This document shows positions 1 through 64,000 of a DNA stretch of 64,000 nucleotides, one piece after another. Each line of letters starts with the position of its first letter. The first letter of the stretch is position 1. The position numbers and the translations under genes are program-made. The notes below the pieces were generated by a model, which saw only the letters and a list, made by a program, of their open reading frames with translations, was not told where the DNA came from and ran no database searches. This DNA is from Pleurocapsa sp. PCC 7319 (GTDB lineage: Bacteria; Cyanobacteriota; Cyanobacteriia; Cyanobacteriales; Xenococcaceae), in the NCBI RefSeq assembly GCF_000332195.1, contig NZ_KB235919.1:211038-275037 (forward strand). The letters run 5' to 3'.

Positions 1-1501
1 GTATAGCAGTGTATATATTAGCTAGTAGGTTTCTGGGACCTCGACAAATCCCTGCACCACCGACAATATCCATGCCATCGTTAATAATTTGACGGGATAG
101 TTCGGTAAAGTTGTATTTAGCGATCGCCGAAATTACTGCCGGTTGCTCACCTCGATCTACTGCACCGACTGTATACAGTCTCGCTGCTTCCATTAAGTAA
201 GTTAATCCGCTAATTCGAGCTAAAGGCTCTTCAATCCCTTCAAAACGACCAATATTTAGTCCAAACTGTTTTCTAACTCTGGCATATGCGCCTGTAACTC
301 TGGTGACTAATTTAGCAATACCAGTGCAAGTAGCAGGAAAACTAATTCCTCGTCCTGCAGCCAAAGACTGCATCAGCATTTTCCAGCCTCGCCCTGCTTG
401 TTCAACTCCACCAATTATTTGGTCTACAGAAATAATTACATCATGCCCAATGGTGGGAGAGTTATAAAACGGTACGCCCATTGGATCGTGTCGGTGATCG
501 ATGATTACTCCAGGAGTATTAGTATGTACTAAGGCGCAGGTAATCCCGACATCTTCTCCTTTACCTAATAGGTTATCTGGATCGCGCAGTCGAAACGCCA
601 ATCCCATCAAAGTCGCGATCGTGGCAAGAGTAATATAGCGTTTCTCCCAGTTCAAGCGCAGATATAATTTACCATCATCGCCCTGAAATACTACTCCATT
701 GGACACAATGCTACCTGCATCAGAACCAGCATTAGGTTCAGTTAGGGCAAAACAAGGAATTTCTTCACCGCTTGCCAATCGAGGTAAATAATAGTCTTTT
801 TGAGCTTCTGTTCCATAGCGTAAGAGTAATTTAGCTGGTCCTAGAGAGTTAGTTACCCCGACTGTAGCAGTGTGGGTAAATGAACGCGAAGCTAACTTGG
901 TCATAATACTGCTGTATGCCAAGTTAGAAAATCCCAACCCTCCATATTTTTTGGGAATCATCATGCCAAAGAAACGCTCTTGTCTTAAATAATCCCAAAC
1001 TCGGGGAGGCAGATCTTGACGAGAATGAATTTCCCAATCAGTTGCCATTTGACAGACTGTTTCTACCTGGTTGTCGAGGAAAGAACGGATTTTATTGAAT
1101 TCGGAGTTCGGAGTTCGGAGTTCGGAGTTTTCAGGTATTAGTGGATAAGATTCTGCAAGGAGGCGTTTGAAATTGGGTTTACCAGAGAAGAATTCACCAT
1201 CTACCCAGACGTTTCCCGCTTCGATCGCTTCTCGTTCAGTATCAGAGATTTTGGGCAGGAGTTTTAGTGAGGCGATCGCTTTAACAATATAGGCTGTAAT
1301 CAGTCTTTGACGTAGCAGGGGAAGATTAAAAGTTAACGCTACAACACCAAAGATAATCCAGCCCCAAAGTGGTACATGGCAAATACCTAAAATAGCGGCT
1401 ACATATAAAGACCACAACCAGAGAGGAACACCGATGTAACCTAAGATAACGAAAAGAAGAATAAAAGTGGGGATAATGATTTTAAGTTCGAGAATATTCA
1501 T
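1..1501 (-). CDS. fadE: Acyl-CoA dehydrogenase, FadE-like (C-terminus outside window)
   Basis: FAD-dependent first step of beta-oxidation: oxidises acyl-CoA to trans-2-enoyl-CoA. The ATG is at 1501-1499 and the frame stays open to the window edge, giving 500 codons. An N-terminal hydrophobic region (about residues 8-60) precedes a linker, as in long FadE-type enzymes rather than short ~380-aa ones. The acyl-CoA dehydrogenase core follows, with FALTEPNAGSDAGS in the middle domain and AAGRGISFPA further on. Four tandem TTCGGAG heptamers (1100-1127) are read through in frame near residues 125-135 and give a low-complexity NSELRTPNSEF stretch absent from family members. Last gene of the minus-strand fad group; the 3' end lies beyond base 1. 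Confidence 0.88.
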   Translation of the reverse strand, partial: MNILELKIIIPTFILLFVILGYIGVPLWLWSLYVAAILGICHVPLWGWIIFGVVALTFNLPLLRQRLITAYIVKAIASLKLLPKISDTEREAIEAGNVWVDGEFFSGKPNFKRLLAESYPLIPENSELRTPNSEFNKIRSFLDNQVETVCQMATDWEIHSRQDLPPRVWDYLRQERFFGMMIPKKYGGLGFSNLAYSSIMTKLASRSFTHTATVGVTNSLGPAKLLLRYGTEAQKDYYLPRLASGEEIPCFALTEPNAGSDAGSIVSNGVVFQGDDGKLYLRLNWEKRYITLATIATLMGLAFRLRDPDNLLGKGEDVGITCALVHTNTPGVIIDHRHDPMGVPFYNSPTIGHDVIISVDQIIGGVEQAGRGWKMLMQSLAAGRGISFPATCTGIAKLVTRVTGAYARVRKQFGLNIGRFEGIEEPLARISGLTYLMEAARLYTVGAVDRGEQPAVISAIAKYNFTELSRQIINDGMDIVGGAGICRGPRNLLANIYTAI

Positions 1502-1592
1502 AACGATTTCTAAACTAGTGATGTAAATGACGTAATTAATAGTTAGTGATTAGTGAGGGGTAAAAATAGTAATATCGAAAAATCTATAAGTC

Positions 1593-2162
1593 ATGGCAAA
1601 AACATCGAAAGGATTCGGCGATCTACTTAAGTTTGAGAGGAAAAAAGGTAAAAAGTCACCTAAATCGGAACCGAAAATTACCATTTTGAAAACAGAAAAT
1701 GATAATGAGCCTTATGTTGAGTCCAATGTTAAGGAACAAGAACAAAGAATTGGCGCAATTGTAGGTTTAGATGAAGACGGAGAAGTGTTAGACGTTAATG
1801 CTCAGACTTTAGCTTCCTATCGCAGTTATCTCGAACAACATTTAACATCTCTTTGTTCTGTCACAGGCATCGAAGATTTAGGGTGTTTTGGATGGGAAGA
1901 GTACTACACTATCGGCCCTGGTTCTAAGAAGGAACACGAACGGTTAAGAAAAACCAAACCTTCTTATCAAGATACTTATGAATTGCTGGGGTTTGAAAAT
2001 CGAGTACAGGATGAATCTTATGGTCTCTTGGTTAACGTTAAAAGAATCTCAGATAAGAAGAAATTTTGCCTCACTTTATCAGATTTAAAAGCTACTGCTG
2101 AGAATACCAAAAACTATCAACTTCTTGATGATTACTCAGTGTGGTTTGTAAACTGGCGATAA
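1593..2162 (+). CDS. Conserved hypothetical protein (189 aa)
   Basis: Not recognised with a defined function. The N-terminal ~45 residues are basic and low-complexity (KFERKKGKKSPKSEPK), followed by a likely folded domain with YRSYLEQHL and a C-terminal segment containing DYSVWFVNWR. No signal peptide or membrane segment. An acidic DEDGEV stretch near residue 60 could bind a cation, but this is speculation. It is transcribed divergently from fadE, with 91 bp between the starts, and convergently to the thiolase gene. Codon use and the intact frame suggest a real gene. Confidence 0.6.
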   Translation: MAKTSKGFGDLLKFERKKGKKSPKSEPKITILKTENDNEPYVESNVKEQEQRIGAIVGLDEDGEVLDVNAQTLASYRSYLEQHLTSLCSVTGIEDLGCFGWEEYYTIGPGSKKEHERLRKTKPSYQDTYELLGFENRVQDESYGLLVNVKRISDKKKFCLTLSDLKATAENTKNYQLLDDYSVWFVNWR

Positions 2163-2182
2163 AGAAATTACTGATTCTGTGT

Positions 2183-2202
2183 GGGCGAACGGCCGTTCGC
2201 CC
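2183..2202. repeat. REP-like perfect palindrome, copy 1
   Basis: GGGCGAACGGCCGTTCGCCC is a perfect 20-bp palindrome followed by CTACC. It lies between the convergent 3' ends of the 189-aa gene and the thiolase gene, so it may act as a bidirectional terminator. Related palindromes with a different core occur at 9899-9918 and 24535-24554. Confidence 0.75.
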
Positions 2203-2216
2203 CTACCAATCCGAAT

Positions 2217-3398
2217 TCATAACATCAGATTTTCAAACACTCCCGCAGCACCCATACCACCGCCAATACACATGGTTATCATGCCGTAGCGAATACCTCG
2301 TCTTTGTATTTCGTGAAGTAAAGTAGCAGTTAGTTTTGCTCCCGTGCAACCTAAAGGATGTCCTAAAGCGATCGCACCACCATTGACGTTGATAATATCT
2401 TCATCAAGTCCCAGTTTGCGAATAACTGCTAAAGACTGTCCAGCAAAGGCTTCATTAAGCTCAATTAACCCAATATCATTTAAGGTTAAACCGACTTGTT
2501 TGAGTACTTTGGGTACGGCTGCTACTGGTCCAATCCCCATGATTTCTGGTGCGACTCCAGCTACGGCATAACCTAGCAGTTTAGCCATCGGTCGTACTTT
2601 AAGCTGATTTATCATTCTCATGCTCATGACCACTGCTGCTGCCGCTCCATCAGACATTTGCGACGAGTTACCTGCCGTTACTGTACCTTGAGCATGAAAT
2701 ACTGGTTTTAATTTTGCCAAGGCTGCCATACTGGTATCGCTACGAGGTCCTTCATCTACCTCAAATATCCGTTCTAATGTTTGAGGTTTACCCTCAGCAT
2801 AGATAGTTTCTTTAAATTTAACGGGGATAATTTCAGCTTGGAAACGGTCTCTACTGATCGCAGCTAAAGCTCGTTTGTGCGATCGCAGGGCAAATTGATC
2901 TTGATCGTGTCGGGAAATATGATACTCTCTAGCTACATTTTCGGCAGTAATACCCATGGTGATATAGGTATTGGGCGAGTTTGACATCAGCTCAGGGTTG
3001 GGGGAAAGATAGTTCCCACCCATCGGCATTAAGCTCATGGATTCTGCACCACCAGCAACAATAAGATCTGCTTGTCCTGTCATAATTGCCTGAGATGCCA
3101 TAGCGATCGTTTGTAGTCCCGAGGCACAGAAACGATTGACCGTACAACCTGGTACCGAATCAGGTAATCCTGCCCGTTGAGCGACAATTCTACCTAAGTT
3201 AAATCCTTGTTCCCCTTCGGGAAAAGCACACCCCATAATCACATCATCGATTCGCTCTGGTTCGAGGTTGGGAACTTTGGCGATCGCACCTGATACCACA
3301 GTCGCTCCTAAATCATCGGGACGCACGTTACGTAAAGTTCCCCGTGGTGCTTTACCAATGGCAGTTCTAACACTGCTGACTATATATGCTTCTTTCAT
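2217..3398 (-). CDS. fadA: Acetyl-CoA acyltransferase (thiolase), FadA-like
   Basis: Thiolytic cleavage of 3-ketoacyl-CoA, the last beta-oxidation step. The 393-aa length is normal for the family. The acyl-accepting cysteine is C91 in NRFCASGLQ, the catalytic histidine is near residue 347 in [14 protein letters not shown], and the second cysteine is near 377 in [11 protein letters not shown]. The start [15 protein letters not shown] matches the family N-terminus. It lies in the minus-strand fad group between the four-helix-bundle gene and fadE, so it probably supplies the thiolase partner of the multifunctional enzyme at 4015-6357. A biosynthetic (PhaA-like) role is less likely in this context. 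Confidence 0.92.
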
Positions 3399-3408
3399 AA
3401 CCCTATTT

Positions 3409-3551
3409 AGAGTTCGGAATTCGGAATTTTTATTTAAGTTCAGAGTTCGGAATTCGGAATTCGGAGTTATTAATAACTCCGAACTCTGAAATACTGATCA
3501 CCAACTCTCTTTCTACTAACTCCTAACTACGAACTACTAACTCCTAACTCA
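3409..3551. repeat. STRR heptamer array (TTCGGAG/TTCGGAA)
   Basis: Degenerate tandem heptamers of TTCGGAG/TTCGGAA type upstream of the thiolase start. They switch to the complementary orientation (AACTCCG, CTAACTC) near 3470 and so form a large inverted arrangement. The right edge supplies the last two codons and stop of the four-helix-bundle gene. The same unit recurs at 1100, 3977, 6486, 8145-8360, 46783 and 46989. Confidence 0.8.
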
Positions 3552-3915
3552 TTTGTATTTTTTGTTTAATTTTTTTAGTTATGACAACTAAGATTTTGAT
3601 AATCTCTTCGCATTCTTGTCTGAGTAATCTAATTCTTTGTTCTTTAACTAAGTCAGCCTCTACTAAAAGAATGAGCCAATACTCCGTCTCTCTAGCTTCC
3701 TTGAGGGCAATTTCTAATTTATGCAGAAAATCACGATCCGATTGAGCAGATTGAGCTTCACGAACATTTGCTCCAATTGATGTACCACTTCTAATTAGTT
3801 GTTTGTATAAAACCCTGGTTACATCACTTTGTTCTGACAAAAACTTACAAAGTTTCACAACTCTAACCGCAAAACTTAGGGTTCTATCCTGAATTTTCTG
3901 CTTCTCATCACTCAT
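3544..3915 (-). CDS. Four helix bundle protein (S23/IVP family)
   Basis: A 123-aa protein with the pattern of the four-helix-bundle family first noticed in 23S rRNA intervening sequences: FAVRVVKLCKFL, then IRSGTSIGANVREAQSA, then KLEIALKEARETEYWL. It is predicted all-helical and cytosolic. The family's molecular role is unknown. It sits between fadB and fadA on the same strand with STRR arrays on both sides, and its stop codon lies inside the repeat, so it was probably inserted into the fad operon together with repeat DNA. No rRNA gene is near. Confidence 0.85.
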   Translation of the reverse strand: MSDEKQKIQDRTLSFAVRVVKLCKFLSEQSDVTRVLYKQLIRSGTSIGANVREAQSAQSDRDFLHKLEIALKEARETEYWLILLVEADLVKEQRIRLLRQECEEIIKILVVITKKIKQKIQMS

Positions 3916-3976
3916 AATAAACTAACTATCCATAAGCATCTCCAAAATAATTTTTCCCCAACTAAATAGATTTCTA

Positions 3977-4008
3977 ATTCCGAACTCCGAACTCCGAATT
4001 CCGAACTC
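3977..4008. repeat. STRR heptamer array
   Basis: About four heptamers of the AACTCCG/AATTCCG type just downstream of the fadB-like stop codon and upstream of the four-helix-bundle gene. Confidence 0.75.
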
Positions 4009-4014
4009 AAAAAA

Positions 4015-6357
4015 CTAATTCCGTAAAGGTTTTTTAGTTTTCAACAAATGGGCGATCCTTGCTTGTGTTTTTTCTTCTTTGAGTAGTGGCACAAACAAAT
4101 CTCTTTCTAGTTGCAGTAGATAATCTTCACTAACTAAAGAGGGTGATGAGAGTTCGCCACCTGTGAGAACATAAGCTAAACGATTGGCAAGAAAGCGATC
4201 ATATTCGGAGATATATCCTCCTTGCTGGAAGACATAAGCTGCGTGTTCTAATGCTGCTTTGGCTGGTTGACCTAAAACCATGATCGAGTCCCGATTAGGT
4301 ATAGGTGCATAGCCTTCGAGAGCGAGACGGATAACTTCTTGCTTGGCTACATATAAACGGCGATCGCTATTGATGATAATCTTCGCCGTAGGCGATAAGA
4401 AACCGAGTTCTTGAGCTTCATAACCACTATTGGCAACTTTTGCCATACCCACAGTTTCAAAAACTTTTTGTAAGAATGGTTGAATTTGGGTTGCGGTTTC
4501 TTGGGCTGAGTGTTCTGCTGCCCAGGCTGCCATCCGCATAATGCCACCAGCCCCAGGAATTAAGCCCACACTGAGTTCTACCAGCCCAATATAGCTTTCG
4601 GCAGCGGCTACTACTTGGGGACAAGCCATCACTAACTCACAACCGCCACCCAGAGCTAGTCCTCTAACAGCAGCGACGATTGGTTTGGGGAAGTAATGAA
4701 TTCTTTGTAGGGTTTTTTGGAATTGCAGCACTAGATCGGCGATCGCATCTAATTGACCTGATTGAGCTAGCTTGCCAATTTCTGCCAGATTAGCACCACC
4801 ACAGAAGTTAACATTGCTGTTACCAATTACCATGCCATGATAGTCGCTATTTTCCAGAATATCTAAAACCTCTACCAAACCAGACATCACTTTGAAGCTC
4901 AGAGTATTGCCTTTAGAGCGAAATTCGTATAAAACTACTTCTTCACCAATATCAAGTAGTGCGGCTTCTTCATTTTGCCAGATAATATTCTCTGGATGGG
5001 ATTTAATTACTTGAAGATCGATTTCATCTTGAGGAGTATTTAAAGCGATATATTCGTGGGTTGGAGTGTAGACTTGATCGTGTTGATAAAATCCAGCAAC
5101 TTGATGATGTTTAATCATTGTTGCTACCCAATCGGCTAAGGGAATATCGGCTGTCTGCATATCGGTGACTACAGTTTTGAAGCCCAGGACATCCCAAATT
5201 TCAAAAGGACCTAATTCCCAACCAAATCCCCAGCGCATAGCCCGGTCAATCTCAGCAGGACTATCGGTAATTTCAGGAATACGGTACGAACTGTAGCTAA
5301 GTATGGATAAGATGTACTTGCGGAAAAACTTGCCAGCATGACCTCGATCTTGATACAAAGCTCTTAATCGTTTAGGTAATTCTAGCTTGTTCATGGATTT
5401 AAGATCGCCTAAATCCATTGATTTTGCCGACTCGTAAGCCAAGGTTTTAGGGTTTAAAGAGAGAATTTGACCTTTTTCTTTTTTATAAAAACCCTGACCT
5501 GTTTTTGCACCTAATATTCCTGCTGATACTAACTTGTCTAGTAATGCTGGCACGCGGAAAACTTCACGACTTTCATCTTCAGGAACTGCCGGATAGAGAT
5601 TTTTAGCTACATAAACTAGGGTGTCTAATCCTACTAAGTCAGCAGTGCGAAAAGTTCCCGATTTAGGTCGTCCAACTAAAGTTCCTGTCAGAGTATCAAT
5701 TTCCTCAATAGTATATCCCTCATCTGTAAAAGCTTTGATTCCCAGCATGGTGGCATAAATGCCAATGCGATTAGCTATGAAGTTAGGAGTATCTTTAGCT
5801 ACCACAACTCCTTTACCAAGATGAAGACGAGCAAACCATTCTAGTCTCAGTAGGATCTCTGTATCTGTATCTTCAGTCGGAATTAGTTCCAATAATTTAA
5901 GATAGCGGGGAGGATTGAAGAAATGAGTACCTAAGAAACGTTTGCGAAATGATTGAGGTAATCCACGAGCTATTTCTTTAATAGGTAAACCACTAGTATT
6001 AGTAGAAACGATCGCATCGTGACTGACAATCCCTTCTATCCTTGCCATTAACTGCTGTTTGATTTCCAGATTTTCGACTACAACTTCAATCACCCAATCT
6101 ACATCAGCTAAACGATCAAGATGTTCGTCAAAATTGCCAAGAGTAATACGACGAGCTATTTTTTCTGTATATAGAATCGGCGGTTTAAGTTTAAGTGCCT
6201 TGTGCCAAGCAGCTTCCACGATCGCATTTTTATTTCCTTCTGGGGCTGGTATGTCTAGTAAATGAACTGTTAATCCTGCATTAGCTAGGTGAGCTGCAAT
6301 CTGCGACCCCATAACTCCAGCACCTAAAACGGCAGCGTTTCGGAACGGTTTAAACAT
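4015..6357 (-). CDS. fadB: 3-hydroxyacyl-CoA dehydrogenase/enoyl-CoA hydratase fusion
   Basis: Bifunctional beta-oxidation enzyme that hydrates trans-2-enoyl-CoA and oxidises the 3-hydroxyacyl-CoA with NAD. The N-terminal half is the dehydrogenase: the Rossmann motif GAGVMG begins near residue 12, and HFFNPPRYLKLLELIPT and the helical C-domain follow. The C-terminal part is a crotonase fold with an oxyanion-hole segment (RGLALGGGCELVMAC) and catalytic-type Glu near 594 in GLVELSVGLIPGAGG. This order (dehydrogenase first) differs from E. coli FadB and matches the ~780-aa YusL/FadN-type proteins. It is 13 bp downstream of fadD and almost certainly cotranscribed with it. Confidence 0.92.
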   Translation of the reverse strand: MFKPFRNAAVLGAGVMGSQIAAHLANAGLTVHLLDIPAPEGNKNAIVEAAWHKALKLKPPILYTEKIARRITLGNFDEHLDRLADVDWVIEVVVENLEIKQQLMARIEGIVSHDAIVSTNTSGLPIKEIARGLPQSFRKRFLGTHFFNPPRYLKLLELIPTEDTDTEILLRLEWFARLHLGKGVVVAKDTPNFIANRIGIYATMLGIKAFTDEGYTIEEIDTLTGTLVGRPKSGTFRTADLVGLDTLVYVAKNLYPAVPEDESREVFRVPALLDKLVSAGILGAKTGQGFYKKEKGQILSLNPKTLAYESAKSMDLGDLKSMNKLELPKRLRALYQDRGHAGKFFRKYILSILSYSSYRIPEITDSPAEIDRAMRWGFGWELGPFEIWDVLGFKTVVTDMQTADIPLADWVATMIKHHQVAGFYQHDQVYTPTHEYIALNTPQDEIDLQVIKSHPENIIWQNEEAALLDIGEEVVLYEFRSKGNTLSFKVMSGLVEVLDILENSDYHGMVIGNSNVNFCGGANLAEIGKLAQSGQLDAIADLVLQFQKTLQRIHYFPKPIVAAVRGLALGGGCELVMACPQVVAAAESYIGLVELSVGLIPGAGGIMRMAAWAAEHSAQETATQIQPFLQKVFETVGMAKVANSGYEAQELGFLSPTAKIIINSDRRLYVAKQEVIRLALEGYAPIPNRDSIMVLGQPAKAALEHAAYVFQQGGYISEYDRFLANRLAYVLTGGELSSPSLVSEDYLLQLERDLFVPLLKEEKTQARIAHLLKTKKPLRN

Positions 6358-6370
6358 CTGTTTTCCTCCC

Positions 6371-8905
6371 TTAAATTTTGTCTAAGTCTTCAGAGTTGCT
6401 GTTTTTTTCAAATTTCCACGGCATCGTAGAGGGTAGAGTAATATAATTTTTAATGCGCTTCCAAAACAGTTTTGGTTTAACTAAAAGAGTTCGTAGTTCT
6501 AAGTTCGTAGTTCGGAATTTAGCAGCTCTGCCTTGTCTTTCGCGATCGTGCATCTTTTCGATAAAATCGATGCTCTTATGTTGAGGAGAGCGAAAGTAAC
6601 CTATAAAGACTTGCCAAGATGGAAGTATGAACTTTTTAAGCCGCAATACTAATTTCGAACTTAGTTGCGAAGCCTCTTGTGAAGCGACTAATACTAATTC
6701 CGAACTCAAAATTGTCTCTTCTCCATATAGAGCATCAATTTCTCTAGCAAATACCTCGTTGACTTTAGCCCTATTGACGGTCATGTTGGGCAATAATAGA
6801 CCATTTGCTATAGTGAGATGGGCATTAAGTAGTTGAAATCGCTTAACTTTCGACCAACTGGGAAGCTGCTGATTCGCATTATCAACTAAGGTTTGATAAA
6901 GGGCGATAATTTCCGGTTGTTGTAATAACTTGTTAATCGGAACGTATAAATTCAAGACCCTAGCTTGTTCTCGTAAGCTATCTAGTCGGGGAAAAATCAA
7001 CATGCCACAGAATTTTTTTTGCATTCCCACTACCATCGCTTGTTCGACCAAAGAGGATTTTTTAACTTGCTCTTCTAGAGGTTGAGGAGTGACATATTTA
7101 CCAGTGGAAAGTTTAAATAGTTCTTTTTTACTACCAGTAATGGTTAAGTATCCTTCGGTGGTAAATTCGCCGAGATCTCCCGTATGCAGCCAGCCTTGAT
7201 CATCCATAACTGACTGAGTAGCTTCAGGATTTTCATAATAGCCCTGCATTACATAAGGAGCTTTGACTAAGATTTCTCCATCATCAGCGATCGCAATTTT
7301 TACTCCAGGTATGGGCAATCCTACTGTTCCCGCACGGTTGAAACCATCTCGATTACAGCAAATTACCGAACTAGTTTCAGTTAAACCATAACCCTGTAAG
7401 ACAGTCATCTTAGCTGCACTCAGTATATTGGCAATATCGCCTTTTAGTGCAGCACCACCACTAATAAAGTATTTAAGCCTGCCGCCAAAAGGCTTGCGCC
7501 ATTGAGAAAAGACTAAGCGATCTGCCAATTTAAATTGCAGACTATTAAGTAGTCCTGTTGTTTGACCTAAATCGTAACTTTGAGCTAGTTTTAAAGCCCA
7601 AGTGAATATTATTTTTTTGATTCCTTGAAGCTTGTGCCCGCGATCAAGAATTTTTTGATAAATCTTCTCTAATAGTCGCGGAACGGTAGCCACAATAGTT
7701 GGTTGTACTTTAGTGAAATCTCTAACCGCTCGATTGGGAGTAGAAAAGTAAATGCTATGTCCGTAATTAAGATGACCGTAAACAAATGCCCGCGCAAAAA
7801 TATGAGTTAGAGGTAAGAAAGATAGAATCGTTTCTGTTGCTCCTGGTTTGAGGTCGGGAATACTTTTAAAAGTAGTCAGAATATCAGCACTAATATTCTC
7901 GTGGCTTAACATGACACCTTTGGGCTGTCCTGTCTCTCCTGCGATATAGACTATAGTTGCTAAGTCTTGAGGTGAAATTAGCGATCGCAATTTCTGTCTT
8001 CGCTTCTCGCTCCATAATTTTTTACCTCTAGCGCGAACTTCATCAAGAGAAAATAGCTGAATGCACTGTGGTAGTTCGGGACAAGATAGCTCTGGCTTAC
8101 TTTGGCAGAGCAACATCGGAATACATAAACAAGCTGGGGACGAGTTAGTAGTTAGTAGTTCGGAGTTAGTAGTTCGGAGTTGAACGTCTAAATGACTGGA
8201 TTCTAAATCCTGACTATTCTTGTTTGACAATTTGTTAGCCGTGAACTCTCTATCTTCAAAAGTCTGAACTCCGAATTCTGAGACAGTTGCGTTGGGCGGG
8301 TTCCCCGACTTGAGCAAACTGTCGAACCCGTAGGGCGAATTCCGAATTCCGAACTCTTTATCTAGTCCACACGTCAGTAATTGAGTTCGTTTTACCTCCC
8401 AATCTTCAGGAATATTAGCAACAATAACTGTCTGAAGTTTAGGAGTACTCTCAAAATAGGGAATGACTTGAGCGAGTAGATCTATATCAGAAACAATTAA
8501 TACTTTAGCTTCTGAATGACGCAAAATAAAACCAATATTATCTAAGGTCTGAGATAGATCTATTGGTACGTCGATTAATCCTGCTAATAAAGAGCCGAAA
8601 TCTGCCAGACAGAAATTGACATCGTCGTGCATTAACAGGGCAATGCGATCCTTAGGGTACGCGGATGCGTAATCGCTTCGCTCTAATTTTTCCTCTAACA
8701 ACCCCAAAGCTAAATGTTCGGCAGCAGTTAGTAATTCTTGATTAGATAAGGACTGCCAAGTATTTGTCTGCCACTGATTGAAGGCATGATGATTAGGATA
8801 ATGATTGACAGCTTCATCTAGTAGTGAAGGTAAAGTCCGACCCAAAATTGGACGATCAATTGGGGAAAAAGATCGATTAATCTTGTTAGCATAAAACATT
8901 GACAA
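6371..8905 (-). CDS. fadD: Long-chain acyl-CoA synthetase with repeat-derived inserts
   Basis: Activates fatty acids to acyl-CoA through an acyl-adenylate. Family motifs are visible: LPLTHIFARAFVYGH, GYGLTETSS, GDLGEFTTEGYLTITGSKKELF. The P-loop reads YIAGETGQPKGV rather than the usual YTSGTTGxPKG. At 844 aa it is much longer than typical (~600-660). About residues 182-258 are a low-complexity insert rich in NSE/TTNS, encoded by STRR heptamers, and the C-terminal ~170 aa contain two more such patches. First gene of the fad group, so presumably the entry enzyme. Whether the inserts are tolerated or damaging cannot be told from sequence. Confidence 0.9.
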   Translation of the reverse strand: MSMFYANKINRSFSPIDRPILGRTLPSLLDEAVNHYPNHHAFNQWQTNTWQSLSNQELLTAAEHLALGLLEEKLERSDYASAYPKDRIALLMHDDVNFCLADFGSLLAGLIDVPIDLSQTLDNIGFILRHSEAKVLIVSDIDLLAQVIPYFESTPKLQTVIVANIPEDWEVKRTQLLTCGLDKEFGIRNSPYGFDSLLKSGNPPNATVSEFGVQTFEDREFTANKLSNKNSQDLESSHLDVQLRTTNSELLTTNSSPACLCIPMLLCQSKPELSCPELPQCIQLFSLDEVRARGKKLWSEKRRQKLRSLISPQDLATIVYIAGETGQPKGVMLSHENISADILTTFKSIPDLKPGATETILSFLPLTHIFARAFVYGHLNYGHSIYFSTPNRAVRDFTKVQPTIVATVPRLLEKIYQKILDRGHKLQGIKKIIFTWALKLAQSYDLGQTTGLLNSLQFKLADRLVFSQWRKPFGGRLKYFISGGAALKGDIANILSAAKMTVLQGYGLTETSSVICCNRDGFNRAGTVGLPIPGVKIAIADDGEILVKAPYVMQGYYENPEATQSVMDDQGWLHTGDLGEFTTEGYLTITGSKKELFKLSTGKYVTPQPLEEQVKKSSLVEQAMVVGMQKKFCGMLIFPRLDSLREQARVLNLYVPINKLLQQPEIIALYQTLVDNANQQLPSWSKVKRFQLLNAHLTIANGLLLPNMTVNRAKVNEVFAREIDALYGEETILSSELVLVASQEASQLSSKLVLRLKKFILPSWQVFIGYFRSPQHKSIDFIEKMHDRERQGRAAKFRTTNLELRTLLVKPKLFWKRIKNYITLPSTMPWKFEKNSNSEDLDKI
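8145..8360. repeat. STRR arrays inside fadD coding sequence
   Basis: Two blocks of degenerate TTCGGAG/TTAGTAG heptamers (about 8145-8180 and 8270-8360) flank a segment with a GGGCGGGTTCCCCGACTTG motif that resembles the GGGGGTTTCCCCCATG motif at 60222. All of it is translated in the fadD frame without a stop. Confidence 0.7.
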
Positions 8906-9215
8906 CTCAAAGAGATGACATCTCTTTTCTCCTTAAGGCTATCTTTAGCCTCTTAAGCTGTTGCCACACATTTTTTGCAACTATAAGACTAACTTGATAG
9001 CTATGTAATTAAAGTACAGATTAGCAATTGACTTTTACCAGTACTATAAAAACTCTACGGATATTATCCGACCGTAAATATCGATAAAATAGTTTGATTT
9101 TAAAAGCTTTATTCTTACTGGATCAAAGCTAATTGATAAGGTAATTTGATATACTAATCAGTATAGCATATTTATAGCAAATCAATTGTAGGATAGCCAA
9201 TGGCTAGTCAACATC
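8906..9215. other. A+T-rich intergenic region upstream of fadD
   Basis: Divergent control region between fadD and the small ribbon-helix-helix gene. No ORF seen. It holds the palindrome at 9150-9165 described separately. Confidence 0.5.
9150..9165. promoter_or_regulatory. Candidate operator palindrome TATACT-N4-AGTATA
   Basis: A perfect 6-bp inverted repeat with a 4-bp spacer, 50 bp upstream of the small ribbon-helix-helix gene and about 245 bp upstream of fadD. Ribbon-helix-helix dimers commonly bind such short inverted repeats, so autoregulation or fad control is possible. Position and symmetry are the only evidence. Confidence 0.3.
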
Positions 9216-9371
9216 ATGTGTCAGAAACAAATAAACATAAGAGTTCCCGCACATGAGCTTAAAATTTTAAACCGTTATGCAATCCAAACTAAGCGAACTA
9301 AAACTGATATTTTGCGGGAATTTATTCGCTCTCTAAATCAAGAATCAAAAATACTTAGAAAAAATAAATAA
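9216..9371 (+). CDS. Small ribbon-helix-helix-like protein (51 aa)
   Basis: Starts MCQKQINIRVPAHELKIL and continues RYAIQTKRTKTDILREFI before a basic tail. The pattern beta strand (QINIRVP), helix (LKILNRYAIQ), a 'TKTDILREFIRSL' second helix matches CopG/Arc-type DNA-binding proteins. The initiating ATG has no strong Shine-Dalgarno sequence, and the length is at the lower limit for the fold. No toxin partner follows within 200 bp, so this is either a solitary regulator or an orphan antitoxin. Confidence 0.5.
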   Translation: MCQKQINIRVPAHELKILNRYAIQTKRTKTDILREFIRSLNQESKILRKNK

Positions 9372-9583
9372 TTTCTTAACTTTTGCCTTAAATAATCTTC
9401 TTGATTTATTCAGATTTATGTCAAAAAATCGGACATTAGATCGAACTAATAAATAAATAAATTAAAAAATTCATTCTATTAGCTGAAAAATCTACTAGAC
9501 TCAGAGGGTATCAATTGTTAATCTCTTAGAGCTTAAGTCATAAACCGAAATAAAATACAGAGTTAAGCTCATCCCAAGTATAA

Positions 9584-9871
9584 ATGACGTGGAATTTCGC
9601 GCGCCTGATTTCAACTGCGCGGAAGATTCAGGTAGTTGCGAACTTGAATCATAGACGCAAGACGATTATTGTTTTACGCATAACTAACACTATCAAGCCT
9701 AAAATTAAAACCTTAGTGCCATTGCCAGATAATTTATCCATTACAGGCTCGGTTGATACCGAACAGGTGCGAAATTTAGCTCTAGGCGATCGCTGGTGGA
9801 AAATCACTGGTGTTGTTCTCGACCGAGATTTGACTGATTATTATATGGTGGGAATACTTATACCAAATTGA
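9584..9871 (+). CDS. Hypothetical protein (95 aa)
   Basis: Unrecognised. The basic N-terminus (FARLISTARKIQVVANLNHRRK) is followed by a segment that could form beta strands (KTIIVLRITN, DRWWKITGVVLDRDLTDYYMVGILIPN). No signal peptide or membrane helix. It stands alone between two minus-strand groups and is followed 28 bp later by a strong palindrome that may terminate it. Confidence 0.4.
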   Translation: MTWNFARLISTARKIQVVANLNHRRKTIIVLRITNTIKPKIKTLVPLPDNLSITGSVDTEQVRNLALGDRWWKITGVVLDRDLTDYYMVGILIPN

Positions 9872-9898
9872 ATAGCTTTGACTACACATTGATCGTAA

Positions 9899-9918
9899 GG
9901 GCGCATTGCCATGCGCCC
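9899..9918. repeat. REP-like palindrome, copy 2
   Basis: GGGCGCAT-TGCC-ATGCGCCC followed by CTAC. It has the same outer bases as the copies at 2183 and 24535 with a different but still complementary core. Lies just after the 95-aa gene and could act as its terminator. Confidence 0.65.
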
Positions 9919-9987
9919 CTACACAAACGATCTGTTGTCTTTTAAATTTAAAACGGTATTACAACTTTACTTAGCGTCGGGAAAACG

Positions 9988-10296
9988 TCACTTTCCAGCT
10001 TTTTGTAACTCTTGGGGGCGTACGGATAGCTTCTGAGTTTGTTCTCCCCGTTGAACAGAAATACTTAGAGGTTTACCAATTTGACTTTGTTCTACTGCCT
10101 TTTGTAACTGTTCGGCAGTTTCAATTTTATTACCTGCCACTGCCGTAATTACATCACCACGACGTATGCCACCATCTGCTGCAGGACTATCAGCAACTAC
10201 ACGTACTACCAAGACTCCTTTTATTTCAGGAACCAGCATTAATGAATTAGGATCGTCATTAAATTGTTGTGCCACTTCGGGAGTCAAGGTCAACAT
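9988..10296 (-). CDS. Orphan PDZ domain of HhoA/HtrA type (102 aa)
   Basis: The sequence closely resembles the C-terminal PDZ domain of cyanobacterial HhoA/HtrA proteases: MLTLTPEVAQQFNDDPNS, then GVLVVRVVADSPAADGG, GIRRGDVITAVAG and LSISVQRGEQTQKLSVR. The trypsin-like protease domain is missing. The reading frame stays open upstream of the ATG through the codons for LPGSIQ, which matches the residues preceding this point in HhoA, so the domain seems cut out of a larger protein. Its start overlaps the end of the PRC-barrel gene by 38 bp in another frame. Either translationally coupled or the product of a frameshifted PRC-PDZ fusion. Confidence 0.75.
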   Translation of the reverse strand: MLTLTPEVAQQFNDDPNSLMLVPEIKGVLVVRVVADSPAADGGIRRGDVITAVAGNKIETAEQLQKAVEQSQIGKPLSISVQRGEQTQKLSVRPQELQKAGK

Positions 10297-11038
10297 TTGA
10301 ATACTTCCAGGCAGAATCCAAAGCCGACTTCATTCGCTTACTGGTGCGGTCGATACTATGCTGTAGATCTTGCCATTTATGTTGGAGAAATTCAGTGGCT
10401 TCAGCTAAGCTATGACGATTGTGTTTGCCAGAAGCTGCTAGTTCGTCGCTTACTTCTCTAATCTTGACTCGCACTACTTCTGGTTCATCTTGAGGAGAGA
10501 CTAAAGAGCGAAGGCGATCGCCCATTTTCTTAACTAAATGTTTGACCTGTTGCGATTTTTCGCTCATAAAGTCTTTGAGTCCTTCCGATTCAGTTTGGAG
10601 ACGGTTTTTCGCTCCTTCTTTAATTACTATTACTTCCGCGTCAATGGTTTCGATATCATCGGGAAATAATACCGCTCTGCCACCATAAGGTTCGGCAATA
10701 TCACCGCTCAATACATAGGCAGCAATATCTCCTGTTTCCCAATCAAAGAGAAAGTCCTCTACCCAACCGAGTGGATCTGACATTGTCGAACTTACCTGCA
10801 TACGGTTGAGACGACGCAGATTATCAGCAGGCTCAAAGAGCTCACTGCTGTAGGTTAAAACTGCATCAGGACCAATTACCGATACCTGTTCCAAGGGGGT
10901 ATAGCCTTCCCTACCTGTTAGATAAACAACCCGTCCGTTTTCATCTAACCATACTTCTTCGACGCGATCATATTCAGTAGCGGTAGAACCATCCATGGTC
11001 ATTAACCCAATGATCTGACTACGACGAATTACATTCAT
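10259..11038 (-). CDS. PRC-barrel domain protein
   Basis: 259 aa. The N-terminal PRC barrel (MNVIRRSQIIGLMTMDGS, EEVWLDENGRVVYLTGREG) is followed by a second PRC-like half (RMQVSSTMSDPLGWVEDFLFD). A charged helical C-terminus (about residues 150-250) could form a coiled coil or bind a membrane surface. No signal peptide. PRC barrels mediate protein or cofactor contacts. It is preceded by an RBS-like AGGAGG within 10 bp of the ATG (11041-11055 region) and overlaps the PDZ gene. Its neighbours are chaperones, so a stress role is inferred. Confidence 0.8.
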   Translation of the reverse strand: MNVIRRSQIIGLMTMDGSTATEYDRVEEVWLDENGRVVYLTGREGYTPLEQVSVIGPDAVLTYSSELFEPADNLRRLNRMQVSSTMSDPLGWVEDFLFDWETGDIAAYVLSGDIAEPYGGRAVLFPDDIETIDAEVIVIKEGAKNRLQTESEGLKDFMSEKSQQVKHLVKKMGDRLRSLVSPQDEPEVVRVKIREVSDELAASGKHNRHSLAEATEFLQHKWQDLQHSIDRTSKRMKSALDSAWKYSNVDLDSRSGTTI

Positions 11039-11142
11039 AATTTTTTACCTCCTAAGTAAACATAGATTTCAAGTAAGAAGTAAAGCAAACAAACCGCACA
11101 GAGCAATACCATCAAAAAAAATTTAGAGCTGAGATAATATAG

Positions 11143-11448
11143 CTAAAACTGTTGTTGTCGCACAGCTTTTATCTGGGCTTTTAATTGGGAAATTTCTGCT
11201 GCCATATCTAGAGCGATCGCCGCACCGACAAGATTCAATCCTAAATCTCGTCGCAAACGCATAATCTGCATTACACGAGTTAAATCAGACAGTTGCATCA
11301 TCGATTCTACTCGTTCAATTAAACCCAGATCAGCAAAGCGTTCTAAAGTTATTACCGAAGTGTGGGTGAGATAGGCAGCTTGTTCAAAAGTAATTAAGCG
11401 ATTGCCTTTTCTAGAGACTACGATCTGCGATAAACTCATCGGCTTCAT
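11143..11448 (-). CDS. cbpM: Chaperone modulator CbpM
   Basis: 101-aa MerR-like helix-turn-helix protein with [30 protein letters not shown] and a C-terminal helix ([34 protein letters not shown]). CbpM binds and inhibits the J-domain of CbpA. Its ATG overlaps the stop of the CbpA gene by 4 bp (ATGA arrangement), the usual coupled cbpA-cbpM order. Confidence 0.85.
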
Positions 11449-12458
11449 AACCGCACCTCCTCTAGTTTACGACGAGGATTAAAACTACTGGCTTGACCAA
11501 GTTTTTCGTAGTATTCTCGCTCTTGAGAAGACAATTGTTTAGGAGTAACAATTTTTAGCTTCACAATTTGATCGCTACGTTTGCCATTGGGAGCCTTCCA
11601 ACCCTTATTTCTCAGTCGTAAGGATTGTCCCGAATTTACCCCTGGGGGAATTTTCATCGATACACTACCATCAGGAGTCGGAACTTTTATCTCTGTTCCC
11701 AAAACTGCTTCTTCCGGAGCTATGGGAACTTCGCAGATAATATTTTTGCCCTCAAACTTAAAGATAGGATGGGGTTGCAAACTAATGTTTAGATATAAAT
11801 CTCCACGTTGCTGGTTAAATGGACTAATTTGCCCTTTACCTTTGATGCGAATGCGACTACCTGGTTTAGCCCCAGGAGGAATTCTGACGTTAATAGTTTC
11901 ACCATCTAGCTGTAAGCGTTTTTGCGTTCCGTGAAAAGCTTCCGAAAAAGTCAGAGTAATTGCTGCTTCGGTATCCGTAGTAGGTATATTGGAAAATCCG
12001 CCACCGCCAAAAGCATCTTCAAAGCCGCTGAATCCTCCAGGGAAACCTTCAGGACTACCAGTACTATAAGTATAAACTCTTCTTCCTCCTGTAGAGTCTC
12101 TGCCAGTCCTACCACCAAAGCGTCCTAAAAGTTCGTTAATAAAATCATCAAAACTACCGTACTGTCCAAAATCAACACCCATACCAGCTCCAGGAGGTGT
12201 TCCTGTTGCTCCTTGTTGCCAATATTGACCAAATTGATCGTATTTAGCACGTTTTTCAGGGTCAGATAGTACTTCTTGAGCTTCGTTGATTTCTTTAAAA
12301 CGTTGTTCGGCTTTCTTGTCTCCTGGATTAAGATCGGGATGATATTTTCTGGCTAATTTACGGTAAGCTTTCTTAATTTCTTCTGGAGTTGCAGTTTTGC
12401 TCACTCCGAGAATTTGATAATAATCTTTAAAGTCAGTTGCTGCCACTTCGGCTTTCAC
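11445..12458 (-). CDS. cbpA: CbpA-type DnaJ co-chaperone
   Basis: 337 aa. J-domain at residues ~10-75 with the HPD tripeptide in [19 protein letters not shown] Gly/Phe-rich linker (about 90-150) follows, then two C-terminal substrate-binding domains ([37 protein letters not shown]). The cysteine-rich zinc domain is absent, so this is a type II (CbpA/DnaJ2) protein. It stimulates DnaK and is paired with the modulator CbpM immediately downstream. Confidence 0.93.
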
Positions 12459-12780
12459 CTCCTGAATTTATGTAGTCAGAGATTACTCCGCCGTCCCCAT
12501 TCGAGGATAAATAAAACGACGGAGCTTTCTTACGAAGTTTGCTTATGCTTGTGGTATCCCTTTGGGACAACGGGGGAAACCGCCGCAACCCTAAACAAAG
12601 GCGTATAGTTCGCCGCATGTACTCGCTTCGCATCGCGCAACTTCGCGCTGCTGTGACCGTTGGTTAATTGGGTTTCTATTGACGGCTCAAAATACCTTTA
12701 GAAACCCAATTGTATAAGTTTAACTTGTCATATCTAGTTTCTCGTTCTACCTAACAAGTTGAATCACTTAAAAGAGAAGC
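12459..12780. other. Intergenic repeat-rich region
   Basis: No supported gene. It contains a copy of a dispersed repeat (AAAGGCG...CGCCGCATGT, about 12596-12655) that recurs near 26618 and 27581, and a 12-bp inverted repeat AATTGGGTTTCT/AGAAACCCAATT at 12666-12711 downstream of hsp20. No T-run follows the hairpin, so terminator function is uncertain. Confidence 0.5.
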
Positions 12781-13218
12781 TTAGCTAATATCAACTTTGA
12801 CGACTTTATTTTTTTCTTCTTCAGCTTTAGGTAAGGTGAGATTTAGAATACCGTCTTTGTATTCTGCATTTACATTAGTATTTTGGACGCGAGTAGGTAA
12901 AGGAATAACGCGGTTAAAGCTACCATAGTGAAATTCACTTCGGGTCAGACCGTTAGATTCGGTTTTGCTTTCTGATTTTCGTTCTCCGCTAATGGAAATA
13001 GATTCAGCAGCAACTTGAATATCGATGTCTTTGGCATCCATACCAGGAACTTCTAATTTAAGATGAATTGCTGATGGTGTTTCTTCCATTTCCGCAGCAG
13101 GGACAAAACCTGAACTAAGTCTGTCGGTAGTTGTTGGAACTAAACTATCAAACAAACTGTTCATTTCTCTTTGTAAACTGTTAATTTCTGAGAAAGGTTG
13201 CCAACGAATTAAGGACAT
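12781..13218 (-). CDS. hspA: Hsp20 small heat-shock protein
   Basis: 145 aa with a complete alpha-crystallin domain: AEMEETPSAIHLKLEVPGM, then SISISGERKSESK, EFHYGSFNRVIPLPTRV, and the strand AEYKDGILNLTLPKAEE. N-terminus MSLIRWQPFSEINSLQREMN is typical of cyanobacterial HspA. ATP-independent holdase that prevents aggregation of heat-denatured protein. No CIRCE operator (TTAGCACTC-N9-GAGTGCTAA) was seen upstream. It groups with cbpA/cbpM but has its own intergenic region. Confidence 0.95.
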   Translation of the reverse strand: MSLIRWQPFSEINSLQREMNSLFDSLVPTTTDRLSSGFVPAAEMEETPSAIHLKLEVPGMDAKDIDIQVAAESISISGERKSESKTESNGLTRSEFHYGSFNRVIPLPTRVQNTNVNAEYKDGILNLTLPKAEEEKNKVVKVDIS

Positions 13219-13433
13219 AATTTAGACCTCCAAAACTTTGGTGTTGAGATTGATTTAGAGAGTTTTTATTGATAATGGTTGAGTTAATTGGCGAGTAATA
13301 TTGTATTTGTTTGACTCACACTATTAAATATACAAAAAATCTTAAAAAAGTAATGTTCGGTTTTATGACCTCTGTAAGTTGAGATCTCCTCATATTAAAA
13401 AGCTGAACGGCTTGTTTTACTTGTAGGAGCACT

Positions 13434-13461
13434 AAAAAAAGGGACAAAAATATTGCCCCTT
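13434..13461 (-). terminator. Rho-independent terminator of the 13488-14030 gene
   Basis: On the minus strand AAGGGGCAA-TATTT-TTGTCCCTT forms a 9-bp stem with one G-U pair and a 5-nt loop, followed directly by TTTTT. It starts 26 bp after the stop codon. Confidence 0.8.
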
Positions 13462-13487
13462 CAAATTAATCAACTTAATAATGTAGA

Positions 13488-14030
13488 TTAACTGTTATAC
13501 ATAGTTGGGCGATCGCCCTGGTCTAAGGGGTCTAAGTTACGGCGCTCTTCAACCACAGTAGTTTTTTTATTTTTGCCAGCTAAACCGAATAATCCTAGTA
13601 GACCAAGCAAACCTAACCAACCCCAGTTAGATCTTTGTTCAATGGCGGCAACATTTTCGGCAATCTCAGCCTCGGCAGCTTCAGCAGCTTGATTAATTTT
13701 CTCTTCAGCTTCGGCAGCAGTTTGCTGCACTTGTTCTTCAGCTTGATTATAGTTACGCTCAATGGCATTACCGGCATCGTTTAGACCTTCTTCTACAGCC
13801 TCACCGGTATTTTCGAGTCCTTGTCCGGCTGCTTCACCAGTATTTTCAACACTATTACCTAGAGCTTTTCCAGCATCTTTTAAATTCTCACCGACATTAT
13901 CAATATTTTGTTCGGCTTGATTCAAGTTTTGGTCTACAGTTTCCTCTTTTTCTTGGCTTAATGCTACGCCAGCAGGTAAAGCCATACTTAAAGTAATAAT
14001 AGTAGTAGTAGTAAGTTTAGCTAAGTTCAT
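13488..14030 (-). CDS. Exported WGxxGxxG-type protein with helical repeats
   Basis: 180 aa. N-terminal signal peptide (LTTTTIITLSMALPAGVALSQ). The middle (about residues 30-130) is made of degenerate helical repeats rich in N, A, E, G and Q, such as NTGEAAGQGLENTGEAVEEG. Near residue 135 is SNWGWLGLLGLLGLFGLAG, a C-terminal hydrophobic segment with the WGxxGxxG pattern, followed by basic residues (KNKK), which would anchor the protein in a membrane. Function unknown. The strong downstream terminator supports a monocistronic gene. Confidence 0.75.
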   Translation of the reverse strand: MNLAKLTTTTIITLSMALPAGVALSQEKEETVDQNLNQAEQNIDNVGENLKDAGKALGNSVENTGEAAGQGLENTGEAVEEGLNDAGNAIERNYNQAEEQVQQTAAEAEEKINQAAEAAEAEIAENVAAIEQRSNWGWLGLLGLLGLFGLAGKNKKTTVVEERRNLDPLDQGDRPTMYNS

Positions 14031-14596
14031 AAAAAACTCCTTGTTATTATTTGTGTAAAAGTGTTACTAGTTTTAGGTATAAAAATTGATGATGATAACG
14101 TTTAAACTTCTATCAAATAACCTAATTAAGCAACTTCTATCTAGAATTTGTCGATAATATAGCCGTCAAACAATTGCAGTGAAAAAGAGACAAGAGAAAC
14201 TTATATTCTATTCATTGCATGTATGAACACGATATTATCTGAATAATAAATAATAGAATTGATATTCATATGTGTATTGTAGTTGCATTAGTTGTAGACT
14301 ACATCTTTCACTAGGTATAAATCATTAGTTAGAGATTATATTAGGCTGAGTTTTAAAGCTAGTACATAAAAAAGCACCTCAAAAGCTGAAGTGCAGAATT
14401 AGATATTTGTGAGTTTGACTAAGTTAAAAACTCACGAGTTTATCAGAATTTATCAGTTTTAAAATGTCTGAATTCTAGATTATCTGTTGCAGAGATGGCA
14501 ATTATACTGTCTAGAGCAGATGCAGGTAAAACTATCCCGAATACTGGAAATAAGCAAAAAACCTAAAAATAGATATTTTTACTCTATTGATAGCTC
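14031..14596. other. A+T-rich intergenic region, no gene seen
   Basis: About 560 bp without a convincing ORF or RNA gene. A weak hairpin GCACCTC/GAAGTGC lies at about 14373-14393. It could carry the promoter of the 13488 gene. Confidence 0.4.
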
Positions 14597-14866
14597 TTAC
14601 CACTTGCGATCGCCATCCTCATCGGTTCTGGCTTGACGAATTACATCTGAAATCTCCTCGGCATCTTTGACGTGATGTAATGCCTCTTCCTCCCCATTTT
14701 CGTTCTCTACGGGGAAGTAGGTAGGAACTTCCACATGACCTGCAGGATCCCAACTATCTACTGCTACTTGCTCTTTTTTCTCTTCTAAAGACTTAGAATC
14801 ATCAATTACATCGCCTTTGTTAGCTGTGCGAAATGCCTGGTCATTATTATCTTTTTGGTTGTCCAT
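14597..14866 (-). CDS. Hypothetical acidic protein (89 aa)
   Basis: Unrecognised small, acidic, probably unstructured protein (DNQKDNNDQAF, SWDPAGHVEVPTYFPVENE, ISDVIRQARTDEDGD). The ATG giving MDNQKDNN was preferred; an upstream ATG at 14908 would add 14 atypical residues (MSFLMRCKNINKNI). No signal peptide. Resembles short cyanobacterial proteins of unknown role. Confidence 0.5.
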   Translation of the reverse strand: MDNQKDNNDQAFRTANKGDVIDDSKSLEEKKEQVAVDSWDPAGHVEVPTYFPVENENGEEEALHHVKDAEEISDVIRQARTDEDGDRKW

Positions 14867-14994
14867 AATATTTTTATTTATGTTCTTACATCTCATTAAA
14901 AAAGACAATTCAAATAATATGATCTGGCGAGGGATAGAAATCTTAATCTAACTATTGATTGATTGGCTTGGCAATCGGTAATTATGATCGGAAT

Positions 14995-15900
14995 CTATAT
15001 TAAAGAAAGAACATTCTGGTAATATTCTGCTTTATCTTGACCTTTAAGATTACTAGGATTATTTGTCTTTGATTTTTGAGCGATCGCCTCAATTCTATTG
15101 TCACTGCTGGGATGGGTACGTAAAAATTCTGGTGTCCCACCGCTACTTTCTAATTTAGCTAAAAACTGGGAAAAGGCTTCTGCAGGATAGCCAGCCTGTT
15201 GTAACGTATCCAGTCCATCACTGTCAGCTTCATACTCAAAAGAACGACTTTTAGGTAAATCTACAGTTAATTGATAGGCGATCTGAGCTAAAGCACTAGT
15301 ATCTACTCCTACAGTACTAGCTATACCTTTAGCTGCTACAGCTTGTTTTAAACCTTTAACACCATGTTTGTTATTGATATGGGCAATTTCATGGGCCATT
15401 ACCGATGCTAATTGCGCTCTATTTTCAGCAGTCTTTAATAATCCTGTGGTGACGTAGACAAATCCTCCGGGAGTTGCGAACGCATTAACTTCATCACTAA
15501 CAACTACCTGAAAGTGAAATGGAATATTTCGACTGTCGCCACTATTAACCAACTCTTGACCGAGGTTTTCAACGTATCCTTGAACTTGAGGATTATCGTA
15601 GAGTTGATATTCTGCTAATATTTGCTCGTTAGTTTGTTTGCCGATTTCGATCTCTTGTTCATCAGAAATATTGGCTATTTGAATAAACTCTGCTGCACCT
15701 TGAACTGCATCCAAAATATCAATTGCAACTATTGCCGATTTGGTCTCGGAAAAATCTTCTATTTGATGTTGAACGCTATTATTAGCGGATACAGGTAGAT
15801 TATTAATCCCAAACATCCACAAGATCAGTACAGGCTTTTGCCACATTTTTGAGCATTTATTACTGTTTATATTCATTAAAATTTTTTCTATAGTTGACAT
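14995..15900 (-). CDS. M48-family zinc metallopeptidase, exported
   Basis: 301 aa. The N-terminus contains a hydrophobic export segment (PVLILWMFGINNLPVSA); an internal ATG at 15876 is an alternative start. The zinc motif HExxH reads HEIAHINNKHG, and the third ligand is in EYEADSDGLDTL. TPGGFVYVTTGLLKTAENRAQLASVMAHE is the usual M48 (BepA/YfgC/LoiP-like) context. Such peptidases perform quality control in the periplasm or outer membrane. It lacks the C-terminal TPR of BepA. Confidence 0.88.
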   Translation of the reverse strand: MSTIEKILMNINSNKCSKMWQKPVLILWMFGINNLPVSANNSVQHQIEDFSETKSAIVAIDILDAVQGAAEFIQIANISDEQEIEIGKQTNEQILAEYQLYDNPQVQGYVENLGQELVNSGDSRNIPFHFQVVVSDEVNAFATPGGFVYVTTGLLKTAENRAQLASVMAHEIAHINNKHGVKGLKQAVAAKGIASTVGVDTSALAQIAYQLTVDLPKSRSFEYEADSDGLDTLQQAGYPAEAFSQFLAKLESSGGTPEFLRTHPSSDNRIEAIAQKSKTNNPSNLKGQDKAEYYQNVLSLI

Positions 15901-16147
15901 TCTTCTAATTTAATAACTTATTGTATATAAATTTTCCAAGTAACTAAAAGTATATCTTGAGATAGATACAGTCATGAATATAAGATAATATGCAGTATTC
16001 AAAATTTAGGTCAATAACTCTGCGTTATTAATCAATTTCTCAGGCTTTTTTCTAAATTTGCAAATTTTATATATCTTTAGTTAGATGTGAGTAAGTTACG
16101 ATAACAGCTATTAATATGAGTAATAGAAAAAATATTGAGGTAAACTT

Positions 16148-16489
16148 ATGTTATTCAATAAGTTAAACAACTGGTTAAAATCTTCTTTGCGTTTATTGTT
16201 AACAGCTTTTGTCTGTGGATTATTGTTTATCTCTAGTGCTTATCCAGCACAGGCAGCAACTAGTAGAGCAACTGAGGGAGAAGCTAGTTTAAATAGAGTT
16301 CAAGCAAAAACTGATGAAGTTGCTAGTTCTAATCCCCGTGGCATCAATGAAGTAACTAAAGAAGCACAAAAAGGCTTAAATGCTGTGCAAGGTGGTGCAG
16401 ATGCAGATAAAATGATTTCTCCCGACGAAGCTAATGCAACTACTGTGAAAGAAAAAGCAGCTAACTTGTTGGATAATTTGAAAAACTAG
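16148..16489 (+). CDS. Small exported protein (113 aa), low-temperature-induced-like
   Basis: A signal peptide (SLRLLLTAFVCGLLFISS, cleavage around AYPAQAA) is followed by a helical mature part with NEVTKEAQKGLNAVQGGADADKM. Similar short cyanobacterial exported proteins have been named low-temperature-induced, but I assign this only by pattern. A 12-bp stem hairpin lies 55 bp downstream. Role unknown. Confidence 0.6.
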   Translation: MLFNKLNNWLKSSLRLLLTAFVCGLLFISSAYPAQAATSRATEGEASLNRVQAKTDEVASSNPRGINEVTKEAQKGLNAVQGGADADKMISPDEANATTVKEKAANLLDNLKN

Positions 16490-16544
16490 TGGACAAAAGT
16501 TTATAGGATAGAAAACTCTAAGCCATTAGGTATTTAATATTATT

Positions 16545-16590
16545 AATCCTGATTATCTCTAGTTCTTTTTGAGCAGGTATAATCGGGATT
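16545..16590. terminator. Candidate terminator hairpin
   Basis: AATCCTGATTAT and ATAATCGGGATT form a 12-bp stem with one G-U pair and a 22-nt loop, then TTAACC. It lies between the convergent 16148 and 16669 genes and could serve both. Confidence 0.45.
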
Positions 16591-16668
16591 TTAACCTTAT
16601 TGACGTTATTGACAAAATTTAAACTGACGCGATATCGATGGTTAGTCATGCCAAATCTATCGTAGATG

Positions 16669-18978
16669 TCAATGCCGCCAAATAATGATAGTAGTAGTCA
16701 AAGCGATCGCCATTGTTCCTGGAATCAAAGCTAACCAACCGCCTTGGCTTAAAACTAACCAACAGACACCAGACAAAACAATCACACAACCAGTAATAGC
16801 CAAGCTGCGATACAGATAATTTTGCTTAAGAACTATAATTAATCCGCTACCAAGAGACCAAAACCAAATCCAGAGGTAGTCTCCCCAAAAAGGTAGCCAC
16901 CAAATCAGCGGACGATTGTCTTCTACGGCACTGACAAGTTGACTAACAACATGGGCATGAAGATATAAGCCTCTGATTTCTCCGATCGGAGTATCGTGAA
17001 GATCGGGAACTGATTTAGCGGTTACACCAATCAAAACAATACGATTTTTGATCCAGCTAGGATCGAAAGTATCCTGTTCTTCTAAAATGTCTCTAACAGA
17101 TACTTGCTGAGCGATTTGGGGAGTACGACGATAAGAAATAAGTAATTGATTGCCACGATCATCAAATTTTTGATATCCGCCACTACCATTAACTAATCTG
17201 GTAACTAATTGTGAGCCAAATTGCCAATTATTTCCCTTGGTAGTTACGGGTATATTGCGACTTTGAAAAAAACGAGAAACTAATTGCAACACAAAAGAAT
17301 AATTACTCTCACAATATGAGGTTTGAGTGAGTGGGTTATCGCTGCGAGAGAGTAAATAGCGACGGACATGATCGTCTTGACCATTGGTTATTTTCAAGTC
17401 GTCGTAAATGTTATCAAAACCTACCTGTTCAGGAGGACTATCTGGTGGTGGAGCAACACTATTATTTAAACTATCACCCAGACAAATACTAATTACATTA
17501 GGGTATTGCCAATAGCTTTGGGATTTTGAATTTTGGTGCTTATTATTAGATGGAACTGGATAGTCGCGAAATATATCAATCCCAATAATTGCTGGTTGAT
17601 GCTGCTGTATCTTATCAACTAACTCAGCTAAAATATCATCTGGAAGAGGATATTTATAATTGTTGCTGCTAATATCCTGCTCATCTGCACCGATAATTAG
17701 CATCCGTTGATCCCCTGATTCTGAGGGCAGTTTTTGACTGAGATAATCAAAGGCTTTTAATTCCCAACCCTGGAGCATTCCTAAAGATCTTAAGCCAATT
17801 ACTGCCACAGTAGCGATCGCACTACTAGCTAAAACCAGAGGAATTTTTAGTCGTCGCCGGAAAACATGGTTAGTAACAGACTCTCGTTTTTGCCGATAAA
17901 GTTGTTGCCATGCTGGAGGTATTTCTGCTGGATTTTGCACAATTACCGGCAACCAGGTGGCACAGGGATAATGGTCTTCTAATCCTTGTAATCTGGCTCT
18001 AGCTTCCCGTACTGCCAGGTAAAAACTTTCTCCCTTGGCATAAGCAGTTAAGAAATATTTTAAAAATTCCTGAGCTACTTTATCCTCCACTGGTTCTCGC
18101 ATGACAATAATTTGAGGAATCTTTAAATCTGCTAGCTCGTGAGCTAATCCCAGACCATCACAGGAATTAAAAATCGCGATTTTTAAACCGCTGGCTACAG
18201 CTTTGGTCAAGGCATACCTTAACTCATTGGTGGTTAAATTATCCTGTTGATTAATTTGAATGCAGCCTGTCTTTTTATGGCAATCACTATTACTATGTCC
18301 CGCAAAAAAAAGAATATCCCATCCTTGAGTATCCCATAACTTTTCGGTTATCTCTTTTCTGCTTGTTTCAGTTAATAAGGTAACGGAGCTATTAGGCAAC
18401 TGTTCCAGTAAACAGCGATCGAGATCTGTATTAATTCCCTGGCTATTACCAATAATGGCTAAGATTCTGACATGAGTTTTTAAATTAATTACACTTCGCT
18501 TTTCCTTTTCATAAGACGGCTTACTAAGAGCTATTTCTGCTTTAGTATAAGGCTCAAACCAATTAACTAAATGCCAAGGTAAACACTGTAGTAGTATATT
18601 TTCTGTTTGAATGAGAATTCTAATTTCATCAACAGGACTTAATCTCGATAAAAATCTTTCTTTGAGGTGGCGAAAAGAATCTGCATCTAGCCAATTATTG
18701 ATGCTGCTTAACAATTTTGTGGCAGCGCGATCGCAATTTTCTGAACGAGAATAGTTTGAAATAAATGCTTTATTTGATTCTAATCGAGTTGATAATCTTA
18801 ACCCTAAATAAGCTGTTTGCCATAATTTATATTGTTGAAGAATATGAGGAGCTGCTGGCAGTTGAGAACAAATTTCTAGTTCAGCAGGTAAACCTTCTTG
18901 GCTTATTTGTAAGGTAACAGAAAACCCTGTGGCCAAACTTCCTTCTGTAATTTTCAAAGAAACTATATAGACAGACAT
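16669..18978 (-). CDS. CHAT-CHASE2 membrane protein
   Basis: 769 aa. Residues ~165-345 form a caspase-like CHAT domain with the catalytic dyad candidates H228 (FFAGHSNSD) and C273 (IFNSCDGLGLA). A membrane segment near 380-400 precedes a CHASE2 extracytoplasmic sensor (DYLSQKLPSESGDQRMLIIG, IIGIDIFRDYPV, RIVLIGVTAKSVPDLHDTP). About three more membrane segments follow at the C-terminus. This arrangement suggests a receptor whose external CHASE2 domain controls an internal protease. It lies 35 bp after a DUF1822 gene and is downstream of a sigma-factor gene, a neighbourhood known in cyanobacteria. Substrate unknown. Confidence 0.88.
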   Translation of the reverse strand: MSVYIVSLKITEGSLATGFSVTLQISQEGLPAELEICSQLPAAPHILQQYKLWQTAYLGLRLSTRLESNKAFISNYSRSENCDRAATKLLSSINNWLDADSFRHLKERFLSRLSPVDEIRILIQTENILLQCLPWHLVNWFEPYTKAEIALSKPSYEKEKRSVINLKTHVRILAIIGNSQGINTDLDRCLLEQLPNSSVTLLTETSRKEITEKLWDTQGWDILFFAGHSNSDCHKKTGCIQINQQDNLTTNELRYALTKAVASGLKIAIFNSCDGLGLAHELADLKIPQIIVMREPVEDKVAQEFLKYFLTAYAKGESFYLAVREARARLQGLEDHYPCATWLPVIVQNPAEIPPAWQQLYRQKRESVTNHVFRRRLKIPLVLASSAIATVAVIGLRSLGMLQGWELKAFDYLSQKLPSESGDQRMLIIGADEQDISSNNYKYPLPDDILAELVDKIQQHQPAIIGIDIFRDYPVPSNNKHQNSKSQSYWQYPNVISICLGDSLNNSVAPPPDSPPEQVGFDNIYDDLKITNGQDDHVRRYLLSRSDNPLTQTSYCESNYSFVLQLVSRFFQSRNIPVTTKGNNWQFGSQLVTRLVNGSGGYQKFDDRGNQLLISYRRTPQIAQQVSVRDILEEQDTFDPSWIKNRIVLIGVTAKSVPDLHDTPIGEIRGLYLHAHVVSQLVSAVEDNRPLIWWLPFWGDYLWIWFWSLGSGLIIVLKQNYLYRSLAITGCVIVLSGVCWLVLSQGGWLALIPGTMAIALTTTIIIWRH

Positions 18979-19013
18979 AAGCTGTTAATCATGGAATATT
19001 GAGTCAGGAAATT

Positions 19014-19991
19014 TTAAAGCTGAAATTGTTCCGTAAGCTCAGCATTATCTAAAATTATTTTGACTGTAAACCGCTCTTCCTTTTGTCCACTAAATTGCAG
19101 TTGAATAAAGTTATCTTGGCTTCTGGATTGAGCTTGCATAAAAACTTCCCCCGATGATTCTATGACTTTCAAGATAAGAGCTTCAGGTAAGTAAGCATCA
19201 TTGGGTCGAGGATGTACTTGTAGGGTAACGGCAATTTTGTCCTTTAGTTCAGGGTTAATTTCTACTAGCAGTACTACCTGGCGATCTCTTAATTGAATTC
19301 CCAGGTCGATTAATTTGGCTCTCTGGACAATATTTTCTATATTTTCTGATTCTAAAGAATTCTCGGGAGTCAATTCAGTATTTCTAAATCCCCAGTTTAG
19401 AGTTAATTGCTCTGGATTTAAGAGACTCTCTACTGTTTTCCAACCAGCAGTGAAAATATTATGCAACCAGAGGTCAAGATTAACTAATGGGGGAGTAAAA
19501 GTTAATTCTTTTACATCGTGTAAATGATCTATTAATGCTTCTATAGGTCTTAAGTCAGTAATAGTCAACTCTTCGGTAGTTACTTGGGGTACAAATCCGA
19601 GGAGTTTAGCATTTTTAAAGGAATCGTCAATTTTGACAATGACATATCCAAGACGTAAATCCCAAACTTCCATCGGAATATGACAACTAGAATCGGCACT
19701 TCTAACGGGTCGGCATTCTAGTTTCCCCAGCTCGAAAATGTCTAAATCTGCGACATTGTCACAGATTCGCATAACTGGATCCCAGCTATCACTACCAGCT
19801 AAATTTGTAGGTATACCCAGTAGATCCAAATAATTTTTGACTGTTAAAACTGCAAGGGTATTTAAAAATATTTGTTCTGCTTTTTGCTGATTAAATTGTT
19901 GGCTAGCAAAATTATTGGCTATTTTTCTACTGTCTGAGGTTATAGGTAATGCAATAGCAATATTTTCTATATTTTGAAAATCAAGAATCAT
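19014..19991 (-). CDS. DUF1822 family protein
   Basis: 325 aa with the pattern of the cyanobacterial DUF1822 family: FLNTLAVLTVKNYLDLLGI, GKLECRPV, LGYVIVKIDDSFKNAKLLGF, IQLRDRQVVLLVEINPE, and LQVHPRPNDAYLPEALIL. Cytosolic, no membrane segment. Function unknown; the family is found next to CHAT-CHASE2 proteins and sigma factors, as here (17 bp after the sigma gene, 35 bp before CHAT-CHASE2), so a signalling adaptor role is an inference from neighbourhood only. Confidence 0.85.
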   Translation of the reverse strand: MILDFQNIENIAIALPITSDSRKIANNFASQQFNQQKAEQIFLNTLAVLTVKNYLDLLGIPTNLAGSDSWDPVMRICDNVADLDIFELGKLECRPVRSADSSCHIPMEVWDLRLGYVIVKIDDSFKNAKLLGFVPQVTTEELTITDLRPIEALIDHLHDVKELTFTPPLVNLDLWLHNIFTAGWKTVESLLNPEQLTLNWGFRNTELTPENSLESENIENIVQRAKLIDLGIQLRDRQVVLLVEINPELKDKIAVTLQVHPRPNDAYLPEALILKVIESSGEVFMQAQSRSQDNFIQLQFSGQKEERFTVKIILDNAELTEQFQL

Positions 19992-20008
19992 AATAACTTA
20001 AACCGTAT

Positions 20009-20641
20009 TTATATATACCCTTGAGATCTACTAAATTCTCGTAGAAGTGGTTTACATTTACGTTGATAAAAACTACTCAAAGTTCCTGCCGGAATTCCAT
20101 ATTCTGCTGCTAAATTTTTCCAAGGAGTTTCTGGCGGTAACCTGTTCAAAATTAAAAGCTGACAAGTGATTTGCGGATGTCGATCTAAATAAGTGTAACT
20201 TAACTTATCCTCGGGATCGTTTGTCGCCCATTCTTCAATCTCTTGTAATATGGGAAAAAAATTAGCTTTGGCAGGTAAATTATCTACAGGATCAATAATT
20301 TTATTGTTTTCATCAACTCGAACAGATGCTCTTTGTTTTTTTTGCTTTTCTATTTTGATGTAACCATCTTTTAATCGCCATCTCAGATAGTTATTTAGCC
20401 AAGTGATAATACTAGCTTTATTTGGATCATATGGCTTAGCAGTTTTTTGCTCACAAATATTTTGACAAAAATAAATCCAGGTTTCTTGTAATGCATCTTC
20501 GTAATAGGGAGTGTTTTCTTTCCATAACTTATGATCGACCAATCGTATAATTCGCGTTAATATTTTTTGACGTTTTCTATGCCCAGGAGGGTATTTACAG
20601 GCTTCTTGGACGAGCCAGGTTAAATTGTCTGATATTTTCAC
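20009..20641 (-). CDS. Sigma-70-like RNA polymerase sigma factor
   Basis: About 210 aa from a GTG start at 20641 (VKISDNLTWLVQEACKYPPG, matching related proteins); an ATG at 20698 would add 19 atypical hydrophobic residues. It contains a region-2-like segment (YYEDALQETWIYFCQNI, IITWLNNYLRWRLKDGY) and a C-terminal helix-turn-helix (PWKNLAAEYGIPAGTLSSFYQRKCKPLL). A distant group of cyanobacterial sigma-70-family proteins. First gene of an operon with DUF1822 and CHAT-CHASE2, which suggests that CHAT-CHASE2 signalling may control this factor. Confidence 0.8.
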   Translation of the reverse strand: MKISDNLTWLVQEACKYPPGHRKRQKILTRIIRLVDHKLWKENTPYYEDALQETWIYFCQNICEQKTAKPYDPNKASIITWLNNYLRWRLKDGYIKIEKQKKQRASVRVDENNKIIDPVDNLPAKANFFPILQEIEEWATNDPEDKLSYTYLDRHPQITCQLLILNRLPPETPWKNLAAEYGIPAGTLSSFYQRKCKPLLREFSRSQGYI

Positions 20642-21128
20642 AATATAGTACTTTTGTACCAAAATAGCCAGTAACAAATAGCGGTTAGTAAGCCACACAC
20701 CGACAACTTTAAACTTTAATCAATAGTGGGCTAATTTAAACCCACATCTAATAGTTTTAAGTAGACTTTTGATTTTGCTAATTTCAGCAGTTTGGATTCT
20801 ACACTGTATTCAGCTCAATAATGAGGTCTAGTTAAATTTCAAGTTTAAACATAATCGTTGTGCAATTTGTTATAAAAATTAATATTATATTTAGTTTAAA
20901 TTAAGCATTAAATTTACTGGTATCATTCAGTTGAGACTATAGCTTAATCATCTATCAACTAGTTATTGACTAATTGAAAATGTATGTTTAGACTTCTTGT
21001 AAGTTGTAGTATAAATATGAATAATACGAAGTTAAATCTAAAAAACTCTTCCACTTAATAGCTGATAGTTAATAGCCACCAGCTTTTATGACAACTAAAT
21101 ATTTGTTTTTCTACGAAAGTATCTAAAA
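20642..21128. other. Divergent intergenic region
   Basis: A+T-rich control region between the sigma-factor operon and the DUF928 gene. No RNA gene or recognisable operator seen. Confidence 0.4.
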
Positions 21129-21968
21129 ATGTTTTTAAAAACTATTTACTCCCAAAGGCAAAGGCAAAATAATCAGTGGATAATTGGGTATTTAAAAGCT
21201 TGGCAATTAATCTTTATTTTGCTTGTAATTACTTTTTGTGCTGCTCCTCAATCTGCACAAGGTAAAGAAAAAAAGAATACCAGTAATAGATTACCTCCAG
21301 CGCCAAAAACAGGTTCTCCTGAAGGAGATTTTTCTGCTGGGGGAACTAGAGGAAATAAGCCCTGGAATTTTGTTTGTGGAGACAAGACTCAAAATATATC
21401 TTATTTACTAGGAGACAGAAATAGAGAGTTTACGGCCGCTGCTTATCCTAGTTTCTGGTTTCACATTCCTAATAATATTGATCGTACAACCGAGATCAAG
21501 TTCGTAGTTTCAGAGCTAAAAACCGGAAAAAAAGTATACGAGCGAGTAATTCAGGGAACAAATAAATCAGGAATTTTAGGTATTACCTTACCTCAAGAAA
21601 AACAATACGCTTTATCTTCAGAAGCAAACTACAGTTGGAGTCTCTCAGTGGATTGTGCTGGACCATATCGGGGGTCAGAAACTATTTTGGCAGGATGGAT
21701 AACTCGTTTGTCATCGGACTCTAAATTAGAAAAACAATTAGCTGCAGCTTCTAAGCCAGAAAGGTCTGAGGTTTACCTAGAAAACAACTTTTTATACGAT
21801 GCCCTAACCGAATTAGCCCAGGGTCGCATGGCTCAACCAAATAACACTCAAATAGAAAGGGCTTGGAATCAGTTACTGATTAAACTAGGTTGGCAAGACT
21901 TAGCTCATCAAAAGTCCTCTATTGAACCATGTATCTTAGATCTACAAATTAGTAGCAATCAAAAGTAA
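21129..21968 (+). CDS. DUF928 exported protein
   Basis: 279 aa. An N-terminal hydrophobic export segment (LIFILLVITFCAAPQSAQG) is followed by NRLPPAPKTGSPEGDFSAGGTRG, the hallmark start of DUF928. The body contains YPSFWFHIPNNIDR, KSGILGITLP and NYSWSLSVDC, a beta-rich periplasmic domain, then a helical C-terminus. DUF928 genes recur next to CHAT-TPR, CHAT-CHASE2 and two-partner-secretion genes in cyanobacteria. Convergent with the CHAT-TPR gene and separated from it by a perfect hairpin. Confidence 0.87.
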   Translation: MFLKTIYSQRQRQNNQWIIGYLKAWQLIFILLVITFCAAPQSAQGKEKKNTSNRLPPAPKTGSPEGDFSAGGTRGNKPWNFVCGDKTQNISYLLGDRNREFTAAAYPSFWFHIPNNIDRTTEIKFVVSELKTGKKVYERVIQGTNKSGILGITLPQEKQYALSSEANYSWSLSVDCAGPYRGSETILAGWITRLSSDSKLEKQLAAASKPERSEVYLENNFLYDALTELAQGRMAQPNNTQIERAWNQLLIKLGWQDLAHQKSSIEPCILDLQISSNQK

Positions 21969-21986
21969 AGGGCGAAGCCCTTTACT
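21964..21986. terminator. Bidirectional hairpin after DUF928
   Basis: AGTAAAGGGC-GAA-GCCCTTTACT: perfect 10-bp stem, 3-nt loop, overlapping the DUF928 stop codon and followed by TAGCTA. Likely terminator between convergent genes and a member of a hairpin family seen again near 55124, 58147 and 61623. Confidence 0.65.
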
Positions 21987-22001
21987 AGCTAAATCTTAGT
22001 T

Positions 22002-24509
22002 TTATAGCCAATTTCCCACTAAGATAAATGCCGACCAAAAAAAAGGGTGGGCAAACGAATCGTTCTTTAGGGTCGAGATTTGGGCTTGACGGAGTGCTTC
22101 AGCTTTAGTTATGTTGCCTTGAGCTAATGCCTCATAAAAATGTGTCATTAGGGTGGCAGTAGCTAGATCGCTAACTGGCCATAAAGATGCCACTGTACTC
22201 CTGGCTCCTGCACGAACTGCAATTCCTGCTAATCCCAAGGCAGCTAAGCGATCGCCTGAAGCTGTTTCACAAGCACTAAGCACCAGTAAATCAATGGGAC
22301 GTAGTTGCTTACTATCTCCACGAAGGAGACGACTTAACTCATCAATATTGATTCGATTATCCCAAGTCAAAATAAAGGTATCATCAGCATTGGAGCTAAA
22401 TTGACCATGAGTTGCCAGGTGAACTACCCGAAAAGGAGTCTGACTGGCAAAGCGATTAAAGTTGAGTTCCGTAAAACTATCATTGAGCAACACCGAGGAA
22501 GTAAATAGAGGTTGAATTCGCTCAATTTCTTGTTTAACTCCTGGCAAGCTAGGAAAACCCTGACGAGATTCAGAAAGTCCTGCTAATAATATGTTTTGTT
22601 GCTCTACGTCAATGGCTTGTAATTCGGTTAGTTGTAAACTAGGAGCGATCGCCACACTGTATTTCTCAATTAAATATTGTTGACCATCATGTAGGGCAGC
22701 AGGGGGAAGGTTACGCAAAATACCATCGGGAACAAAAACTAAAGTTTGGATATTGTTAGTTTTTAGCTCTGCCTCTAAAGGGCGAATTAACCAATCATAA
22801 GCCTGCTGGAAGAGCTTTAAATTTAGACGGCGAGGCTCAAGCAGTTGACTATTAGCAGAGGTAATCACCAGCTCGATTTCTGCTGGAGGTAGTTTAGTAG
22901 CATAATGGCGTAATGGTTGATTAGGAATAGCTGCAACCACTTCTAGCCGATTACCAAGCACAATAGTGTAGATAACTGCTGCTGTAGGATCTAGTTGATC
23001 GATTTGTTGGGGTTTGGTATCTAAACAGGCATCGCGAAAGAAATTATCTAGTTCAGCCACTTGTAGCGATTCAATTATTTGTCTCGTTTGATTTAATTCA
23101 GCTTGGCTTGCTTGAGGATCTAACAAGAGAACTGCTAATTCCCGATAAACAGGCTCGATTTGATCGCGAAAAGAGTATTGTACATCCGAACTAATAGCTA
23201 CCAAATCGCTTCTTAAAATCTGTAGATTGTCCGTTGCCTGAGTATAAGCGGCGATCGCCTTGGCTCTATTGCCCTGAGCCTTCAGGATGCGACCCAGTTG
23301 CCATTGCCATTGATAAGTTAATTCTCTGGCATTGATACTTTGTGCAGTCACTAAAGCTTTTTGGGTAATGGCTCTGGCTGCTGACCATTGTTGATTACGT
23401 TCATAAAGATGACCCAAAACTCCCAGGGCTTCGGCTTCAGTCCTTTTAATATCTAATTTTTGAGCTTGCTTAATTCCACTAACTAATAATTCTGCTATTT
23501 GTCTTGGTTCAGTATCCAAATTAAGCAGATGTCGCGCTAAACTAATTTGACCCTGAATGGTAGTTTGCTGCTCAGGGAGTTGAGTTAGAAGTTGCTCAAT
23601 TTCTGTGACTAAGTTGGAGGTAGCTTTCTTGTCTTGTAAGCTAATTAAAACACCGAGCAGATCCAGTTTGGCTCTTAATTGAATGCTTGGCTGCGGTGCT
23701 ATATCAATCGCCTGTTGATAATAGTCAAGGGCTACTGGCAGTCGCTCTTGAAATCTGGCGTTATTCCCTAAACTCAAGAAAATATCAGCTATAGTCGAAT
23801 TATCCTCTAGTTTTTTGGCGATCGCTAGTCCTGAATTTAATGTTGTCTGAGCAGCCTGATATTTCCCAACTCGATTCAAAACGTCACCAAGATTGAGTAA
23901 AGCCTGAGCTTTGATTAAAGTATCAGGTTTATTTTGAAGTTGTTTTTTAGTTGCAGTGAGAGTTTTAATACTCTGAGAGTACAGACCCAATGCCTGTAGC
24001 GCGTATGCTTGGTAAATTTTCCCCTGAATTAATCCTGAAATATTCCCTTGCTCTTCATACAAAGAAGTAGCCTGCTGCCAAGTCTCTAAAGCTGCTTGCG
24101 ATCGCCCTAAAGATAATTCTACTTGTCCTTTAACTTCCCCAACTTGGGCTAATAACTGACTCCTTTCTGGTTCATGATTAATCGCTTGAATCAACTGTTC
24201 AGCTTGAGTGAGGGTTGCTTTTGCCTGTTCCCATTCTCCTAACTTCTGATAAATTAAAGCTAAATTACGAGTGGCGATCGCTCTGCCGATCCGATCGCCC
24301 TGCTGTTGATATTGTTTAATCGCAGTTTTTAATAAGGCGATCGCCTCTGAATATTGATTTTGTTGATATAGCTCTTGCGCTTCTTGCTCGATTGATTGAA
24401 TTGATTGAATCGTTTGATTGCTGGTAGCCACTACAATCTGTGGCTGTTGAATTAAGAAAATTAAGGCGATCGCACTGATAAATAATAATAATCTGTTTAA
24501 TTTATACAT
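22002..24509 (-). CDS. CHAT domain protein with TPR repeats, exported
   Basis: 835 aa. A signal peptide (LLLFISAIALIFLIQQPQIVVA) is followed by about ten tetratricopeptide repeats (residues ~30-440). A linker precedes a C-terminal CHAT protease domain (~560-835) with H701 in VVHLATHGQFSS and C747 in LLVLSACETASGDR; FVPDGILRNLPPAALHDG is also typical. The domain ends WSAFILVGNWL, as in most CHAT-TPR proteins. The signal peptide puts the caspase-like domain outside the cytoplasm. It is 61 bp upstream-adjacent to the TpsB transporter gene on the same strand, so the two are probably cotranscribed (TpsB first). Confidence 0.92.
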   Translation of the reverse strand: MYKLNRLLLFISAIALIFLIQQPQIVVATSNQTIQSIQSIEQEAQELYQQNQYSEAIALLKTAIKQYQQQGDRIGRAIATRNLALIYQKLGEWEQAKATLTQAEQLIQAINHEPERSQLLAQVGEVKGQVELSLGRSQAALETWQQATSLYEEQGNISGLIQGKIYQAYALQALGLYSQSIKTLTATKKQLQNKPDTLIKAQALLNLGDVLNRVGKYQAAQTTLNSGLAIAKKLEDNSTIADIFLSLGNNARFQERLPVALDYYQQAIDIAPQPSIQLRAKLDLLGVLISLQDKKATSNLVTEIEQLLTQLPEQQTTIQGQISLARHLLNLDTEPRQIAELLVSGIKQAQKLDIKRTEAEALGVLGHLYERNQQWSAARAITQKALVTAQSINARELTYQWQWQLGRILKAQGNRAKAIAAYTQATDNLQILRSDLVAISSDVQYSFRDQIEPVYRELAVLLLDPQASQAELNQTRQIIESLQVAELDNFFRDACLDTKPQQIDQLDPTAAVIYTIVLGNRLEVVAAIPNQPLRHYATKLPPAEIELVITSANSQLLEPRRLNLKLFQQAYDWLIRPLEAELKTNNIQTLVFVPDGILRNLPPAALHDGQQYLIEKYSVAIAPSLQLTELQAIDVEQQNILLAGLSESRQGFPSLPGVKQEIERIQPLFTSSVLLNDSFTELNFNRFASQTPFRVVHLATHGQFSSNADDTFILTWDNRINIDELSRLLRGDSKQLRPIDLLVLSACETASGDRLAALGLAGIAVRAGARSTVASLWPVSDLATATLMTHFYEALAQGNITKAEALRQAQISTLKNDSFAHPFFWSAFILVGNWL

Positions 24510-24534
24510 AATCTCGATTCGATAATTAATGTAA

Positions 24535-24554
24535 GGGCGAACAGCTGTTCGCCC
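24535..24554. repeat. REP-like perfect palindrome, copy 3
   Basis: GGGCGAACAGCTGTTCGCCC followed by CTACC, in the short gap between TpsB and CHAT-TPR. It differs from copy 1 by a paired change in the core (GGCC to AGCT). Confidence 0.75.
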
Positions 24555-24569
24555 CTACCAAACGCATCA

Positions 24570-26309
24570 TTAAAACGGTTTTAATTCGAGGGAAAAATAA
24601 ACCCCTTCTTCCTGTAAACTATCCCCTGCCGTATCCAGATCTACTAAAGGAATCCCCCAATCTAAACGAGCGGCGAAATAATCGCTAACTTGTAACCGTA
24701 GCCCAACACCAACAGAGAATAAAGTATTAGTATCTAATGGCAAATCATCCAAATCATCTGAATTCCAAACCTTACCAAAATCAACAAATGGAGTTAGTTG
24801 CATAGTAGTTTCCCATTGGGGCAAACGAAGAATTGTGGCTCTAATTTCAGCAGAATTAAACCAACCGTTATCTCCTAATAAAGCATCTTGACGATAACCT
24901 CGAACACTTAAACCACCTCCCAAACTAAACTGTTCTGTTGGGACTAAGGCTTTATTAGCTATTTGAAGATCCGAGCGTAATAACAGGGTAAAAGTGGGAT
25001 TGAGCAGCCTGAGATATTGAGCTTGTCCGCGCCAAGCAAAAAACTTACTATCTGGTTCTTCATTATTATTAATAGTGGCATCAAAAACATCGATACCTAA
25101 ACTAAATTGAGATAGCAAAGCAAAAACTTGGTTAGCATCACGTCTTGTATATTCTTGGAAAAAACGCAGCGCACTAATTTTAGTTTCCCCATCTACTTCT
25201 GCTCCTCGCGATAACTGTTCTGGTTCACCACCCAAGGTGATTAGAGAATTATTTCTGGCAAAAGTTAAACCAAGAGCTAAATCTTGGGTGGGTTTTTGTA
25301 AGATAGGCTGACGATAGGTAAATTCGTAATTAGTGTTTTCTGACTCAATATCAAACTGATCGAAAGGTGAGGTAATAATTTGGCTATCTGTCAAACTAAA
25401 ACGAAAATTAAGCGTACCATTGTAAGGATTAAATGGAACCGTATAGTTAAGATCATTGAGGGAGTTGCTACCGTCGGTATTCAGATAACCAATACTAAAG
25501 CGATCGCCTAATCCTAGTAAATTACGATGAGTTAGTTGTATACTTCTGCGATCCGTCCCGACACTAGGAGCGCGAAAATTATCAAAGCTCAAAGTTAAGT
25601 CAAAAGGATCGGCTTCCTGTAGATTAAGCTCCAGAATACTACTTCCCTGTCTGGTTCCTGCGGTCAACTCCGCAGCTAAATTTTCAATTAATGGATCTAA
25701 CTGTAAAAGTTGCAGCGCATTAAGGAGTTTATCTCTATTTAAAGGAGCATTAGTAGCAATTTCAAGGCGACTACGAACATAGCCAGAATTAAGTCGGTTT
25801 AAACCAGAAATGTTGATTTCCTCTAAAGTTCCCTCGACCACTTCAATGGTGATGATGCCATTTTCGAGTTTCTGTGGTGGTAAAAAAGTTCCCGAAGTAA
25901 TATAACCATTCTGAACATAAAGGCGATCAATCGCCTGTTGGGCAGCTAAAATTTCAGTAAACGACAAACGACGCAGAGTATAAGGTTTGAGAACTACTGC
26001 TAATTCTTCTGGGGTAAAAACTGTACTGTCTACAATCTCAAACTTTTTGACAAAAACAGTATTGAGGATGTCTTTGATCGTATCTGAATTATCTGGTGTA
26101 GGCTGATTCTCCAGTTCGGGGAGTATTTCTTCTAAAGAGGGGAGAGTCTCTGGTTCTTCTGGTTGAGTTGGAGGTGGTAAGGGGGGAGTTGGAGGTTCTG
26201 GAACATCCTGTGCTTTAGCCAGTTTAGTTATTGTTAATAAATAAACTATCGATAGCAAAGGTATTTTAGTAACTTTAAATCTATGAATAAAAGTTTTTTG
26301 CTTCACCAT
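24570..26309 (-). CDS. TpsB outer-membrane transporter (ShlB/FhaC family)
   Basis: 579 aa. Signal peptide (IPLLSIVYLLTITKLAKAQ), then a proline-rich linker (~residues 38-60), two POTRA domains (TVFTPEELAVVLKPYTLRR ... YVQNGYITSGTFLPPQ; LNRLNSGYVRSRLEI), and a 16-strand-type barrel with the L6 motif SVRGYR near residue 465. Two-partner-secretion transporter that exports TpsA exoproteins through the outer membrane. Two candidate TpsA substrates lie at 39537-42290 and 43306-45543, 13 kb away, separated by mobile DNA. Confidence 0.92.
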   Translation of the reverse strand: MVKQKTFIHRFKVTKIPLLSIVYLLTITKLAKAQDVPEPPTPPLPPPTQPEEPETLPSLEEILPELENQPTPDNSDTIKDILNTVFVKKFEIVDSTVFTPEELAVVLKPYTLRRLSFTEILAAQQAIDRLYVQNGYITSGTFLPPQKLENGIITIEVVEGTLEEINISGLNRLNSGYVRSRLEIATNAPLNRDKLLNALQLLQLDPLIENLAAELTAGTRQGSSILELNLQEADPFDLTLSFDNFRAPSVGTDRRSIQLTHRNLLGLGDRFSIGYLNTDGSNSLNDLNYTVPFNPYNGTLNFRFSLTDSQIITSPFDQFDIESENTNYEFTYRQPILQKPTQDLALGLTFARNNSLITLGGEPEQLSRGAEVDGETKISALRFFQEYTRRDANQVFALLSQFSLGIDVFDATINNNEEPDSKFFAWRGQAQYLRLLNPTFTLLLRSDLQIANKALVPTEQFSLGGGLSVRGYRQDALLGDNGWFNSAEIRATILRLPQWETTMQLTPFVDFGKVWNSDDLDDLPLDTNTLFSVGVGLRLQVSDYFAARLDWGIPLVDLDTAGDSLQEEGVYFSLELKPF

Positions 26310-26454
26310 GTATAACTCTGTTGGACAGTAGACTAATATCTGAGGGAAAACTAAGAGCTACATTACTATGATGATTAAGTGCGTTAGGGTGATTAATGCA
26401 CTTTCTAGTGAAAAGATACTCTCGAACTATAGACTTATCATGACGCTTAAAGTG

Positions 26455-26482
26455 TATTCTGCATTTTGTTACATTTAGTTAC
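26455..26482. promoter_or_regulatory. 28-bp conserved motif upstream of tpsB (copy 1)
   Basis: Reads TATTCTGCATTTT then GTTACATTTAGTTAC, the latter a direct repeat of GTTAC with 10-bp period. It starts about 145 bp upstream of the TpsB start. Copies lie at 39408-39435 and 43244-43271, just past the 3' ends of both TpsA genes. Could be a regulator site or part of the original TpsA-TpsB junction. Confidence 0.45.
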
Positions 26483-26790
26483 TCGTTGCCTTTAAATTGG
26501 GATTCAAGTTGCATTAATCTCAAATTAAAGGGAACAGGGAACAGGGAATAGGGAATAGTGACAAGAATGGTGCGAGGATTTAGACCTCTCCCAAACTCCT
26601 TCCGTCTTGAAAGACGACAAAGGCGACGGTTCGCCGCATGTGTTCAGACCAAGGGAACAGCGCGTGGGCTACGCTGCATCGCACACAGCTAGTAAAACCA
26701 CGTAAGACGGGAACAGAAAAGCACTGTTGCCCGTTGCCTATTCCCTATTCCCTCCAAGGCAACAGCCTTGGTGAAATCAACTTTGGGGGA

Positions 26791-26949
26791 CTTTAGTCTT
26801 AAGTAAATGTACTCAACAAATCAGCGAAAGTGGGAGGGTAGTTATCCCTTTCGTTGAGGGATGATTCAAGACGTTTTTCAGATGTATTTCCCTGGTCGAA
26901 TCTCTACTATGAATTTAGTTAAAAGAATTTGATTAAGGAGAATTAAATT
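26791..26949 (+). promoter_or_regulatory. Conserved 5' leader with stem-loop (copy 1)
   Basis: The leader contains CAGCGAAAG (26822-26830) pairing with CTTTCGTTG (26848-26856), then a conserved GACGTTTTTCAGATG box, and ends with an AAGGAG Shine-Dalgarno 9 bp before the ATG. The same elements occur before the decayed copies at 29079 and 30299. The stem is kept by G-U pairing where bases differ. Confidence 0.6.
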
Positions 26950-27462
26950 ATGAAATCTACAGTTGCAATCGTTAGTACTTTATTAGTTACAACTTTAGGC
27001 TTTAGTAATGTTGCCACAGCTAATGAAGGTTTGGTTGATATGACAAACCAACAAAATCAGCAAGAAACTCTCATGGCGGGTGCAGGTGCTGCTGCCGGTG
27101 TCGCTGGTGAGGCTGCCGCCGGTACAGTAGATCCGGTAGGAATTGCCGAACTGATCATGCAAAGAGTGGGAACTGACGAAAATCGTGACGCATTTGTTAA
27201 AGCAATGGTACAAGAGACTTGGCAAGCTTACGATCAACAATACAACGTGATGGTTTTTAACTTGAATCAAGAATATGATTCTCAAATCGATCAAGTTGAT
27301 TACAAAACGGTAAATTATGATGGCATACCTTATGGTGTTTGGATTTTTCGAGAAGGTGAATTTACCAACCAAGGTGATGGTGGCTATATTAATTGGGCTT
27401 TTAAAGGTAAGTTTGACCGAGAAGGGGAAGATGGTAAACACGTGAAATTTTATGCTAACTAA
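26950..27462 (+). CDS. Small secreted protein, intact paralogue (170 aa)
   Basis: Unrecognised family. Signal peptide (STVAIVSTLLVTTLGFSNVATA), then an Ala/Gly-rich stretch (AGAGAAAGVAGEAAAG), a helical segment (DAFVKAMVQETWQAYDQQYN) and a C-terminal beta-like part with YGVWIFREGEFTNQGDGG. AAGGAG sits just upstream of the ATG. Remnants of two paralogues occur at 29079 and 30299, each with the same leader, so this was a small tandem family of which only this member is intact. Confidence 0.65.
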   Translation: MKSTVAIVSTLLVTTLGFSNVATANEGLVDMTNQQNQQETLMAGAGAAAGVAGEAAAGTVDPVGIAELIMQRVGTDENRDAFVKAMVQETWQAYDQQYNVMVFNLNQEYDSQIDQVDYKTVNYDGIPYGVWIFREGEFTNQGDGGYINWAFKGKFDREGEDGKHVKFYAN

Positions 27463-27606
27463 TAATTTAATTAAGGGGAAATAAAAGGAGTAATTAGTAG
27501 TTAGTTATTAGTAGTTAGTCGTTCAAATATAGTCTTGAACTGCGGAATGCAGCGGGCAGCGGACACCGCATGTGACAGACAAAGGCGCATAGTTCGCCGC
27601 CTGTGG

Positions 27607-28911
27607 CTGGCTGATGGACACAAGTGGGTGAAAAGTATGATTAGCGTAGAAAAGTGGGCAATCATCATGAGACACTGAGATGGCGAAAAACCCGTGAAAA
27701 ATCATGACTCAACATCCACCTCTTTATAATCAACTAATGCAATATCTGCGTCAACACAGTCATTATTCAGACAAAAGACATTTAATTACGTTGAGTTGGA
27801 TGGTAATGGGGGTGTTATTGAGTCAAAGTCTTCATTTAACAGAGTGGGAACCCTATGTGGTGAGCCGAGCTACTCAAGCTCAAAGCTATCAGAAACGCTG
27901 GGGACGCTTTTTAACCAATCAAAAAGTGGAAGTGGCCAAAATTTATCTTCCTCTAGTGATGGCAGCAATCAACAACTGGTCGAAGGGAAGAATATATTTA
28001 GCTTTAGACACTACAATGCTCTGGAATAAATATTGCATGACTCATTTATCTATTATCTGTAGTGGTCGAGCAATTCCATTTCTCTGGTCAGTCACAGAGC
28101 ATAACAGCGCCACAATTGCATTTGAGATTTATCAACCGCTTCTGAGAAAAGCATCATGGTTATTACGAAACCAAAGTGATGTCATGTTATTGGCAGACAG
28201 AGGTTTTGCCAATCAGGCACTTTTGAAATGGTTAAAACAGAGAACTTGGCATTATTCAATTCGTATTCCCAGTGATACTCTAATTTGGGGTGTTCATCGC
28301 TGGTGTGCTTGTCCTGTTTCTAGGCTACGGGCTGTTCGGGGAGAAGCAAAGATGTATCATCAGATTCGACTTTGGGAATCAGGAATAGAGACTGTTAATC
28401 TTGCTTTGGCTTATCCAAAAACAGTTGCCGAACCCTGGGCAGTAATCACCGATGAAACTCCTACTCTTCAGACTCTGTGGCAATATGGTTTTCGTTTTCG
28501 TGTTGAGGAACTATTTTTAGATAGCAAATCTGGGATTTTTGGTTTAACTGATTCTCGTTTACGAGATACTCAAAAACTGAATCGTCTTTATTTAGTGGTA
28601 GCTATAGCTATTCTTTACAGCACTATTATGGGAACTACAGTCGAGTTGTCAGGATTAAGGCAGCAAGTTGATCTTCATTATTCGAGAGGGTTGAGTTATT
28701 TAAAGATCGGCTTGCGATGGCTACGAGGTACAATTCACAAAGGCAGAGAGTTACTTCAATTGTTGCCCTTACCCTATCGAACTCCACAGCGTTGTTTTGC
28801 TAGTCGTCGAGCAGAAGCCGACTATTATGAGCAGTTACTATTTTCTCGTATACGCTCTCTTCATTGTGCTCAATAAGATTGAGCTTTGATTGAGATGTGT
28901 CCATCAGCCAG
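27607..28911 (+). mobile_element. IS4-family insertion sequence
   Basis: Bounded by perfect 16-bp inverted repeats CTGGCTGATGGACACA (27607-27622) and its complement (28896-28911); total 1305 bp. It contains one transposase gene. The left end abuts a CGCCGC dispersed repeat. No target-site duplication is evident (left flank GCCTGTGG, right flank GATTACGA), so a flank may have rearranged. Confidence 0.85.
27704..28876 (+). CDS. IS4-family DDE transposase
   Basis: 390 aa, full-length in appearance. The DDE residues are visible as LALDTTMLW, LLADRGFANQ and the glutamate of the IS4 signature Y-x2-R-x3-E-x6-K in YGFRFRVEELFLDSKSG, which fits exactly. The frame is intact and inverted repeats are perfect, so the element may still be active. 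Confidence 0.92.
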   Translation: MTQHPPLYNQLMQYLRQHSHYSDKRHLITLSWMVMGVLLSQSLHLTEWEPYVVSRATQAQSYQKRWGRFLTNQKVEVAKIYLPLVMAAINNWSKGRIYLALDTTMLWNKYCMTHLSIICSGRAIPFLWSVTEHNSATIAFEIYQPLLRKASWLLRNQSDVMLLADRGFANQALLKWLKQRTWHYSIRIPSDTLIWGVHRWCACPVSRLRAVRGEAKMYHQIRLWESGIETVNLALAYPKTVAEPWAVITDETPTLQTLWQYGFRFRVEELFLDSKSGIFGLTDSRLRDTQKLNRLYLVVAIAILYSTIMGTTVELSGLRQQVDLHYSRGLSYLKIGLRWLRGTIHKGRELLQLLPLPYRTPQRCFASRRAEADYYEQLLFSRIRSLHCAQ

Positions 28912-28950
28912 GATTACGACTTTAGTTACAGAGAAAAATACTTAACTTAT

Positions 28951-29078
28951 CAGCGAAAGTTATACGATGATTATTACTTTTGTTGAGGTTGAATTCGAGA
29001 CGTTTTTCAGATGTTTTTTCTCTATTAAATTTCTAAGATTAATTTAATTGAAAGAATTTAATTAAGGAGAAATAAAAC
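28951..29078 (+). promoter_or_regulatory. Conserved 5' leader with stem-loop (copy 2)
   Basis: CAGCGAAAGT (28951-28960) pairs with ACTTTTGTTG (28976-28985) using two G-U pairs; the GACGTTTTTCAGATG box and AAGGAG follow. The intervening loop differs from copies 1 and 3, so the stem is better conserved than the loop. Confidence 0.55.
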
Positions 29079-29215
29079 ATGAAATCTAAAGGTAAAGTTT
29101 TGAGTATTTTATTAATTACAACTTTCGGCTTTGACAGTATTGTAAAGATTTCAAATTTACTAACAAAGATGATATCAGCTGGATTAACTGGAGCCTTTCA
29201 GCTTCGTTTGATTGA
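29079..29215 (+). pseudogene. Decayed paralogue of the 26950 gene (copy 2)
   Basis: Starts MKSKGKVLSILLITTFGF, matching the parent signal peptide, then after a large internal deletion and a one-base frame change resumes with codons for FTNKDDISWINWSLSASFD, which matches FTNQGDGGYINWAFKGKFD of the intact protein. The product would be 58 aa of mostly out-of-frame sequence. Confidence 0.7.
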
Positions 29216-29441
29216 AATTATGAGTACGAATAATTTCATACACTTTAATAGTTTTTAAATGCAGCAGTAACAATTTGAGAGATTCAATTTAACCCCATCT
29301 TTCAAATCAAAAATTATCAGATCTGGGTAAAAAAAAAGAATTTCGCGCATAAAAGGTTTCTTATATAGTTGACACAACTTATATTGCATCAACTTACGTC
29401 TCATGAAACCGAATTATAGATTTACGCCAAAATCTACAAGA

Positions 29442-29453
29442 CAAAGGAGGTGA
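29442..29453 (+). promoter_or_regulatory. Perfect Shine-Dalgarno AAAGGAGGTGAT
   Basis: Twelve bases match the complement of the 16S rRNA 3' tail. Spacing selects the ATG at 29459 rather than the GTG at 29450, which lies inside the ribosome-binding site. Confidence 0.6.
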
Positions 29454-29458
29454 TAAAG

Positions 29459-29659
29459 ATGACAATTAGATGGCAAAAATTATGCACTAATTTTCTCTTT
29501 TGGGCGATCGCTGAAACTACTTTAAACTTTGTTGACTTAGATACCATCGCTGACTATAGCGAATATCTCACGATAAAAAAAGAACACGTCACTATTACAG
29601 CAGAGCTTTCACTTCGCGCTCACTATAGTATTCCCGATCAAGAATTAACTATCTCCTAG
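29459..29659 (+). CDS. Hypothetical protein (66 aa)
   Basis: Begins MTIRWQKLCTNFLFWAIAE. The start is set by an unusually complete Shine-Dalgarno sequence. Unrecognised; the N-terminal half is amphipathic to hydrophobic and the C-terminal half is mixed (ADYSEYLTIKKEHVTITAEL). It sits among remnants of duplicated genes, so it may itself be a gene fragment kept behind an intact ribosome-binding site. Confidence 0.35.
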   Translation: MTIRWQKLCTNFLFWAIAETTLNFVDLDTIADYSEYLTIKKEHVTITAELSLRAHYSIPDQELTIS

Positions 29660-30142
29660 GTTTTACTCTTTATCTAAAATTCAATCAGTCAGAAAAGAGA
29701 ACAGATAAAAAGGATGATTTAGTTTGTGAGGGTAAGCTTGGGCGCGATCGTGCGATTGGCTTTGCCACTGCCCGAAGGGCGATTGGACTCCGTCCAGGCT
29801 ACGCGATCGCTATCAGGGTAATTGGAATTGTTCAATACTATCGCCACAGGTGATAAAGATTTGGTAAAAGCTTCATACCAACACAACCAACTAAATCATT
29901 AAACTATTATGACTCCTATAATTGTGATGATCATCTTACTCATCGCCACAACTTTAATTAAAGCTTAGCAGCAGACTAAAATATTACTTGCTACTTGCTT
30001 ACGTCGCCAAACTTACGGCTCCCCTATGCTACTTTTTCTGAAAATCATCTGGTTGCTATTTGGAATGACTATATCTATGAATACTTCGCATATATTTTCT
30101 TAGATTGATCATTTTGGTTACTATAAATATTTTAGTTTGGTA
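29660..30142. other. Intergenic region with HIP1-rich repeat
   Basis: Contains a G+C-rich dispersed-repeat block at about 29740-29815 with several GCGATCG units, then A+T-rich sequence. A 19-codon hydrophobic ORF at 29909-29968 is considered under rejected items. No supported gene. Confidence 0.4.
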
Positions 30143-30298
30143 ACTTTAGTCTTAGGTTAATATACTCAACAAATCAACGAAAGTTGGAAGGTAGTTATCC
30201 CTTTCGTTGAGGGAAGAATCAAGACGTTTTTCAGATGTTTTTCCTTAGTCGAATCTCTACGATTAACTTAAATGAATCTAATTAAGGAGAAACGAATC
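30143..30298 (+). promoter_or_regulatory. Conserved 5' leader with stem-loop (copy 3)
   Basis: CAACGAAAG (30175-30183) pairs perfectly with CTTTCGTTG (30201-30209); the internal GTAGTTATCC and the downstream GACGTTTTTCAGATG box match copy 1 closely, as does the AAGGAG before the ATG. Confidence 0.6.
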
Positions 30299-30443
30299 AT
30301 GAAATCTAAAGTTGCAATAATTAGTACTTTATTAATTACAACTTACTGACGAAGATTGCCAAGAACTAAACAGTTGGCTTGACAGTAATTTAGATGATGA
30401 CCAAAAAAGTCGTCTTCATAGAGTCGAAACAGAAGAATCATGA
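30299..30443 (+). pseudogene. Truncated paralogue (copy 3) joined to a gene remnant
   Basis: MKSKVAIISTLLITTY then a stop at 30347-30349. Immediately after, another frame (30342-30443) encodes an acidic tail, LTDEDCQELNSWLDSNLDDD plus about 13 residues, ending 20 bp before the pentapeptide gene. This looks like the 3' end of a different gene fused to the leader and signal peptide by deletion. Confidence 0.6.
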
Positions 30444-30463
30444 TGAAATAGGAGAAAATAACG

Positions 30464-30994
30464 GTGAAAAGGAAAAAAGAACTTGAATTTTTGGCTCACG
30501 ATGCCTTAAATTCTATTCTAGAAAAACTATCTCTCTATCAAACTTCTAAGGGGAAACCAGGGGAGAGTGTAGATTTGTCAGCGTACATAATCGAAGATTT
30601 TGATTTTAGTCAACTTAATCTTTCAAATATTGATGTTGTTGGTTCGGTATTTGCTCGATGTAAATTTGTAAATTGCAATCTCTACGGCACTATCTTCGAC
30701 AAGTCTAAATTGACTGCTGTAGACTTTAGGGGTGCGAATTTAAATGAAGCTGAATTTCATCGTGTAGAAGCAAAAAATGCTAATTTTGACAATACTGATT
30801 GTTTTGCGGCAGAATTTTACGAGGCAAATTTAAGTAGAGCAACTTTTCGTAATGCTAGTCTGCTGGGTACATCATTCTTAGACTGCAATCTGACTAATGT
30901 TATTTTTGATGAAGCGGATCTTCGATACGCTTCAATCGAAAACAGCATAGAAGACGGTACAAGCTGGAAAAATGTGAAACGCTTGAATCAGTGA
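30464..30994 (+). CDS. Pentapeptide-repeat protein (176 aa)
   Basis: GTG start preceded by TAGGAGAAAA. An N-terminal helix (~45 aa) is followed by about 20 pentapeptides with A(D/N)LxX pattern (LNLSNIDVVGSVFARCKF, FRGANLNEAEFHRVEAKN) forming a right-handed quadrilateral beta helix. Cytosolic, function unknown; likely protein-binding. Confidence 0.85.
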   Translation: MKRKKELEFLAHDALNSILEKLSLYQTSKGKPGESVDLSAYIIEDFDFSQLNLSNIDVVGSVFARCKFVNCNLYGTIFDKSKLTAVDFRGANLNEAEFHRVEAKNANFDNTDCFAAEFYEANLSRATFRNASLLGTSFLDCNLTNVIFDEADLRYASIENSIEDGTSWKNVKRLNQ

Positions 30995-31105
30995 TTCAGG
31001 ATGATGCGCAAAGAATACTGAAAATGTTGTTTGTTGAGGAAAAGTTACTGAGGTTGATTAGTTTTTCGGGCATTGCTGAATGGAAACGCAAGCATAAGCC
31101 AATAG

Positions 31106-31211
31106 TATAGCACTACGAACTTTTATTAGGACACTCATTACTCGTTACTCGTTACTCATTACTTACGAGCAATCAAATAAACTTGTCCTAACGTAACTTT
31201 GTACGGCTATA
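31106..31211. mobile_element. MITE-like element, short copy
   Basis: About 106 bp bounded by imperfect inverted repeats beginning TATAGC (TATAGCACTACGAAC... and ...GTACGGCTATA) with TA at both outer ends, as produced by IS630-type elements. It has ACTCGTT heptamers in the centre. The same unit, with an internal insertion, is at 60060-60321. Confidence 0.6.
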
Positions 31212-31253
31212 TCATGACAGTTTGTGCTTTCAAATATTATCACTATTCACTGC

Positions 31254-32207
31254 TCAAGTTTCACATTCAACAGTTCCTGCTATGCCGTAACGTTGACGTT
31301 GTCTTAGTTCTTGTAGGATTAGATTGATGCAAGATACTAAATTCTCAACATTACTTTCCAGTGGCTCATTATGTGTTCCTTCAAATACTTTGTGGAGTAA
31401 AGGTTTAAATGTTCGATTTTGCAGTTGACGCTTTAAAAATTCAACGTCATCTTTGGCAATTGTGTCACGATTGAAGGAAATTAATCCCATTAAGTTGAAA
31501 ATTTCTGTACTAGCTGTGATTAGACACTGTATTGTATCTAGACTTGGGAAATCCCAGAAACTAAACAAACTAATATATTGGTTAGCTATCTGTACTGTGT
31601 TATTAATTTCAGGAGCTACCAATAAACTCGGTTGATCTTTGATAAACGGATTTATTTGGCACGATCTTCCAAGTAGGTCTGAAATGCTATTGATAGCTTC
31701 CTCTCGATTGCGATCGGCTCTTTCTATATCTTTTTGTGTTTTCTTAAAATCTTTTTTACTTAAACACGAGCTTAAGACTTCATCCCTTCGTTGAAATCTC
31801 TCATAATCATCACTAAGAATTTCCAGTAATAAGATGTATTTACATCCCAAACTGTAACCTAACCAAAAATAGTTACTATCATCGGTATAAAAATTTAATT
31901 GGCGATCGCTAACTGTAGTGCAAAATAACTTCTTGATAATTTCAAAACGTACTTTGTATAAATCATCTAAGATTTCAATAGCTACCGACCAATGATTAAA
32001 TTGCAATGGATGAAATGGAAAATGATAAACAATCAGTGAATAACCTGCCTCGTATAAATGCTGAAAAAGATGTTTAAAAGAAATTTGTGGGAAAGAACCA
32101 GAAATAAAGCCTCCAACAAACTGGATAACACCTTTAGGTTGAGGATGAAAGGCGACTTTAGTATTTGAACCTTTTATAGAATCAAAATTAACCATGAAAT
32201 GTTTCAA
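31254..32207 (-). CDS. DUF1350 family alpha/beta-hydrolase-like protein
   Basis: 317 aa. Typical family blocks: PKGVIQFVGGFISGSFP near the N-terminus, SLIVYHFPFHPLQFNHW, and a nucleophile-elbow-like FWLGYSLGCKYILLLE, followed by LLVAPEINN. The family is plant/cyanobacterial with a predicted alpha/beta hydrolase fold; the activity is unknown. No signal peptide. Confidence 0.85.
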   Translation of the reverse strand: MKHFMVNFDSIKGSNTKVAFHPQPKGVIQFVGGFISGSFPQISFKHLFQHLYEAGYSLIVYHFPFHPLQFNHWSVAIEILDDLYKVRFEIIKKLFCTTVSDRQLNFYTDDSNYFWLGYSLGCKYILLLEILSDDYERFQRRDEVLSSCLSKKDFKKTQKDIERADRNREEAINSISDLLGRSCQINPFIKDQPSLLVAPEINNTVQIANQYISLFSFWDFPSLDTIQCLITASTEIFNLMGLISFNRDTIAKDDVEFLKRQLQNRTFKPLLHKVFEGTHNEPLESNVENLVSCINLILQELRQRQRYGIAGTVECET

Positions 32208-32282
32208 GTAATTGGGGTTGTCATAATTTTTGAAGCAGATAAGTACTTCCTAAACAATACTTCAATTGCTTATCTATTACTT

Positions 32283-33839
32283 CTAATTTGAAGATTTATA
32301 CTCCAAATTTAAATCTTTTTCTATTGTGAATATATCTGGACAGCGAGCTTCAATATTTTTAGTAATAGGGAAAGATGGTTTTCCAGCAATAGATTGACTT
32401 GGAGAGAGAGAGTTAAAATATTCATTTAGATTTACTACTTGTGTGCAGAAACCTTCTTCTTTGAAAGGAGGCATGGCATCATTAGGTGAATAGAGATTTC
32501 CTAAGCTTAAAGGTGTGGGCGTAATAAAGGAGTTAGTTAGTATCAAGCTTTCATGAAGTACATTCTGATTTCCATTTGAGATACTAAACAAGTCACCAAA
32601 CACTGGAATAGCACCAAATATTGCATTCCAAATATTACCAATAATCGGAATTGGGGTACGTCCACCATCTAATGTAGCTTGACTAGTAAAGGTAGAAAGA
32701 TCGAAAAAATCTAAAGCTTGAGTATAGACAGTAGTATGCAATTCCTGTTTGCCAATGCGGGATATTGAAAGTACGTTTTCTTCTGCTGTGGGCTTAATCG
32801 TAGGATCGGCGACTGTTAAATTGATGTTAAGTTCGGCTGAATTTAAACTTCGTGAGATGCCAGGGGTAAAGGACAGGCTTGTACCTGTTTCTATTTCAAC
32901 TGGGGTAGATTTTTGCTCTAATGCTGCAACAGCTAAAGCTATGACTTGGGATGAAGGCAGTGGAGCAACTTTAACTATTTCACTAGCTTCTGAAGCACCT
33001 GGTGACGTTTCCGTAGGGATAAAACCTCCAATTAACTTTTGGAGTTCTTCGGCTCTGGCTAACAATTCACCCAAATCTTGAGACTGAGGTATTTGGAAAC
33101 CACTAGTTGAGCTGGTGCTAATTTGCGTCTCAACACCATCGAGAGTAGAGATAGTACTCCTACCTACTTGAGCAAAATCTACGCCTTTATTATCACCAAC
33201 TTCTTGTTGAATCATTGCCAGAGTTGGTTTGATAAATAAATCTTCGATATCTTTCTGAAGAAGATCGGATGTTGTCTGAAGCAGTTTATTAAGGTTATCA
33301 GCAGTTCTTTTCAGCTCTTGTGGGTCAAAATTATTGGGGTTTTCGATAAAATCAGCATAATAAAACGCAAATTCTAGTAATACCTTTCTCTCAAAATTAG
33401 CAGTTATATCTACCAGAGGAATTTTTGTATCTTTCTTCCACTCCCATTGTTTGCATTTTAGCTCTCTATTTTCCTCTTGCTGTTTAAGCTTTTCATAATT
33501 ATGAGGTTGAATGCAATCAGGTTTTAGTCCGCGGGATCTAAAAATTCTTTCAAAGGGAGGACGATCTATATCATTTTTAAGTTCATCAAGATACGGCTTA
33601 AGAGGAGAATAATTTTGCACTTCGCTATTTGCTTGATTATCTTCCTTCATCTGTCCGACAAGAGAATTGTATAAACTATTATAAAATTTAACTCTTTGTT
33701 CTTTTTTTACGGTATTACCAACCAAAAAAACTTCTAATATCGATGATTCACCTCCTAAACCATCGATCGCATCTTCATACCCTAATTGCTTTGCAATATC
33801 GGTACTCACGGTTCGCTTAAATAAAATGCATTGAATCAA
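32283..33839 (-). pseudogene. C-terminal part of a secretin-like gene split by an IS
   Basis: The frame is open for 518 codons, but the first ~14 (MIQCILFKRTVSTD) come from the IS end and duplicated target. From IAKQLGYEDAIDGLGG onward it continues the protein encoded by 35695-36335. The C-terminal region (GGRTPIPIIGNIW, AIPVFGDLFSISNGN, HESLILTNSFITPTP) resembles the end of bacterial secretins. The middle (~residues 170-310) is helical and low-complexity. Joined in silico after removing the IS and one target copy, the two halves give an uninterrupted protein of about 724 aa. The fragment has no normal start and is probably not functional alone. Confidence 0.75.
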
Positions 33840-35694
33840 ATAAAGAGGATAGAATCAAGTCACAGCAATTATTTGCTGGATTGGAGTCAATCAGGAACTA
33901 GCTGGGGAAGAATGTAAATCGATTCAGGAATCTTCATCAGATTTAAAATCTGTCTTTGAAGAGAATTAAGAGAACTAATTTCAGTAGAGCCATCAGGATA
34001 AAGATACAAAGTTAGATCGCCAAAAGCAGCTAGCAATTGTTCAGCAGTGGGACGAAAAGTAGTGCGCTTGGGATTGCCTGAATAAAGTCCAGGAAGTGAT
34101 TGCTTTGTCACCGCTAGTTGGCGACGAACCACAAATTCCATCAAGGTAAACAGAGTCAGGGCGATCGTTAGTAAAAACATCAGCCCTCGAATCCGTTCTT
34201 CATCTTGAAAATAGATGGGTAAAGCGGGAAGACGACCTCGTTTAAAACGATGAAAACCTCTTTCAGGTTGCCATTGCTCCCGATAAGAGTTAACAGCTTG
34301 CTCAAGAGAAAGACGCTGTGAATTAGCATTAGTTACATACAATCTCCAACCAGCGATGGATTGTTGATGGGTGATAGCGGTCTCACAACGTTGATAAGTC
34401 AAGGAAAGAGTAGTTTGACGAACACGACGAGAGGGACGATTCTTACTTCCTCGACCAGCACCTTGATAAACTTTTTGATAGCCAATTTTCTTCTCAATCG
34501 CAGTTAAGATCTGCCCCGTAACTCGATAACGTTTCAGAATAGTCTCCACTTTGGTTTGTAGAGCTACCTCATCTTGTGGTGGTTTTTTAGCGAGTTTTTC
34601 TAGGGCAAGTTCCGCTTTACTCAGACGAGCTGACAAGCTTTTAAGTTGACGCTGTTGTAAAGCATAAGAACAAACCACTAACCATCGTTCTGACCAACGA
34701 TGCCACTTTTGATGTTCTTTTTCATACCAGAGACTGCCCAACGGAACTTCAAAACCCTTACCAATGGGAGATTCTGACTCGGCTTCGGAGTTGAGACAAA
34801 TTTCTTGCACTGCTGTTGGTGGATTAGCCACCCATTGCGATAACAGTTTGGGACGAGGCTGATGCATCGCTAGCGGAAAACAGTAAATTCCTCCTTGTTG
34901 ATTAATTTTCCCCCGATTATTCCAAGTAGAGCCTTTAGAATCGGCGAGAAACAAGAAATCTTTGTGACCAATAATCTCCACCAATTGTTGCCATGTTGGT
35001 AGATAATGAGATTCATCTGTTCCATTTCCTGATAATGTAGCTCCCAATAGAGGCATTCCCATGGGGTCGAGAGTAGCTAACATTTGACGATATTGAACCA
35101 AATCAGGGCGGCGGTCTTTACTATAACCAAAATTCAGCAAGTTAGTTCCTTCTGTTTCTTTTGTGGGCTGATGATAGACACTAAAACTTGTGGTATCGCT
35201 TCTGGCTTTGTCCGTTGGTAATTCATAAGCTCGTATTGTGCTTTGTCCCAATTGAATTGCTACTTTCTCTCGCCCTTGATTTTCCGATGAACCGATGACA
35301 CTTAATAAGTCAGCTAGTCGGTCATCTGTGGCATCTTTGCCCCCAATGTTCCATCCTGTTGCTATTTCTAAGGTTTGCCGATGTTTTTCTACCCATGGTT
35401 CTACGGCACATAATCGATGGTCTGATTGGCTCACTACATAACTTAGAAATAGGACTGATAATTGACCGTAGCTTAATCCTTTTCGATTCCCATGAGGAAC
35501 AGGTAGCTCTCGATCAATTATTGATGCTATTTCCATTTGCTTTAGCCAATGAATAATTAGAGGAAGATCATCTGCTCTTTCTGAGTTAGTTCCTTTCAAG
35601 ACGGGTTGGTCTCTCTATTCTTTCAACTTCTTTCTCAGCATACAGTTGAGCTGTTTTATTTTTCTAGCCATCTTTGATTTAAGCGAACCGTGAG
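33805..35694 (-). mobile_element. IS1634-family insertion sequence, 1890 bp
   Basis: 18-bp perfect inverted repeats: CTCACGGTTCGCTTAAAT at 33805-33822 and its complement at 35677-35694. Flanked by a 6-bp direct repeat TCGGTA (33799-33804 and 35695-35700). It carries one intact transposase gene and interrupts a secretin-like gene. Confidence 0.93.
33887..35599 (-). CDS. IS1634-family transposase (DUF4277 N-terminus)
   Basis: 570 aa. The N-terminal DUF4277-type domain (LKQMEIASIIDRELPVPHGN, KGLSYGQLSVLFLSYV) is followed by a DDE core: DTTSFSVYH, FLFLADSKGST, and the C-terminal YREQWQPERGFHRFKRG with the IS4-superfamily Y-R-E-K-like spacing. The start is TTG at 35599 or a nearby alternative. 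Intact, so the element may be mobile. Confidence 0.9.
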   Translation of the reverse strand: MKGTNSERADDLPLIIHWLKQMEIASIIDRELPVPHGNRKGLSYGQLSVLFLSYVVSQSDHRLCAVEPWVEKHRQTLEIATGWNIGGKDATDDRLADLLSVIGSSENQGREKVAIQLGQSTIRAYELPTDKARSDTTSFSVYHQPTKETEGTNLLNFGYSKDRRPDLVQYRQMLATLDPMGMPLLGATLSGNGTDESHYLPTWQQLVEIIGHKDFLFLADSKGSTWNNRGKINQQGGIYCFPLAMHQPRPKLLSQWVANPPTAVQEICLNSEAESESPIGKGFEVPLGSLWYEKEHQKWHRWSERWLVVCSYALQQRQLKSLSARLSKAELALEKLAKKPPQDEVALQTKVETILKRYRVTGQILTAIEKKIGYQKVYQGAGRGSKNRPSRRVRQTTLSLTYQRCETAITHQQSIAGWRLYVTNANSQRLSLEQAVNSYREQWQPERGFHRFKRGRLPALPIYFQDEERIRGLMFLLTIALTLFTLMEFVVRRQLAVTKQSLPGLYSGNPKRTTFRPTAEQLLAAFGDLTLYLYPDGSTEISSLNSLQRQILNLMKIPESIYILPQLVPD

Positions 35695-36335
35695 TCGGTA
35701 AATTCAGTATCTACCTCAAAGTTGGGATCTAAATTTTGCAAAGTAACTTGTGAAATTCCTTGAATCAGAGCCAAAGTATCTCTTAATAGTCTTTGAGTTT
35801 CCGAGATGCGCCAGCGTACTTTAGAGGTAGTTTTAGCTAGCTTTTCAGAGTCTTTACTTGAAATTTGAACTCCCCACAATTGCAGATTAATTCCAGGTAA
35901 CGGAAGATCGAGGGAAGCAATAAATCTTTGAGCATCATCGATATATTCTTGAGTACCGTAGAGTGATAGGATATTGCCCCCTCCACGTCCAACTCCCTGT
36001 CCAGCTTGAAATGAATTTAGTGGTAAGTTGATCGCGCAACCTTCTTCTAGAGGTATTTGACCTAATAGGTTAACTATATTTTTTGCATTTCGATAATAAA
36101 ATAGTTCGACTCTTTGGCTGCGATTTTCTATATTTTGCTTAGTTTTTAGACCACAGTCATTACCTGTTGTTGGAGGTGTTACAGGAGCTGTAGATTTTGC
36201 AGGAGCTGGAGGCACGAGTCCTACTTCAAATGGCGGTCTAGCATTTTCAGTCTCTTCTGAGAATGCTGGCAATCCACTTCCTAGTATTGCGATCGCACTA
36301 AGCCCTAAATAGCAAAAAAGTTTTTGATAAGCCAT
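35679..36335 (-). pseudogene. N-terminal part of the IS-split secretin-like gene
   Basis: The ATG at 36335 gives MAYQKLFCYLGLSAIAILGS, a signal peptide; an ATG at 36353 adds six residues. A proline-rich linker precedes a secretin N1-like domain (RVELFYYRNAKNIVNLLGQI, ILSLYGTQEYIDDAQRFIASLDLP). The native sequence ends at EFTD; the final SRFA and stop come from the IS inverted repeat. Secretin-like proteins form outer-membrane pores for pili or secretion, but no other pilus or secretion gene is adjacent, so the role is open. Confidence 0.75.
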
Positions 36336-36598
36336 ATTATTTCGATAGCCCACGATAATTAATTCAATGAATATTTCGGCAATAATAATTGTCAGGAAAG
36401 CAATTACTCTCTGTGTACCCTTCGGATCGTCCTAGTTTTTTGTCAATTTTAAAATGACGGGTTGAGACGTGTAGTAGTCTGCTAATTTTGAAATGATGGA
36501 TGCAAAAAAAGTTCGGAATTCAAAGTTATAGGCTATAGGTTAATATTCGGGGGAGAGCCGAGATACATGTAAAATAGTGCAACATCTCCCTCAAAAGC

Positions 36599-37174
36599 TT
36601 ACTCTGACTGACTTTCAAAAATATCTACTGGCAGGTTAATCGCCCCCTCAAATGGTTGGGGAATGTTCTTCAAATCCACCACGTAATCCCCGTACCGTTT
36701 GAGATTGCGGTTGGTATAAGGACTCATAGTTGCCAACATCCGACGATTAATCTTAAATCCCTCTGCACTCAAAGAACGAATTACACCAGTCATATCTACC
36801 GTATTCTGGAGAATTACCGCACTAGCCACCAAATCTAAATACTTCAACCGCTTTTCTTGTTCTACGGGGTCATTGTCTGTAATTACGCCATCTTTGCCAA
36901 AGAACAGCCAGTCCAAGAAATGATGATAGCTCTCAACGATATTAGTACAGGCATTAACCTCTCGACGCAAAGCGCGATCGGAAATAAATCGCAGCAGATA
37001 CATAGTACGTATAACTTTACCTAAAGCTCGAAAAGCCTGATACAACCTGTTCTTCCGACTATAACTACCCAACTTCCTTAAAACAGTTGAAGGTAAAAGT
37101 TTTCCCGCTTTAATCGACAGTACCACCCGCATTAGATCTTGCCAGTGGGTCTGGATTAACTTCCATTCCGCCAC
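36599..37174 (-). pseudogene. tnpA: Tn3 transposase, C-terminal fragment
   Basis: 191 codons matching the C-terminal end of TnpA: AEWKLIQTHWQDLMRVVLSI, LGSYSRKNRLYQAFRALGKV, and NIVESYHHFLDWLFFG, which holds the conserved DDE glutamate, through KRYGDYVVDL. The frame extends upstream through codons for YIDPLFDDV before meeting the N-terminal fragment out of frame. The region with the two catalytic aspartates is absent. Confidence 0.88.
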
Positions 37175-37980
37175 ATCATCGAATAAAGGGTCAATATAAT
37201 CGCAGCGAAGGATTTAACTTTGGTAGCGGGGATAAATGAGAGTAATTTCTGGGCATCTCCTATCAGCATCATGGTATCGAACTTATCCTGTAGTTCTTTG
37301 ATGTACTTGAGTTTGTGACTTTTGGGAGGAGATTTAAGGAGATTAAGATTGGCATTAGTATTCTCAACTGAATCGGGAACTAGCAAGCCATCTATATTCT
37401 GCCTGTCAGTGGGGGATAATTTGCGGGCTACCCGCTTGAACAGACGAGTATTTACAATCGAGCGAATATGACAGGCTAAACGGTCGAGAGTGCTGAAGGC
37501 TGGCAATTCATAGCGTTGTCTCACCAACTCTTCAATGGCGACGTTAATTAAATCTGCGGGATGATCTCTAACAAAAGCTGCATCCCTAATCGCAATCGCT
37601 GCTAATTCCTGACCCCGATTATTGTAGGGACTGATATTCAGATATTCTCTAATGGCTTCTTGATAGTAGCGAATCGACCGTAGAGAAGGAACGGGAGAGA
37701 CTTGGTAATTTAGCCGAAGACAGGTGCGGAGGTGAATAATAATTGGCTGGGGTACTAATTCTGGATGAGTGAAATAGCCCAATCTTTGAAAGGATTTGAG
37801 CATTACCATTAATCCCAAGAAACCCGTTTTACTTCTGGTGCGACTGGTGACAAACTTTATTTCTTCAACTGTTGGGGTGTAAAGTTCGTGGAGTTCTTTG
37901 TTAGATGGATAACGCTTGAACTGAGGATAGGCAGTTCGACTAATTACGGTAATAGCGATCGCCTCCACAGATAAACTCAA
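37156..37980 (-). pseudogene. tnpA: Tn3 transposase, N-terminal fragment (DUF4158)
   Basis: 274 codons of the TnpA N-terminal DNA-binding region: LHELYTPTVEEIKFV, RSKTGFLGLMVMLKSFQRLGYF, ALDRLACHIR-type block (STLDRLACHIRSIVN). After KVKSFAA the frame runs into the C-terminal part in the wrong phase. About half of a normal ~1000-aa TnpA is missing, so the element cannot transpose on its own. Confidence 0.88.
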
Positions 37981-38036
37981 CTAACTTAAATTGAGATTAC
38001 AGCATTGATTTGACCTTTATTCGTGCTACGAAACAT

Positions 38037-38071
38037 TACTTTGCCTAAAAGACATCATTCTCGGCAAAGTA
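38037..38071. other. Candidate recombination core site of the Tn3 element
   Basis: Inverted arms TACTTTGCC (38037-38045) and GGCAAAGTA (38063-38071) around a 17-bp spacer, in the gap between the divergent transposase and tyrosine-recombinase genes where resolution sites normally lie. Confidence 0.5.
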
Positions 38072-38093
38072 TCATTAAGGCATAGACCGCAGC

Positions 38094-38723
38094 ATGAGGT
38101 GTTTACCTATGCTACAAATAACTGCTCCAGGTTCTTTTTCGGCAAAGTTAAAAAATCTCCCTCCAATCAAACAGCCCTCGAAGGGAGAAAGGGAATATTT
38201 GCGTCCGTCAGAGGTCAAAGCTTTGATAAAAGCTGCCAAGAGTTTCGGTAGGAATAGAGTAAGGGATGCTGCAATGATTCTGTTAATGTTTCGTCACGGT
38301 CTGCGGACGGCAGAATTAGTAGCTCTTAAATGGTCGAGAGTAGACCTAGTTTCTGGCTATCTAGAGGTTCAAAGAGTCAAACACGGTCATCATAGCGTAC
38401 ATCCCCTTCGTTCTCCTGAGTTAAGAGCTTTAAGACAGTTAAAGAGAGATTATCCCGACACCCAGTATGTCTTTGTCTCCGAGCGCAAAGCACCTCTGTC
38501 TACTCGTTCGATTCGTCATATTATTGCTAGGGCAGGAAGATTGGCGGGAATTGAAGGTCGAGTGCATCCCCATCAGCTGCGTCATTCCTGTGGTTACTAT
38601 CTGGCAACCAACGGACATGATACCAGAGCGATTCAGGATTATTTGGGACATCGAAATATTCAGCATACCGTTCGTTACACTCAACTAAATCCTTCTAGAT
38701 TTGAGAGTTTTTGGACTGATTAG
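38094..38723 (+). CDS. Tyrosine recombinase/resolvase of the Tn3 element
   Basis: 209 aa. Catalytic residues are visible: first Arg in FRHGLRTAELVALKW, H-x-x-R in HPHQLRHSCGYYLA, GHRNIQHTVRYTQ with the His/Trp-type position and nucleophile Tyr. ATGs at 38094 and 38109 are both possible. It likely resolves cointegrates in place of a serine resolvase (TnpI-like). It is intact although the transposase is not. Confidence 0.9.
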   Translation: MRCLPMLQITAPGSFSAKLKNLPPIKQPSKGEREYLRPSEVKALIKAAKSFGRNRVRDAAMILLMFRHGLRTAELVALKWSRVDLVSGYLEVQRVKHGHHSVHPLRSPELRALRQLKRDYPDTQYVFVSERKAPLSTRSIRHIIARAGRLAGIEGRVHPHQLRHSCGYYLATNGHDTRAIQDYLGHRNIQHTVRYTQLNPSRFESFWTD

Positions 38724-38761
38724 GGCAAATAAATAAAAGATAGAAACAAGAGAATTGCATC

Positions 38762-39217
38762 ATGACTGCTGAAGAATTGCTTGAAAGGTATGCTGCTGGG
38801 GAAAGAGATTTTTCTGGGGTCTCTTTACGAGAACTCGATTTTAGTGATTGCGATCTTAGAGGAATCAATTTGAGTAATGCCGATCTTTCTCTGACTGGAT
38901 GGGAAGGGGCTAACTTGAGTAATGCAGATTTAAGTAATGCTATTTTAGATGAGAGCGGGTTCAATAATGCTATTTTGATCGAAGCCAATTTTAGAAAAGC
39001 TCATCTTCAAGAATGTGCTTTTAGGAATGCTGATTTGACTGATGCTTGTGTTCAAGGAGCAGTTTTTGGACCTCCTTATTTGGTTGGAGCAAATTTAACT
39101 GGTGTAGATTTAAGTAAATCCAAAATAGATCTCCCTGGAGGAATTGATAACCCTAGAATTGCTGGTGCTATTTTATGCGATACGACTCTTCCTGATGGGG
39201 GTAATTGGACATTATAG
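38762..39217 (+). CDS. Pentapeptide-repeat protein, transposon passenger
   Basis: 151 aa. A short N-terminal YAAGERDFSGVSLREL motif is followed by A(D/N)L-type pentapeptides (LSNADLSLTGWEGANL, IEANFRKAHLQECAF). It is 38 bp after the recombinase and inside the Tn3 inverted repeats, so it is passenger cargo. Some pentapeptide proteins protect DNA gyrase, but this is short and no such role can be claimed. Confidence 0.85.
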   Translation: MTAEELLERYAAGERDFSGVSLRELDFSDCDLRGINLSNADLSLTGWEGANLSNADLSNAILDESGFNNAILIEANFRKAHLQECAFRNADLTDACVQGAVFGPPYLVGANLTGVDLSKSKIDLPGGIDNPRIAGAILCDTTLPDGGNWTL

Positions 39218-39536
39218 GTTTTAAGTTTTCATGTTTATGAAACTTATGCAGAGCAAGTTTTTGAGGGTTATCTTGCACTATTTTACACGTATCTCGGCTC
39301 TCCCCCTATTCGGTACGATCGCTAAATTTCAAGCATTATTCGATGCTTTCCTCTAAATTATCCCCTTTGATCATGTTTTCTTTAGACTTATCTGGGCAAT
39401 TGTGGGTTATTCTGCATTTTGTTACATTTAGTAACCTGCTGCTGTTAAACAATGATTGTATCTGAGCTTCATTGTTATCAAAAAAAACCATAGCAGACTT
39501 TGATCTTAAAAAGAGATACCAAACTTGGCAGCAAAC
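39218..39536. other. Transposon right end and TpsA 3' flank
   Basis: Holds the Tn3 right inverted repeat (39273-39306), target duplication, and copy 2 of the 28-bp motif (39408-39435, with GTAAC in place of the second GTTAC). No gene. Confidence 0.5.
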
Positions 39537-42290
39537 TTAATTTTTCGATTCTGAAGTTCGACAGTCTGGATGCACGGTTGGGGAATTTTGGGGAGCTGTG
39601 TTGGGTGCATTGGCGGTTAACCAAGTACTACCATCGGATGCTACTACTAACCCCTGGGATTGTTGAATTTCAGGGTATTTTTTATTTATGCTTTCTTTTT
39701 CGGTTCGTTGGCGTATTCCCACTACGCCATTTTTGCTGACTTCGAGATCGTCGCGACTTGCCCAGTTAACAATGCGATCGCGATTGCCTAAAGATTCTTC
39801 GGATGTGGGAGTTAAACCACCCCGCCCAGTAATAATAAAGGAGCTACCCTTAGCAATTTTTTCGTCCTGAAATTTACAGAGGTCTTGAGCAAATATGGCA
39901 CCGGCATCAATCGGAACATCAGATAATTCAACAACCCCTGAAGCGGGATCGACTTCGGGACTATTAATCGTAATTGTGCCGTCAATACCTAACTCTGAAG
40001 CAGCTGTAATTTCGCTATCAGGCTCTCGAAAAATACTCTGAGCAGTAATTTGAATATTGCCCCCTTGTCCGCGAACTGCTTTGGCGGTAATGTCGCTATT
40101 GTCTAAAAGAGCAATGCCATCAGAGCTAATGAAAATATCTCCTCCAGTAGCTAATTCGGCGGCATTGGTCGTAATTTGGCTATTATTGCGAAGCAACAGA
40201 GTATCTGCGTTATTGAGGGTGATATTACCTTGTTCTCCTACTCTAGTTTCTGCAGTGAGACTTCCTCGGTCTAAAGTTACATTTTGAGCCTCAATGTTTA
40301 AGCTTCCTGCTTCTCCTGTACCTGTAGAACTAACGTTAACTTCTGCACCTTCTTGAATATCTAAATGTCCTGCTGTAACTTGGATATCACCACCGATACC
40401 TGAAGCTTCTGAACGAACATTAGCAAATAGTCCACTATTTCCTGGGGCTTCATTGCCAACAAATAAATCACCGAATTCAGCAAGTCGATTAGCAAAATTA
40501 GGATCATTGCCTGAGAGCAAAAGATTGTCGGCAACTTGGATATCTATATTACCAGCATTACCAGAACTATCTGACGAAGTAACTATTTGTCCACCATTAA
40601 TAGCTGAAAAGGTATTAGCATTGATGAAAATATTTCCGCCATTACTCTCATTAAAAGTTTGAGAACTAACAAGCCCGCCATCAACAATTTTAAAACTACT
40701 TGTATTAACTGAAATATTTCCTGCTTGACCTTCACCTCCTGCTTCTGTTGTGGTAACAATACCACTGGAAAAACCATCTGTGCCAAATCCACTAATATTA
40801 AATGTATCAATAATATTTAACGAAATATCACCACCTGTACCGCTTCCTAAAACATTAGCTATCAATATTGAACCACTATTAAGAGAGATATTTTTTGCTT
40901 CTATATTAATCTGCCCAGCATTTCCTACTGCTTCTGGGTTTACACCGCTAAAAATACGACTCTCAGAAGCAATGTCTATATCTTCTTCCACGAATAGATC
41001 TATATTTCCTGCATTTCCTTGTCCTAGAGTGTTGGCATCTACAATAGATTTATCTTTTAGCGAAATTTCTTGAGCAACAATTTTAATATTTCCACTTCTA
41101 CCTATTCCATTAGAAGCAACATTTGTATTAATTCGTGAAGTACTTCTAATTTCAATCATTCCATTAGGTGCATTGATCTTGATATTACCAGCATTTCCAA
41201 TACCAAAAGTTGCTGTTTGAAGAAAACTATTATTGCTAACGAAAAGTGATTCCGTATTAATGTTTATATCACCTCCATTCCCTATGGCTCCTAATGATGT
41301 TTGATTGATAACGATGCTTTCATTTTTTATTTCCAGTTTTTCTGTGGCATTAAGAGTTATATTTCCTGCTTGATTGTCGAAAGTTCCTAAATTTGATCCA
41401 ATACCAGTAAATACAAAACTTGCTTCAGAAATAGTCAAATTCTGGGCATTGATAACAATGTTGCCTCCTTGTTCAGAAGGCACGCTAACACCAGATCCAT
41501 TAGTAAGGGATACATTTGCTTTTTGAAACTGATCGGTAAAACTAAGGCTCAAAGTTTGCTCGTCAATATTCGAAAAATTAAGCTTAATCTCTCCTGCTTC
41601 AGCCAATCCACCTAATTCTACTCTACCTCCAAAAGCATTTGATATTCCACCATCAAAAATTATATCTCCACCTATTAACAATAAGCTTTTTCCATTAGGA
41701 ACTCGAAGACCAAAGGTTTCAAAACCAGAAAGATCTTTTCCTGCAGCAGCAATTGATTCATTGCGGATAACTCCTTTATTTCCGGTGGCAAATAATAGCG
41801 CAGAAGGGTTGATAGTCAATAGAGGAATCTCATTCGGAGAAGTATTTAGCAAGCCCTGTTCGTTAAACCTAATCATATTTGCAGTAGTAGCTAAAAAAGA
41901 ACCATTCAAATCTAAGTGGGAATCTACTCCAAATATTATTCCATTCGGATTAACCAGGAATAAATTGGCATCTCCACCATTGATTCCAAGAGTTCCTAAT
42001 ATCTCAGAAATTTCATTGCCCGTAACTCTACTTAAGATATTTGCTACACCAGGATCTTGAAACAAAACTGTTCCTTTAACATCAACGTTAAATCTAACAA
42101 AACTATGAAACAAATTATTTCCATGTTGCAATCCACCTTTAATCAAACAATCTCCAGAACAACTTGTCGGTTGAGTAGGTGTTGTACCGTCAGGTTGTAT
42201 AGATTGAGCTGTTACCAACTTATTATTACTAACAAATAAGCTGATTAAGAAATAGACTAAAACGTAAAAACTGATAACAGAAAATTTCAC
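39537..42290 (-). CDS. TpsA exoprotein 1 (filamentous haemagglutinin N-domain)
   Basis: 917 aa. A signal peptide (FYVLVYFLISLFVSNNKLVTA) is followed by the two-partner-secretion domain (~30-260) with NLFHSF, ANILSRVTG and NPNGIIFG. A right-handed beta-helix of repeated G-x-I-x-I/N-x-x-x-L units extends to ~residue 780. The C-terminal ~140 aa (DLCKFQDEKIAKGSSFIITG, WASRDDLEVS, ending in VHPDCRTSE) is conserved among cyanobacterial TpsA proteins. Substrate for a TpsB such as that at 24570. Surface adhesin or filament; exact role unknown. Confidence 0.9.
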   Translation of the reverse strand: MKFSVISFYVLVYFLISLFVSNNKLVTAQSIQPDGTTPTQPTSCSGDCLIKGGLQHGNNLFHSFVRFNVDVKGTVLFQDPGVANILSRVTGNEISEILGTLGINGGDANLFLVNPNGIIFGVDSHLDLNGSFLATTANMIRFNEQGLLNTSPNEIPLLTINPSALLFATGNKGVIRNESIAAAGKDLSGFETFGLRVPNGKSLLLIGGDIIFDGGISNAFGGRVELGGLAEAGEIKLNFSNIDEQTLSLSFTDQFQKANVSLTNGSGVSVPSEQGGNIVINAQNLTISEASFVFTGIGSNLGTFDNQAGNITLNATEKLEIKNESIVINQTSLGAIGNGGDININTESLFVSNNSFLQTATFGIGNAGNIKINAPNGMIEIRSTSRINTNVASNGIGRSGNIKIVAQEISLKDKSIVDANTLGQGNAGNIDLFVEEDIDIASESRIFSGVNPEAVGNAGQINIEAKNISLNSGSILIANVLGSGTGGDISLNIIDTFNISGFGTDGFSSGIVTTTEAGGEGQAGNISVNTSSFKIVDGGLVSSQTFNESNGGNIFINANTFSAINGGQIVTSSDSSGNAGNIDIQVADNLLLSGNDPNFANRLAEFGDLFVGNEAPGNSGLFANVRSEASGIGGDIQVTAGHLDIQEGAEVNVSSTGTGEAGSLNIEAQNVTLDRGSLTAETRVGEQGNITLNNADTLLLRNNSQITTNAAELATGGDIFISSDGIALLDNSDITAKAVRGQGGNIQITAQSIFREPDSEITAASELGIDGTITINSPEVDPASGVVELSDVPIDAGAIFAQDLCKFQDEKIAKGSSFIITGRGGLTPTSEESLGNRDRIVNWASRDDLEVSKNGVVGIRQRTEKESINKKYPEIQQSQGLVVASDGSTWLTANAPNTAPQNSPTVHPDCRTSESKN

Positions 42291-42496
42291 AATTTTTCTA
42301 AAAAAATATTATTTTTATTTTTAATGTGAATTTAGATGGAGTCGGAAAACTGAGTTTAATTCATTCAATTTAATTTATTTTAAAAAGTTGATTGTGTGAT
42401 CTTTATTAGCTATATTTAAGTACAAAACATAATTTTTTTTGTGTATTCAAATTTAAATCATAAATGTAAAGTATGGATTAAAAATTAATGCATTTA

Positions 42497-42964
42497 TTAA
42501 CAATGAGGAGGACCATAAGGACAAGTTGGTCCTCCACTGGGGGGTCCTACACTTGAGAATAATACTCTTGGTTCTTGAATCTGTTTAATGATTTCTAAAG
42601 ATACTATTCTGTTATCTTTATAAGAAATTATCACTACAAAGTGATAATTAAATCCTTCTTGTAACCTTAATTGAAAATCTTTTAGATTGATTATTTTGAG
42701 AGTGTTATATTTGCTTTCTGCATCAGGATTATCTGAAAGAACAAATATATTACCGATATAGTTATCTTGTATTGTAATTTCTACAAGATTATTACCATTT
42801 TCCTCATAACGCAGATTGATTATTTGTCCCAATAACATAATTGGTTTAGGATTTAAATAATCAACAATAAGTCTAATTTGCTCTTCAGTTAGATTTTTAT
42901 TAATACCTTGAAAAACTTTTATAATTTTAGGATCTAATCCATTTTGATGATTGATAGAACTCAT
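42497..42964 (-). CDS. Hypothetical protein with Cys/Pro-rich tail (155 aa)
   Basis: Unrecognised. No signal peptide. The body has strands ILLGQ-type (IMLLGQIINLRYEENGNNLV, YHFVVIISYKDNRIVSLEII), and the protein ends GPPSGGPTCPYGPPHC, a short Gly/Pro tail with two cysteines. It lies between the two TpsA genes on the same strand. The folded body plus a Cys-bearing C-terminus recalls leader-core precursors but could equally be a secreted or metal-binding tail. Confidence 0.55.
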   Translation of the reverse strand: MSSINHQNGLDPKIIKVFQGINKNLTEEQIRLIVDYLNPKPIMLLGQIINLRYEENGNNLVEITIQDNYIGNIFVLSDNPDAESKYNTLKIINLKDFQLRLQEGFNYHFVVIISYKDNRIVSLEIIKQIQEPRVLFSSVGPPSGGPTCPYGPPHC

Positions 42965-43305
42965 GTTTTTTCCCTAAAATTTAGATTTGGTGTTATTTGT
43001 AACGTAGGTCGTAACAGCAAAAATGATACAGTTTATCTAACCAGTTAATCAAAACTATACATAACTTAATTTACAGCAATTTTTAAGAAGGCGATTACGC
43101 TCCGTATACCCTTCGGATCTCTCCAGAGCCAAAAGAAATATTTAGAGCGATCGCCGAATTTTTAACACTTGTCATAATGCATTCATCAAAAATTATTCCC
43201 CATAATCTTTGTTCTCTTTAGAGCTATCAGTTCTAAAACCAGGTATTCTGCAATTTGTTACATTTAGTTACTTGTAGTTGGAAAATAAGCATTTTGCTTG
43301 TGATT
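42965..43305. other. TpsA 2 3' flank with conserved motif
   Basis: Contains a short dispersed repeat (GCGATTACGCTCCGTATACC at about 43091, similar to 36402) and copy 3 of the 28-bp motif at 43244-43271. No gene seen. Confidence 0.5.
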
Positions 43306-45543
43306 CTAGCTTTGACAATCTGGATGCACGGTTGGGAAATTTTGAAGAATGGTGTTCGGTGCATTGGCGGTTAACCACTTACTGCCATCGGATGCTACCA
43401 CTAACCCTTGAGATTGTTTGATTTCAGGGTATTTTTTATTGACGCTTTCTTTTTCGGCTCGTTGGCGTATTCCCACCGCTCCATTTTTGCTAACTTCGAG
43501 ATCGTCGCGACTTGCCCAGTTAACAATACGATCGCGATTCCCTAAAGATTCTTCAGATGTAGGAGTTAAGCCACCCCGTCCAGTAATAATAAAGGAACTA
43601 CCCTTAGCAATCTTTTCGTCCTGGAATTTACAAATATCTTGAGCTAAAATTGCTTCAGCATCAACAGGAATATCAGATAATTCAAAAACCCCTGAAGCGG
43701 GATCGACATCGGGATTATTAATCGTAATTGTGCCGTCAATCCCTAATTCAGAAGCAGCTGTAATTTCGCTATCAGGCTCTTGAAAAATACCCTGAGTAGT
43801 AATTTGAATATTGCCCCCTTGTCCGCGAACTGCTTTGGCGGTAATGTCGCTATTGTCTAAAAGAGCAATACCTTCTGAGCTAATCGTAATATCTCCTCCT
43901 GTCGCTGATTCCGCTGCATTGGTAGTAATTTGGCTATTGTTGCGAAGTAACAGAGTATCTGTGTTATTCAGAGTGATATTACCGCGATCGCCTACTCTAG
44001 TTTCAGCATTTAGAGAACTGCGATCGAGATTAATAGAATTTGCTGTAATCTCTAAATTTCCTGCTAGTCCAGATCCCGAAGCACTAACGCTAATTTCTGA
44101 ACCATCTAAAATACTGAGGCGATCGGTTTTCAGGCTCAAACTCCCCGCATCATCCCCTAGACCACTAGTGCTAGAAGAGATAAAACCGCCATTTAGTCTA
44201 ATCGATTCAGAGGCATTAATCTCAATTTCTCCTCCAAGTCCTGTTGCTATAGCTCTCCCTACAAGATCTGCTCCAGTAGATTCAGCAGTTATAATTGCTC
44301 CATTGCTAATCGATAAGTCTTTTGTATTGATAGTTATTTTTCCTGCTAAGCCAAATCCTGCTGAAGAAGAAAATATTCCAGAGTCTTCATCGACTAATTC
44401 TATAGATTCTGAGGCATTGATGATCACATCACCACCATTGCCAGTGGCAGGGGTAATATCTGTTCCATCGAGGTTGAAAGTTCCTGATACCTGCGACGTA
44501 ATTTGCCCCCCATCCCGAATAATTAATCTATCAGTATCAATCAATAAATCTCCACCATTGTTCTCGTCGGCAGATTCGCCAGTTATTTGACTAAAATTGG
44601 GAGCATCTCCAGCTATTTGAGCCGTTTCTTGATTTGAACCAGAAATTTTCAGAGTGTCAGAAGCTGATATAGAAGCGTTCTGCAGAATAATGAACTGTTT
44701 TCCTGCTAGTAGGGATATATTTTTTCCCTGAATCTGCAATTTATTAGTAAATAAAGCTACAGGAAACTCTAATGCTCTATCCTCCGCAGTTGCGGCTTGA
44801 CCAAAGCTAATGTCTTGGAAATTTTCTACATTTTCATAATCTAAGGTCCATCCTGTTTCTATAGGAATTAGATTTACTTGACTATTACGAGCAACGCTTC
44901 CTAGCTCAATATTACCGTCAGCAAATATGCTTCCTCCCTCTAGGTTAAAATTACCTCCAACCAAAGCAAAAGTTTTAAGTTGATTCAAACCTAAATCAAG
45001 AGAAGCTGCTTGAATACTAATATCCCCCACCTGGCTACCAAACTGTAAACCGACAGGAATACTAATAGTTAATAGGGGAGAAGTCTGGGGATTGCTGGCA
45101 CTAAACTCGATACCATCTTCAAATTGCAGGCTATCTGCAGTAGTAGTAATAAAAGAACCACCAATATCTAAGCTAGAGTTTGAGCCGAAAATAACGCCAT
45201 TAGGGTTTAAGAAAAATAGATTGGCACTACCCATAGTTCCCAACAAGCCGTCTATGTTAGATACTGAATTACCTGTAACCCGAGTAAGAATATTTTGAAT
45301 AGCCAAATTATTATTGAAAATAGTTTCTGTGCCTATAGGAACAGAAAAGCTTTCAAAACTATGAAATAAATTTTCTCCAGCTACAGTTCCACCACTTATT
45401 TGATAAGTTCTATCTTCTAAATTAACCTCAGAATTATTGGGTAAGGTTACATCAGGAACGGGCTGAGCGTTGCCTATAGAGGCAAACAAAAAGCAGGTAG
45501 TCAATACAACTCCCGCTCCACATATATTGTTAATAATTGACAT
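43306..45543 (-). CDS. TpsA exoprotein 2 (filamentous haemagglutinin N-domain)
   Basis: 745 aa. Signal peptide (GAGVVLTTCFLFASIGNAQ), secretion domain with GENLFHSFESF, ILTRVTG and NPNGVIFG, a shorter beta-helix, and a C-terminal ~235-aa segment nearly identical to that of TpsA 1 (TAKAVRGQGGNIQIT, RGGLTPTSEESLGNRD). The N-terminal halves are strongly diverged. Same strand and presumably same TpsB partner as TpsA 1. Confidence 0.9.
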   Translation of the reverse strand: MSIINNICGAGVVLTTCFLFASIGNAQPVPDVTLPNNSEVNLEDRTYQISGGTVAGENLFHSFESFSVPIGTETIFNNNLAIQNILTRVTGNSVSNIDGLLGTMGSANLFFLNPNGVIFGSNSSLDIGGSFITTTADSLQFEDGIEFSASNPQTSPLLTISIPVGLQFGSQVGDISIQAASLDLGLNQLKTFALVGGNFNLEGGSIFADGNIELGSVARNSQVNLIPIETGWTLDYENVENFQDISFGQAATAEDRALEFPVALFTNKLQIQGKNISLLAGKQFIILQNASISASDTLKISGSNQETAQIAGDAPNFSQITGESADENNGGDLLIDTDRLIIRDGGQITSQVSGTFNLDGTDITPATGNGGDVIINASESIELVDEDSGIFSSSAGFGLAGKITINTKDLSISNGAIITAESTGADLVGRAIATGLGGEIEINASESIRLNGGFISSSTSGLGDDAGSLSLKTDRLSILDGSEISVSASGSGLAGNLEITANSINLDRSSLNAETRVGDRGNITLNNTDTLLLRNNSQITTNAAESATGGDITISSEGIALLDNSDITAKAVRGQGGNIQITTQGIFQEPDSEITAASELGIDGTITINNPDVDPASGVFELSDIPVDAEAILAQDICKFQDEKIAKGSSFIITGRGGLTPTSEESLGNRDRIVNWASRDDLEVSKNGAVGIRQRAEKESVNKKYPEIKQSQGLVVASDGSKWLTANAPNTILQNFPTVHPDCQS

Positions 45544-45679
45544 TGTGCCTACTTACTTTAACCCTCTTTCATAACTATAGGGATTTTTAAAGAAAATACG
45601 TTGATTCAGCCTATGAAAATCAAGGTTTGATCTCAAAGTCATAATAGAGGGTTTATAAGGAGCTTAGCAACTAATTTTC

Positions 45680-46087
45680 TTAACTTACCAAGAATGCACC
45701 ACACCAAGGTCGACCACAATTACCAGGTCTACATCCCATTACAGTAATTAAATCTGTTATCGAGTTGTTGTTTTGATCGTTAAATTTGAGAGTCAATGTT
45801 TTTTCGTCGGGAAGAAAGCTTCCTAGTTCAGTTTCAATGATAGCTGGATTCATAAATTTTTCTGTTAAAGCATTTTTAAACTCTTTAACAGAACTTGTTT
45901 GAGATGAAGTTCTTTTCTTTTCAGTTGCTGATGGTACTGGACAAGTTGCAGCAGCTTGAGAATTTTCACCAAAATACATCTTAAGTTTAACTTCTGCATC
46001 TTCTGGTAAGCCGAACTTAGTTAACATATCTCTGACTTTAAATTCAGAGATTGCTTTTGTGAGACATGTTTCCAATTCTGAACTCAT
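45680..46087 (-). CDS. Hypothetical protein with Cys-rich C-terminus (135 aa)
   Basis: The start at 46087 (MSSELETCLTKAISEF) is supported by AGGAGA 8-13 bp upstream; a longer frame from 46156 lacks this. The body is helical with a Ser/Thr linker, and the protein ends MGCRPGNCGRPWCGAFLVS with three closely spaced cysteines. No signal peptide. Located upstream of TpsA 2 on the same strand. Like the 42497 gene, it combines a conserved-looking N-terminal part with a short cysteine-bearing tail. Function unknown. Confidence 0.55.
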   Translation of the reverse strand: MSSELETCLTKAISEFKVRDMLTKFGLPEDAEVKLKMYFGENSQAAATCPVPSATEKKRTSSQTSSVKEFKNALTEKFMNPAIIETELGSFLPDEKTLTLKFNDQNNNSITDLITVMGCRPGNCGRPWCGAFLVS

Positions 46088-46373
46088 GATTGTGTTCTCC
46101 TCTTGATAGTAAAATTTAGTACTTGATTTTTGATTGGCGATCGCTATAAAGAGCAAGAATTTAAAATCTCGCTTATGTTAAATAGCTTAAATAAGCTATA
46201 GGCACCAGGATCTGAAAATATGCACCAGACTTTGTCGGAAATAGACCAAAAGTCGGTCTATGTTCCTCATTAGAAAAAGATTTTGTTTATCTTAAGTGAT
46301 AAAAATATTAAACGCGATCAGCCCTTCGGGCATGGCTTCACTTTCCACGTAATTAAAATATGAGTAAAAAAAT

Positions 46374-46607
46374 TTAAAACACAATAAAGTCGCAGTCACC
46401 CAGGGTTCGGCAACTATCCAAATTATTAATTTTCGCTTGTCCAGAACGACTTACAAAAATATCGTTACTTAAACTACTAGACCGAATATTGTTTTGAAAA
46501 CTACTTTGAGAAAAATTTTCATTTTTCTGACCTGTAATTTTTCCGATTGTTTTTTGATGATGGGTATTATCGCTCCGGCAAGTTGAAATCATCGCTAATA
46601 CTCCCAA
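46374..46607 (-). CDS. Doubtful small ORF (77 aa)
   Basis: TTG or internal ATG (46592) start. The N-terminus VSLGVLAMISTC could be a short lipoprotein-like signal, and the end DSCRTLGDCDFIVF carries two cysteines, like the two small proteins near the TpsA genes. The start is uncertain and no family is recognised. Confidence 0.25.
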   Translation of the reverse strand: MGVLAMISTCRSDNTHHQKTIGKITGQKNENFSQSSFQNNIRSSSLSNDIFVSRSGQAKINNLDSCRTLGDCDFIVF

Positions 46608-47043
46608 ACTAACTTTACTCGAGTAGTGTTTTTGGAAAAAAGCGATCGCCCCCGAGCTAGAGGAAATTGTTAAGAGCGATCGCGCTTAGTTACCTACAAA
46701 TATTTCTTTGTAAGCTGCTCTTTATAGCTATCTGGATTAAACATAAAGTCTCTGCAATCTTGTAATATTACTTAACAAAACATGAATTCGGAATTCGGAG
46801 TTAGGAGTTATAAATTTTTCATAAAAAAAGCTGAAATTAAGAAAATTCAAAGAAAGTGATCCGAAGGATACGCGGAGCTTAATCGCCTTTTATTGTAAGT
46901 ACTACGTAGGAATACCTGGTCGTGAGTCTAGGGAAGCCTGCGCTATACTGCTTGCAGTTAGCGTCGGGAGAATGTAACTTTAAAAGACTATAATTCTGAA
47001 CTCTGAACTCCGAACTCCGAACTCCGAACTCCGAATTCCTAAC
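46608..47043. other. Intergenic region with two STRR arrays
   Basis: TTCGGAA/TTCGGAG heptamers at about 46783-46813 and complementary AACTCCG heptamers at 46989-47043, which run up to the stop of the 47044 gene; HIP1 sites near 46640-46685. No gene. Confidence 0.55.
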
Positions 47044-48579
47044 TCACGTTGTGGAGTCTAGCTTTGTTTGCCAATCAGCTTCAGAAGTATCGATCTTAAT
47101 TACATAAGCTTGTTCTGCTGGGGTAAAAGATTCCGTATTAGCCTGTTGTTGGGCAATTAAATCAGCCGTGGCATCTGAGATATCATCTTGACGTGTATTT
47201 ATGCGATCGCGCAATACTGATTCTGGTGCAGTACAGTGAATAATCTTGAGGGGAATGTGGTATAAGTTTGCTTGGGAAATTGCTGGGTGGCGCAAAGCGA
47301 GGCGATCGTATTTGGCATCCAGAATTACTGTATATCCCTCTCTGGCTAAGGTTATGCCTAAATTTAACAGGCGATCGTAGGTTTTTTGAGTCATTTCTGC
47401 AGTATAGATGCTATCTTCTCCCGACTCATCTAAAGATATTCCGGCTAAATGTTTACGAACTGCATCAGAGCGAATTTGAATTGCACCTTTGGTTCTGGCA
47501 ATATTTTTGGCAACAGTACTTTTACCCGAACCTGATAACCCTGACATTAAAATTAGGCTACCCGATTTATCTTGGGTATATTGATAAGCTTGTCGATAAT
47601 AGGAACTGGCAGTTATTTTGGCTTGCTGTCGCTCAGTTTCACTAACTTCAGTCTCGTCGAGCAAAAAAGAGTTCACTTTAGCTCTAACGTAAGCCTGTCT
47701 ACTTAAATATAAAGGTAATAAAAGTAATCCCGTCCAATCACCAGTATATTCCAAATAGCTATTAAGAAAGATATTAGCAAAATTGGGTTGATTCCGGGCT
47801 TCTAAATCCATGACAGTAAATGCTATGTCGTAGATCGTATCTACATATCGAAAGGATTCATTAAATTCAATCCGATCAAATAGCTGAATTTTATCTCGCC
47901 ATAGACAGATATTCTTGAGGTGTAAATCGCCATGACATTCTTTGATTTTCTGTTGTTCTATTCTGATTTTAAATAAATTGGCTCGCTCAATAAAAAATGA
48001 ATCAGTATAAGCTTTGGTAGCTTCAAATTGTTCTTTTGTTTGAACTATACCGATATACTTTTTAGTTTGTTGATAGTTTTCATCAAAAGCAGTTCTAATT
48101 TTAGCCGTTGTTCCAAAACTGCTGATGTAGTTATTAGTTTCAGCAGTTTGATGAAACTGAGCTACAATTTTACCCAGATCAGTAAAGCGATCGCTGGTTA
48201 ATTTATTTGCTGCTAAAAGATTAACAAAAAGGTTTTCTTGAGGAAACTGATGCATCTTAAGTGCATACTCGATAATGTTGTCTGAGTTATTGAGTATAAA
48301 TTGCTTGTTATGCTCGCTAATAGGAACAACTTCTAAATATAACTCTGGAGCTATTTTTTTATTGAGTCTTAGCTCTGCTTCTAAAAAATATTTTCTTTTT
48401 GTTAATGTAGAATAATCGAGAAAACCAAAATTAACATTTTTCTTAACTTTATAGGCATATTTCCCTATTAGAAAAAGATAGGAAGCATGAGTTTGGATCA
48501 TTTTTACCTTTTTCGCAATAGTATGAGGATAAAAACTTGCCTGTTGCATTTGAAATACTAAACTAGAAATATTAGTCAT
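47044..48579 (-). CDS. Aminoglycoside-phosphotransferase-like/P-loop kinase fusion
   Basis: 511 aa. Residues ~1-330 form an APH-like kinase fold with KECHGDLHLKNICLW (catalytic Asp/Asn loop) and IQLFDRIEFNESFRYVDTIYD (DFG-like). Residues ~340-511 are a small P-loop kinase with LILMSGLSGSGKSTVAKNIA and GYTVILDAKYDRLALR. This bifunctional arrangement (COG2187 plus COG0645) is widespread in cyanobacteria and proteobacteria. Substrate unknown. Not evidence of antibiotic resistance. Confidence 0.88.
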   Translation of the reverse strand: MTNISSLVFQMQQASFYPHTIAKKVKMIQTHASYLFLIGKYAYKVKKNVNFGFLDYSTLTKRKYFLEAELRLNKKIAPELYLEVVPISEHNKQFILNNSDNIIEYALKMHQFPQENLFVNLLAANKLTSDRFTDLGKIVAQFHQTAETNNYISSFGTTAKIRTAFDENYQQTKKYIGIVQTKEQFEATKAYTDSFFIERANLFKIRIEQQKIKECHGDLHLKNICLWRDKIQLFDRIEFNESFRYVDTIYDIAFTVMDLEARNQPNFANIFLNSYLEYTGDWTGLLLLPLYLSRQAYVRAKVNSFLLDETEVSETERQQAKITASSYYRQAYQYTQDKSGSLILMSGLSGSGKSTVAKNIARTKGAIQIRSDAVRKHLAGISLDESGEDSIYTAEMTQKTYDRLLNLGITLAREGYTVILDAKYDRLALRHPAISQANLYHIPLKIIHCTAPESVLRDRINTRQDDISDATADLIAQQQANTESFTPAEQAYVIKIDTSEADWQTKLDSTT

Positions 48580-48684
48580 ATTAACTTTCTAAGTTCAATT
48601 TCTGACTTCGGTGAGTCATTATCCATTACTTCGTTTATTTACTGTGCTTTTCACATGGGTAGACCACACCTAAAATTTAGGAAA

Positions 48685-49131
48685 TCAGTATATGTTGATT
48701 ACAGTTCGATACATTTCTCCTAAATGAGCAATGACATCTATCAAAGTTAAACGATAATCACTGAGATGATCGGTGTGTAGCCCTTCAAATTTGAGTTGAT
48801 GCTCTAAATTATCAATTAATTCCATATGAATTTCTACCACCTTATTCATGGGTAAATTGATAAAAAAAGCTTCTTCAACAAATCGATCAATTAGTGTGTT
48901 GATGCTATCTTCTGAGGAAAAGTAATTAAAAAGAATTTGAGAGTATATTACTTTAAGTTTCTCAAGTAATTTCTTTTGTTCAAAATTGGAAAGACGATTG
49001 AAAAAATACTGTGAATCTCTTTGAGAATAAATACCTGAATACCCTAATCGTTCTTGTAGCTTGGAATTGAGACGATTTTGCTGGGAATTTTGTCCATTCA
49101 TCTGACAACTTTTGATTATAGCTTCAGGCAT
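48685..49131 (-). CDS. KaiA C-terminal domain protein (short KaiA)
   Basis: 148 aa. Residues ~40-146 match the four-helix dimerisation/KaiC-binding domain of KaiA: FEQKKLLEKLKVIYSQILFN, VEIHMELIDNLEHQLKFEG, SDYRLTLIDVIAHLGEMYR. The pseudo-receiver domain of long KaiA is absent, as in the short Nostoc-type forms. KaiA stimulates KaiC autophosphorylation in the circadian clock. kaiB and kaiC are not adjacent, so this is either a relocated kaiA or a paralogue. Confidence 0.85.
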   Translation of the reverse strand: MPEAIIKSCQMNGQNSQQNRLNSKLQERLGYSGIYSQRDSQYFFNRLSNFEQKKLLEKLKVIYSQILFNYFSSEDSINTLIDRFVEEAFFINLPMNKVVEIHMELIDNLEHQLKFEGLHTDHLSDYRLTLIDVIAHLGEMYRTVINIY

Positions 49132-49197
49132 TACATCATCATCTTCTAATTTAAGAGAGTTGCACAGTTTTGCGGTTTAAGAATTGTTGACTATTAT

Positions 49198-49386
49198 TTA
49201 GACTGACACTGGTTGATTTAGCCTTGAAAAGCGAATTGATCCATGTCGTTGATATTTTTTGGCTTTAGTATGCTTTAAATCTGGCATTTCTTGCCAACAG
49301 TTGCGACAAAACCAATATTCTCGATTGTGATCTAGATAGTGAAGCATTGGACTAGAGCAACATGGACAGACAGTTGAAACATTCAT
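49198..49386 (-). CDS. Small zinc-ribbon protein (62 aa)
   Basis: Two CxxC-type knuckles, CPCCSSPMLHYLDHNREYW and FCRNCWQEMPDL, followed by a basic tail. Probably binds one zinc ion. Unrecognised beyond a cyanobacterial zinc ribbon. It is 66 bp upstream of the KaiA-like gene on the same strand and might be cotranscribed with it. Confidence 0.65.
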   Translation of the reverse strand: MNVSTVCPCCSSPMLHYLDHNREYWFCRNCWQEMPDLKHTKAKKYQRHGSIRFSRLNQPVSV

Positions 49387-49698
49387 GATTATTTAAACCA
49401 AATTGTGTGAGATTACTAAGTGTTAGGCAGATTAGATTTTTGACAATGAATTTAAGTGTAAGTTTTGATAGAGAATAATGCGCTCAATACCCAGCTTGGC
49501 TGCTTGGGAGGTACACATTTCTATATTGTTTTTTAGGTATTACTTCAAACCAAATTTTTAATTGATGATATAAGCTTTTCCTCTCTTTTATCTGATCCTG
49601 TTCTTAATCATAGTTTTGAAATTTGAAGAAGCTGTGAAGAACTTAGAAGAATATTAAAAGAATTTTTATTAATTGATAAAAACACAAATAATATTCCA
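49387..49698. other. Intergenic region, no gene seen
   Basis: A+T-rich, no ORF or repeat recognised. It precedes a truncated acetyltransferase and may contain decayed coding sequence. Confidence 0.35.
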
Positions 49699-49890
49699 AT
49701 GTGGTTAGAGACACAATGTCTTATATTACGGGAATTTCAGCTAGAAGATTTATCTCAATTTGCACCAATACTTGCAAATCCACAAGTCATGAAGTTTTCT
49801 CCCACTGGTATTCTCTCCGTCGAGCAAACGCAAATAAAAGTAAACAGTTTTATAGCTTCATACAATAACATCACCCTAGATCTTAATTAA
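49699..49890 (+). pseudogene. Truncated GNAT acetyltransferase
   Basis: 63 codons starting MWLETQCLILREFQLEDL and continuing ANPQVMKFSPTGILSVEQT match the N-terminus of RimJ/RimL-type N-acetyltransferases (usually ~170-180 aa). The acetyl-CoA-binding part is missing and the frame ends next to the stop of the convergent hydrolase gene, so it is a remnant. Confidence 0.6.
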
Positions 49891-49891
49891 T

Positions 49892-51706
49892 TTAATTTGA
49901 ATTGTTATTCTGTTGATAATATTTATCTTCATAAGAGCGATCGTAAATATATCCTAAATTCTTCTCAGTGCCCAAAGTTTGACGCACTACGTTCATGGTT
50001 CTGGCTAAAAGATAATTGGACTCTTTGGTGATGGCAACAGGAGCATAATTTAAGCCTAGCTTAATCACATCATTAATTAGACTGACAATTCCTTGTAACA
50101 GGTTTTTATTTTCCGAGAAGAGACGCATTTCATAATCAACAAATATGGGCTGCCAACTGATGTCATCGTCGTCATAAAATCCCTGATAACGTTCTATTAA
50201 GATTGGTAGATGATCGCGATGTTCTTCGATGTTGGCAATTGCCTCTTCTGGGTTTTCAGGAGCAAAATATTTTCGGACTACTTTCTGAGCAAACTTAGTC
50301 ATGGAATCCTGTCGGGAAAAAGTCGAGAAGTATAGATTAGAGCTAGATTTGTCTGAAGCATATCCCGAACCTAAATAAAGAGTTGCCTGTCCCCCAACAT
50401 AACTATCAATCCATCCTCCCGCTACACCCATTCGAGCATTGAGTAGCTTATCTTCTTCCAGCAACGGTTGAGACAAAGGACGAGTACTTGATAATAACTG
50501 AAACTGAGGTTGAGAGTACCAATTTTTTTCCGCTAGCGGTTGATAAAAATGACTAACTCCTGTTGCCAGATCTGTAGTAGCTTCTTCCAGCAAAGGTGAT
50601 AGACGGTAAACCCCTGGAGGCATCATTTCTGGTTCTTTGACTCCGTGTCGAATCATGGTGTAATAATCAGACACAACACAGATGACATATTGCCCAACGT
50701 AGGAGTCGTTCTGTTGCACTTGTGCTTGATAAAAAGGCGATTCAATAATTTTTTCAGCTGTTGCTTCGTTAACGAAGACAAAGGGGACTAAAGTTGCTGC
50801 TGTTGGAGGTTGCGATCGCATTTCCTTATAATCAACCGTTGATTCGGTAAAGGCTAATTCAGCATAAGTTAGGGCTAAAATTCCATCAGCAGGTTTTTGT
50901 GCCAAAGCTTGACGTACTGGATGAGTAGGGTTATCGCGAAAATCATCACGATCTTTTTCTCTTTGCTCTCTTTTATAGTTAGCATCTTGATAAAGTTCAT
51001 CAAGAATCTCCTGAGATTGTTGCCAGATACCATGGGTAACCTGGCGGTATTGGTCACGAATTTCTTTATCTTCCACTGCGGAGGCTAATTCATCTAGGGT
51101 TTGATAGGTTACAAACTGATCTAGTTGTTCAACTTGATTAACATCCCCCTGAGAAATATGCTGCGCCAACATAACTCTAGTACCAAAGTCTAGCATCACT
51201 CTTGCCAGACTAAATTGGGATTTCCACCAAGGAAGATCTGGTTCGGAATCCCCATCGAGAGTCGTGTAAAAATTAGATACTTCAGGACGAAAGTCCGCAG
51301 CCAATGCCATATACAACAGAGAATTAACTAAAATTTCTGCTTCTTCTTTAGTAATATTTTGAGGATTAAAATCTGCCCGATTAAATAATTGTTTATTTTG
51401 CAACAAAGAACCGTAGGTAGCCACAAAAGCACTGCCAGAACTGGCACCTGAAACACAGGCAACATTGAATCTCGCATTTGCAGGAGCTTTATCGGTTGCA
51501 TCTCTAATTATTTCTGCTGCCCAAGTTAGGGTAGATGCCCAATTATAGCCATTGCCCGAAGCCGAAAGACAAACAATATTTTCGGCTATTTCGGTATTGT
51601 GGTTAATTTTAGTTTCTTTCGCCTCTACCAGTTGACTAGATAAATTAATCGCGACCACGCTAGCGAGCCAAAGAATTTTTATCGAGGCTTTCTGTAATAT
51701 TTTCAA
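49892..51706 (-). CDS. Secreted patatin-like serine hydrolase (putative)
   Basis: 604 aa with a signal peptide (IKILWLASVVAINLSSQLVEA). CLSASGNGYNWA (glycine-rich oxyanion-type segment) and VACVSGASSGSAFVATYG (GxSxG nucleophile elbow) occur in the order and spacing of patatin-like phospholipases. A candidate catalytic Asp is in GGWIDSYVGG near residue 430. Substrate unknown, perhaps a lipid. The divergent gene at 51813 is also an exported hydrolase. Assignment rests on motif pattern only. Confidence 0.55.
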   Translation of the reverse strand: MKILQKASIKILWLASVVAINLSSQLVEAKETKINHNTEIAENIVCLSASGNGYNWASTLTWAAEIIRDATDKAPANARFNVACVSGASSGSAFVATYGSLLQNKQLFNRADFNPQNITKEEAEILVNSLLYMALAADFRPEVSNFYTTLDGDSEPDLPWWKSQFSLARVMLDFGTRVMLAQHISQGDVNQVEQLDQFVTYQTLDELASAVEDKEIRDQYRQVTHGIWQQSQEILDELYQDANYKREQREKDRDDFRDNPTHPVRQALAQKPADGILALTYAELAFTESTVDYKEMRSQPPTAATLVPFVFVNEATAEKIIESPFYQAQVQQNDSYVGQYVICVVSDYYTMIRHGVKEPEMMPPGVYRLSPLLEEATTDLATGVSHFYQPLAEKNWYSQPQFQLLSSTRPLSQPLLEEDKLLNARMGVAGGWIDSYVGGQATLYLGSGYASDKSSSNLYFSTFSRQDSMTKFAQKVVRKYFAPENPEEAIANIEEHRDHLPILIERYQGFYDDDDISWQPIFVDYEMRLFSENKNLLQGIVSLINDVIKLGLNYAPVAITKESNYLLARTMNVVRQTLGTEKNLGYIYDRSYEDKYYQQNNNSN

Positions 51707-51812
51707 GACTTATTCTTTATAGTTTAATGACAAAAAAATTGTAATATTTAATCTAATTAAATAAATCTTTTACTGTAATCGCCTGCTCTTAATTGCCTAA
51801 AAACTATTAAAA

Positions 51813-53168
51813 GTGATTTTAAAACGTCTGTACTTTATCTTGTTTATGAGTGTTTGCTTGCTGCTAATAGCTGTAAACTCATCATTTAAAGCGATCGCCA
51901 ATAATCCTCAAGCTCAAAGCGAAGAAATGACCTGGACTGCTGAGAACTCAGACCCTAGAACACTGGAATGGATGGTCGGTTCACCCCCACCACCTGATAA
52001 AATAATTCGCTTTGACGATAACAGTTTTGCCAAGTTTCCTCAGTGGCGTTGGACGGTATGCAACTTTCAGCAGTTGATGCCCACAAAGCCAGTTAGTCGT
52101 GAATTGTCAGCAGTTACGCAGTTGAAAAGCAAGGAAGTATCAGGGATTGACGATGTAACCTTTATTCCGTTAGGTGCTGAAGAACCTATGACCTGGAAAG
52201 AGTCTTTGGCAGCCAATTTCACGGATGGTATTTTGGTGATGCATCACGGCAAGGTTGTTTACGAAACCTATGCTGGTTGCCTAGATCCCACCAAACGTCA
52301 TGGAGCGATGTCCATGACCAAATCCTTTATTGGATTGCTAGGAGAGATGTTAATAGCTGAGGGTCAACTTGACGAAAGCAAGTTTGTCCGAGATTACATT
52401 CCCGAACTGACAGAAAGTGCCTTTGGTGATGCTACGGTGCGACAGGTTTTGGATATGACAACAAGTTTGGATTATAGCGAGGACTATTCCGATCCCAACG
52501 CTGGAGTCTGGCAACACGCAGCAGCAGGTAATCCCCTACCAAAGCCCGCAGACTATACTGGTCCTAGAACCTATTTTGAATTTTTACAAACGGTTCAGAA
52601 ACAAGGAGAACATGGAGACAGCTTTGCTTACAAAACTATTAACACTGATGTTTTGGGTTGGTTAATTAGTAGGGTTACAGGTAAACCTGTCACTGAAGTA
52701 CTGTCGGAAAAAATATGGGGCAAAATAGGAGCCGATCTGGATGCTTATATGTCGGTGGATTCTATTGGCACGCCATTTGCTGGGGGTGGTCTGAGTGCTG
52801 GTCTGCGGGATATGGCTCGCTTTGGTCAAATGATTCTGAATGAAGGGATGGTAGATGATGAAAGGGTTTTACCTGTATCAGTGATTGAAAGTATTCAGGG
52901 CGGAGGCGATCGCAATTCCTTTAAAGACGCAGGTTACTCTGCACTTGAGAATTGGAGCTATCGCAGTATGTGGTGGATTACCCACAACGATCGCGGTGCA
53001 TTCATGGCTAGAGGCGTACACGGTCAAGCCCTCTACATCGATCCTGGGGCAGATATGACGATCGTTCGCTTTGCTTCCCATCCTGAAGCAAAAAATGCTG
53101 TCATCGATCCGACATCTTTGCCAGCATACGAGGCTTTGGCTAATTATTTAATGCAGGTCGATCCTTAG
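51813..53168 (+). CDS. Exported serine hydrolase, beta-lactamase class C fold (NylB-like)
   Basis: 451 aa from GTG at 51813 with a signal peptide (LYFILFMSVCLLLIAVNSS). S-x-x-K in GAMSMTKSFIGLLGEML, the Tyr-containing motif in FAYKTINTDVLGWLISRVTG and HGQALYIDPGADMTIVRFAS are as in 6-aminohexanoate-dimer-hydrolase-like and esterase members of the class C fold. Periplasmic or secreted. Not a recognisable antibiotic-resistance enzyme. Confidence 0.82.
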   Translation: MILKRLYFILFMSVCLLLIAVNSSFKAIANNPQAQSEEMTWTAENSDPRTLEWMVGSPPPPDKIIRFDDNSFAKFPQWRWTVCNFQQLMPTKPVSRELSAVTQLKSKEVSGIDDVTFIPLGAEEPMTWKESLAANFTDGILVMHHGKVVYETYAGCLDPTKRHGAMSMTKSFIGLLGEMLIAEGQLDESKFVRDYIPELTESAFGDATVRQVLDMTTSLDYSEDYSDPNAGVWQHAAAGNPLPKPADYTGPRTYFEFLQTVQKQGEHGDSFAYKTINTDVLGWLISRVTGKPVTEVLSEKIWGKIGADLDAYMSVDSIGTPFAGGGLSAGLRDMARFGQMILNEGMVDDERVLPVSVIESIQGGGDRNSFKDAGYSALENWSYRSMWWITHNDRGAFMARGVHGQALYIDPGADMTIVRFASHPEAKNAVIDPTSLPAYEALANYLMQVDP

Positions 53169-53313
53169 TCGATCCTTACAAGATTTTTCTCCCATTTTTT
53201 CCACAAATTTAATTTTTGGACAAGTCTACTGATTAATTGGCAATCCCGTAACGATGAAGCTTTTAGTGCGTAACATCAGTTATTTAAGTAACTTACACGA
53301 ACATAATTTAGCA

Positions 53314-53949
53314 TCACTTGCCTTTCTGAACAGCTTTCAGTAACGTTGTTAACATTAAGTAAGAAGAAGTTGCGCCAGGGTCTTGATGTCCGACACTTCT
53401 TTCTCCTAAATAGCTAGCTCGTCCTTTTCTGGCAATTAAAGGAATCGTTTTTTTCATTCCTTCTTCAGCAGCATTAACTGCTTTTTGCAAGCCTTCAACC
53501 ACAGAATTATTATCAGCCAGACTTTGTTGGAAAGCATCGACAGCAGGAGATAAAGCATCGATCATTGTCTTATCTTCCAACTGAGCTTTTCCTCGGTAAA
53601 TAACTCCTTCTAAACCTGCTTGTAATAACTTGACTAATTCCTCTGGTGTTAACTCCTCTTTTTGGGCAGCAACAGCACTAGCTTTGAGAAAAAATGTCCC
53701 ATACAGTGGACCACTTGCTCCCCCAACGGTAGAGATTAAAGTCATACTTACAGTTTTCAAAATGGTACCAATATCTTGATCGATAACCGTAGGTAACTTT
53801 TCGCTTACTTTTTGAAAACCTCGATTCATATTAATCCCATGATCTGCATCGCCAATAGCTGCATCTAATTCCGTCAAATAGTCTTTTTTTTCGGCAATAA
53901 CAGCAGTAAAACCATTTATCCAGTCAATAATTTGTTGTTGGCTGACCAT
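53314..53949 (-). CDS. dhaL: Dihydroxyacetone kinase subunit DhaL
   Basis: 211 aa, normal length. Nucleotide-binding signature AIGDADHGINMNRGF, GGASGPLYGTFFLKAS and the late VGHQDPGATSS. DhaL holds the ADP cofactor and passes phosphate to dihydroxyacetone bound on DhaK. It is 9 bp after dhaK. The phosphotransferase subunit DhaM is not in the window. Confidence 0.95.
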   Translation of the reverse strand: MVSQQQIIDWINGFTAVIAEKKDYLTELDAAIGDADHGINMNRGFQKVSEKLPTVIDQDIGTILKTVSMTLISTVGGASGPLYGTFFLKASAVAAQKEELTPEELVKLLQAGLEGVIYRGKAQLEDKTMIDALSPAVDAFQQSLADNNSVVEGLQKAVNAAEEGMKKTIPLIARKGRASYLGERSVGHQDPGATSSYLMLTTLLKAVQKGK

Positions 53950-53958
53950 AATTAGAGA

Positions 53959-55032
53959 TTATATTCCCCAACGAAAAGATATAGTTTTAACAGGAGCATC
54001 CCAGAGTTTAACTAATTCATCATCCATCTTAAGCAACGTAATCGAACATCCTTGCATTTCTAAAGATGTGATATAACTTCCCACTAAGTTACGGACAATT
54101 TTCAAGCCTTTTTTCTCACAAATTTCTGCTAATTTTCGATAGACAATATACAACTCAGGAATCGGAGTTCCTCCCATGCCATTGACAAAAGCCAAGACTG
54201 AATCTCCAGATGCTAAGGTCGGATCGATTAATTCTAAATCTGTCCATTGTTCCTTATCTTCATCCCACTCTCTTAAAATTCTTTTGTAAGCAGAATCTTC
54301 AATAATAGAAAGAGCCATCATTTCGGTAATTTCATTGGCAGTTTTCCAGGGTAATCTTTCTCGACCTGGTTCACCATGAATCCCAATACCAAATTCTATT
54401 TCATTGTCACCTAAATCAAATAGAGGAGTACCTTTTTGGGGAGTAATACAGGAAGTGAGTGCCATTCCGATACTGCGACCATTAAGATTAACTTTACGAG
54501 TAAGTTCGGCAATTTTGGTTAAGTCATATTTAGCTTCCGCTGCCGCCCCGCAAATTTTAGCGGCTAATACAGAAGTTCCCACTCCTCTTCGTCCCTGAGT
54601 GTAAAGACTATCTTTAACAGCAACATCATCATCAATGATAATATTTAGCACTCTAATTCCTTCTGAAATCGCTAGTTCCGCAGCCATTTCATAGTTCATT
54701 ACATCCCCACTGTAGTTATTAACTAGATATAGGACTCCTGAACCAGAATTAACCATTTTTGCTGCTTCTAACATCTGATCTGGTGTCGGTGCAGTAAAAA
54801 CTTCACCAGGACAAGCTGCATCTAGCATTCCATAACCAACACAGCCATTGTATAAAGGTTCATGTCCACTTCCGCTACCAGACACGATCGCGACTTTATC
54901 TTGAATAGGTGCGTCGGCACGATAAATAAAGTTAGGCTCAAAATGAACTTTAATAATGTCAGGATGGGCAACAGCCATACCTGCTAGGTTTTCTTGAACA
55001 ACATCTTCAGGGTTATTAATTAATTTTTTCAT
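53959..55032 (-). CDS. dhaK: Dihydroxyacetone kinase subunit DhaK
   Basis: About 357 aa from the ATG at 55032 (MKKLINNPEDVVQENLAGM, the family start); an ATG at 55053 would add seven residues. SGSGSGHEPLYNGCVGYGM carries the substrate-contacting His, and GIGIHGEPGRERLP the histidine that covalently holds dihydroxyacetone. Together with DhaL it phosphorylates dihydroxyacetone from glycerol metabolism. Confidence 0.95.
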   Translation of the reverse strand: MKKLINNPEDVVQENLAGMAVAHPDIIKVHFEPNFIYRADAPIQDKVAIVSGSGSGHEPLYNGCVGYGMLDAACPGEVFTAPTPDQMLEAAKMVNSGSGVLYLVNNYSGDVMNYEMAAELAISEGIRVLNIIIDDDVAVKDSLYTQGRRGVGTSVLAAKICGAAAEAKYDLTKIAELTRKVNLNGRSIGMALTSCITPQKGTPLFDLGDNEIEFGIGIHGEPGRERLPWKTANEITEMMALSIIEDSAYKRILREWDEDKEQWTDLELIDPTLASGDSVLAFVNGMGGTPIPELYIVYRKLAEICEKKGLKIVRNLVGSYITSLEMQGCSITLLKMDDELVKLWDAPVKTISFRWGI

Positions 55033-55387
55033 TAGATATTCCCCGAGCTTCAAACTGCTTCTAATTGAAGTCTAAAATTAATTTTGCCGCGCAAAACAGT
55101 TGTGTTGCAAAAAGTGACAATAAAGGGCTTCGCCCTAGCTATTAGCTATTAGCTATTAGCTGTTAGCTGTTAGCTCCAATCAAATAGAGTCTTAAACTTT
55201 TCTTACGACAATAGCTTTAACAAGGACAAAGGCTTAAGCTGCATGTACTCTCGCAACGCTTTGTCGCGCTACCTGATTGTGGACACCGCCAAGTCAGTGG
55301 GGTCTTTACCCAATCTACGCTTTTAGTAGTGAATTTAAAGCTAAAAGCTAAAGGCTAAAGGCTAAAAGCTTTTTGATAATTCTATTT
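55033..55387. repeat. Intergenic hairpin, AGCTATT heptamers and dispersed repeat
   Basis: AGGGC-TTC-GCCCT hairpin at 55124-55136 is followed by tandem TAGCTAT/TAGCTGT heptamers to about 55177. A dispersed-repeat block with GCATGTACTC and GTGGACACCGCC lies at ~55226-55310, and AAAGCTAA heptamers at 55336-55373. No gene. Confidence 0.6.
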
Positions 55388-56983
55388 CTATCGTTTGCTT
55401 CTAGAAATTGGGATCGCTTTCAAAGCTTTACGATCAATTTTGCTATTAATGGTTAAAGGTAAGTTGTCTAAAAAATGGATTTCTGGAGGAATCATATAAT
55501 TGGGCATAGTTTCTCCGCAAAAAAGACGAATTTCCTGAGCTGTAGGAACTGACTTATTTTCTTCTACGACTAAAAAAGCAGCCAGTGTAGTATTTTCTTG
55601 ATTATTCTGGGCGATCGCTGCTACTTGGGCAATGCGTGGATGTTCTCTGAGTCGGCGTTCGATTTCTTCTAATTCGACGCGATTGCCCATAATTTTTACT
55701 TGTAGATCGCGACGACCTGCTAGGTAAAGTTCTCCCTTTGACCCCTTATAGGCCAAATCTCCAGTACGAAATACTTTCTCTTCAGATAGAGGGTTAAGAG
55801 GATTGGGAATCAAAGCCTTATTAGTTATCTCAGGATTTCGCCAGTATCCAGAAAAGAGATTTGCCCCCCGTAAATAAATTTCTCCAATCTGGTCTGGTTG
55901 GTTAATTTCATTTTGCTCTTCATCTAATAAAAGCATTTCTGCACCAGGGTGAGCAAAACCAATGGAGAGATTTTTGGTGTCTGGAAATAAAGGATTGGGG
56001 ACTTCTGTAAAAGAACAGGCGATCGATTCTGATTGTCCAAAACAGTTGATAATTCTGACTTGAGGCAGTAGAGATCGGAGTTGAATTATATCGGCGATCG
56101 CAAATGATTCTCCAGCAAATAAAGTAGTTTTTAGGTGTTGTAGTTTGGCTATATCTTGAGCAGCATAGTGCAATAATAATTTCCAAATTGAGGGGACACA
56201 GTTGAGCTGAGTAATTTGATGTCGATTTATATAGCGTAATAATTTTGGGGGAATTAAAGTAAGCTTGCGAGGTATTTGAACTAAAGTCGCTCCACTTCCT
56301 AAAGCTAAACCCATGTCTAGTAAGGAAAAGTCAAATTGTAACGGTGCGATAGTACCTATTCTTGCTGGTGATGATAATTGACAGTAATTTACTAAAGCTC
56401 TAAAAAAAGCAATTACGGCGCGATGGGTCATCATAATCCCCTTGGGATTACCAGTAGTTCCTGAAGTAAAAATGATATAAGCTAAGTCTGATTCTAGAAC
56501 CGGTCTTCTACGAGAACGAAATTCTGTAGGTAATGTATCTGGGATGTGGAGAGAATTACCATCTAAAAATCCTAGAAGTATTTGATCGGAATTAGAAATA
56601 TTTTGTTCATTAGATGATTCCTGAATATGTAGCTTGGCTTCTGTAGTGACTACAATTTCTGCTAATCTTCCTGGTGGAGTTTCTGGACTGACTGGAACAA
56701 ATACTAAACCTAACAGAGAACAGGCAATTATTAAGGCGATCGCTTGGGGACAGGATTCTAACTCTAAAATTATTCTATCTCCAGCAGCTAAACCGCGATC
56801 GTCTAGAATATCTGCATAGGTATGAGAGTAGTTAAATAAGTCTTGATAACTCCATTGACAGTTAGCAGAGATAATGGCGATCGCATTTGGAGAATTTTGA
56901 GCGTATTGCAGTAAATATTGATGCAGTAAAACAGGTTGCCAATTGTGGGGATAAGTACCTGGATAAATCTTACAATCGTTCAT
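55388..56983 (-). CDS. Stand-alone amino-acid adenylation enzyme
   Basis: 531 aa. NRPS-type adenylation motifs: AYIIFTSGTTGNPKGIMMT (A3), FGQSESIACSF (A5), GEIYLRGANLFSGYW, RTGDLAYKGSKGELYLAGR (A7-A8) and catalytic Lys in LPLTINSKIDRKAL (A10). No carrier domain attached; the ACP at 58305 is the obvious partner. The pocket segment reads LQFDFSLLDMGLALGSGATL, so the usual Asp is present but the substrate cannot be predicted. Its ATG shares the CATG tetranucleotide with the divergent nucleotidyltransferase start. A DltA-like role is an alternative. Confidence 0.82.
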   Translation of the reverse strand: MNDCKIYPGTYPHNWQPVLLHQYLLQYAQNSPNAIAIISANCQWSYQDLFNYSHTYADILDDRGLAAGDRIILELESCPQAIALIIACSLLGLVFVPVSPETPPGRLAEIVVTTEAKLHIQESSNEQNISNSDQILLGFLDGNSLHIPDTLPTEFRSRRRPVLESDLAYIIFTSGTTGNPKGIMMTHRAVIAFFRALVNYCQLSSPARIGTIAPLQFDFSLLDMGLALGSGATLVQIPRKLTLIPPKLLRYINRHQITQLNCVPSIWKLLLHYAAQDIAKLQHLKTTLFAGESFAIADIIQLRSLLPQVRIINCFGQSESIACSFTEVPNPLFPDTKNLSIGFAHPGAEMLLLDEEQNEINQPDQIGEIYLRGANLFSGYWRNPEITNKALIPNPLNPLSEEKVFRTGDLAYKGSKGELYLAGRRDLQVKIMGNRVELEEIERRLREHPRIAQVAAIAQNNQENTTLAAFLVVEENKSVPTAQEIRLFCGETMPNYMIPPEIHFLDNLPLTINSKIDRKALKAIPISRSKR

Positions 56984-58148
56984 GAATAAAAATATGGATA
57001 ATAAAAAGTTAGCAAGCGATCGTGGCTCTAGGAAATTACCAAATTTAGCTTTTGGTAAAGAATGGGCATTATTAGAGTTAGTTACTCTTGGTTTAAATTC
57101 AGCTAGCGAACAAGAAATGTTTGCCGAATTAATTAGTGACCAAGATTTGGATTGGCAAGAATTACTAAAACAAGCAACAAGGCATAAAATTACTTGTCTT
57201 CTAGCATTTTATATAATTACTAATAACTTGTCTGAAGTCATTACTTTAGATCTAAAACAGCAGTTAGAAACTATTTTGTTTTTTAACAGACACAAGATTA
57301 AGATATATCGCAGCAAAGCGGCAGAAATTATTCGAGCTTTAACTAAAAATAAAATTAAATTTGTAGGCACAAAAGGTATTTCTTTAGAATCGACACTATA
57401 TCAGGGTAATGGTAATCGTACCTTGTCAGATATTGATTTTATGATTTTGCCTAATGATAGAAAAGTTGTTAGTGAAATTTTGGCAGATTTAGGATATCAG
57501 ATGGGTACTTTTGAGCCAAAAACTGGTACTATCAAACCCCATAGTCGAGAAATGATGATTAACTACAAGTTAAATCCAGATCATTTACCTGCTCATATTT
57601 TATTAATTGATGATGTTATCGTTCCTTTTATCGAAGTAGATATTGCTAATAGTTTGACTTGGACTTTGTCTCCTTTTCAAATTCCTGTTGAGGTTGCCTT
57701 GGAGAATATTGTTTATCAACCTATTCCAGAAATAAAAGATATTAGTTTACCTTCTTTTGCACCTCAATTTCAGTTTATTTTTACGATTCTTCATTTATTT
57801 AAAGAAGCCTGGATTGAACTTACTTTAGATATGAATGGAAAAGATGTATCTTTAAGTAAATTTAGTGATGTAGTAAGAATTTGGAGTAGACATCAAAATG
57901 AACTTCAGAACGAAGAGTTTGTAAAAATACTTGAGCAGTTTGATCTTATACAACCAGTAGTTTGGGTATTGGAACATTTAGATCGGACATTGCAAACAAA
58001 CATTATTTCTAGTTTGGGTTTAGAAGGGAAAGTTACAGAAGAATGGTTGTCTAGTGCGGCTCCAAGTGGAACAAAAGCACGACTATGGCGAGGAACGATG
58101 AGAAAACGTCTTTTTACTCAAGATCGTCGTCAACTTTTTAGACAGTAA
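56982..58148 (+). CDS. Nucleotidyltransferase family protein (RiPP-cluster type)
   Basis: 388 aa. The hallmark of this family (PF14907-like) is IKFVGTKGISLESTLYQGNG then RTLSDIDFMI, containing the metal-binding D-x-D. Helical N- and C-terminal parts. Proteins of this family occur in lasso-peptide and other RiPP clusters, where their modification is mostly undefined. The first ATG overlaps the divergent adenylation start; an in-frame ATG at 56994 is an alternative. No clear Shine-Dalgarno for either. Confidence 0.82.
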   Translation: MNKNMDNKKLASDRGSRKLPNLAFGKEWALLELVTLGLNSASEQEMFAELISDQDLDWQELLKQATRHKITCLLAFYIITNNLSEVITLDLKQQLETILFFNRHKIKIYRSKAAEIIRALTKNKIKFVGTKGISLESTLYQGNGNRTLSDIDFMILPNDRKVVSEILADLGYQMGTFEPKTGTIKPHSREMMINYKLNPDHLPAHILLIDDVIVPFIEVDIANSLTWTLSPFQIPVEVALENIVYQPIPEIKDISLPSFAPQFQFIFTILHLFKEAWIELTLDMNGKDVSLSKFSDVVRIWSRHQNELQNEEFVKILEQFDLIQPVVWVLEHLDRTLQTNIISSLGLEGKVTEEWLSSAAPSGTKARLWRGTMRKRLFTQDRRQLFRQ

Positions 58149-58304
58149 AGCGGCAAAGCCGCAGCTATTAGCTATCAGCTATTAGCTTTTTGATTGATTT
58201 ACTAAAGGAGTGAAAATTATAAAATCATACCTCTATTCAGCAACGCCATTTAAGTAAACTTTAGAGCTTAAAGCTTAAAGCTTAGAGCTTAGAGCTTTAA
58301 GCTT
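58147..58304. repeat. Hairpin and AGCTATT/AGCTTAA heptamer arrays
   Basis: GCGGC-AAA-GCCGC hairpin directly after the nucleotidyltransferase stop, then AGCTATT heptamers (58159-58187) and AGCTTAA/AGCTTAG heptamers (58262-58304) reaching the ACP stop. Confidence 0.6.
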
Positions 58305-58565
58305 TCAAATAGCAATTTTCAATTTTTCTGATACTATATCGACAATATCAGAAATCGCTCTAAAGCTTTCATAGCTTATTTCATCCATATCAAATTCAAA
58401 ACCAAAGACTTCTTCTAGTCCTAAAACTAAGGAGACGGCATTGAGCGAATTAAGACCTAGACTAAACAATTCTACGTTATCGGTTAGTTCACTGGTAGAA
58501 ATATCTGGCAAATTATCTGATATCAATTGGCGAATTTTTTGTTTAATAGTTTCTATTTGATTCAT
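58305..58565 (-). CDS. Acyl/peptidyl carrier protein
   Basis: 86 aa. Phosphopantetheine attachment serine in FSLGLNSLNAVSLVLGLEEV; the usual D-S-L reads N-S-L, which still keeps the serine. The remaining helices (FDMDEISYESFRAISDIVDIV) are typical. Likely loaded by the adenylation enzyme at 55388. It sits 11 bp after the B2-like protease gene in the RiPP operon, an unusual place for a carrier protein. Confidence 0.88.
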   Translation of the reverse strand: MNQIETIKQKIRQLISDNLPDISTSELTDNVELFSLGLNSLNAVSLVLGLEEVFGFEFDMDEISYESFRAISDIVDIVSEKLKIAI

Positions 58566-58576
58566 CTGATTTCCTC

Positions 58577-59056
58577 CTATTTATTCCGTAAAAGTATAAA
58601 TTTGCTATACTTGTAGTACTCCCATTCTGGGAGTGACAGGACATTATAATATTTAGTCATATTACCTATACCACCGATTACAGTTTTGCCTCGACTTTCT
58701 ACCCAAGCATGGGCAATAAATTGACCTTGGTTATCTTTACTAATGCCGATACGTAATTGATTAGGATAATTTTGTTTTGATAGTATTACTTGAGCTGCTA
58801 TTGCTCTAGCAAGACATTTAACTCCAGGTATATAGGGGCTAACTATCGTTATTGCCCAAATAATTTTATAGATCGAGACTTGTTTATTTTGTTTGGGTTG
58901 AGCTATTTTAGCTAGTAGATTACGTAAGGTTTGAAACTGAATAAATTGTAATCCTACTCTAATTAAAATTAGTAGTATTGCTACTTTCAGTAAAAGAAAG
59001 CGATCGCTCCAATTATCCTTGACTATTTTATACAGTTGTTCTACTGTCTTGAACAT
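58577..59056 (-). CDS. Lasso peptide biosynthesis B2 protein
   Basis: 159 aa. Transglutaminase-like cysteine protease of the B2 family (PF13471-like): catalytic Cys in GVKCLARAIAAQVIL, then LRIGISKDNQGQFIAHAWVES with the His and following GKTVIGG. It removes the leader peptide of the precursor in lasso biosynthesis. An N-terminal extension (~60 aa) contains a hydrophobic stretch (FLLLKVAILLILIRVG). Its start overlaps the end of the kinase gene by 29 bp. Confidence 0.88.
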   Translation of the reverse strand: MFKTVEQLYKIVKDNWSDRFLLLKVAILLILIRVGLQFIQFQTLRNLLAKIAQPKQNKQVSIYKIIWAITIVSPYIPGVKCLARAIAAQVILSKQNYPNQLRIGISKDNQGQFIAHAWVESRGKTVIGGIGNMTKYYNVLSLPEWEYYKYSKFILLRNK

Positions 59057-59969
59057 TTTTAAGAGAATTAACTTTGTTTTCTATAGTGGTAATTACCTGA
59101 TTGATGATGCTGAAATCTTGAGGACGTTCTAACTTGAAAGCAGGAACACTTTTTAATAATTGAATACATTGACTAAAGTGTTTTTCTAAAGCCTCATTCT
59201 GTAACAATTGAGCTGGACAAGGAAAAAATTTAGTCAAGGTCATAAATGCTTCCGTGCCCGTCATTGGAGTCATTCTTATTTGATTTCCGATATCTAACGC
59301 AAATATCCCCGCTAATGGACAGGGTTCTGAGGTAAATTTTTCTGGTTGTCGAATAACTCTTTTTCGTGAACCAGGAAACAAAGGAGATAAGTTAGAAATA
59401 TTAAAATCTAAACCTTTGATGGTTGCAGGCCAAATTTTTATCTGCGGAAAAGCAGGATAAACAGTGGGAATATCTTGAATATTATTTATCGCAACCATGT
59501 CATCAGCTAATACAGGATAGCCATGTTTGGCAAATGCTGCCGCCATAGTAGATTTTCCAGCACCTGGAGCACCAACAATAACTACAGCATAATCCCCAAT
59601 TTTTACAGCACTAGCATGAAGCAGAAAAAAGCCTCTTTGATAGAGAATCAAACCTAATGCTTCACTTAAGATATACAAATTGAGGAGTTCTGGCTCGATA
59701 TCATCAGAATCTGGATCTACAGTTAAATTATTGCCATCTTGGGCTAAAAAAGATCCTACTCCAGACCATTGCAAGTAAGCTTCTTGACTATTACTTTTAA
59801 CTCCAAAGTAAGCTTGATTGCCTTGACGGAAAATAGAAGTTGATTCTAATGCTGGTAAGCCAATGGTATCTTTTTTAAGATATATATCTGCGTTGGGGTT
59901 TCCTTTTGGTAGTACTGGGAGAAAAAAGTCGGAGATAATGTTCAGACCATAGGCTTGATGAGTGAACAT
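59028..59969 (-). CDS. HprK-like peptide kinase
   Basis: 313 aa. Walker A in VIVGAPGAGKSTMAAAF and LADDMVAI downstream, as in the HPr kinase/phosphorylase fold. N-terminal beta domain instead of a full HprK N-terminus. In paeninodin-type lasso clusters an HprK homologue phosphorylates the precursor's C-terminal serine; the Ser-rich tail of the precursor at 60342 fits such a role. Confidence 0.85.
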   Translation of the reverse strand: MFTHQAYGLNIISDFFLPVLPKGNPNADIYLKKDTIGLPALESTSIFRQGNQAYFGVKSNSQEAYLQWSGVGSFLAQDGNNLTVDPDSDDIEPELLNLYILSEALGLILYQRGFFLLHASAVKIGDYAVVIVGAPGAGKSTMAAAFAKHGYPVLADDMVAINNIQDIPTVYPAFPQIKIWPATIKGLDFNISNLSPLFPGSRKRVIRQPEKFTSEPCPLAGIFALDIGNQIRMTPMTGTEAFMTLTKFFPCPAQLLQNEALEKHFSQCIQLLKSVPAFKLERPQDFSIINQVITTIENKVNSLKNVQDSRTTV

Positions 59970-60059
59970 AATTTATAGCTGTAATATACTAAATAAGGTA
60001 AGCAGAGTTACCAACAAAGAGCTTAAGATGATTTAGCTGCTTACCTTACATTTTTCTGA

Positions 60060-60321
60060 TATAGCAATACGAACTTTTATTAGGACACTCATTACTCGAT
60101 ACTCGTTACTCACCCTTCGGGAGGTGCCCTAAAGGACTTCCTTCGGTCGCGCATTCCCTTGCCCAGATAACGCTCCTGGGTAAACGCCTTACGTCGACGC
60201 GGTGAAGCAGTGCGGTCTTGGGGGTTTCCCCCATGAGCAACTGCTGAATCCTTTAGGGGGTCGCACCTTTACTTACGAGCAATCAAATAAACTTGTCCTA
60301 ACGTAACTTTGTACGGCTATA
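60060..60321. mobile_element. MITE-like element, long copy with nested insertion
   Basis: Ends match those of the 31106-31211 element (TATAGCAATACGAAC... and ...GTACGGCTATA). A G+C-rich block of about 155 bp (60113-60268), with CCCTTCGGGAGGTGCCC and TTGGGGGTTTCCCCCATG motifs, replaces the centre. It lies in the RiPP operon between the kinase and the precursor gene. Confidence 0.6.
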
Positions 60322-60341
60322 CATGGCGATCGCTTTAAAGA

Positions 60342-60701
60342 TTAGAAATTATCTCTGCTATCCCAAACGGTAGGATCGGATTGATAATCTCTAGATTCAC
60401 TATCTGCCGAATCTCTCGTTGACCAAAGATCTGGTTCATGATCTCCATCACTATCATAGGCATCTAACACAGATCCATTGGCTGTCTCGACTGTCTTCCC
60501 TATCTTCTCTACAGGGTACAATCTGTCATTTACTACTACAGCTTCTAGATCTTTATCTCTATTAATTAAAATTTCATCAGAATTATTGTCACCTGTGATA
60601 TCAGTAAAATCATTTAAGCTGCCATTGTTAGCTTTTGTTATATGTTGTATTTTACCTAAATTCTTAATAGTTGGTAGTTCATAAGTTTCTTTGATATTCA
60701 T
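60342..60701 (-). CDS. Putative lasso-type RiPP precursor peptide (119 aa)
   Basis: The N-terminus carries the lasso leader signature Y-x2-P-x-L/I-x3-G-x5-T with exact spacing: Y7, P10, I12, G16 and T22 in YELPTIKNLGKIQHIT. The remainder is acidic, Ser/Asp-rich and ends with three [ST]RD-type units (LWSTRDS, SESRDY, TVWDSRDNF). Most lasso precursors are ~40-60 aa, so this is about twice as long. Flanked by a PqqD-like RRE and HprK/B2 genes. If cleavage is two residues after T22, the core would start ANNGSLND, with Asp at position 8 as possible ring acceptor; this is inference. Confidence 0.7.
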   Translation of the reverse strand: MNIKETYELPTIKNLGKIQHITKANNGSLNDFTDITGDNNSDEILINRDKDLEAVVVNDRLYPVEKIGKTVETANGSVLDAYDSDGDHEPDLWSTRDSADSESRDYQSDPTVWDSRDNF

Positions 60702-60753
60702 TATGTCTCCTCCGTTATTATTTTTTATTCTTGATGCTAAAACTTGATTGGTT

Positions 60754-61053
60754 TCAATTGAACCTGATATTAGCTGGATTTCTTATTTCAACTAATCCCT
60801 CATGTTCTAATTCTTCTAGAAAAGATTTCAAATCGCGATCGCATTGTTCTAAATCAACATCATATTTATTTAGAATAATACTTTTAATTTCACTAACAGC
60901 TTTAGGTTCCTGTAGTAAGTGCCAAATAGTAGCTCCAACATGATTTAAGCCATAATATTCCTCAGACTTAAGATCGAGAATTACCACTTCTTTATTTAAG
61001 TTAGAATAACGTTTATCTTTGGCTGTTACTACGATACTCATTTCTTCTATCAT
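60754..61053 (-). CDS. PqqD-like RiPP recognition element (lasso B1)
   Basis: 99 aa; start at 61053 or the nearby ATG at 61041 (MSIVVTAKDKRY). NKEVVILDLKSEEYYGLNHV, GATIWHLLQE and LKSFLEELEHEGLVEI match the winged-helix PqqD fold that binds the precursor leader. First gene of the minus-strand RiPP operon, 52 bp upstream of the precursor gene. Confidence 0.9.
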   Translation of the reverse strand: MIEEMSIVVTAKDKRYSNLNKEVVILDLKSEEYYGLNHVGATIWHLLQEPKAVSEIKSIILNKYDVDLEQCDRDLKSFLEELEHEGLVEIRNPANIRFN

Positions 61054-61699
61054 TAGCTTAAGATCTTATTTGGACAGATCAGGATAATTACGGATATACA
61101 GAACAAGGACTCTACATTTAGTAGTTATGCATGGTTTTTAGTTAAAACAAGAAGCTTGATTCGCTAATAATACAGAATAATGTCATTCAATTTACACCAT
61201 ATGCTAGCTTGTTCTCTAAATATGTAAATCAGTATTTTCAACTAAATAATTTTAACGATTAAAAATGCTAAATAAGTATTTACACGTAAATATAACTATT
61301 TATTAATTATCTTCAATATCTTAATTCTTAAGTATATTAAAATACTTAAAATTAATACGCAATAAAATTTTTTGATCTAAGGTGATCGACGTATGAATTT
61401 TGATTTGCTAAAAGCTTCTGACTGAGGATCTAAGTTGAATATAAAAAATTCTAGATAGTTTAAAGCTAAGTAGTGAAAGAGGAAATAGAGAGTACTCTGA
61501 ACTTTTTAAGCACTATTATTTCAAAATTGACAGACTGGCACAGATTTAGATCTATTTAAATCTTGTAGTGTTTGTAAGCATTTAGATTAATTGGCTACAC
61601 AGCTTTAATAAAGCTAAAAGCTAACCGCGAAGCGGTTTAATAGGCTAGTTTTTTGGGTTTTGATGTTTTTATAAATTAAGGTTGGCTGAAATAACAATC
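61054..61699. other. Divergent promoter region of the RiPP and NRPS genes
   Basis: 646 bp, strongly A+T-rich, no supported ORF. Near the NRPS start it holds AAAGCTAA units and the hairpin AACCGC-GAA-GCGGTT (61623-61637), related to the hairpins at 21964, 55124 and 58147. Confidence 0.5.
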
Positions 61700-64000
61700 A
61701 TGCAAATATCTAAGGTTCATTCTTCAAAAAATCCGGCAAATTTTTGGCTAACTGTTAGAAAAACACTAATTAGACAGCGTGAAGCACCTATCATCAAACA
61801 AATTTCACGCGCTCAAAATTTACCACTCTCTTTTGCTCAAGAACGTCTCTGGTTTATTAACCAATTAGAGCCAAACAGTATTGGCTATCAATTTAGTCAA
61901 GGATATTATCTAGTTAGTCCTTTAGATATCTCTGCTTTAGAAAAAAGTCTCACGGAAATCCAACGCCGCCACGAAACACTAAGAACTACTTTCGCTATCA
62001 AAAAAGGAACACCAGTTCAAATCATAGCTTCTTCCATACCTTATAAATTACCCATAATAGACCTATTAAACCTTTCAGAAGCTGAACTTAATTCGGAAAT
62101 TAAAAGATTATTTAGTGAAGAATCGCAAAAACCTTTTAATTTAGCCCAAGAACCCTCCTGGCGAGTAAAATTGTTACGGATTAAAGCAGAAAAATATGTA
62201 ATGCTGCTATCAATGCACCACATTGTCTATGATGGCTGGTGTTTAAGTCTCTTTTTTCGGGAATTAGTCAAGCTTTACCAAGCTTTTAATTACAATAAAT
62301 CTTCTCCATTACCTGAACTGCCAATTCAATATGCTGATTTTGCCTACTGGCAGAGAGAATGGCTTAAAGATAACGTCTTAAAATCTCAACTAACTTATTG
62401 GAAAACAAAATTAGGTGGTTCCTTACCCATCTTACAACTACCAACAGATCGTCCTCGTCCAGCAATTCAAACCTATAGAGGTGCATCTCAATATCTCGCT
62501 TTTCCTCAAGATTTAACCAATTCAATTAAATCTCTAACTCAGCAAGAATGTACAACTCTGTTCGTAACTCTTTTAACAGCATTTAAAGTCTTACTTTATC
62601 GCTATACGGGACAGAAAGATATTATTGTGGGGACTCCCGTAGCCAATCGCAATCGAGCTGAAATTCAAGAAATCATCGGATTTTTTGCGAATACATTAGC
62701 ATTAAGAACTGACTTATCAGGAAATCCTACTTTCAGACAGTTATTAAATCGAGTTCGTCAAGGGCAACAAGAAGCCTTAGCCCATCAAGATTTACCCTTT
62801 GAGAAACTGATAGCGGAAATACAACCTGAAAGAGATTTAAGTCGTAATCCCCTGTTCCAAGTAATGTTGGTTTTCACTAACACTCCTACTTCACTGGCAG
62901 CATCAGAACTATCAGATTTGATTGTGCGAACGATTGGTATTCCCAAAAAAACAGCCAAATTCGATCTCACTTTCTTCCTAACAGATACACCTCAAGGATT
63001 AAGAGGAATATTAGAATACCCCACTGACTTATTTGATGCTAGTACTATTACCAGATTGTTAGAGCATTTTCAGATTTTACTAGAAGGGATAGTTGCCAAT
63101 CCCGATCGCCCTATATCTGAATTACCGCTCCTGGGAAGAATGGAGCGTCAGCAATTATTGATAGATTGGAACAATACCAAGACTGAGTATGCTCAAGATT
63201 TATCCATCCAGCAACTTTTTGAAACCCAAGTAGCCAAAACTCCCAAGGCGATCGCAGTCAGATTTCAAGATCAACAGCTTACCTACCAACAACTCAATAA
63301 CCGTGCTAATCAACTAGCTCGTTATCTGCAAAAACTAGGAGTAAAGCCAGAAAGATTAGTTGGGATATTTGTCGAACGTTCCCTCGATGGAATAGTAGGT
63401 ATATTAGGAATCATCAAAGCTGGTGCAGCTTATGTTCCCTTAGATCCATCTTATCCTCAAGAACGTCTGAGTTTTATACTCAAGGATGCTCAAATAAGTA
63501 TCTTGGTAACTCAAAAGAATCTAATTGCTAAGTTACCAGCTCATTCTTGCCATCTAGTTTGTTTAGATGAGGATTGGACTGAGATTGAACGAGAACTGCC
63601 AGAAAATGTATCAACTGGAATTCTATCTGACAACCTAGCTTATATAATTTATACTTCTGGCTCGACAGGAAAACCTAAAGGAGTTGCCTTAGAACATCGA
63701 ACTCTGACTAATCTTATCTCTTGGCAATTAGAAAATACGACAATATCTCAAACTGATAAAACATTACAATTTGCTCCCATCAGCTTTGATGTGTCTTTGC
63801 AAGAAATCTGGGCAACTTTGTGTAGCGGGGGAACCTTAGTTCTAATCACAACCGAATGGCGACGAGATACGAATGTCTTACTAGAGCTGCTAGAACAAGA
63901 AAAGATCGACAGAATCTTTTTACCTTTTGTTGCCCTCCAACAACTAGCAGAAGTAGCTCAAAGTAGAGAATTTGTTCCCACCAATCTACGGGAAATTATT
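61700..64000 (+). CDS. Non-ribosomal peptide synthetase, C-A... (3' end outside window)
   Basis: 767 codons from the ATG at 61700 to the window end, frame open. Condensation domain (~40-470) with C1 SFAQERLWFINQLE, catalytic MHHIVYDGW (HHxxxDG at 173-179), and IGFFANTLALRTDL. Adenylation domain from ~500 with LVGIFVERS and IIYTSGSTGKPKGVALEH (A3). The pocket residues seen so far read D, V, Q (SFDVSLQEIW) and F (FLPFVAL), which resembles proline-type codes; the rest lies outside. A leading C domain implies an upstream donor or an N-acylating starter. The nearby stand-alone A enzyme and ACP might supply it. Confidence 0.95.
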   Translation, partial: MQISKVHSSKNPANFWLTVRKTLIRQREAPIIKQISRAQNLPLSFAQERLWFINQLEPNSIGYQFSQGYYLVSPLDISALEKSLTEIQRRHETLRTTFAIKKGTPVQIIASSIPYKLPIIDLLNLSEAELNSEIKRLFSEESQKPFNLAQEPSWRVKLLRIKAEKYVMLLSMHHIVYDGWCLSLFFRELVKLYQAFNYNKSSPLPELPIQYADFAYWQREWLKDNVLKSQLTYWKTKLGGSLPILQLPTDRPRPAIQTYRGASQYLAFPQDLTNSIKSLTQQECTTLFVTLLTAFKVLLYRYTGQKDIIVGTPVANRNRAEIQEIIGFFANTLALRTDLSGNPTFRQLLNRVRQGQQEALAHQDLPFEKLIAEIQPERDLSRNPLFQVMLVFTNTPTSLAASELSDLIVRTIGIPKKTAKFDLTFFLTDTPQGLRGILEYPTDLFDASTITRLLEHFQILLEGIVANPDRPISELPLLGRMERQQLLIDWNNTKTEYAQDLSIQQLFETQVAKTPKAIAVRFQDQQLTYQQLNNRANQLARYLQKLGVKPERLVGIFVERSLDGIVGILGIIKAGAAYVPLDPSYPQERLSFILKDAQISILVTQKNLIAKLPAHSCHLVCLDEDWTEIERELPENVSTGILSDNLAYIIYTSGSTGKPKGVALEHRTLTNLISWQLENTTISQTDKTLQFAPISFDVSLQEIWATLCSGGTLVLITTEWRRDTNVLLELLEQEKIDRIFLPFVALQQLAEVAQSREFVPTNLREII

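Follow-up and report, generated by a model that had tools for sequence, protein, structure and literature searches.

What would a lasso-type peptide gene cluster make if it has no visible cyclase and includes an adenylation enzyme and a carrier protein? The window analyzed here, a stretch of 64,000 nucleotides from Pleurocapsa sp. PCC 7319, raises this question at positions 55388-61053. The original prediction had placed an RRE, a precursor, an HprK-like kinase, a B2 protease, a nucleotidyltransferase, an adenylation enzyme and a carrier protein together in this interval, and family matches and kinship locate every one of them there. On the minus strand lie the stand-alone RRE of the PqqD family, B1 (60754..61053, 99 aa; PF05402, 2.8e-18, 66 bits, above cut-off), the precursor (60342..60701, 119 aa), the HprK-like peptide kinase (59028..59969, 313 aa), the B2 leader peptidase of the Transglut_core3 type (58577..59056, 159 aa), and a stand-alone carrier protein, or ACP, with an LGLNSL site (58305..58565, 86 aa; PF00550, 3.7e-11, 44 bits, above cut-off). 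The PF14907 nucleotidyltransferase, or NT (56982..58148, plus strand, 388 aa; 103 bits, above cut-off), and the stand-alone adenylation (A) enzyme (55388..56983, minus strand, 531 aa; PF00501, 248 bits, above cut-off) complete the set. B2 scores 99 bits against lasso_biosyn_B2 (NF033537, cut-off 33), is the only B2 match in the genome, and retains its Cys and His by eye. HprK, at 29.8 bits, falls under the Pfam cut-off of 33.3, and is assigned by kinship and by its His-Lys-Asp-Asp residues, retained by eye.

The RRE and B2 leader peptidase that mark a lasso cluster are thereby both present, and the precursor has the corresponding features. Its leader carries YELPTIKNLGKIQHITK, and leader and core share a signature with nine relatives; the YELPTI motif, the Thr at -2 and D8 agree with the lasso pattern of a [Y/W]xxPx[L/V/I/A/F/Y] leader, a penultimate Thr and an acceptor Asp/Glu. 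In lasso peptides this acceptor is expected at core positions 7-9. The core begins at A24 and is 96 aa long and acidic (net -16); the predicted core S5 is encoded from 60620 and D8 from 60611. G4-S5 is found in all ten subfamily precursors and D8 in nine, the window precursor having both. These ten rows come from kinase-clade clusters and were chosen by eye and with a regular expression; left out of the count were five rows of other lasso clusters (four failed the expression, and one fitted it without having G4 and D8), one empty placeholder, and a second candidate in genome G490 that sits beside another cyclase. The match to the cyanobacterial lasso leader model NF033528 is weak (E 0.017, 15 bits, cut-off 33). 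An internal repeat in the core, scored with the first residue omitted, is marginal, 12 of 500 shuffles being equally high.

The third mark of a lasso cluster, the asparagine-synthetase-like cyclase (C), is present in relatives and was found neither in the cluster interval nor elsewhere in the 7.39 Mb genome by sequence searches, which bears out the absence originally noted. Two subfamily cyclases, run by tblastn against the window and the adjoining 19.9 kb, gave nothing below E 0.71 and no cyclase remnants. With the cyclase of G427, a genome from another family, as query, the whole-genome search for an orphan cyclase that the original prediction had proposed returned a single 602-aa asparagine-synthetase-like protein (E 3e-6); the same query recovered cyclases at E 5e-232 in Xenococcus sp. 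PCC 7305 and at E 5e-125 in G015. The 602-aa protein (L001/L014) was rejected as an orphan cyclase: it scores 53 bits against a cyanobacterial lasso cyclase cut-off of 525, and a leader-motif scan of its own 19.9 kb stretch gave no plausible precursor by eye.

In relatives, the A enzyme and ACP do accompany a cyclase. The G427 cluster has the order B1-B2-cyclase-HprK-ACP-A plus NT on a single contig, with a 674-aa cyclase within it; no precursor was recognized on this 13.9 kb contig. Xenococcus sp. PCC 7305 carries NT-B2-ACP-A on one contig (63, 51, about 75 and 74% identical to the window proteins, respectively), and a B1-precursor fusion with a cyclase, 55% identical to that of G427, on contig C61. 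Its HprK lies on contig C200, at an end whose 125 bases are an exact overlap with the end of C61. Because the A enzyme and ACP occur with a cyclase in these relatives, its absence from Pleurocapsa sp. PCC 7319 would most simply reflect loss, as opposed to replacement by adenylation.

The reading that we favor, with fair though far from complete confidence, is that the locus belongs to a cyanobacterial phospho-lasso subfamily in which some clusters add an A/ACP/NT module, and that here, the cyclase having been lost, it would yield a linear phosphopeptide that is perhaps β-aminoacylated. B1 would bind the YxxPxI leader, HprK would phosphorylate a core serine, for which the conserved S5 is the candidate, and B2 would cleave following TK; with no cyclase, the product should remain linear. 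The A enzyme would activate a small aliphatic β-amino acid and load it onto the ACP, the NT may further modify the phosphate or the carried group, and either the peptide or the divergent NRPS discussed below could receive the aminoacyl group. No transferase for moving it to the peptide was identified; a transferase role for B2, suggested by analogy to AdmF of andrimid, was dropped as unsupported.

Two known systems stand close to this proposal. The phosphorylated lasso peptides of the paeninodin/pseudomycoidin type (PMC9266682) share B1, B2, the HprK-like kinase, the NT and the YxxP leader with the window, which differs in having no cyclase found, an additional ACP and A enzyme, and a 96-aa core. 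Since the window precursor ends in Phe, the kinase here cannot act on a C-terminal Ser, as it does in that type. The linear polyphosphorylated peptides, or LPPs, combine an RRE, an HprK kinase and an NT with no cyclase, as does the window, where HprK is the member under its Pfam cut-off; their precursors of 35-200 aa have a lasso-like leader motif, and the window precursor is alike (PMC13381572). LPPs are reported from Bacillota and use a SipW-like signal peptidase with a YxxPxVLxHQ leader, whereas the window retains B2, has a different leader, and adds the A enzyme and ACP; inspection of the cluster ORFs by eye showed no signal peptidase. Clusters with a cyclase and A/ACP, with a cyclase and no A/ACP found, and with A/ACP and no cyclase found form a natural series, which lets one ask what becomes of a lasso pathway after cyclase loss, and whether this is a recurrent route to linear phosphopeptides of the LPP kind.

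The alternative that holds up best, unlikely though we judge it, is that the cluster is decaying, the cyclase gone and the remaining genes on their way out, with no product made. In addition to the missing cyclase, it could draw on truncated remnants in Okeania, where the A enzyme and NT are cut short, and on a dispersed, MITE-like repeat inside the operon (60052..60326, no strand assigned), between precursor and HprK, recognized by genome self-matches: it has 72 matches in its own genome including itself, the best other being 99% identical over 263 bases. Against decay, all remaining reading frames are intact with catalytic residues retained by eye, the precursor keeps its leader and ring signatures, and the precursor (through GGAGGAGAC ahead of its start) and the ACP have good ribosome-binding sites; no clear site was seen by eye before B1, HprK, B2, A or NT. 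The repeat was also counted on the side of the phospho-lasso subfamily reading; one point against that reading is that decay may be under way, as the repeat, the few clear ribosome-binding sites and the Okeania truncations might indicate.

The original prediction had described a free NRPS-type A enzyme; it is indeed free-standing, while a correction applies to its type, its nearest solved relatives being the β-aminoacyl-ACP synthetases IdnL1, HitB and CmiS6 (E 8e-132 to 8e-120; next α-type domain 2e-92). VinN (3wvn) is a distant match (E 1.5e-44) that ranks under several α-type domains. A bulky residue after the amino-binding Asp (F231 in VinN) is given as a signature of β-amino-acid A domains in PMC11253843. 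In our alignment, that residue is Phe in all 13 enzymes of the β-amino-acid type and in none of the 11 NRPS A domains; the window enzyme has this Phe. A VinN/IdnL1-type pocket loop one residue shorter than that of α-type domains has also been published. The aligner sets no gap where the published shortening lies, and a shortened loop in the window enzyme, read from a pairwise look, was no longer relied on after wider alignment; by eye, I/M/V occurs two residues after the motif Glu in 13 of 13 enzymes, and V/I/T three residues after it in the 11 α-type domains, a pattern that would agree with a shorter loop. Judging from these relationships, what the A enzyme loads onto the ACP is probably a β-amino acid. 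The A family, pocket Phe and stand-alone ACP are shared with the macrolactam systems VinN/VinL, IdnL1, CmiS6 and HitB/HitD, in which a polyketide synthase is the acceptor (PMC11284099, PMC11253843); unlike those pathways, the window cluster showed no polyketide synthase, no protecting A enzyme and no acyltransferase.

A tentative idea, less likely than not, is that a lasso-type phosphopeptide bears a β-amino acid delivered from the carrier protein, or a short unit begun with one and completed by the divergent NRPS, and that the linear, cyclase-free form is functional. Should the A/ACP pair act on the peptide, two strategies that are usually separate, the tailoring of ribosomal peptides and the activation of β-amino acids on a carrier, would be combined in what would be a new peptide modification. 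Hybrids of the goadvionin type join a ribosomal peptide to a carrier-bound acyl group. Their peptide class differs from that of the window, among whose cluster genes no GNAT transferase was recognized. Lasso clusters that also carry an adenylation enzyme and a carrier protein did not appear in the titles and abstract beginnings listed among open-licence literature matches.

A hybrid with the neighboring NRPS, raised in the original prediction, is weakly supported, and as a full pathway strikes us as improbable. In this scheme, the β-aminoacyl group on the ACP would be the donor for the C domain of the divergent NRPS (61682..64000, plus strand, its first part, cut by the window; 2664 aa when complete), a C-A-PCP-TE protein with TPR repeats and a family 2 glycosyltransferase whose membership in the pathway is putative, and its thioesterase would attach the finished unit to the lasso-type peptide. 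An NRPS-like protein divergent from B1 is found in both the window and G427. The G427 protein has a C domain (34-482) and then, at 501, a C-terminal A-domain piece only; with this partial A domain, its PCP would have to be loaded in trans. Elsewhere in the Pleurocapsa genome, the next-closest ACP (43%) is likewise accompanied by both an AMP ligase and a C-domain enzyme. The C domains of the two neighboring NRPSs are, however, not each other's closest, and orthology is unsupported: the window C domain is 56% identical to one on Xenococcus contig C230, 48% to another NRPS of its own genome, and 44% to the G427 neighbor. Around each of the three most similar Xenococcus NRPSs, 19-20 kb hold no B1, B2, HprK, NT or cyclase, and NRPS-type matches are abundant in the genomes compared.

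That the A enzyme and ACP are unrelated neighbors brought here by chance is very improbable. Homologs of the A enzyme do occur at 43-48% identity in ten other loci, and the six inspected (L043-L048) show no B1, B2, HprK or NT match. At E <= 1e-85, with three candidates scored per genome, the enzyme is nevertheless confined to 4 of 388 genomes of the order, one copy being truncated, and in all three intact cases, from three genera with three different gene orders, its neighbors include ACP, NT and B2, in keeping with the expectation that this pair belongs with the lasso-type genes. NT (E <= 1e-20; 5 of 378 order genomes), ACP and A are found in the same few genomes, and the G427 A enzyme, used as query in the class, finds 1 genome of 388, that of the window. 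In G593 the ACP adjoins the NT at a contig end, with B2-C-HprK on another contig. Finally, the proposal that adenylation by the A enzyme closes the ring in place of the cyclase, which the failure to find a cyclase in this genome would favor, can be set aside as extremely improbable, for just what had been named as evidence against it, a cyclase accompanying the module, is found within the G427 cluster and, in Xenococcus, on the contig of the B1-precursor fusion, and the nearest solved relatives of the enzyme are amino-acid:ACP ligases.

Kinship among the individual proteins sets the A/ACP clusters apart from the other lasso clusters compared, as judged from the NT and, for the window and G427, from HprK. 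NT identities within A/ACP clusters are 57-63% (63% to Xenococcus and 59% to G427 for the window), as against 18-24% to two other lasso-cluster NTs; the window HprK shares 54% identity with its counterpart in the full G427 lasso cluster, as against 28-33% with five other lasso-cluster kinases, the range for the window and G427 kinases together being 28-34%. A kinase tree places the window HprK in a group of seven (support 98/100), within which kinases with and without A/ACP are not separated, and a single origin of A/ACP was not recovered. B1 gives no such separation, being about as near to G655 (51%) and G583 (52%) as to Xenococcus (49%) and G427 (45%), and was dropped as support for the grouping. 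B2 groups these clusters in part only (Xenococcus B2 is 46% identical to that of G655 and 44% to that of G427). The window ACP is about 74-75% identical to that of Xenococcus, 52% to G427 and 45% to G593. ACP relatives occur in 6 of 388 genomes of the class; at all six ACP loci other than the window's own, the ACP has an AMP ligase and a C-domain enzyme for neighbors, joined at five of them by genes that resemble DAHP synthase and chorismate lyase (labeled by eye), company that points to another pathway at these loci.

As the original prediction had it, the cluster combines the usual companions of a lasso pathway with an adenylation enzyme and a carrier protein. Family scans confirmed the stand-alone RRE, B1 (60754-61053, minus strand), the leader peptidase, B2 (58577-59056, minus), the carrier protein, ACP (58305-58565, minus), the PF14907 nucleotidyltransferase, NT (56982-58148, plus), and the adenylation enzyme, A (55388-56983, minus); the precursor (60342-60701, minus) and the HprK-like kinase (59028-59969, minus) score under the curated cut-offs. 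A dihydroxyacetone-kinase pair (53314-55053) lies past the A enzyme, and the NRPS starts at 61682. Its gene content marks the cluster as lasso-type, and its new element is the carrier-protein module of A, ACP and NT; among the titles and abstract openings listed in literature searches, none concerned a lasso cluster with an adenylation enzyme and ACP. Elsewhere in the window (45680-46156), a 158-aa protein with C-terminal CRPGNCGRPWCGAFLVS, adjoined by two haemagglutinin-like genes, could by eye be the precursor of a Cys-rich peptide.

No cyclase lies in the cluster, and a search of the strain's own genome for an orphan gave no lasso cyclase. Pfam Asn_synthase matches in two places, a 230-aa protein recognisable as QueC and a 602-aa protein on contig C7. 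The latter was rejected as an orphan cyclase: with the cyanobacterial lasso cyclase model it reaches 53 bits where the cut-off is 525, and its surroundings, by eye methyltransferase-, transposase- and glycosyltransferase-like genes, showed no plausible lasso precursor. With the 674-aa cyclase of G427, a genome from another family, as query, cyclases were retrieved in Xenococcus sp. PCC 7305, G015 and G427, and the own genome gave no match at E <= 0.001 besides the 602-aa protein. We take the lasso cyclase to be absent from this genome as assembled (10 contigs, listed as 99.99% complete); it is possible that one resides on a replicon missing from the assembly. Because no lasso cyclase was found, the product is not to be called a lasso peptide. 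The closest likeness of the predicted product is to a linear, phosphorylated analogue of a lasso peptide, for which the linear polyphosphorylated peptides (LPPs) are the comparison case.

The suggestion that adenylation takes the place of the cyclase is not supported, as a cyclase co-occurs with the same set in relatives. B2 is matched in 10 of the 27 genomes of the family, and nine of the ten B2 loci read besides the window's hold a cyclase-like gene (one called via the G427-cyclase search, one by eye), the exception being Xenococcus. There, NT-B2-ACP-A are 63, 51, 75 and 74% identical to the window's, and B1, kinase and cyclase were not found within the 19.9 kb read. Contig C61 instead carries the cyclase, alongside a fusion of B1 and precursor (L070:5226-5798; RRE and lasso precursor in a single 190-aa protein), a hydroxylase-sulfotransferase, another sulfotransferase and additional genes. 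The kinase (51%) lies terminally on contig C200, and since the ends of C200 and C61 share an exact 125-base overlap, cyclase and kinase are probably neighbours. In G427, B1, B2, cyclase, HprK, ACP, A and a convergent NT all lie on one 13.9 kb contig; a frame 5' of the cyclase start (L059:7156-7245) resembles the end of a B1 (E 0.71), possibly the remnant of a second B1.

Loss of the cyclase through repeat-driven rearrangement is plausible but unproven. Between precursor and kinase sits a dispersed MITE-like repeat (60052-60326) with 72 genome matches including itself, many of them just the two 53-base end pieces. A different dispersed repeat flanks the Xenococcus NT-B2-ACP-A island in two copies (L016:643-777 and L016:12527-12649) and also makes up the C61/C200 contig ends.

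Ten subfamily precursors (the window's, the Xenococcus fusion, four of G593, three of G655 and one of G490) have the leader [YW]xxPx[LI]xx[YL]G in common, a likeness partly due to selection, as the rows were chosen by eye and with a motif expression fixing the leader and first core residue. Core positions G4, S5 and D8 lie outside that expression; G4-S5 occurs in all ten and D8 in nine. The window core begins A-N-N-G-S-L-N-D and shares D8 with its relatives, so the ring acceptor is retained. S5 would be the candidate target of the HprK-like kinase. Phosphorylation is placed at core S3 in an LPP precursor (PMC13381572) and at a C-terminal Ser in paeninodin (PMC9266682).

Among solved structures, the A enzyme is closest to 5jjq (E 8e-132), 7dq5/6m01 and others (E ~1e-125) and 5jjp (E 8e-120), followed by an α-type NRPS domain (E 2e-92); the nearest entries are named IdnL1, HitB and CmiS6 in PMC11253843. 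VinN (3wvn), the β-amino-acid type's founding structure, is a distant match (E 1.5e-44). PMC11253843 also gives two signatures of the type, a bulky residue after the amino-binding Asp and a shortened loop. The former is found, with Phe at this position in 13 of 13 enzymes of the type versus 0 of 11 NRPS A domains; our alignment does not resolve loop length. The pocket residue at Asp+4, which we infer to be published position 220, is Leu, as in IdnL1, and we predict a small aliphatic β-amino acid as substrate. Ten further loci have A homologues at 43-48%, six of which were read: by eye, polyketide-synthase-like frames adjoin the A gene in four of five actinomycete loci and are lacking in the fifth, and the Paenibacillus locus carries a pair each of A enzymes and carrier proteins.

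Among 388 genomes of the order, the A enzyme retrieves four at E <= 1e-85: the window, Xenococcus, G427 and, with a truncated copy, Okeania sp. SIO3B5, where a truncated NT lies beside it (L053:9645-10624), apparent remnants of the module. NT orthologues occur in 5 of 378 order genomes (these four, truncated in Okeania, plus G593). Of eight genomes tested for ACP, the window, Xenococcus, G427 and G593 have it, in G593 adjoining NT at a contig end, and Okeania, G655, G420 and G490 gave none; A was not found in G593. From this shared distribution, the three genes NT, ACP and A mostly go with one another.

The kinase tree places the window in a seven-member group (support 98/100) with G427, Xenococcus, G593, G655, G490 and G420, and does not show a single origin of the module. 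G655 and G593 have B2, C, HprK, several precursors and an adjoining hydroxylase-like gene; in G490 a precursor accompanies B1, B2-like frames, C and HprK; around the G420 kinase no lasso gene was matched within 19.9 kb. Four lasso precursors with acidic tails lie at L102:2671-4838 and three at L104:9132-11071, beside a gene labelled by eye as a cupin/JmjC-like hydroxylase, a homologue of which (64%) also adjoins the Xenococcus kinase. The window B1 shares 51-52% identity with its counterparts in G655 and G583, compared with 49% for Xenococcus and 45% for G427, so that the A/ACP clusters do not group together by B1 similarity; B2 groups them in part only.

The original prediction also raised a possible hybrid pathway with the divergent NRPS. 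The 2664-aa NRPS, which combines C-A-PCP-TE with a family 2 glycosyltransferase and many TPR repeats, is divergent from B1, as is a 1406-aa protein of G427 (C, a remnant of the A C-terminus, PCP, TE, TPRs), an arrangement suggestive of a pathway tie; against it, the C domains of the two are not closest relatives, and the three Xenococcus proteins most similar to the NRPS sit away from lasso genes. Xenococcus also has another carrier-type pathway (L084:5612-14703), where an ACP and genes that by eye are glycosyltransferase-like and sulfotransferase-like precede a protein that matches the C-(A remnant)-PCP-TE-TPR protein of G427 over 9-1046 with 46% identity. Outside the window, the own genome encodes a second stand-alone AMP ligase and an ACP 43% identical to the window's (C4:142967-149414; L032:4968-11415), together with proteins labelled by eye as DAHP-synthase-like, chorismate-lyase-like and a C-domain enzyme. 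This set looks like an aryl-acid carrier pathway, and sets like it, again labelled by eye, occur in G133, G155, G363 and G378, and partially in G227.
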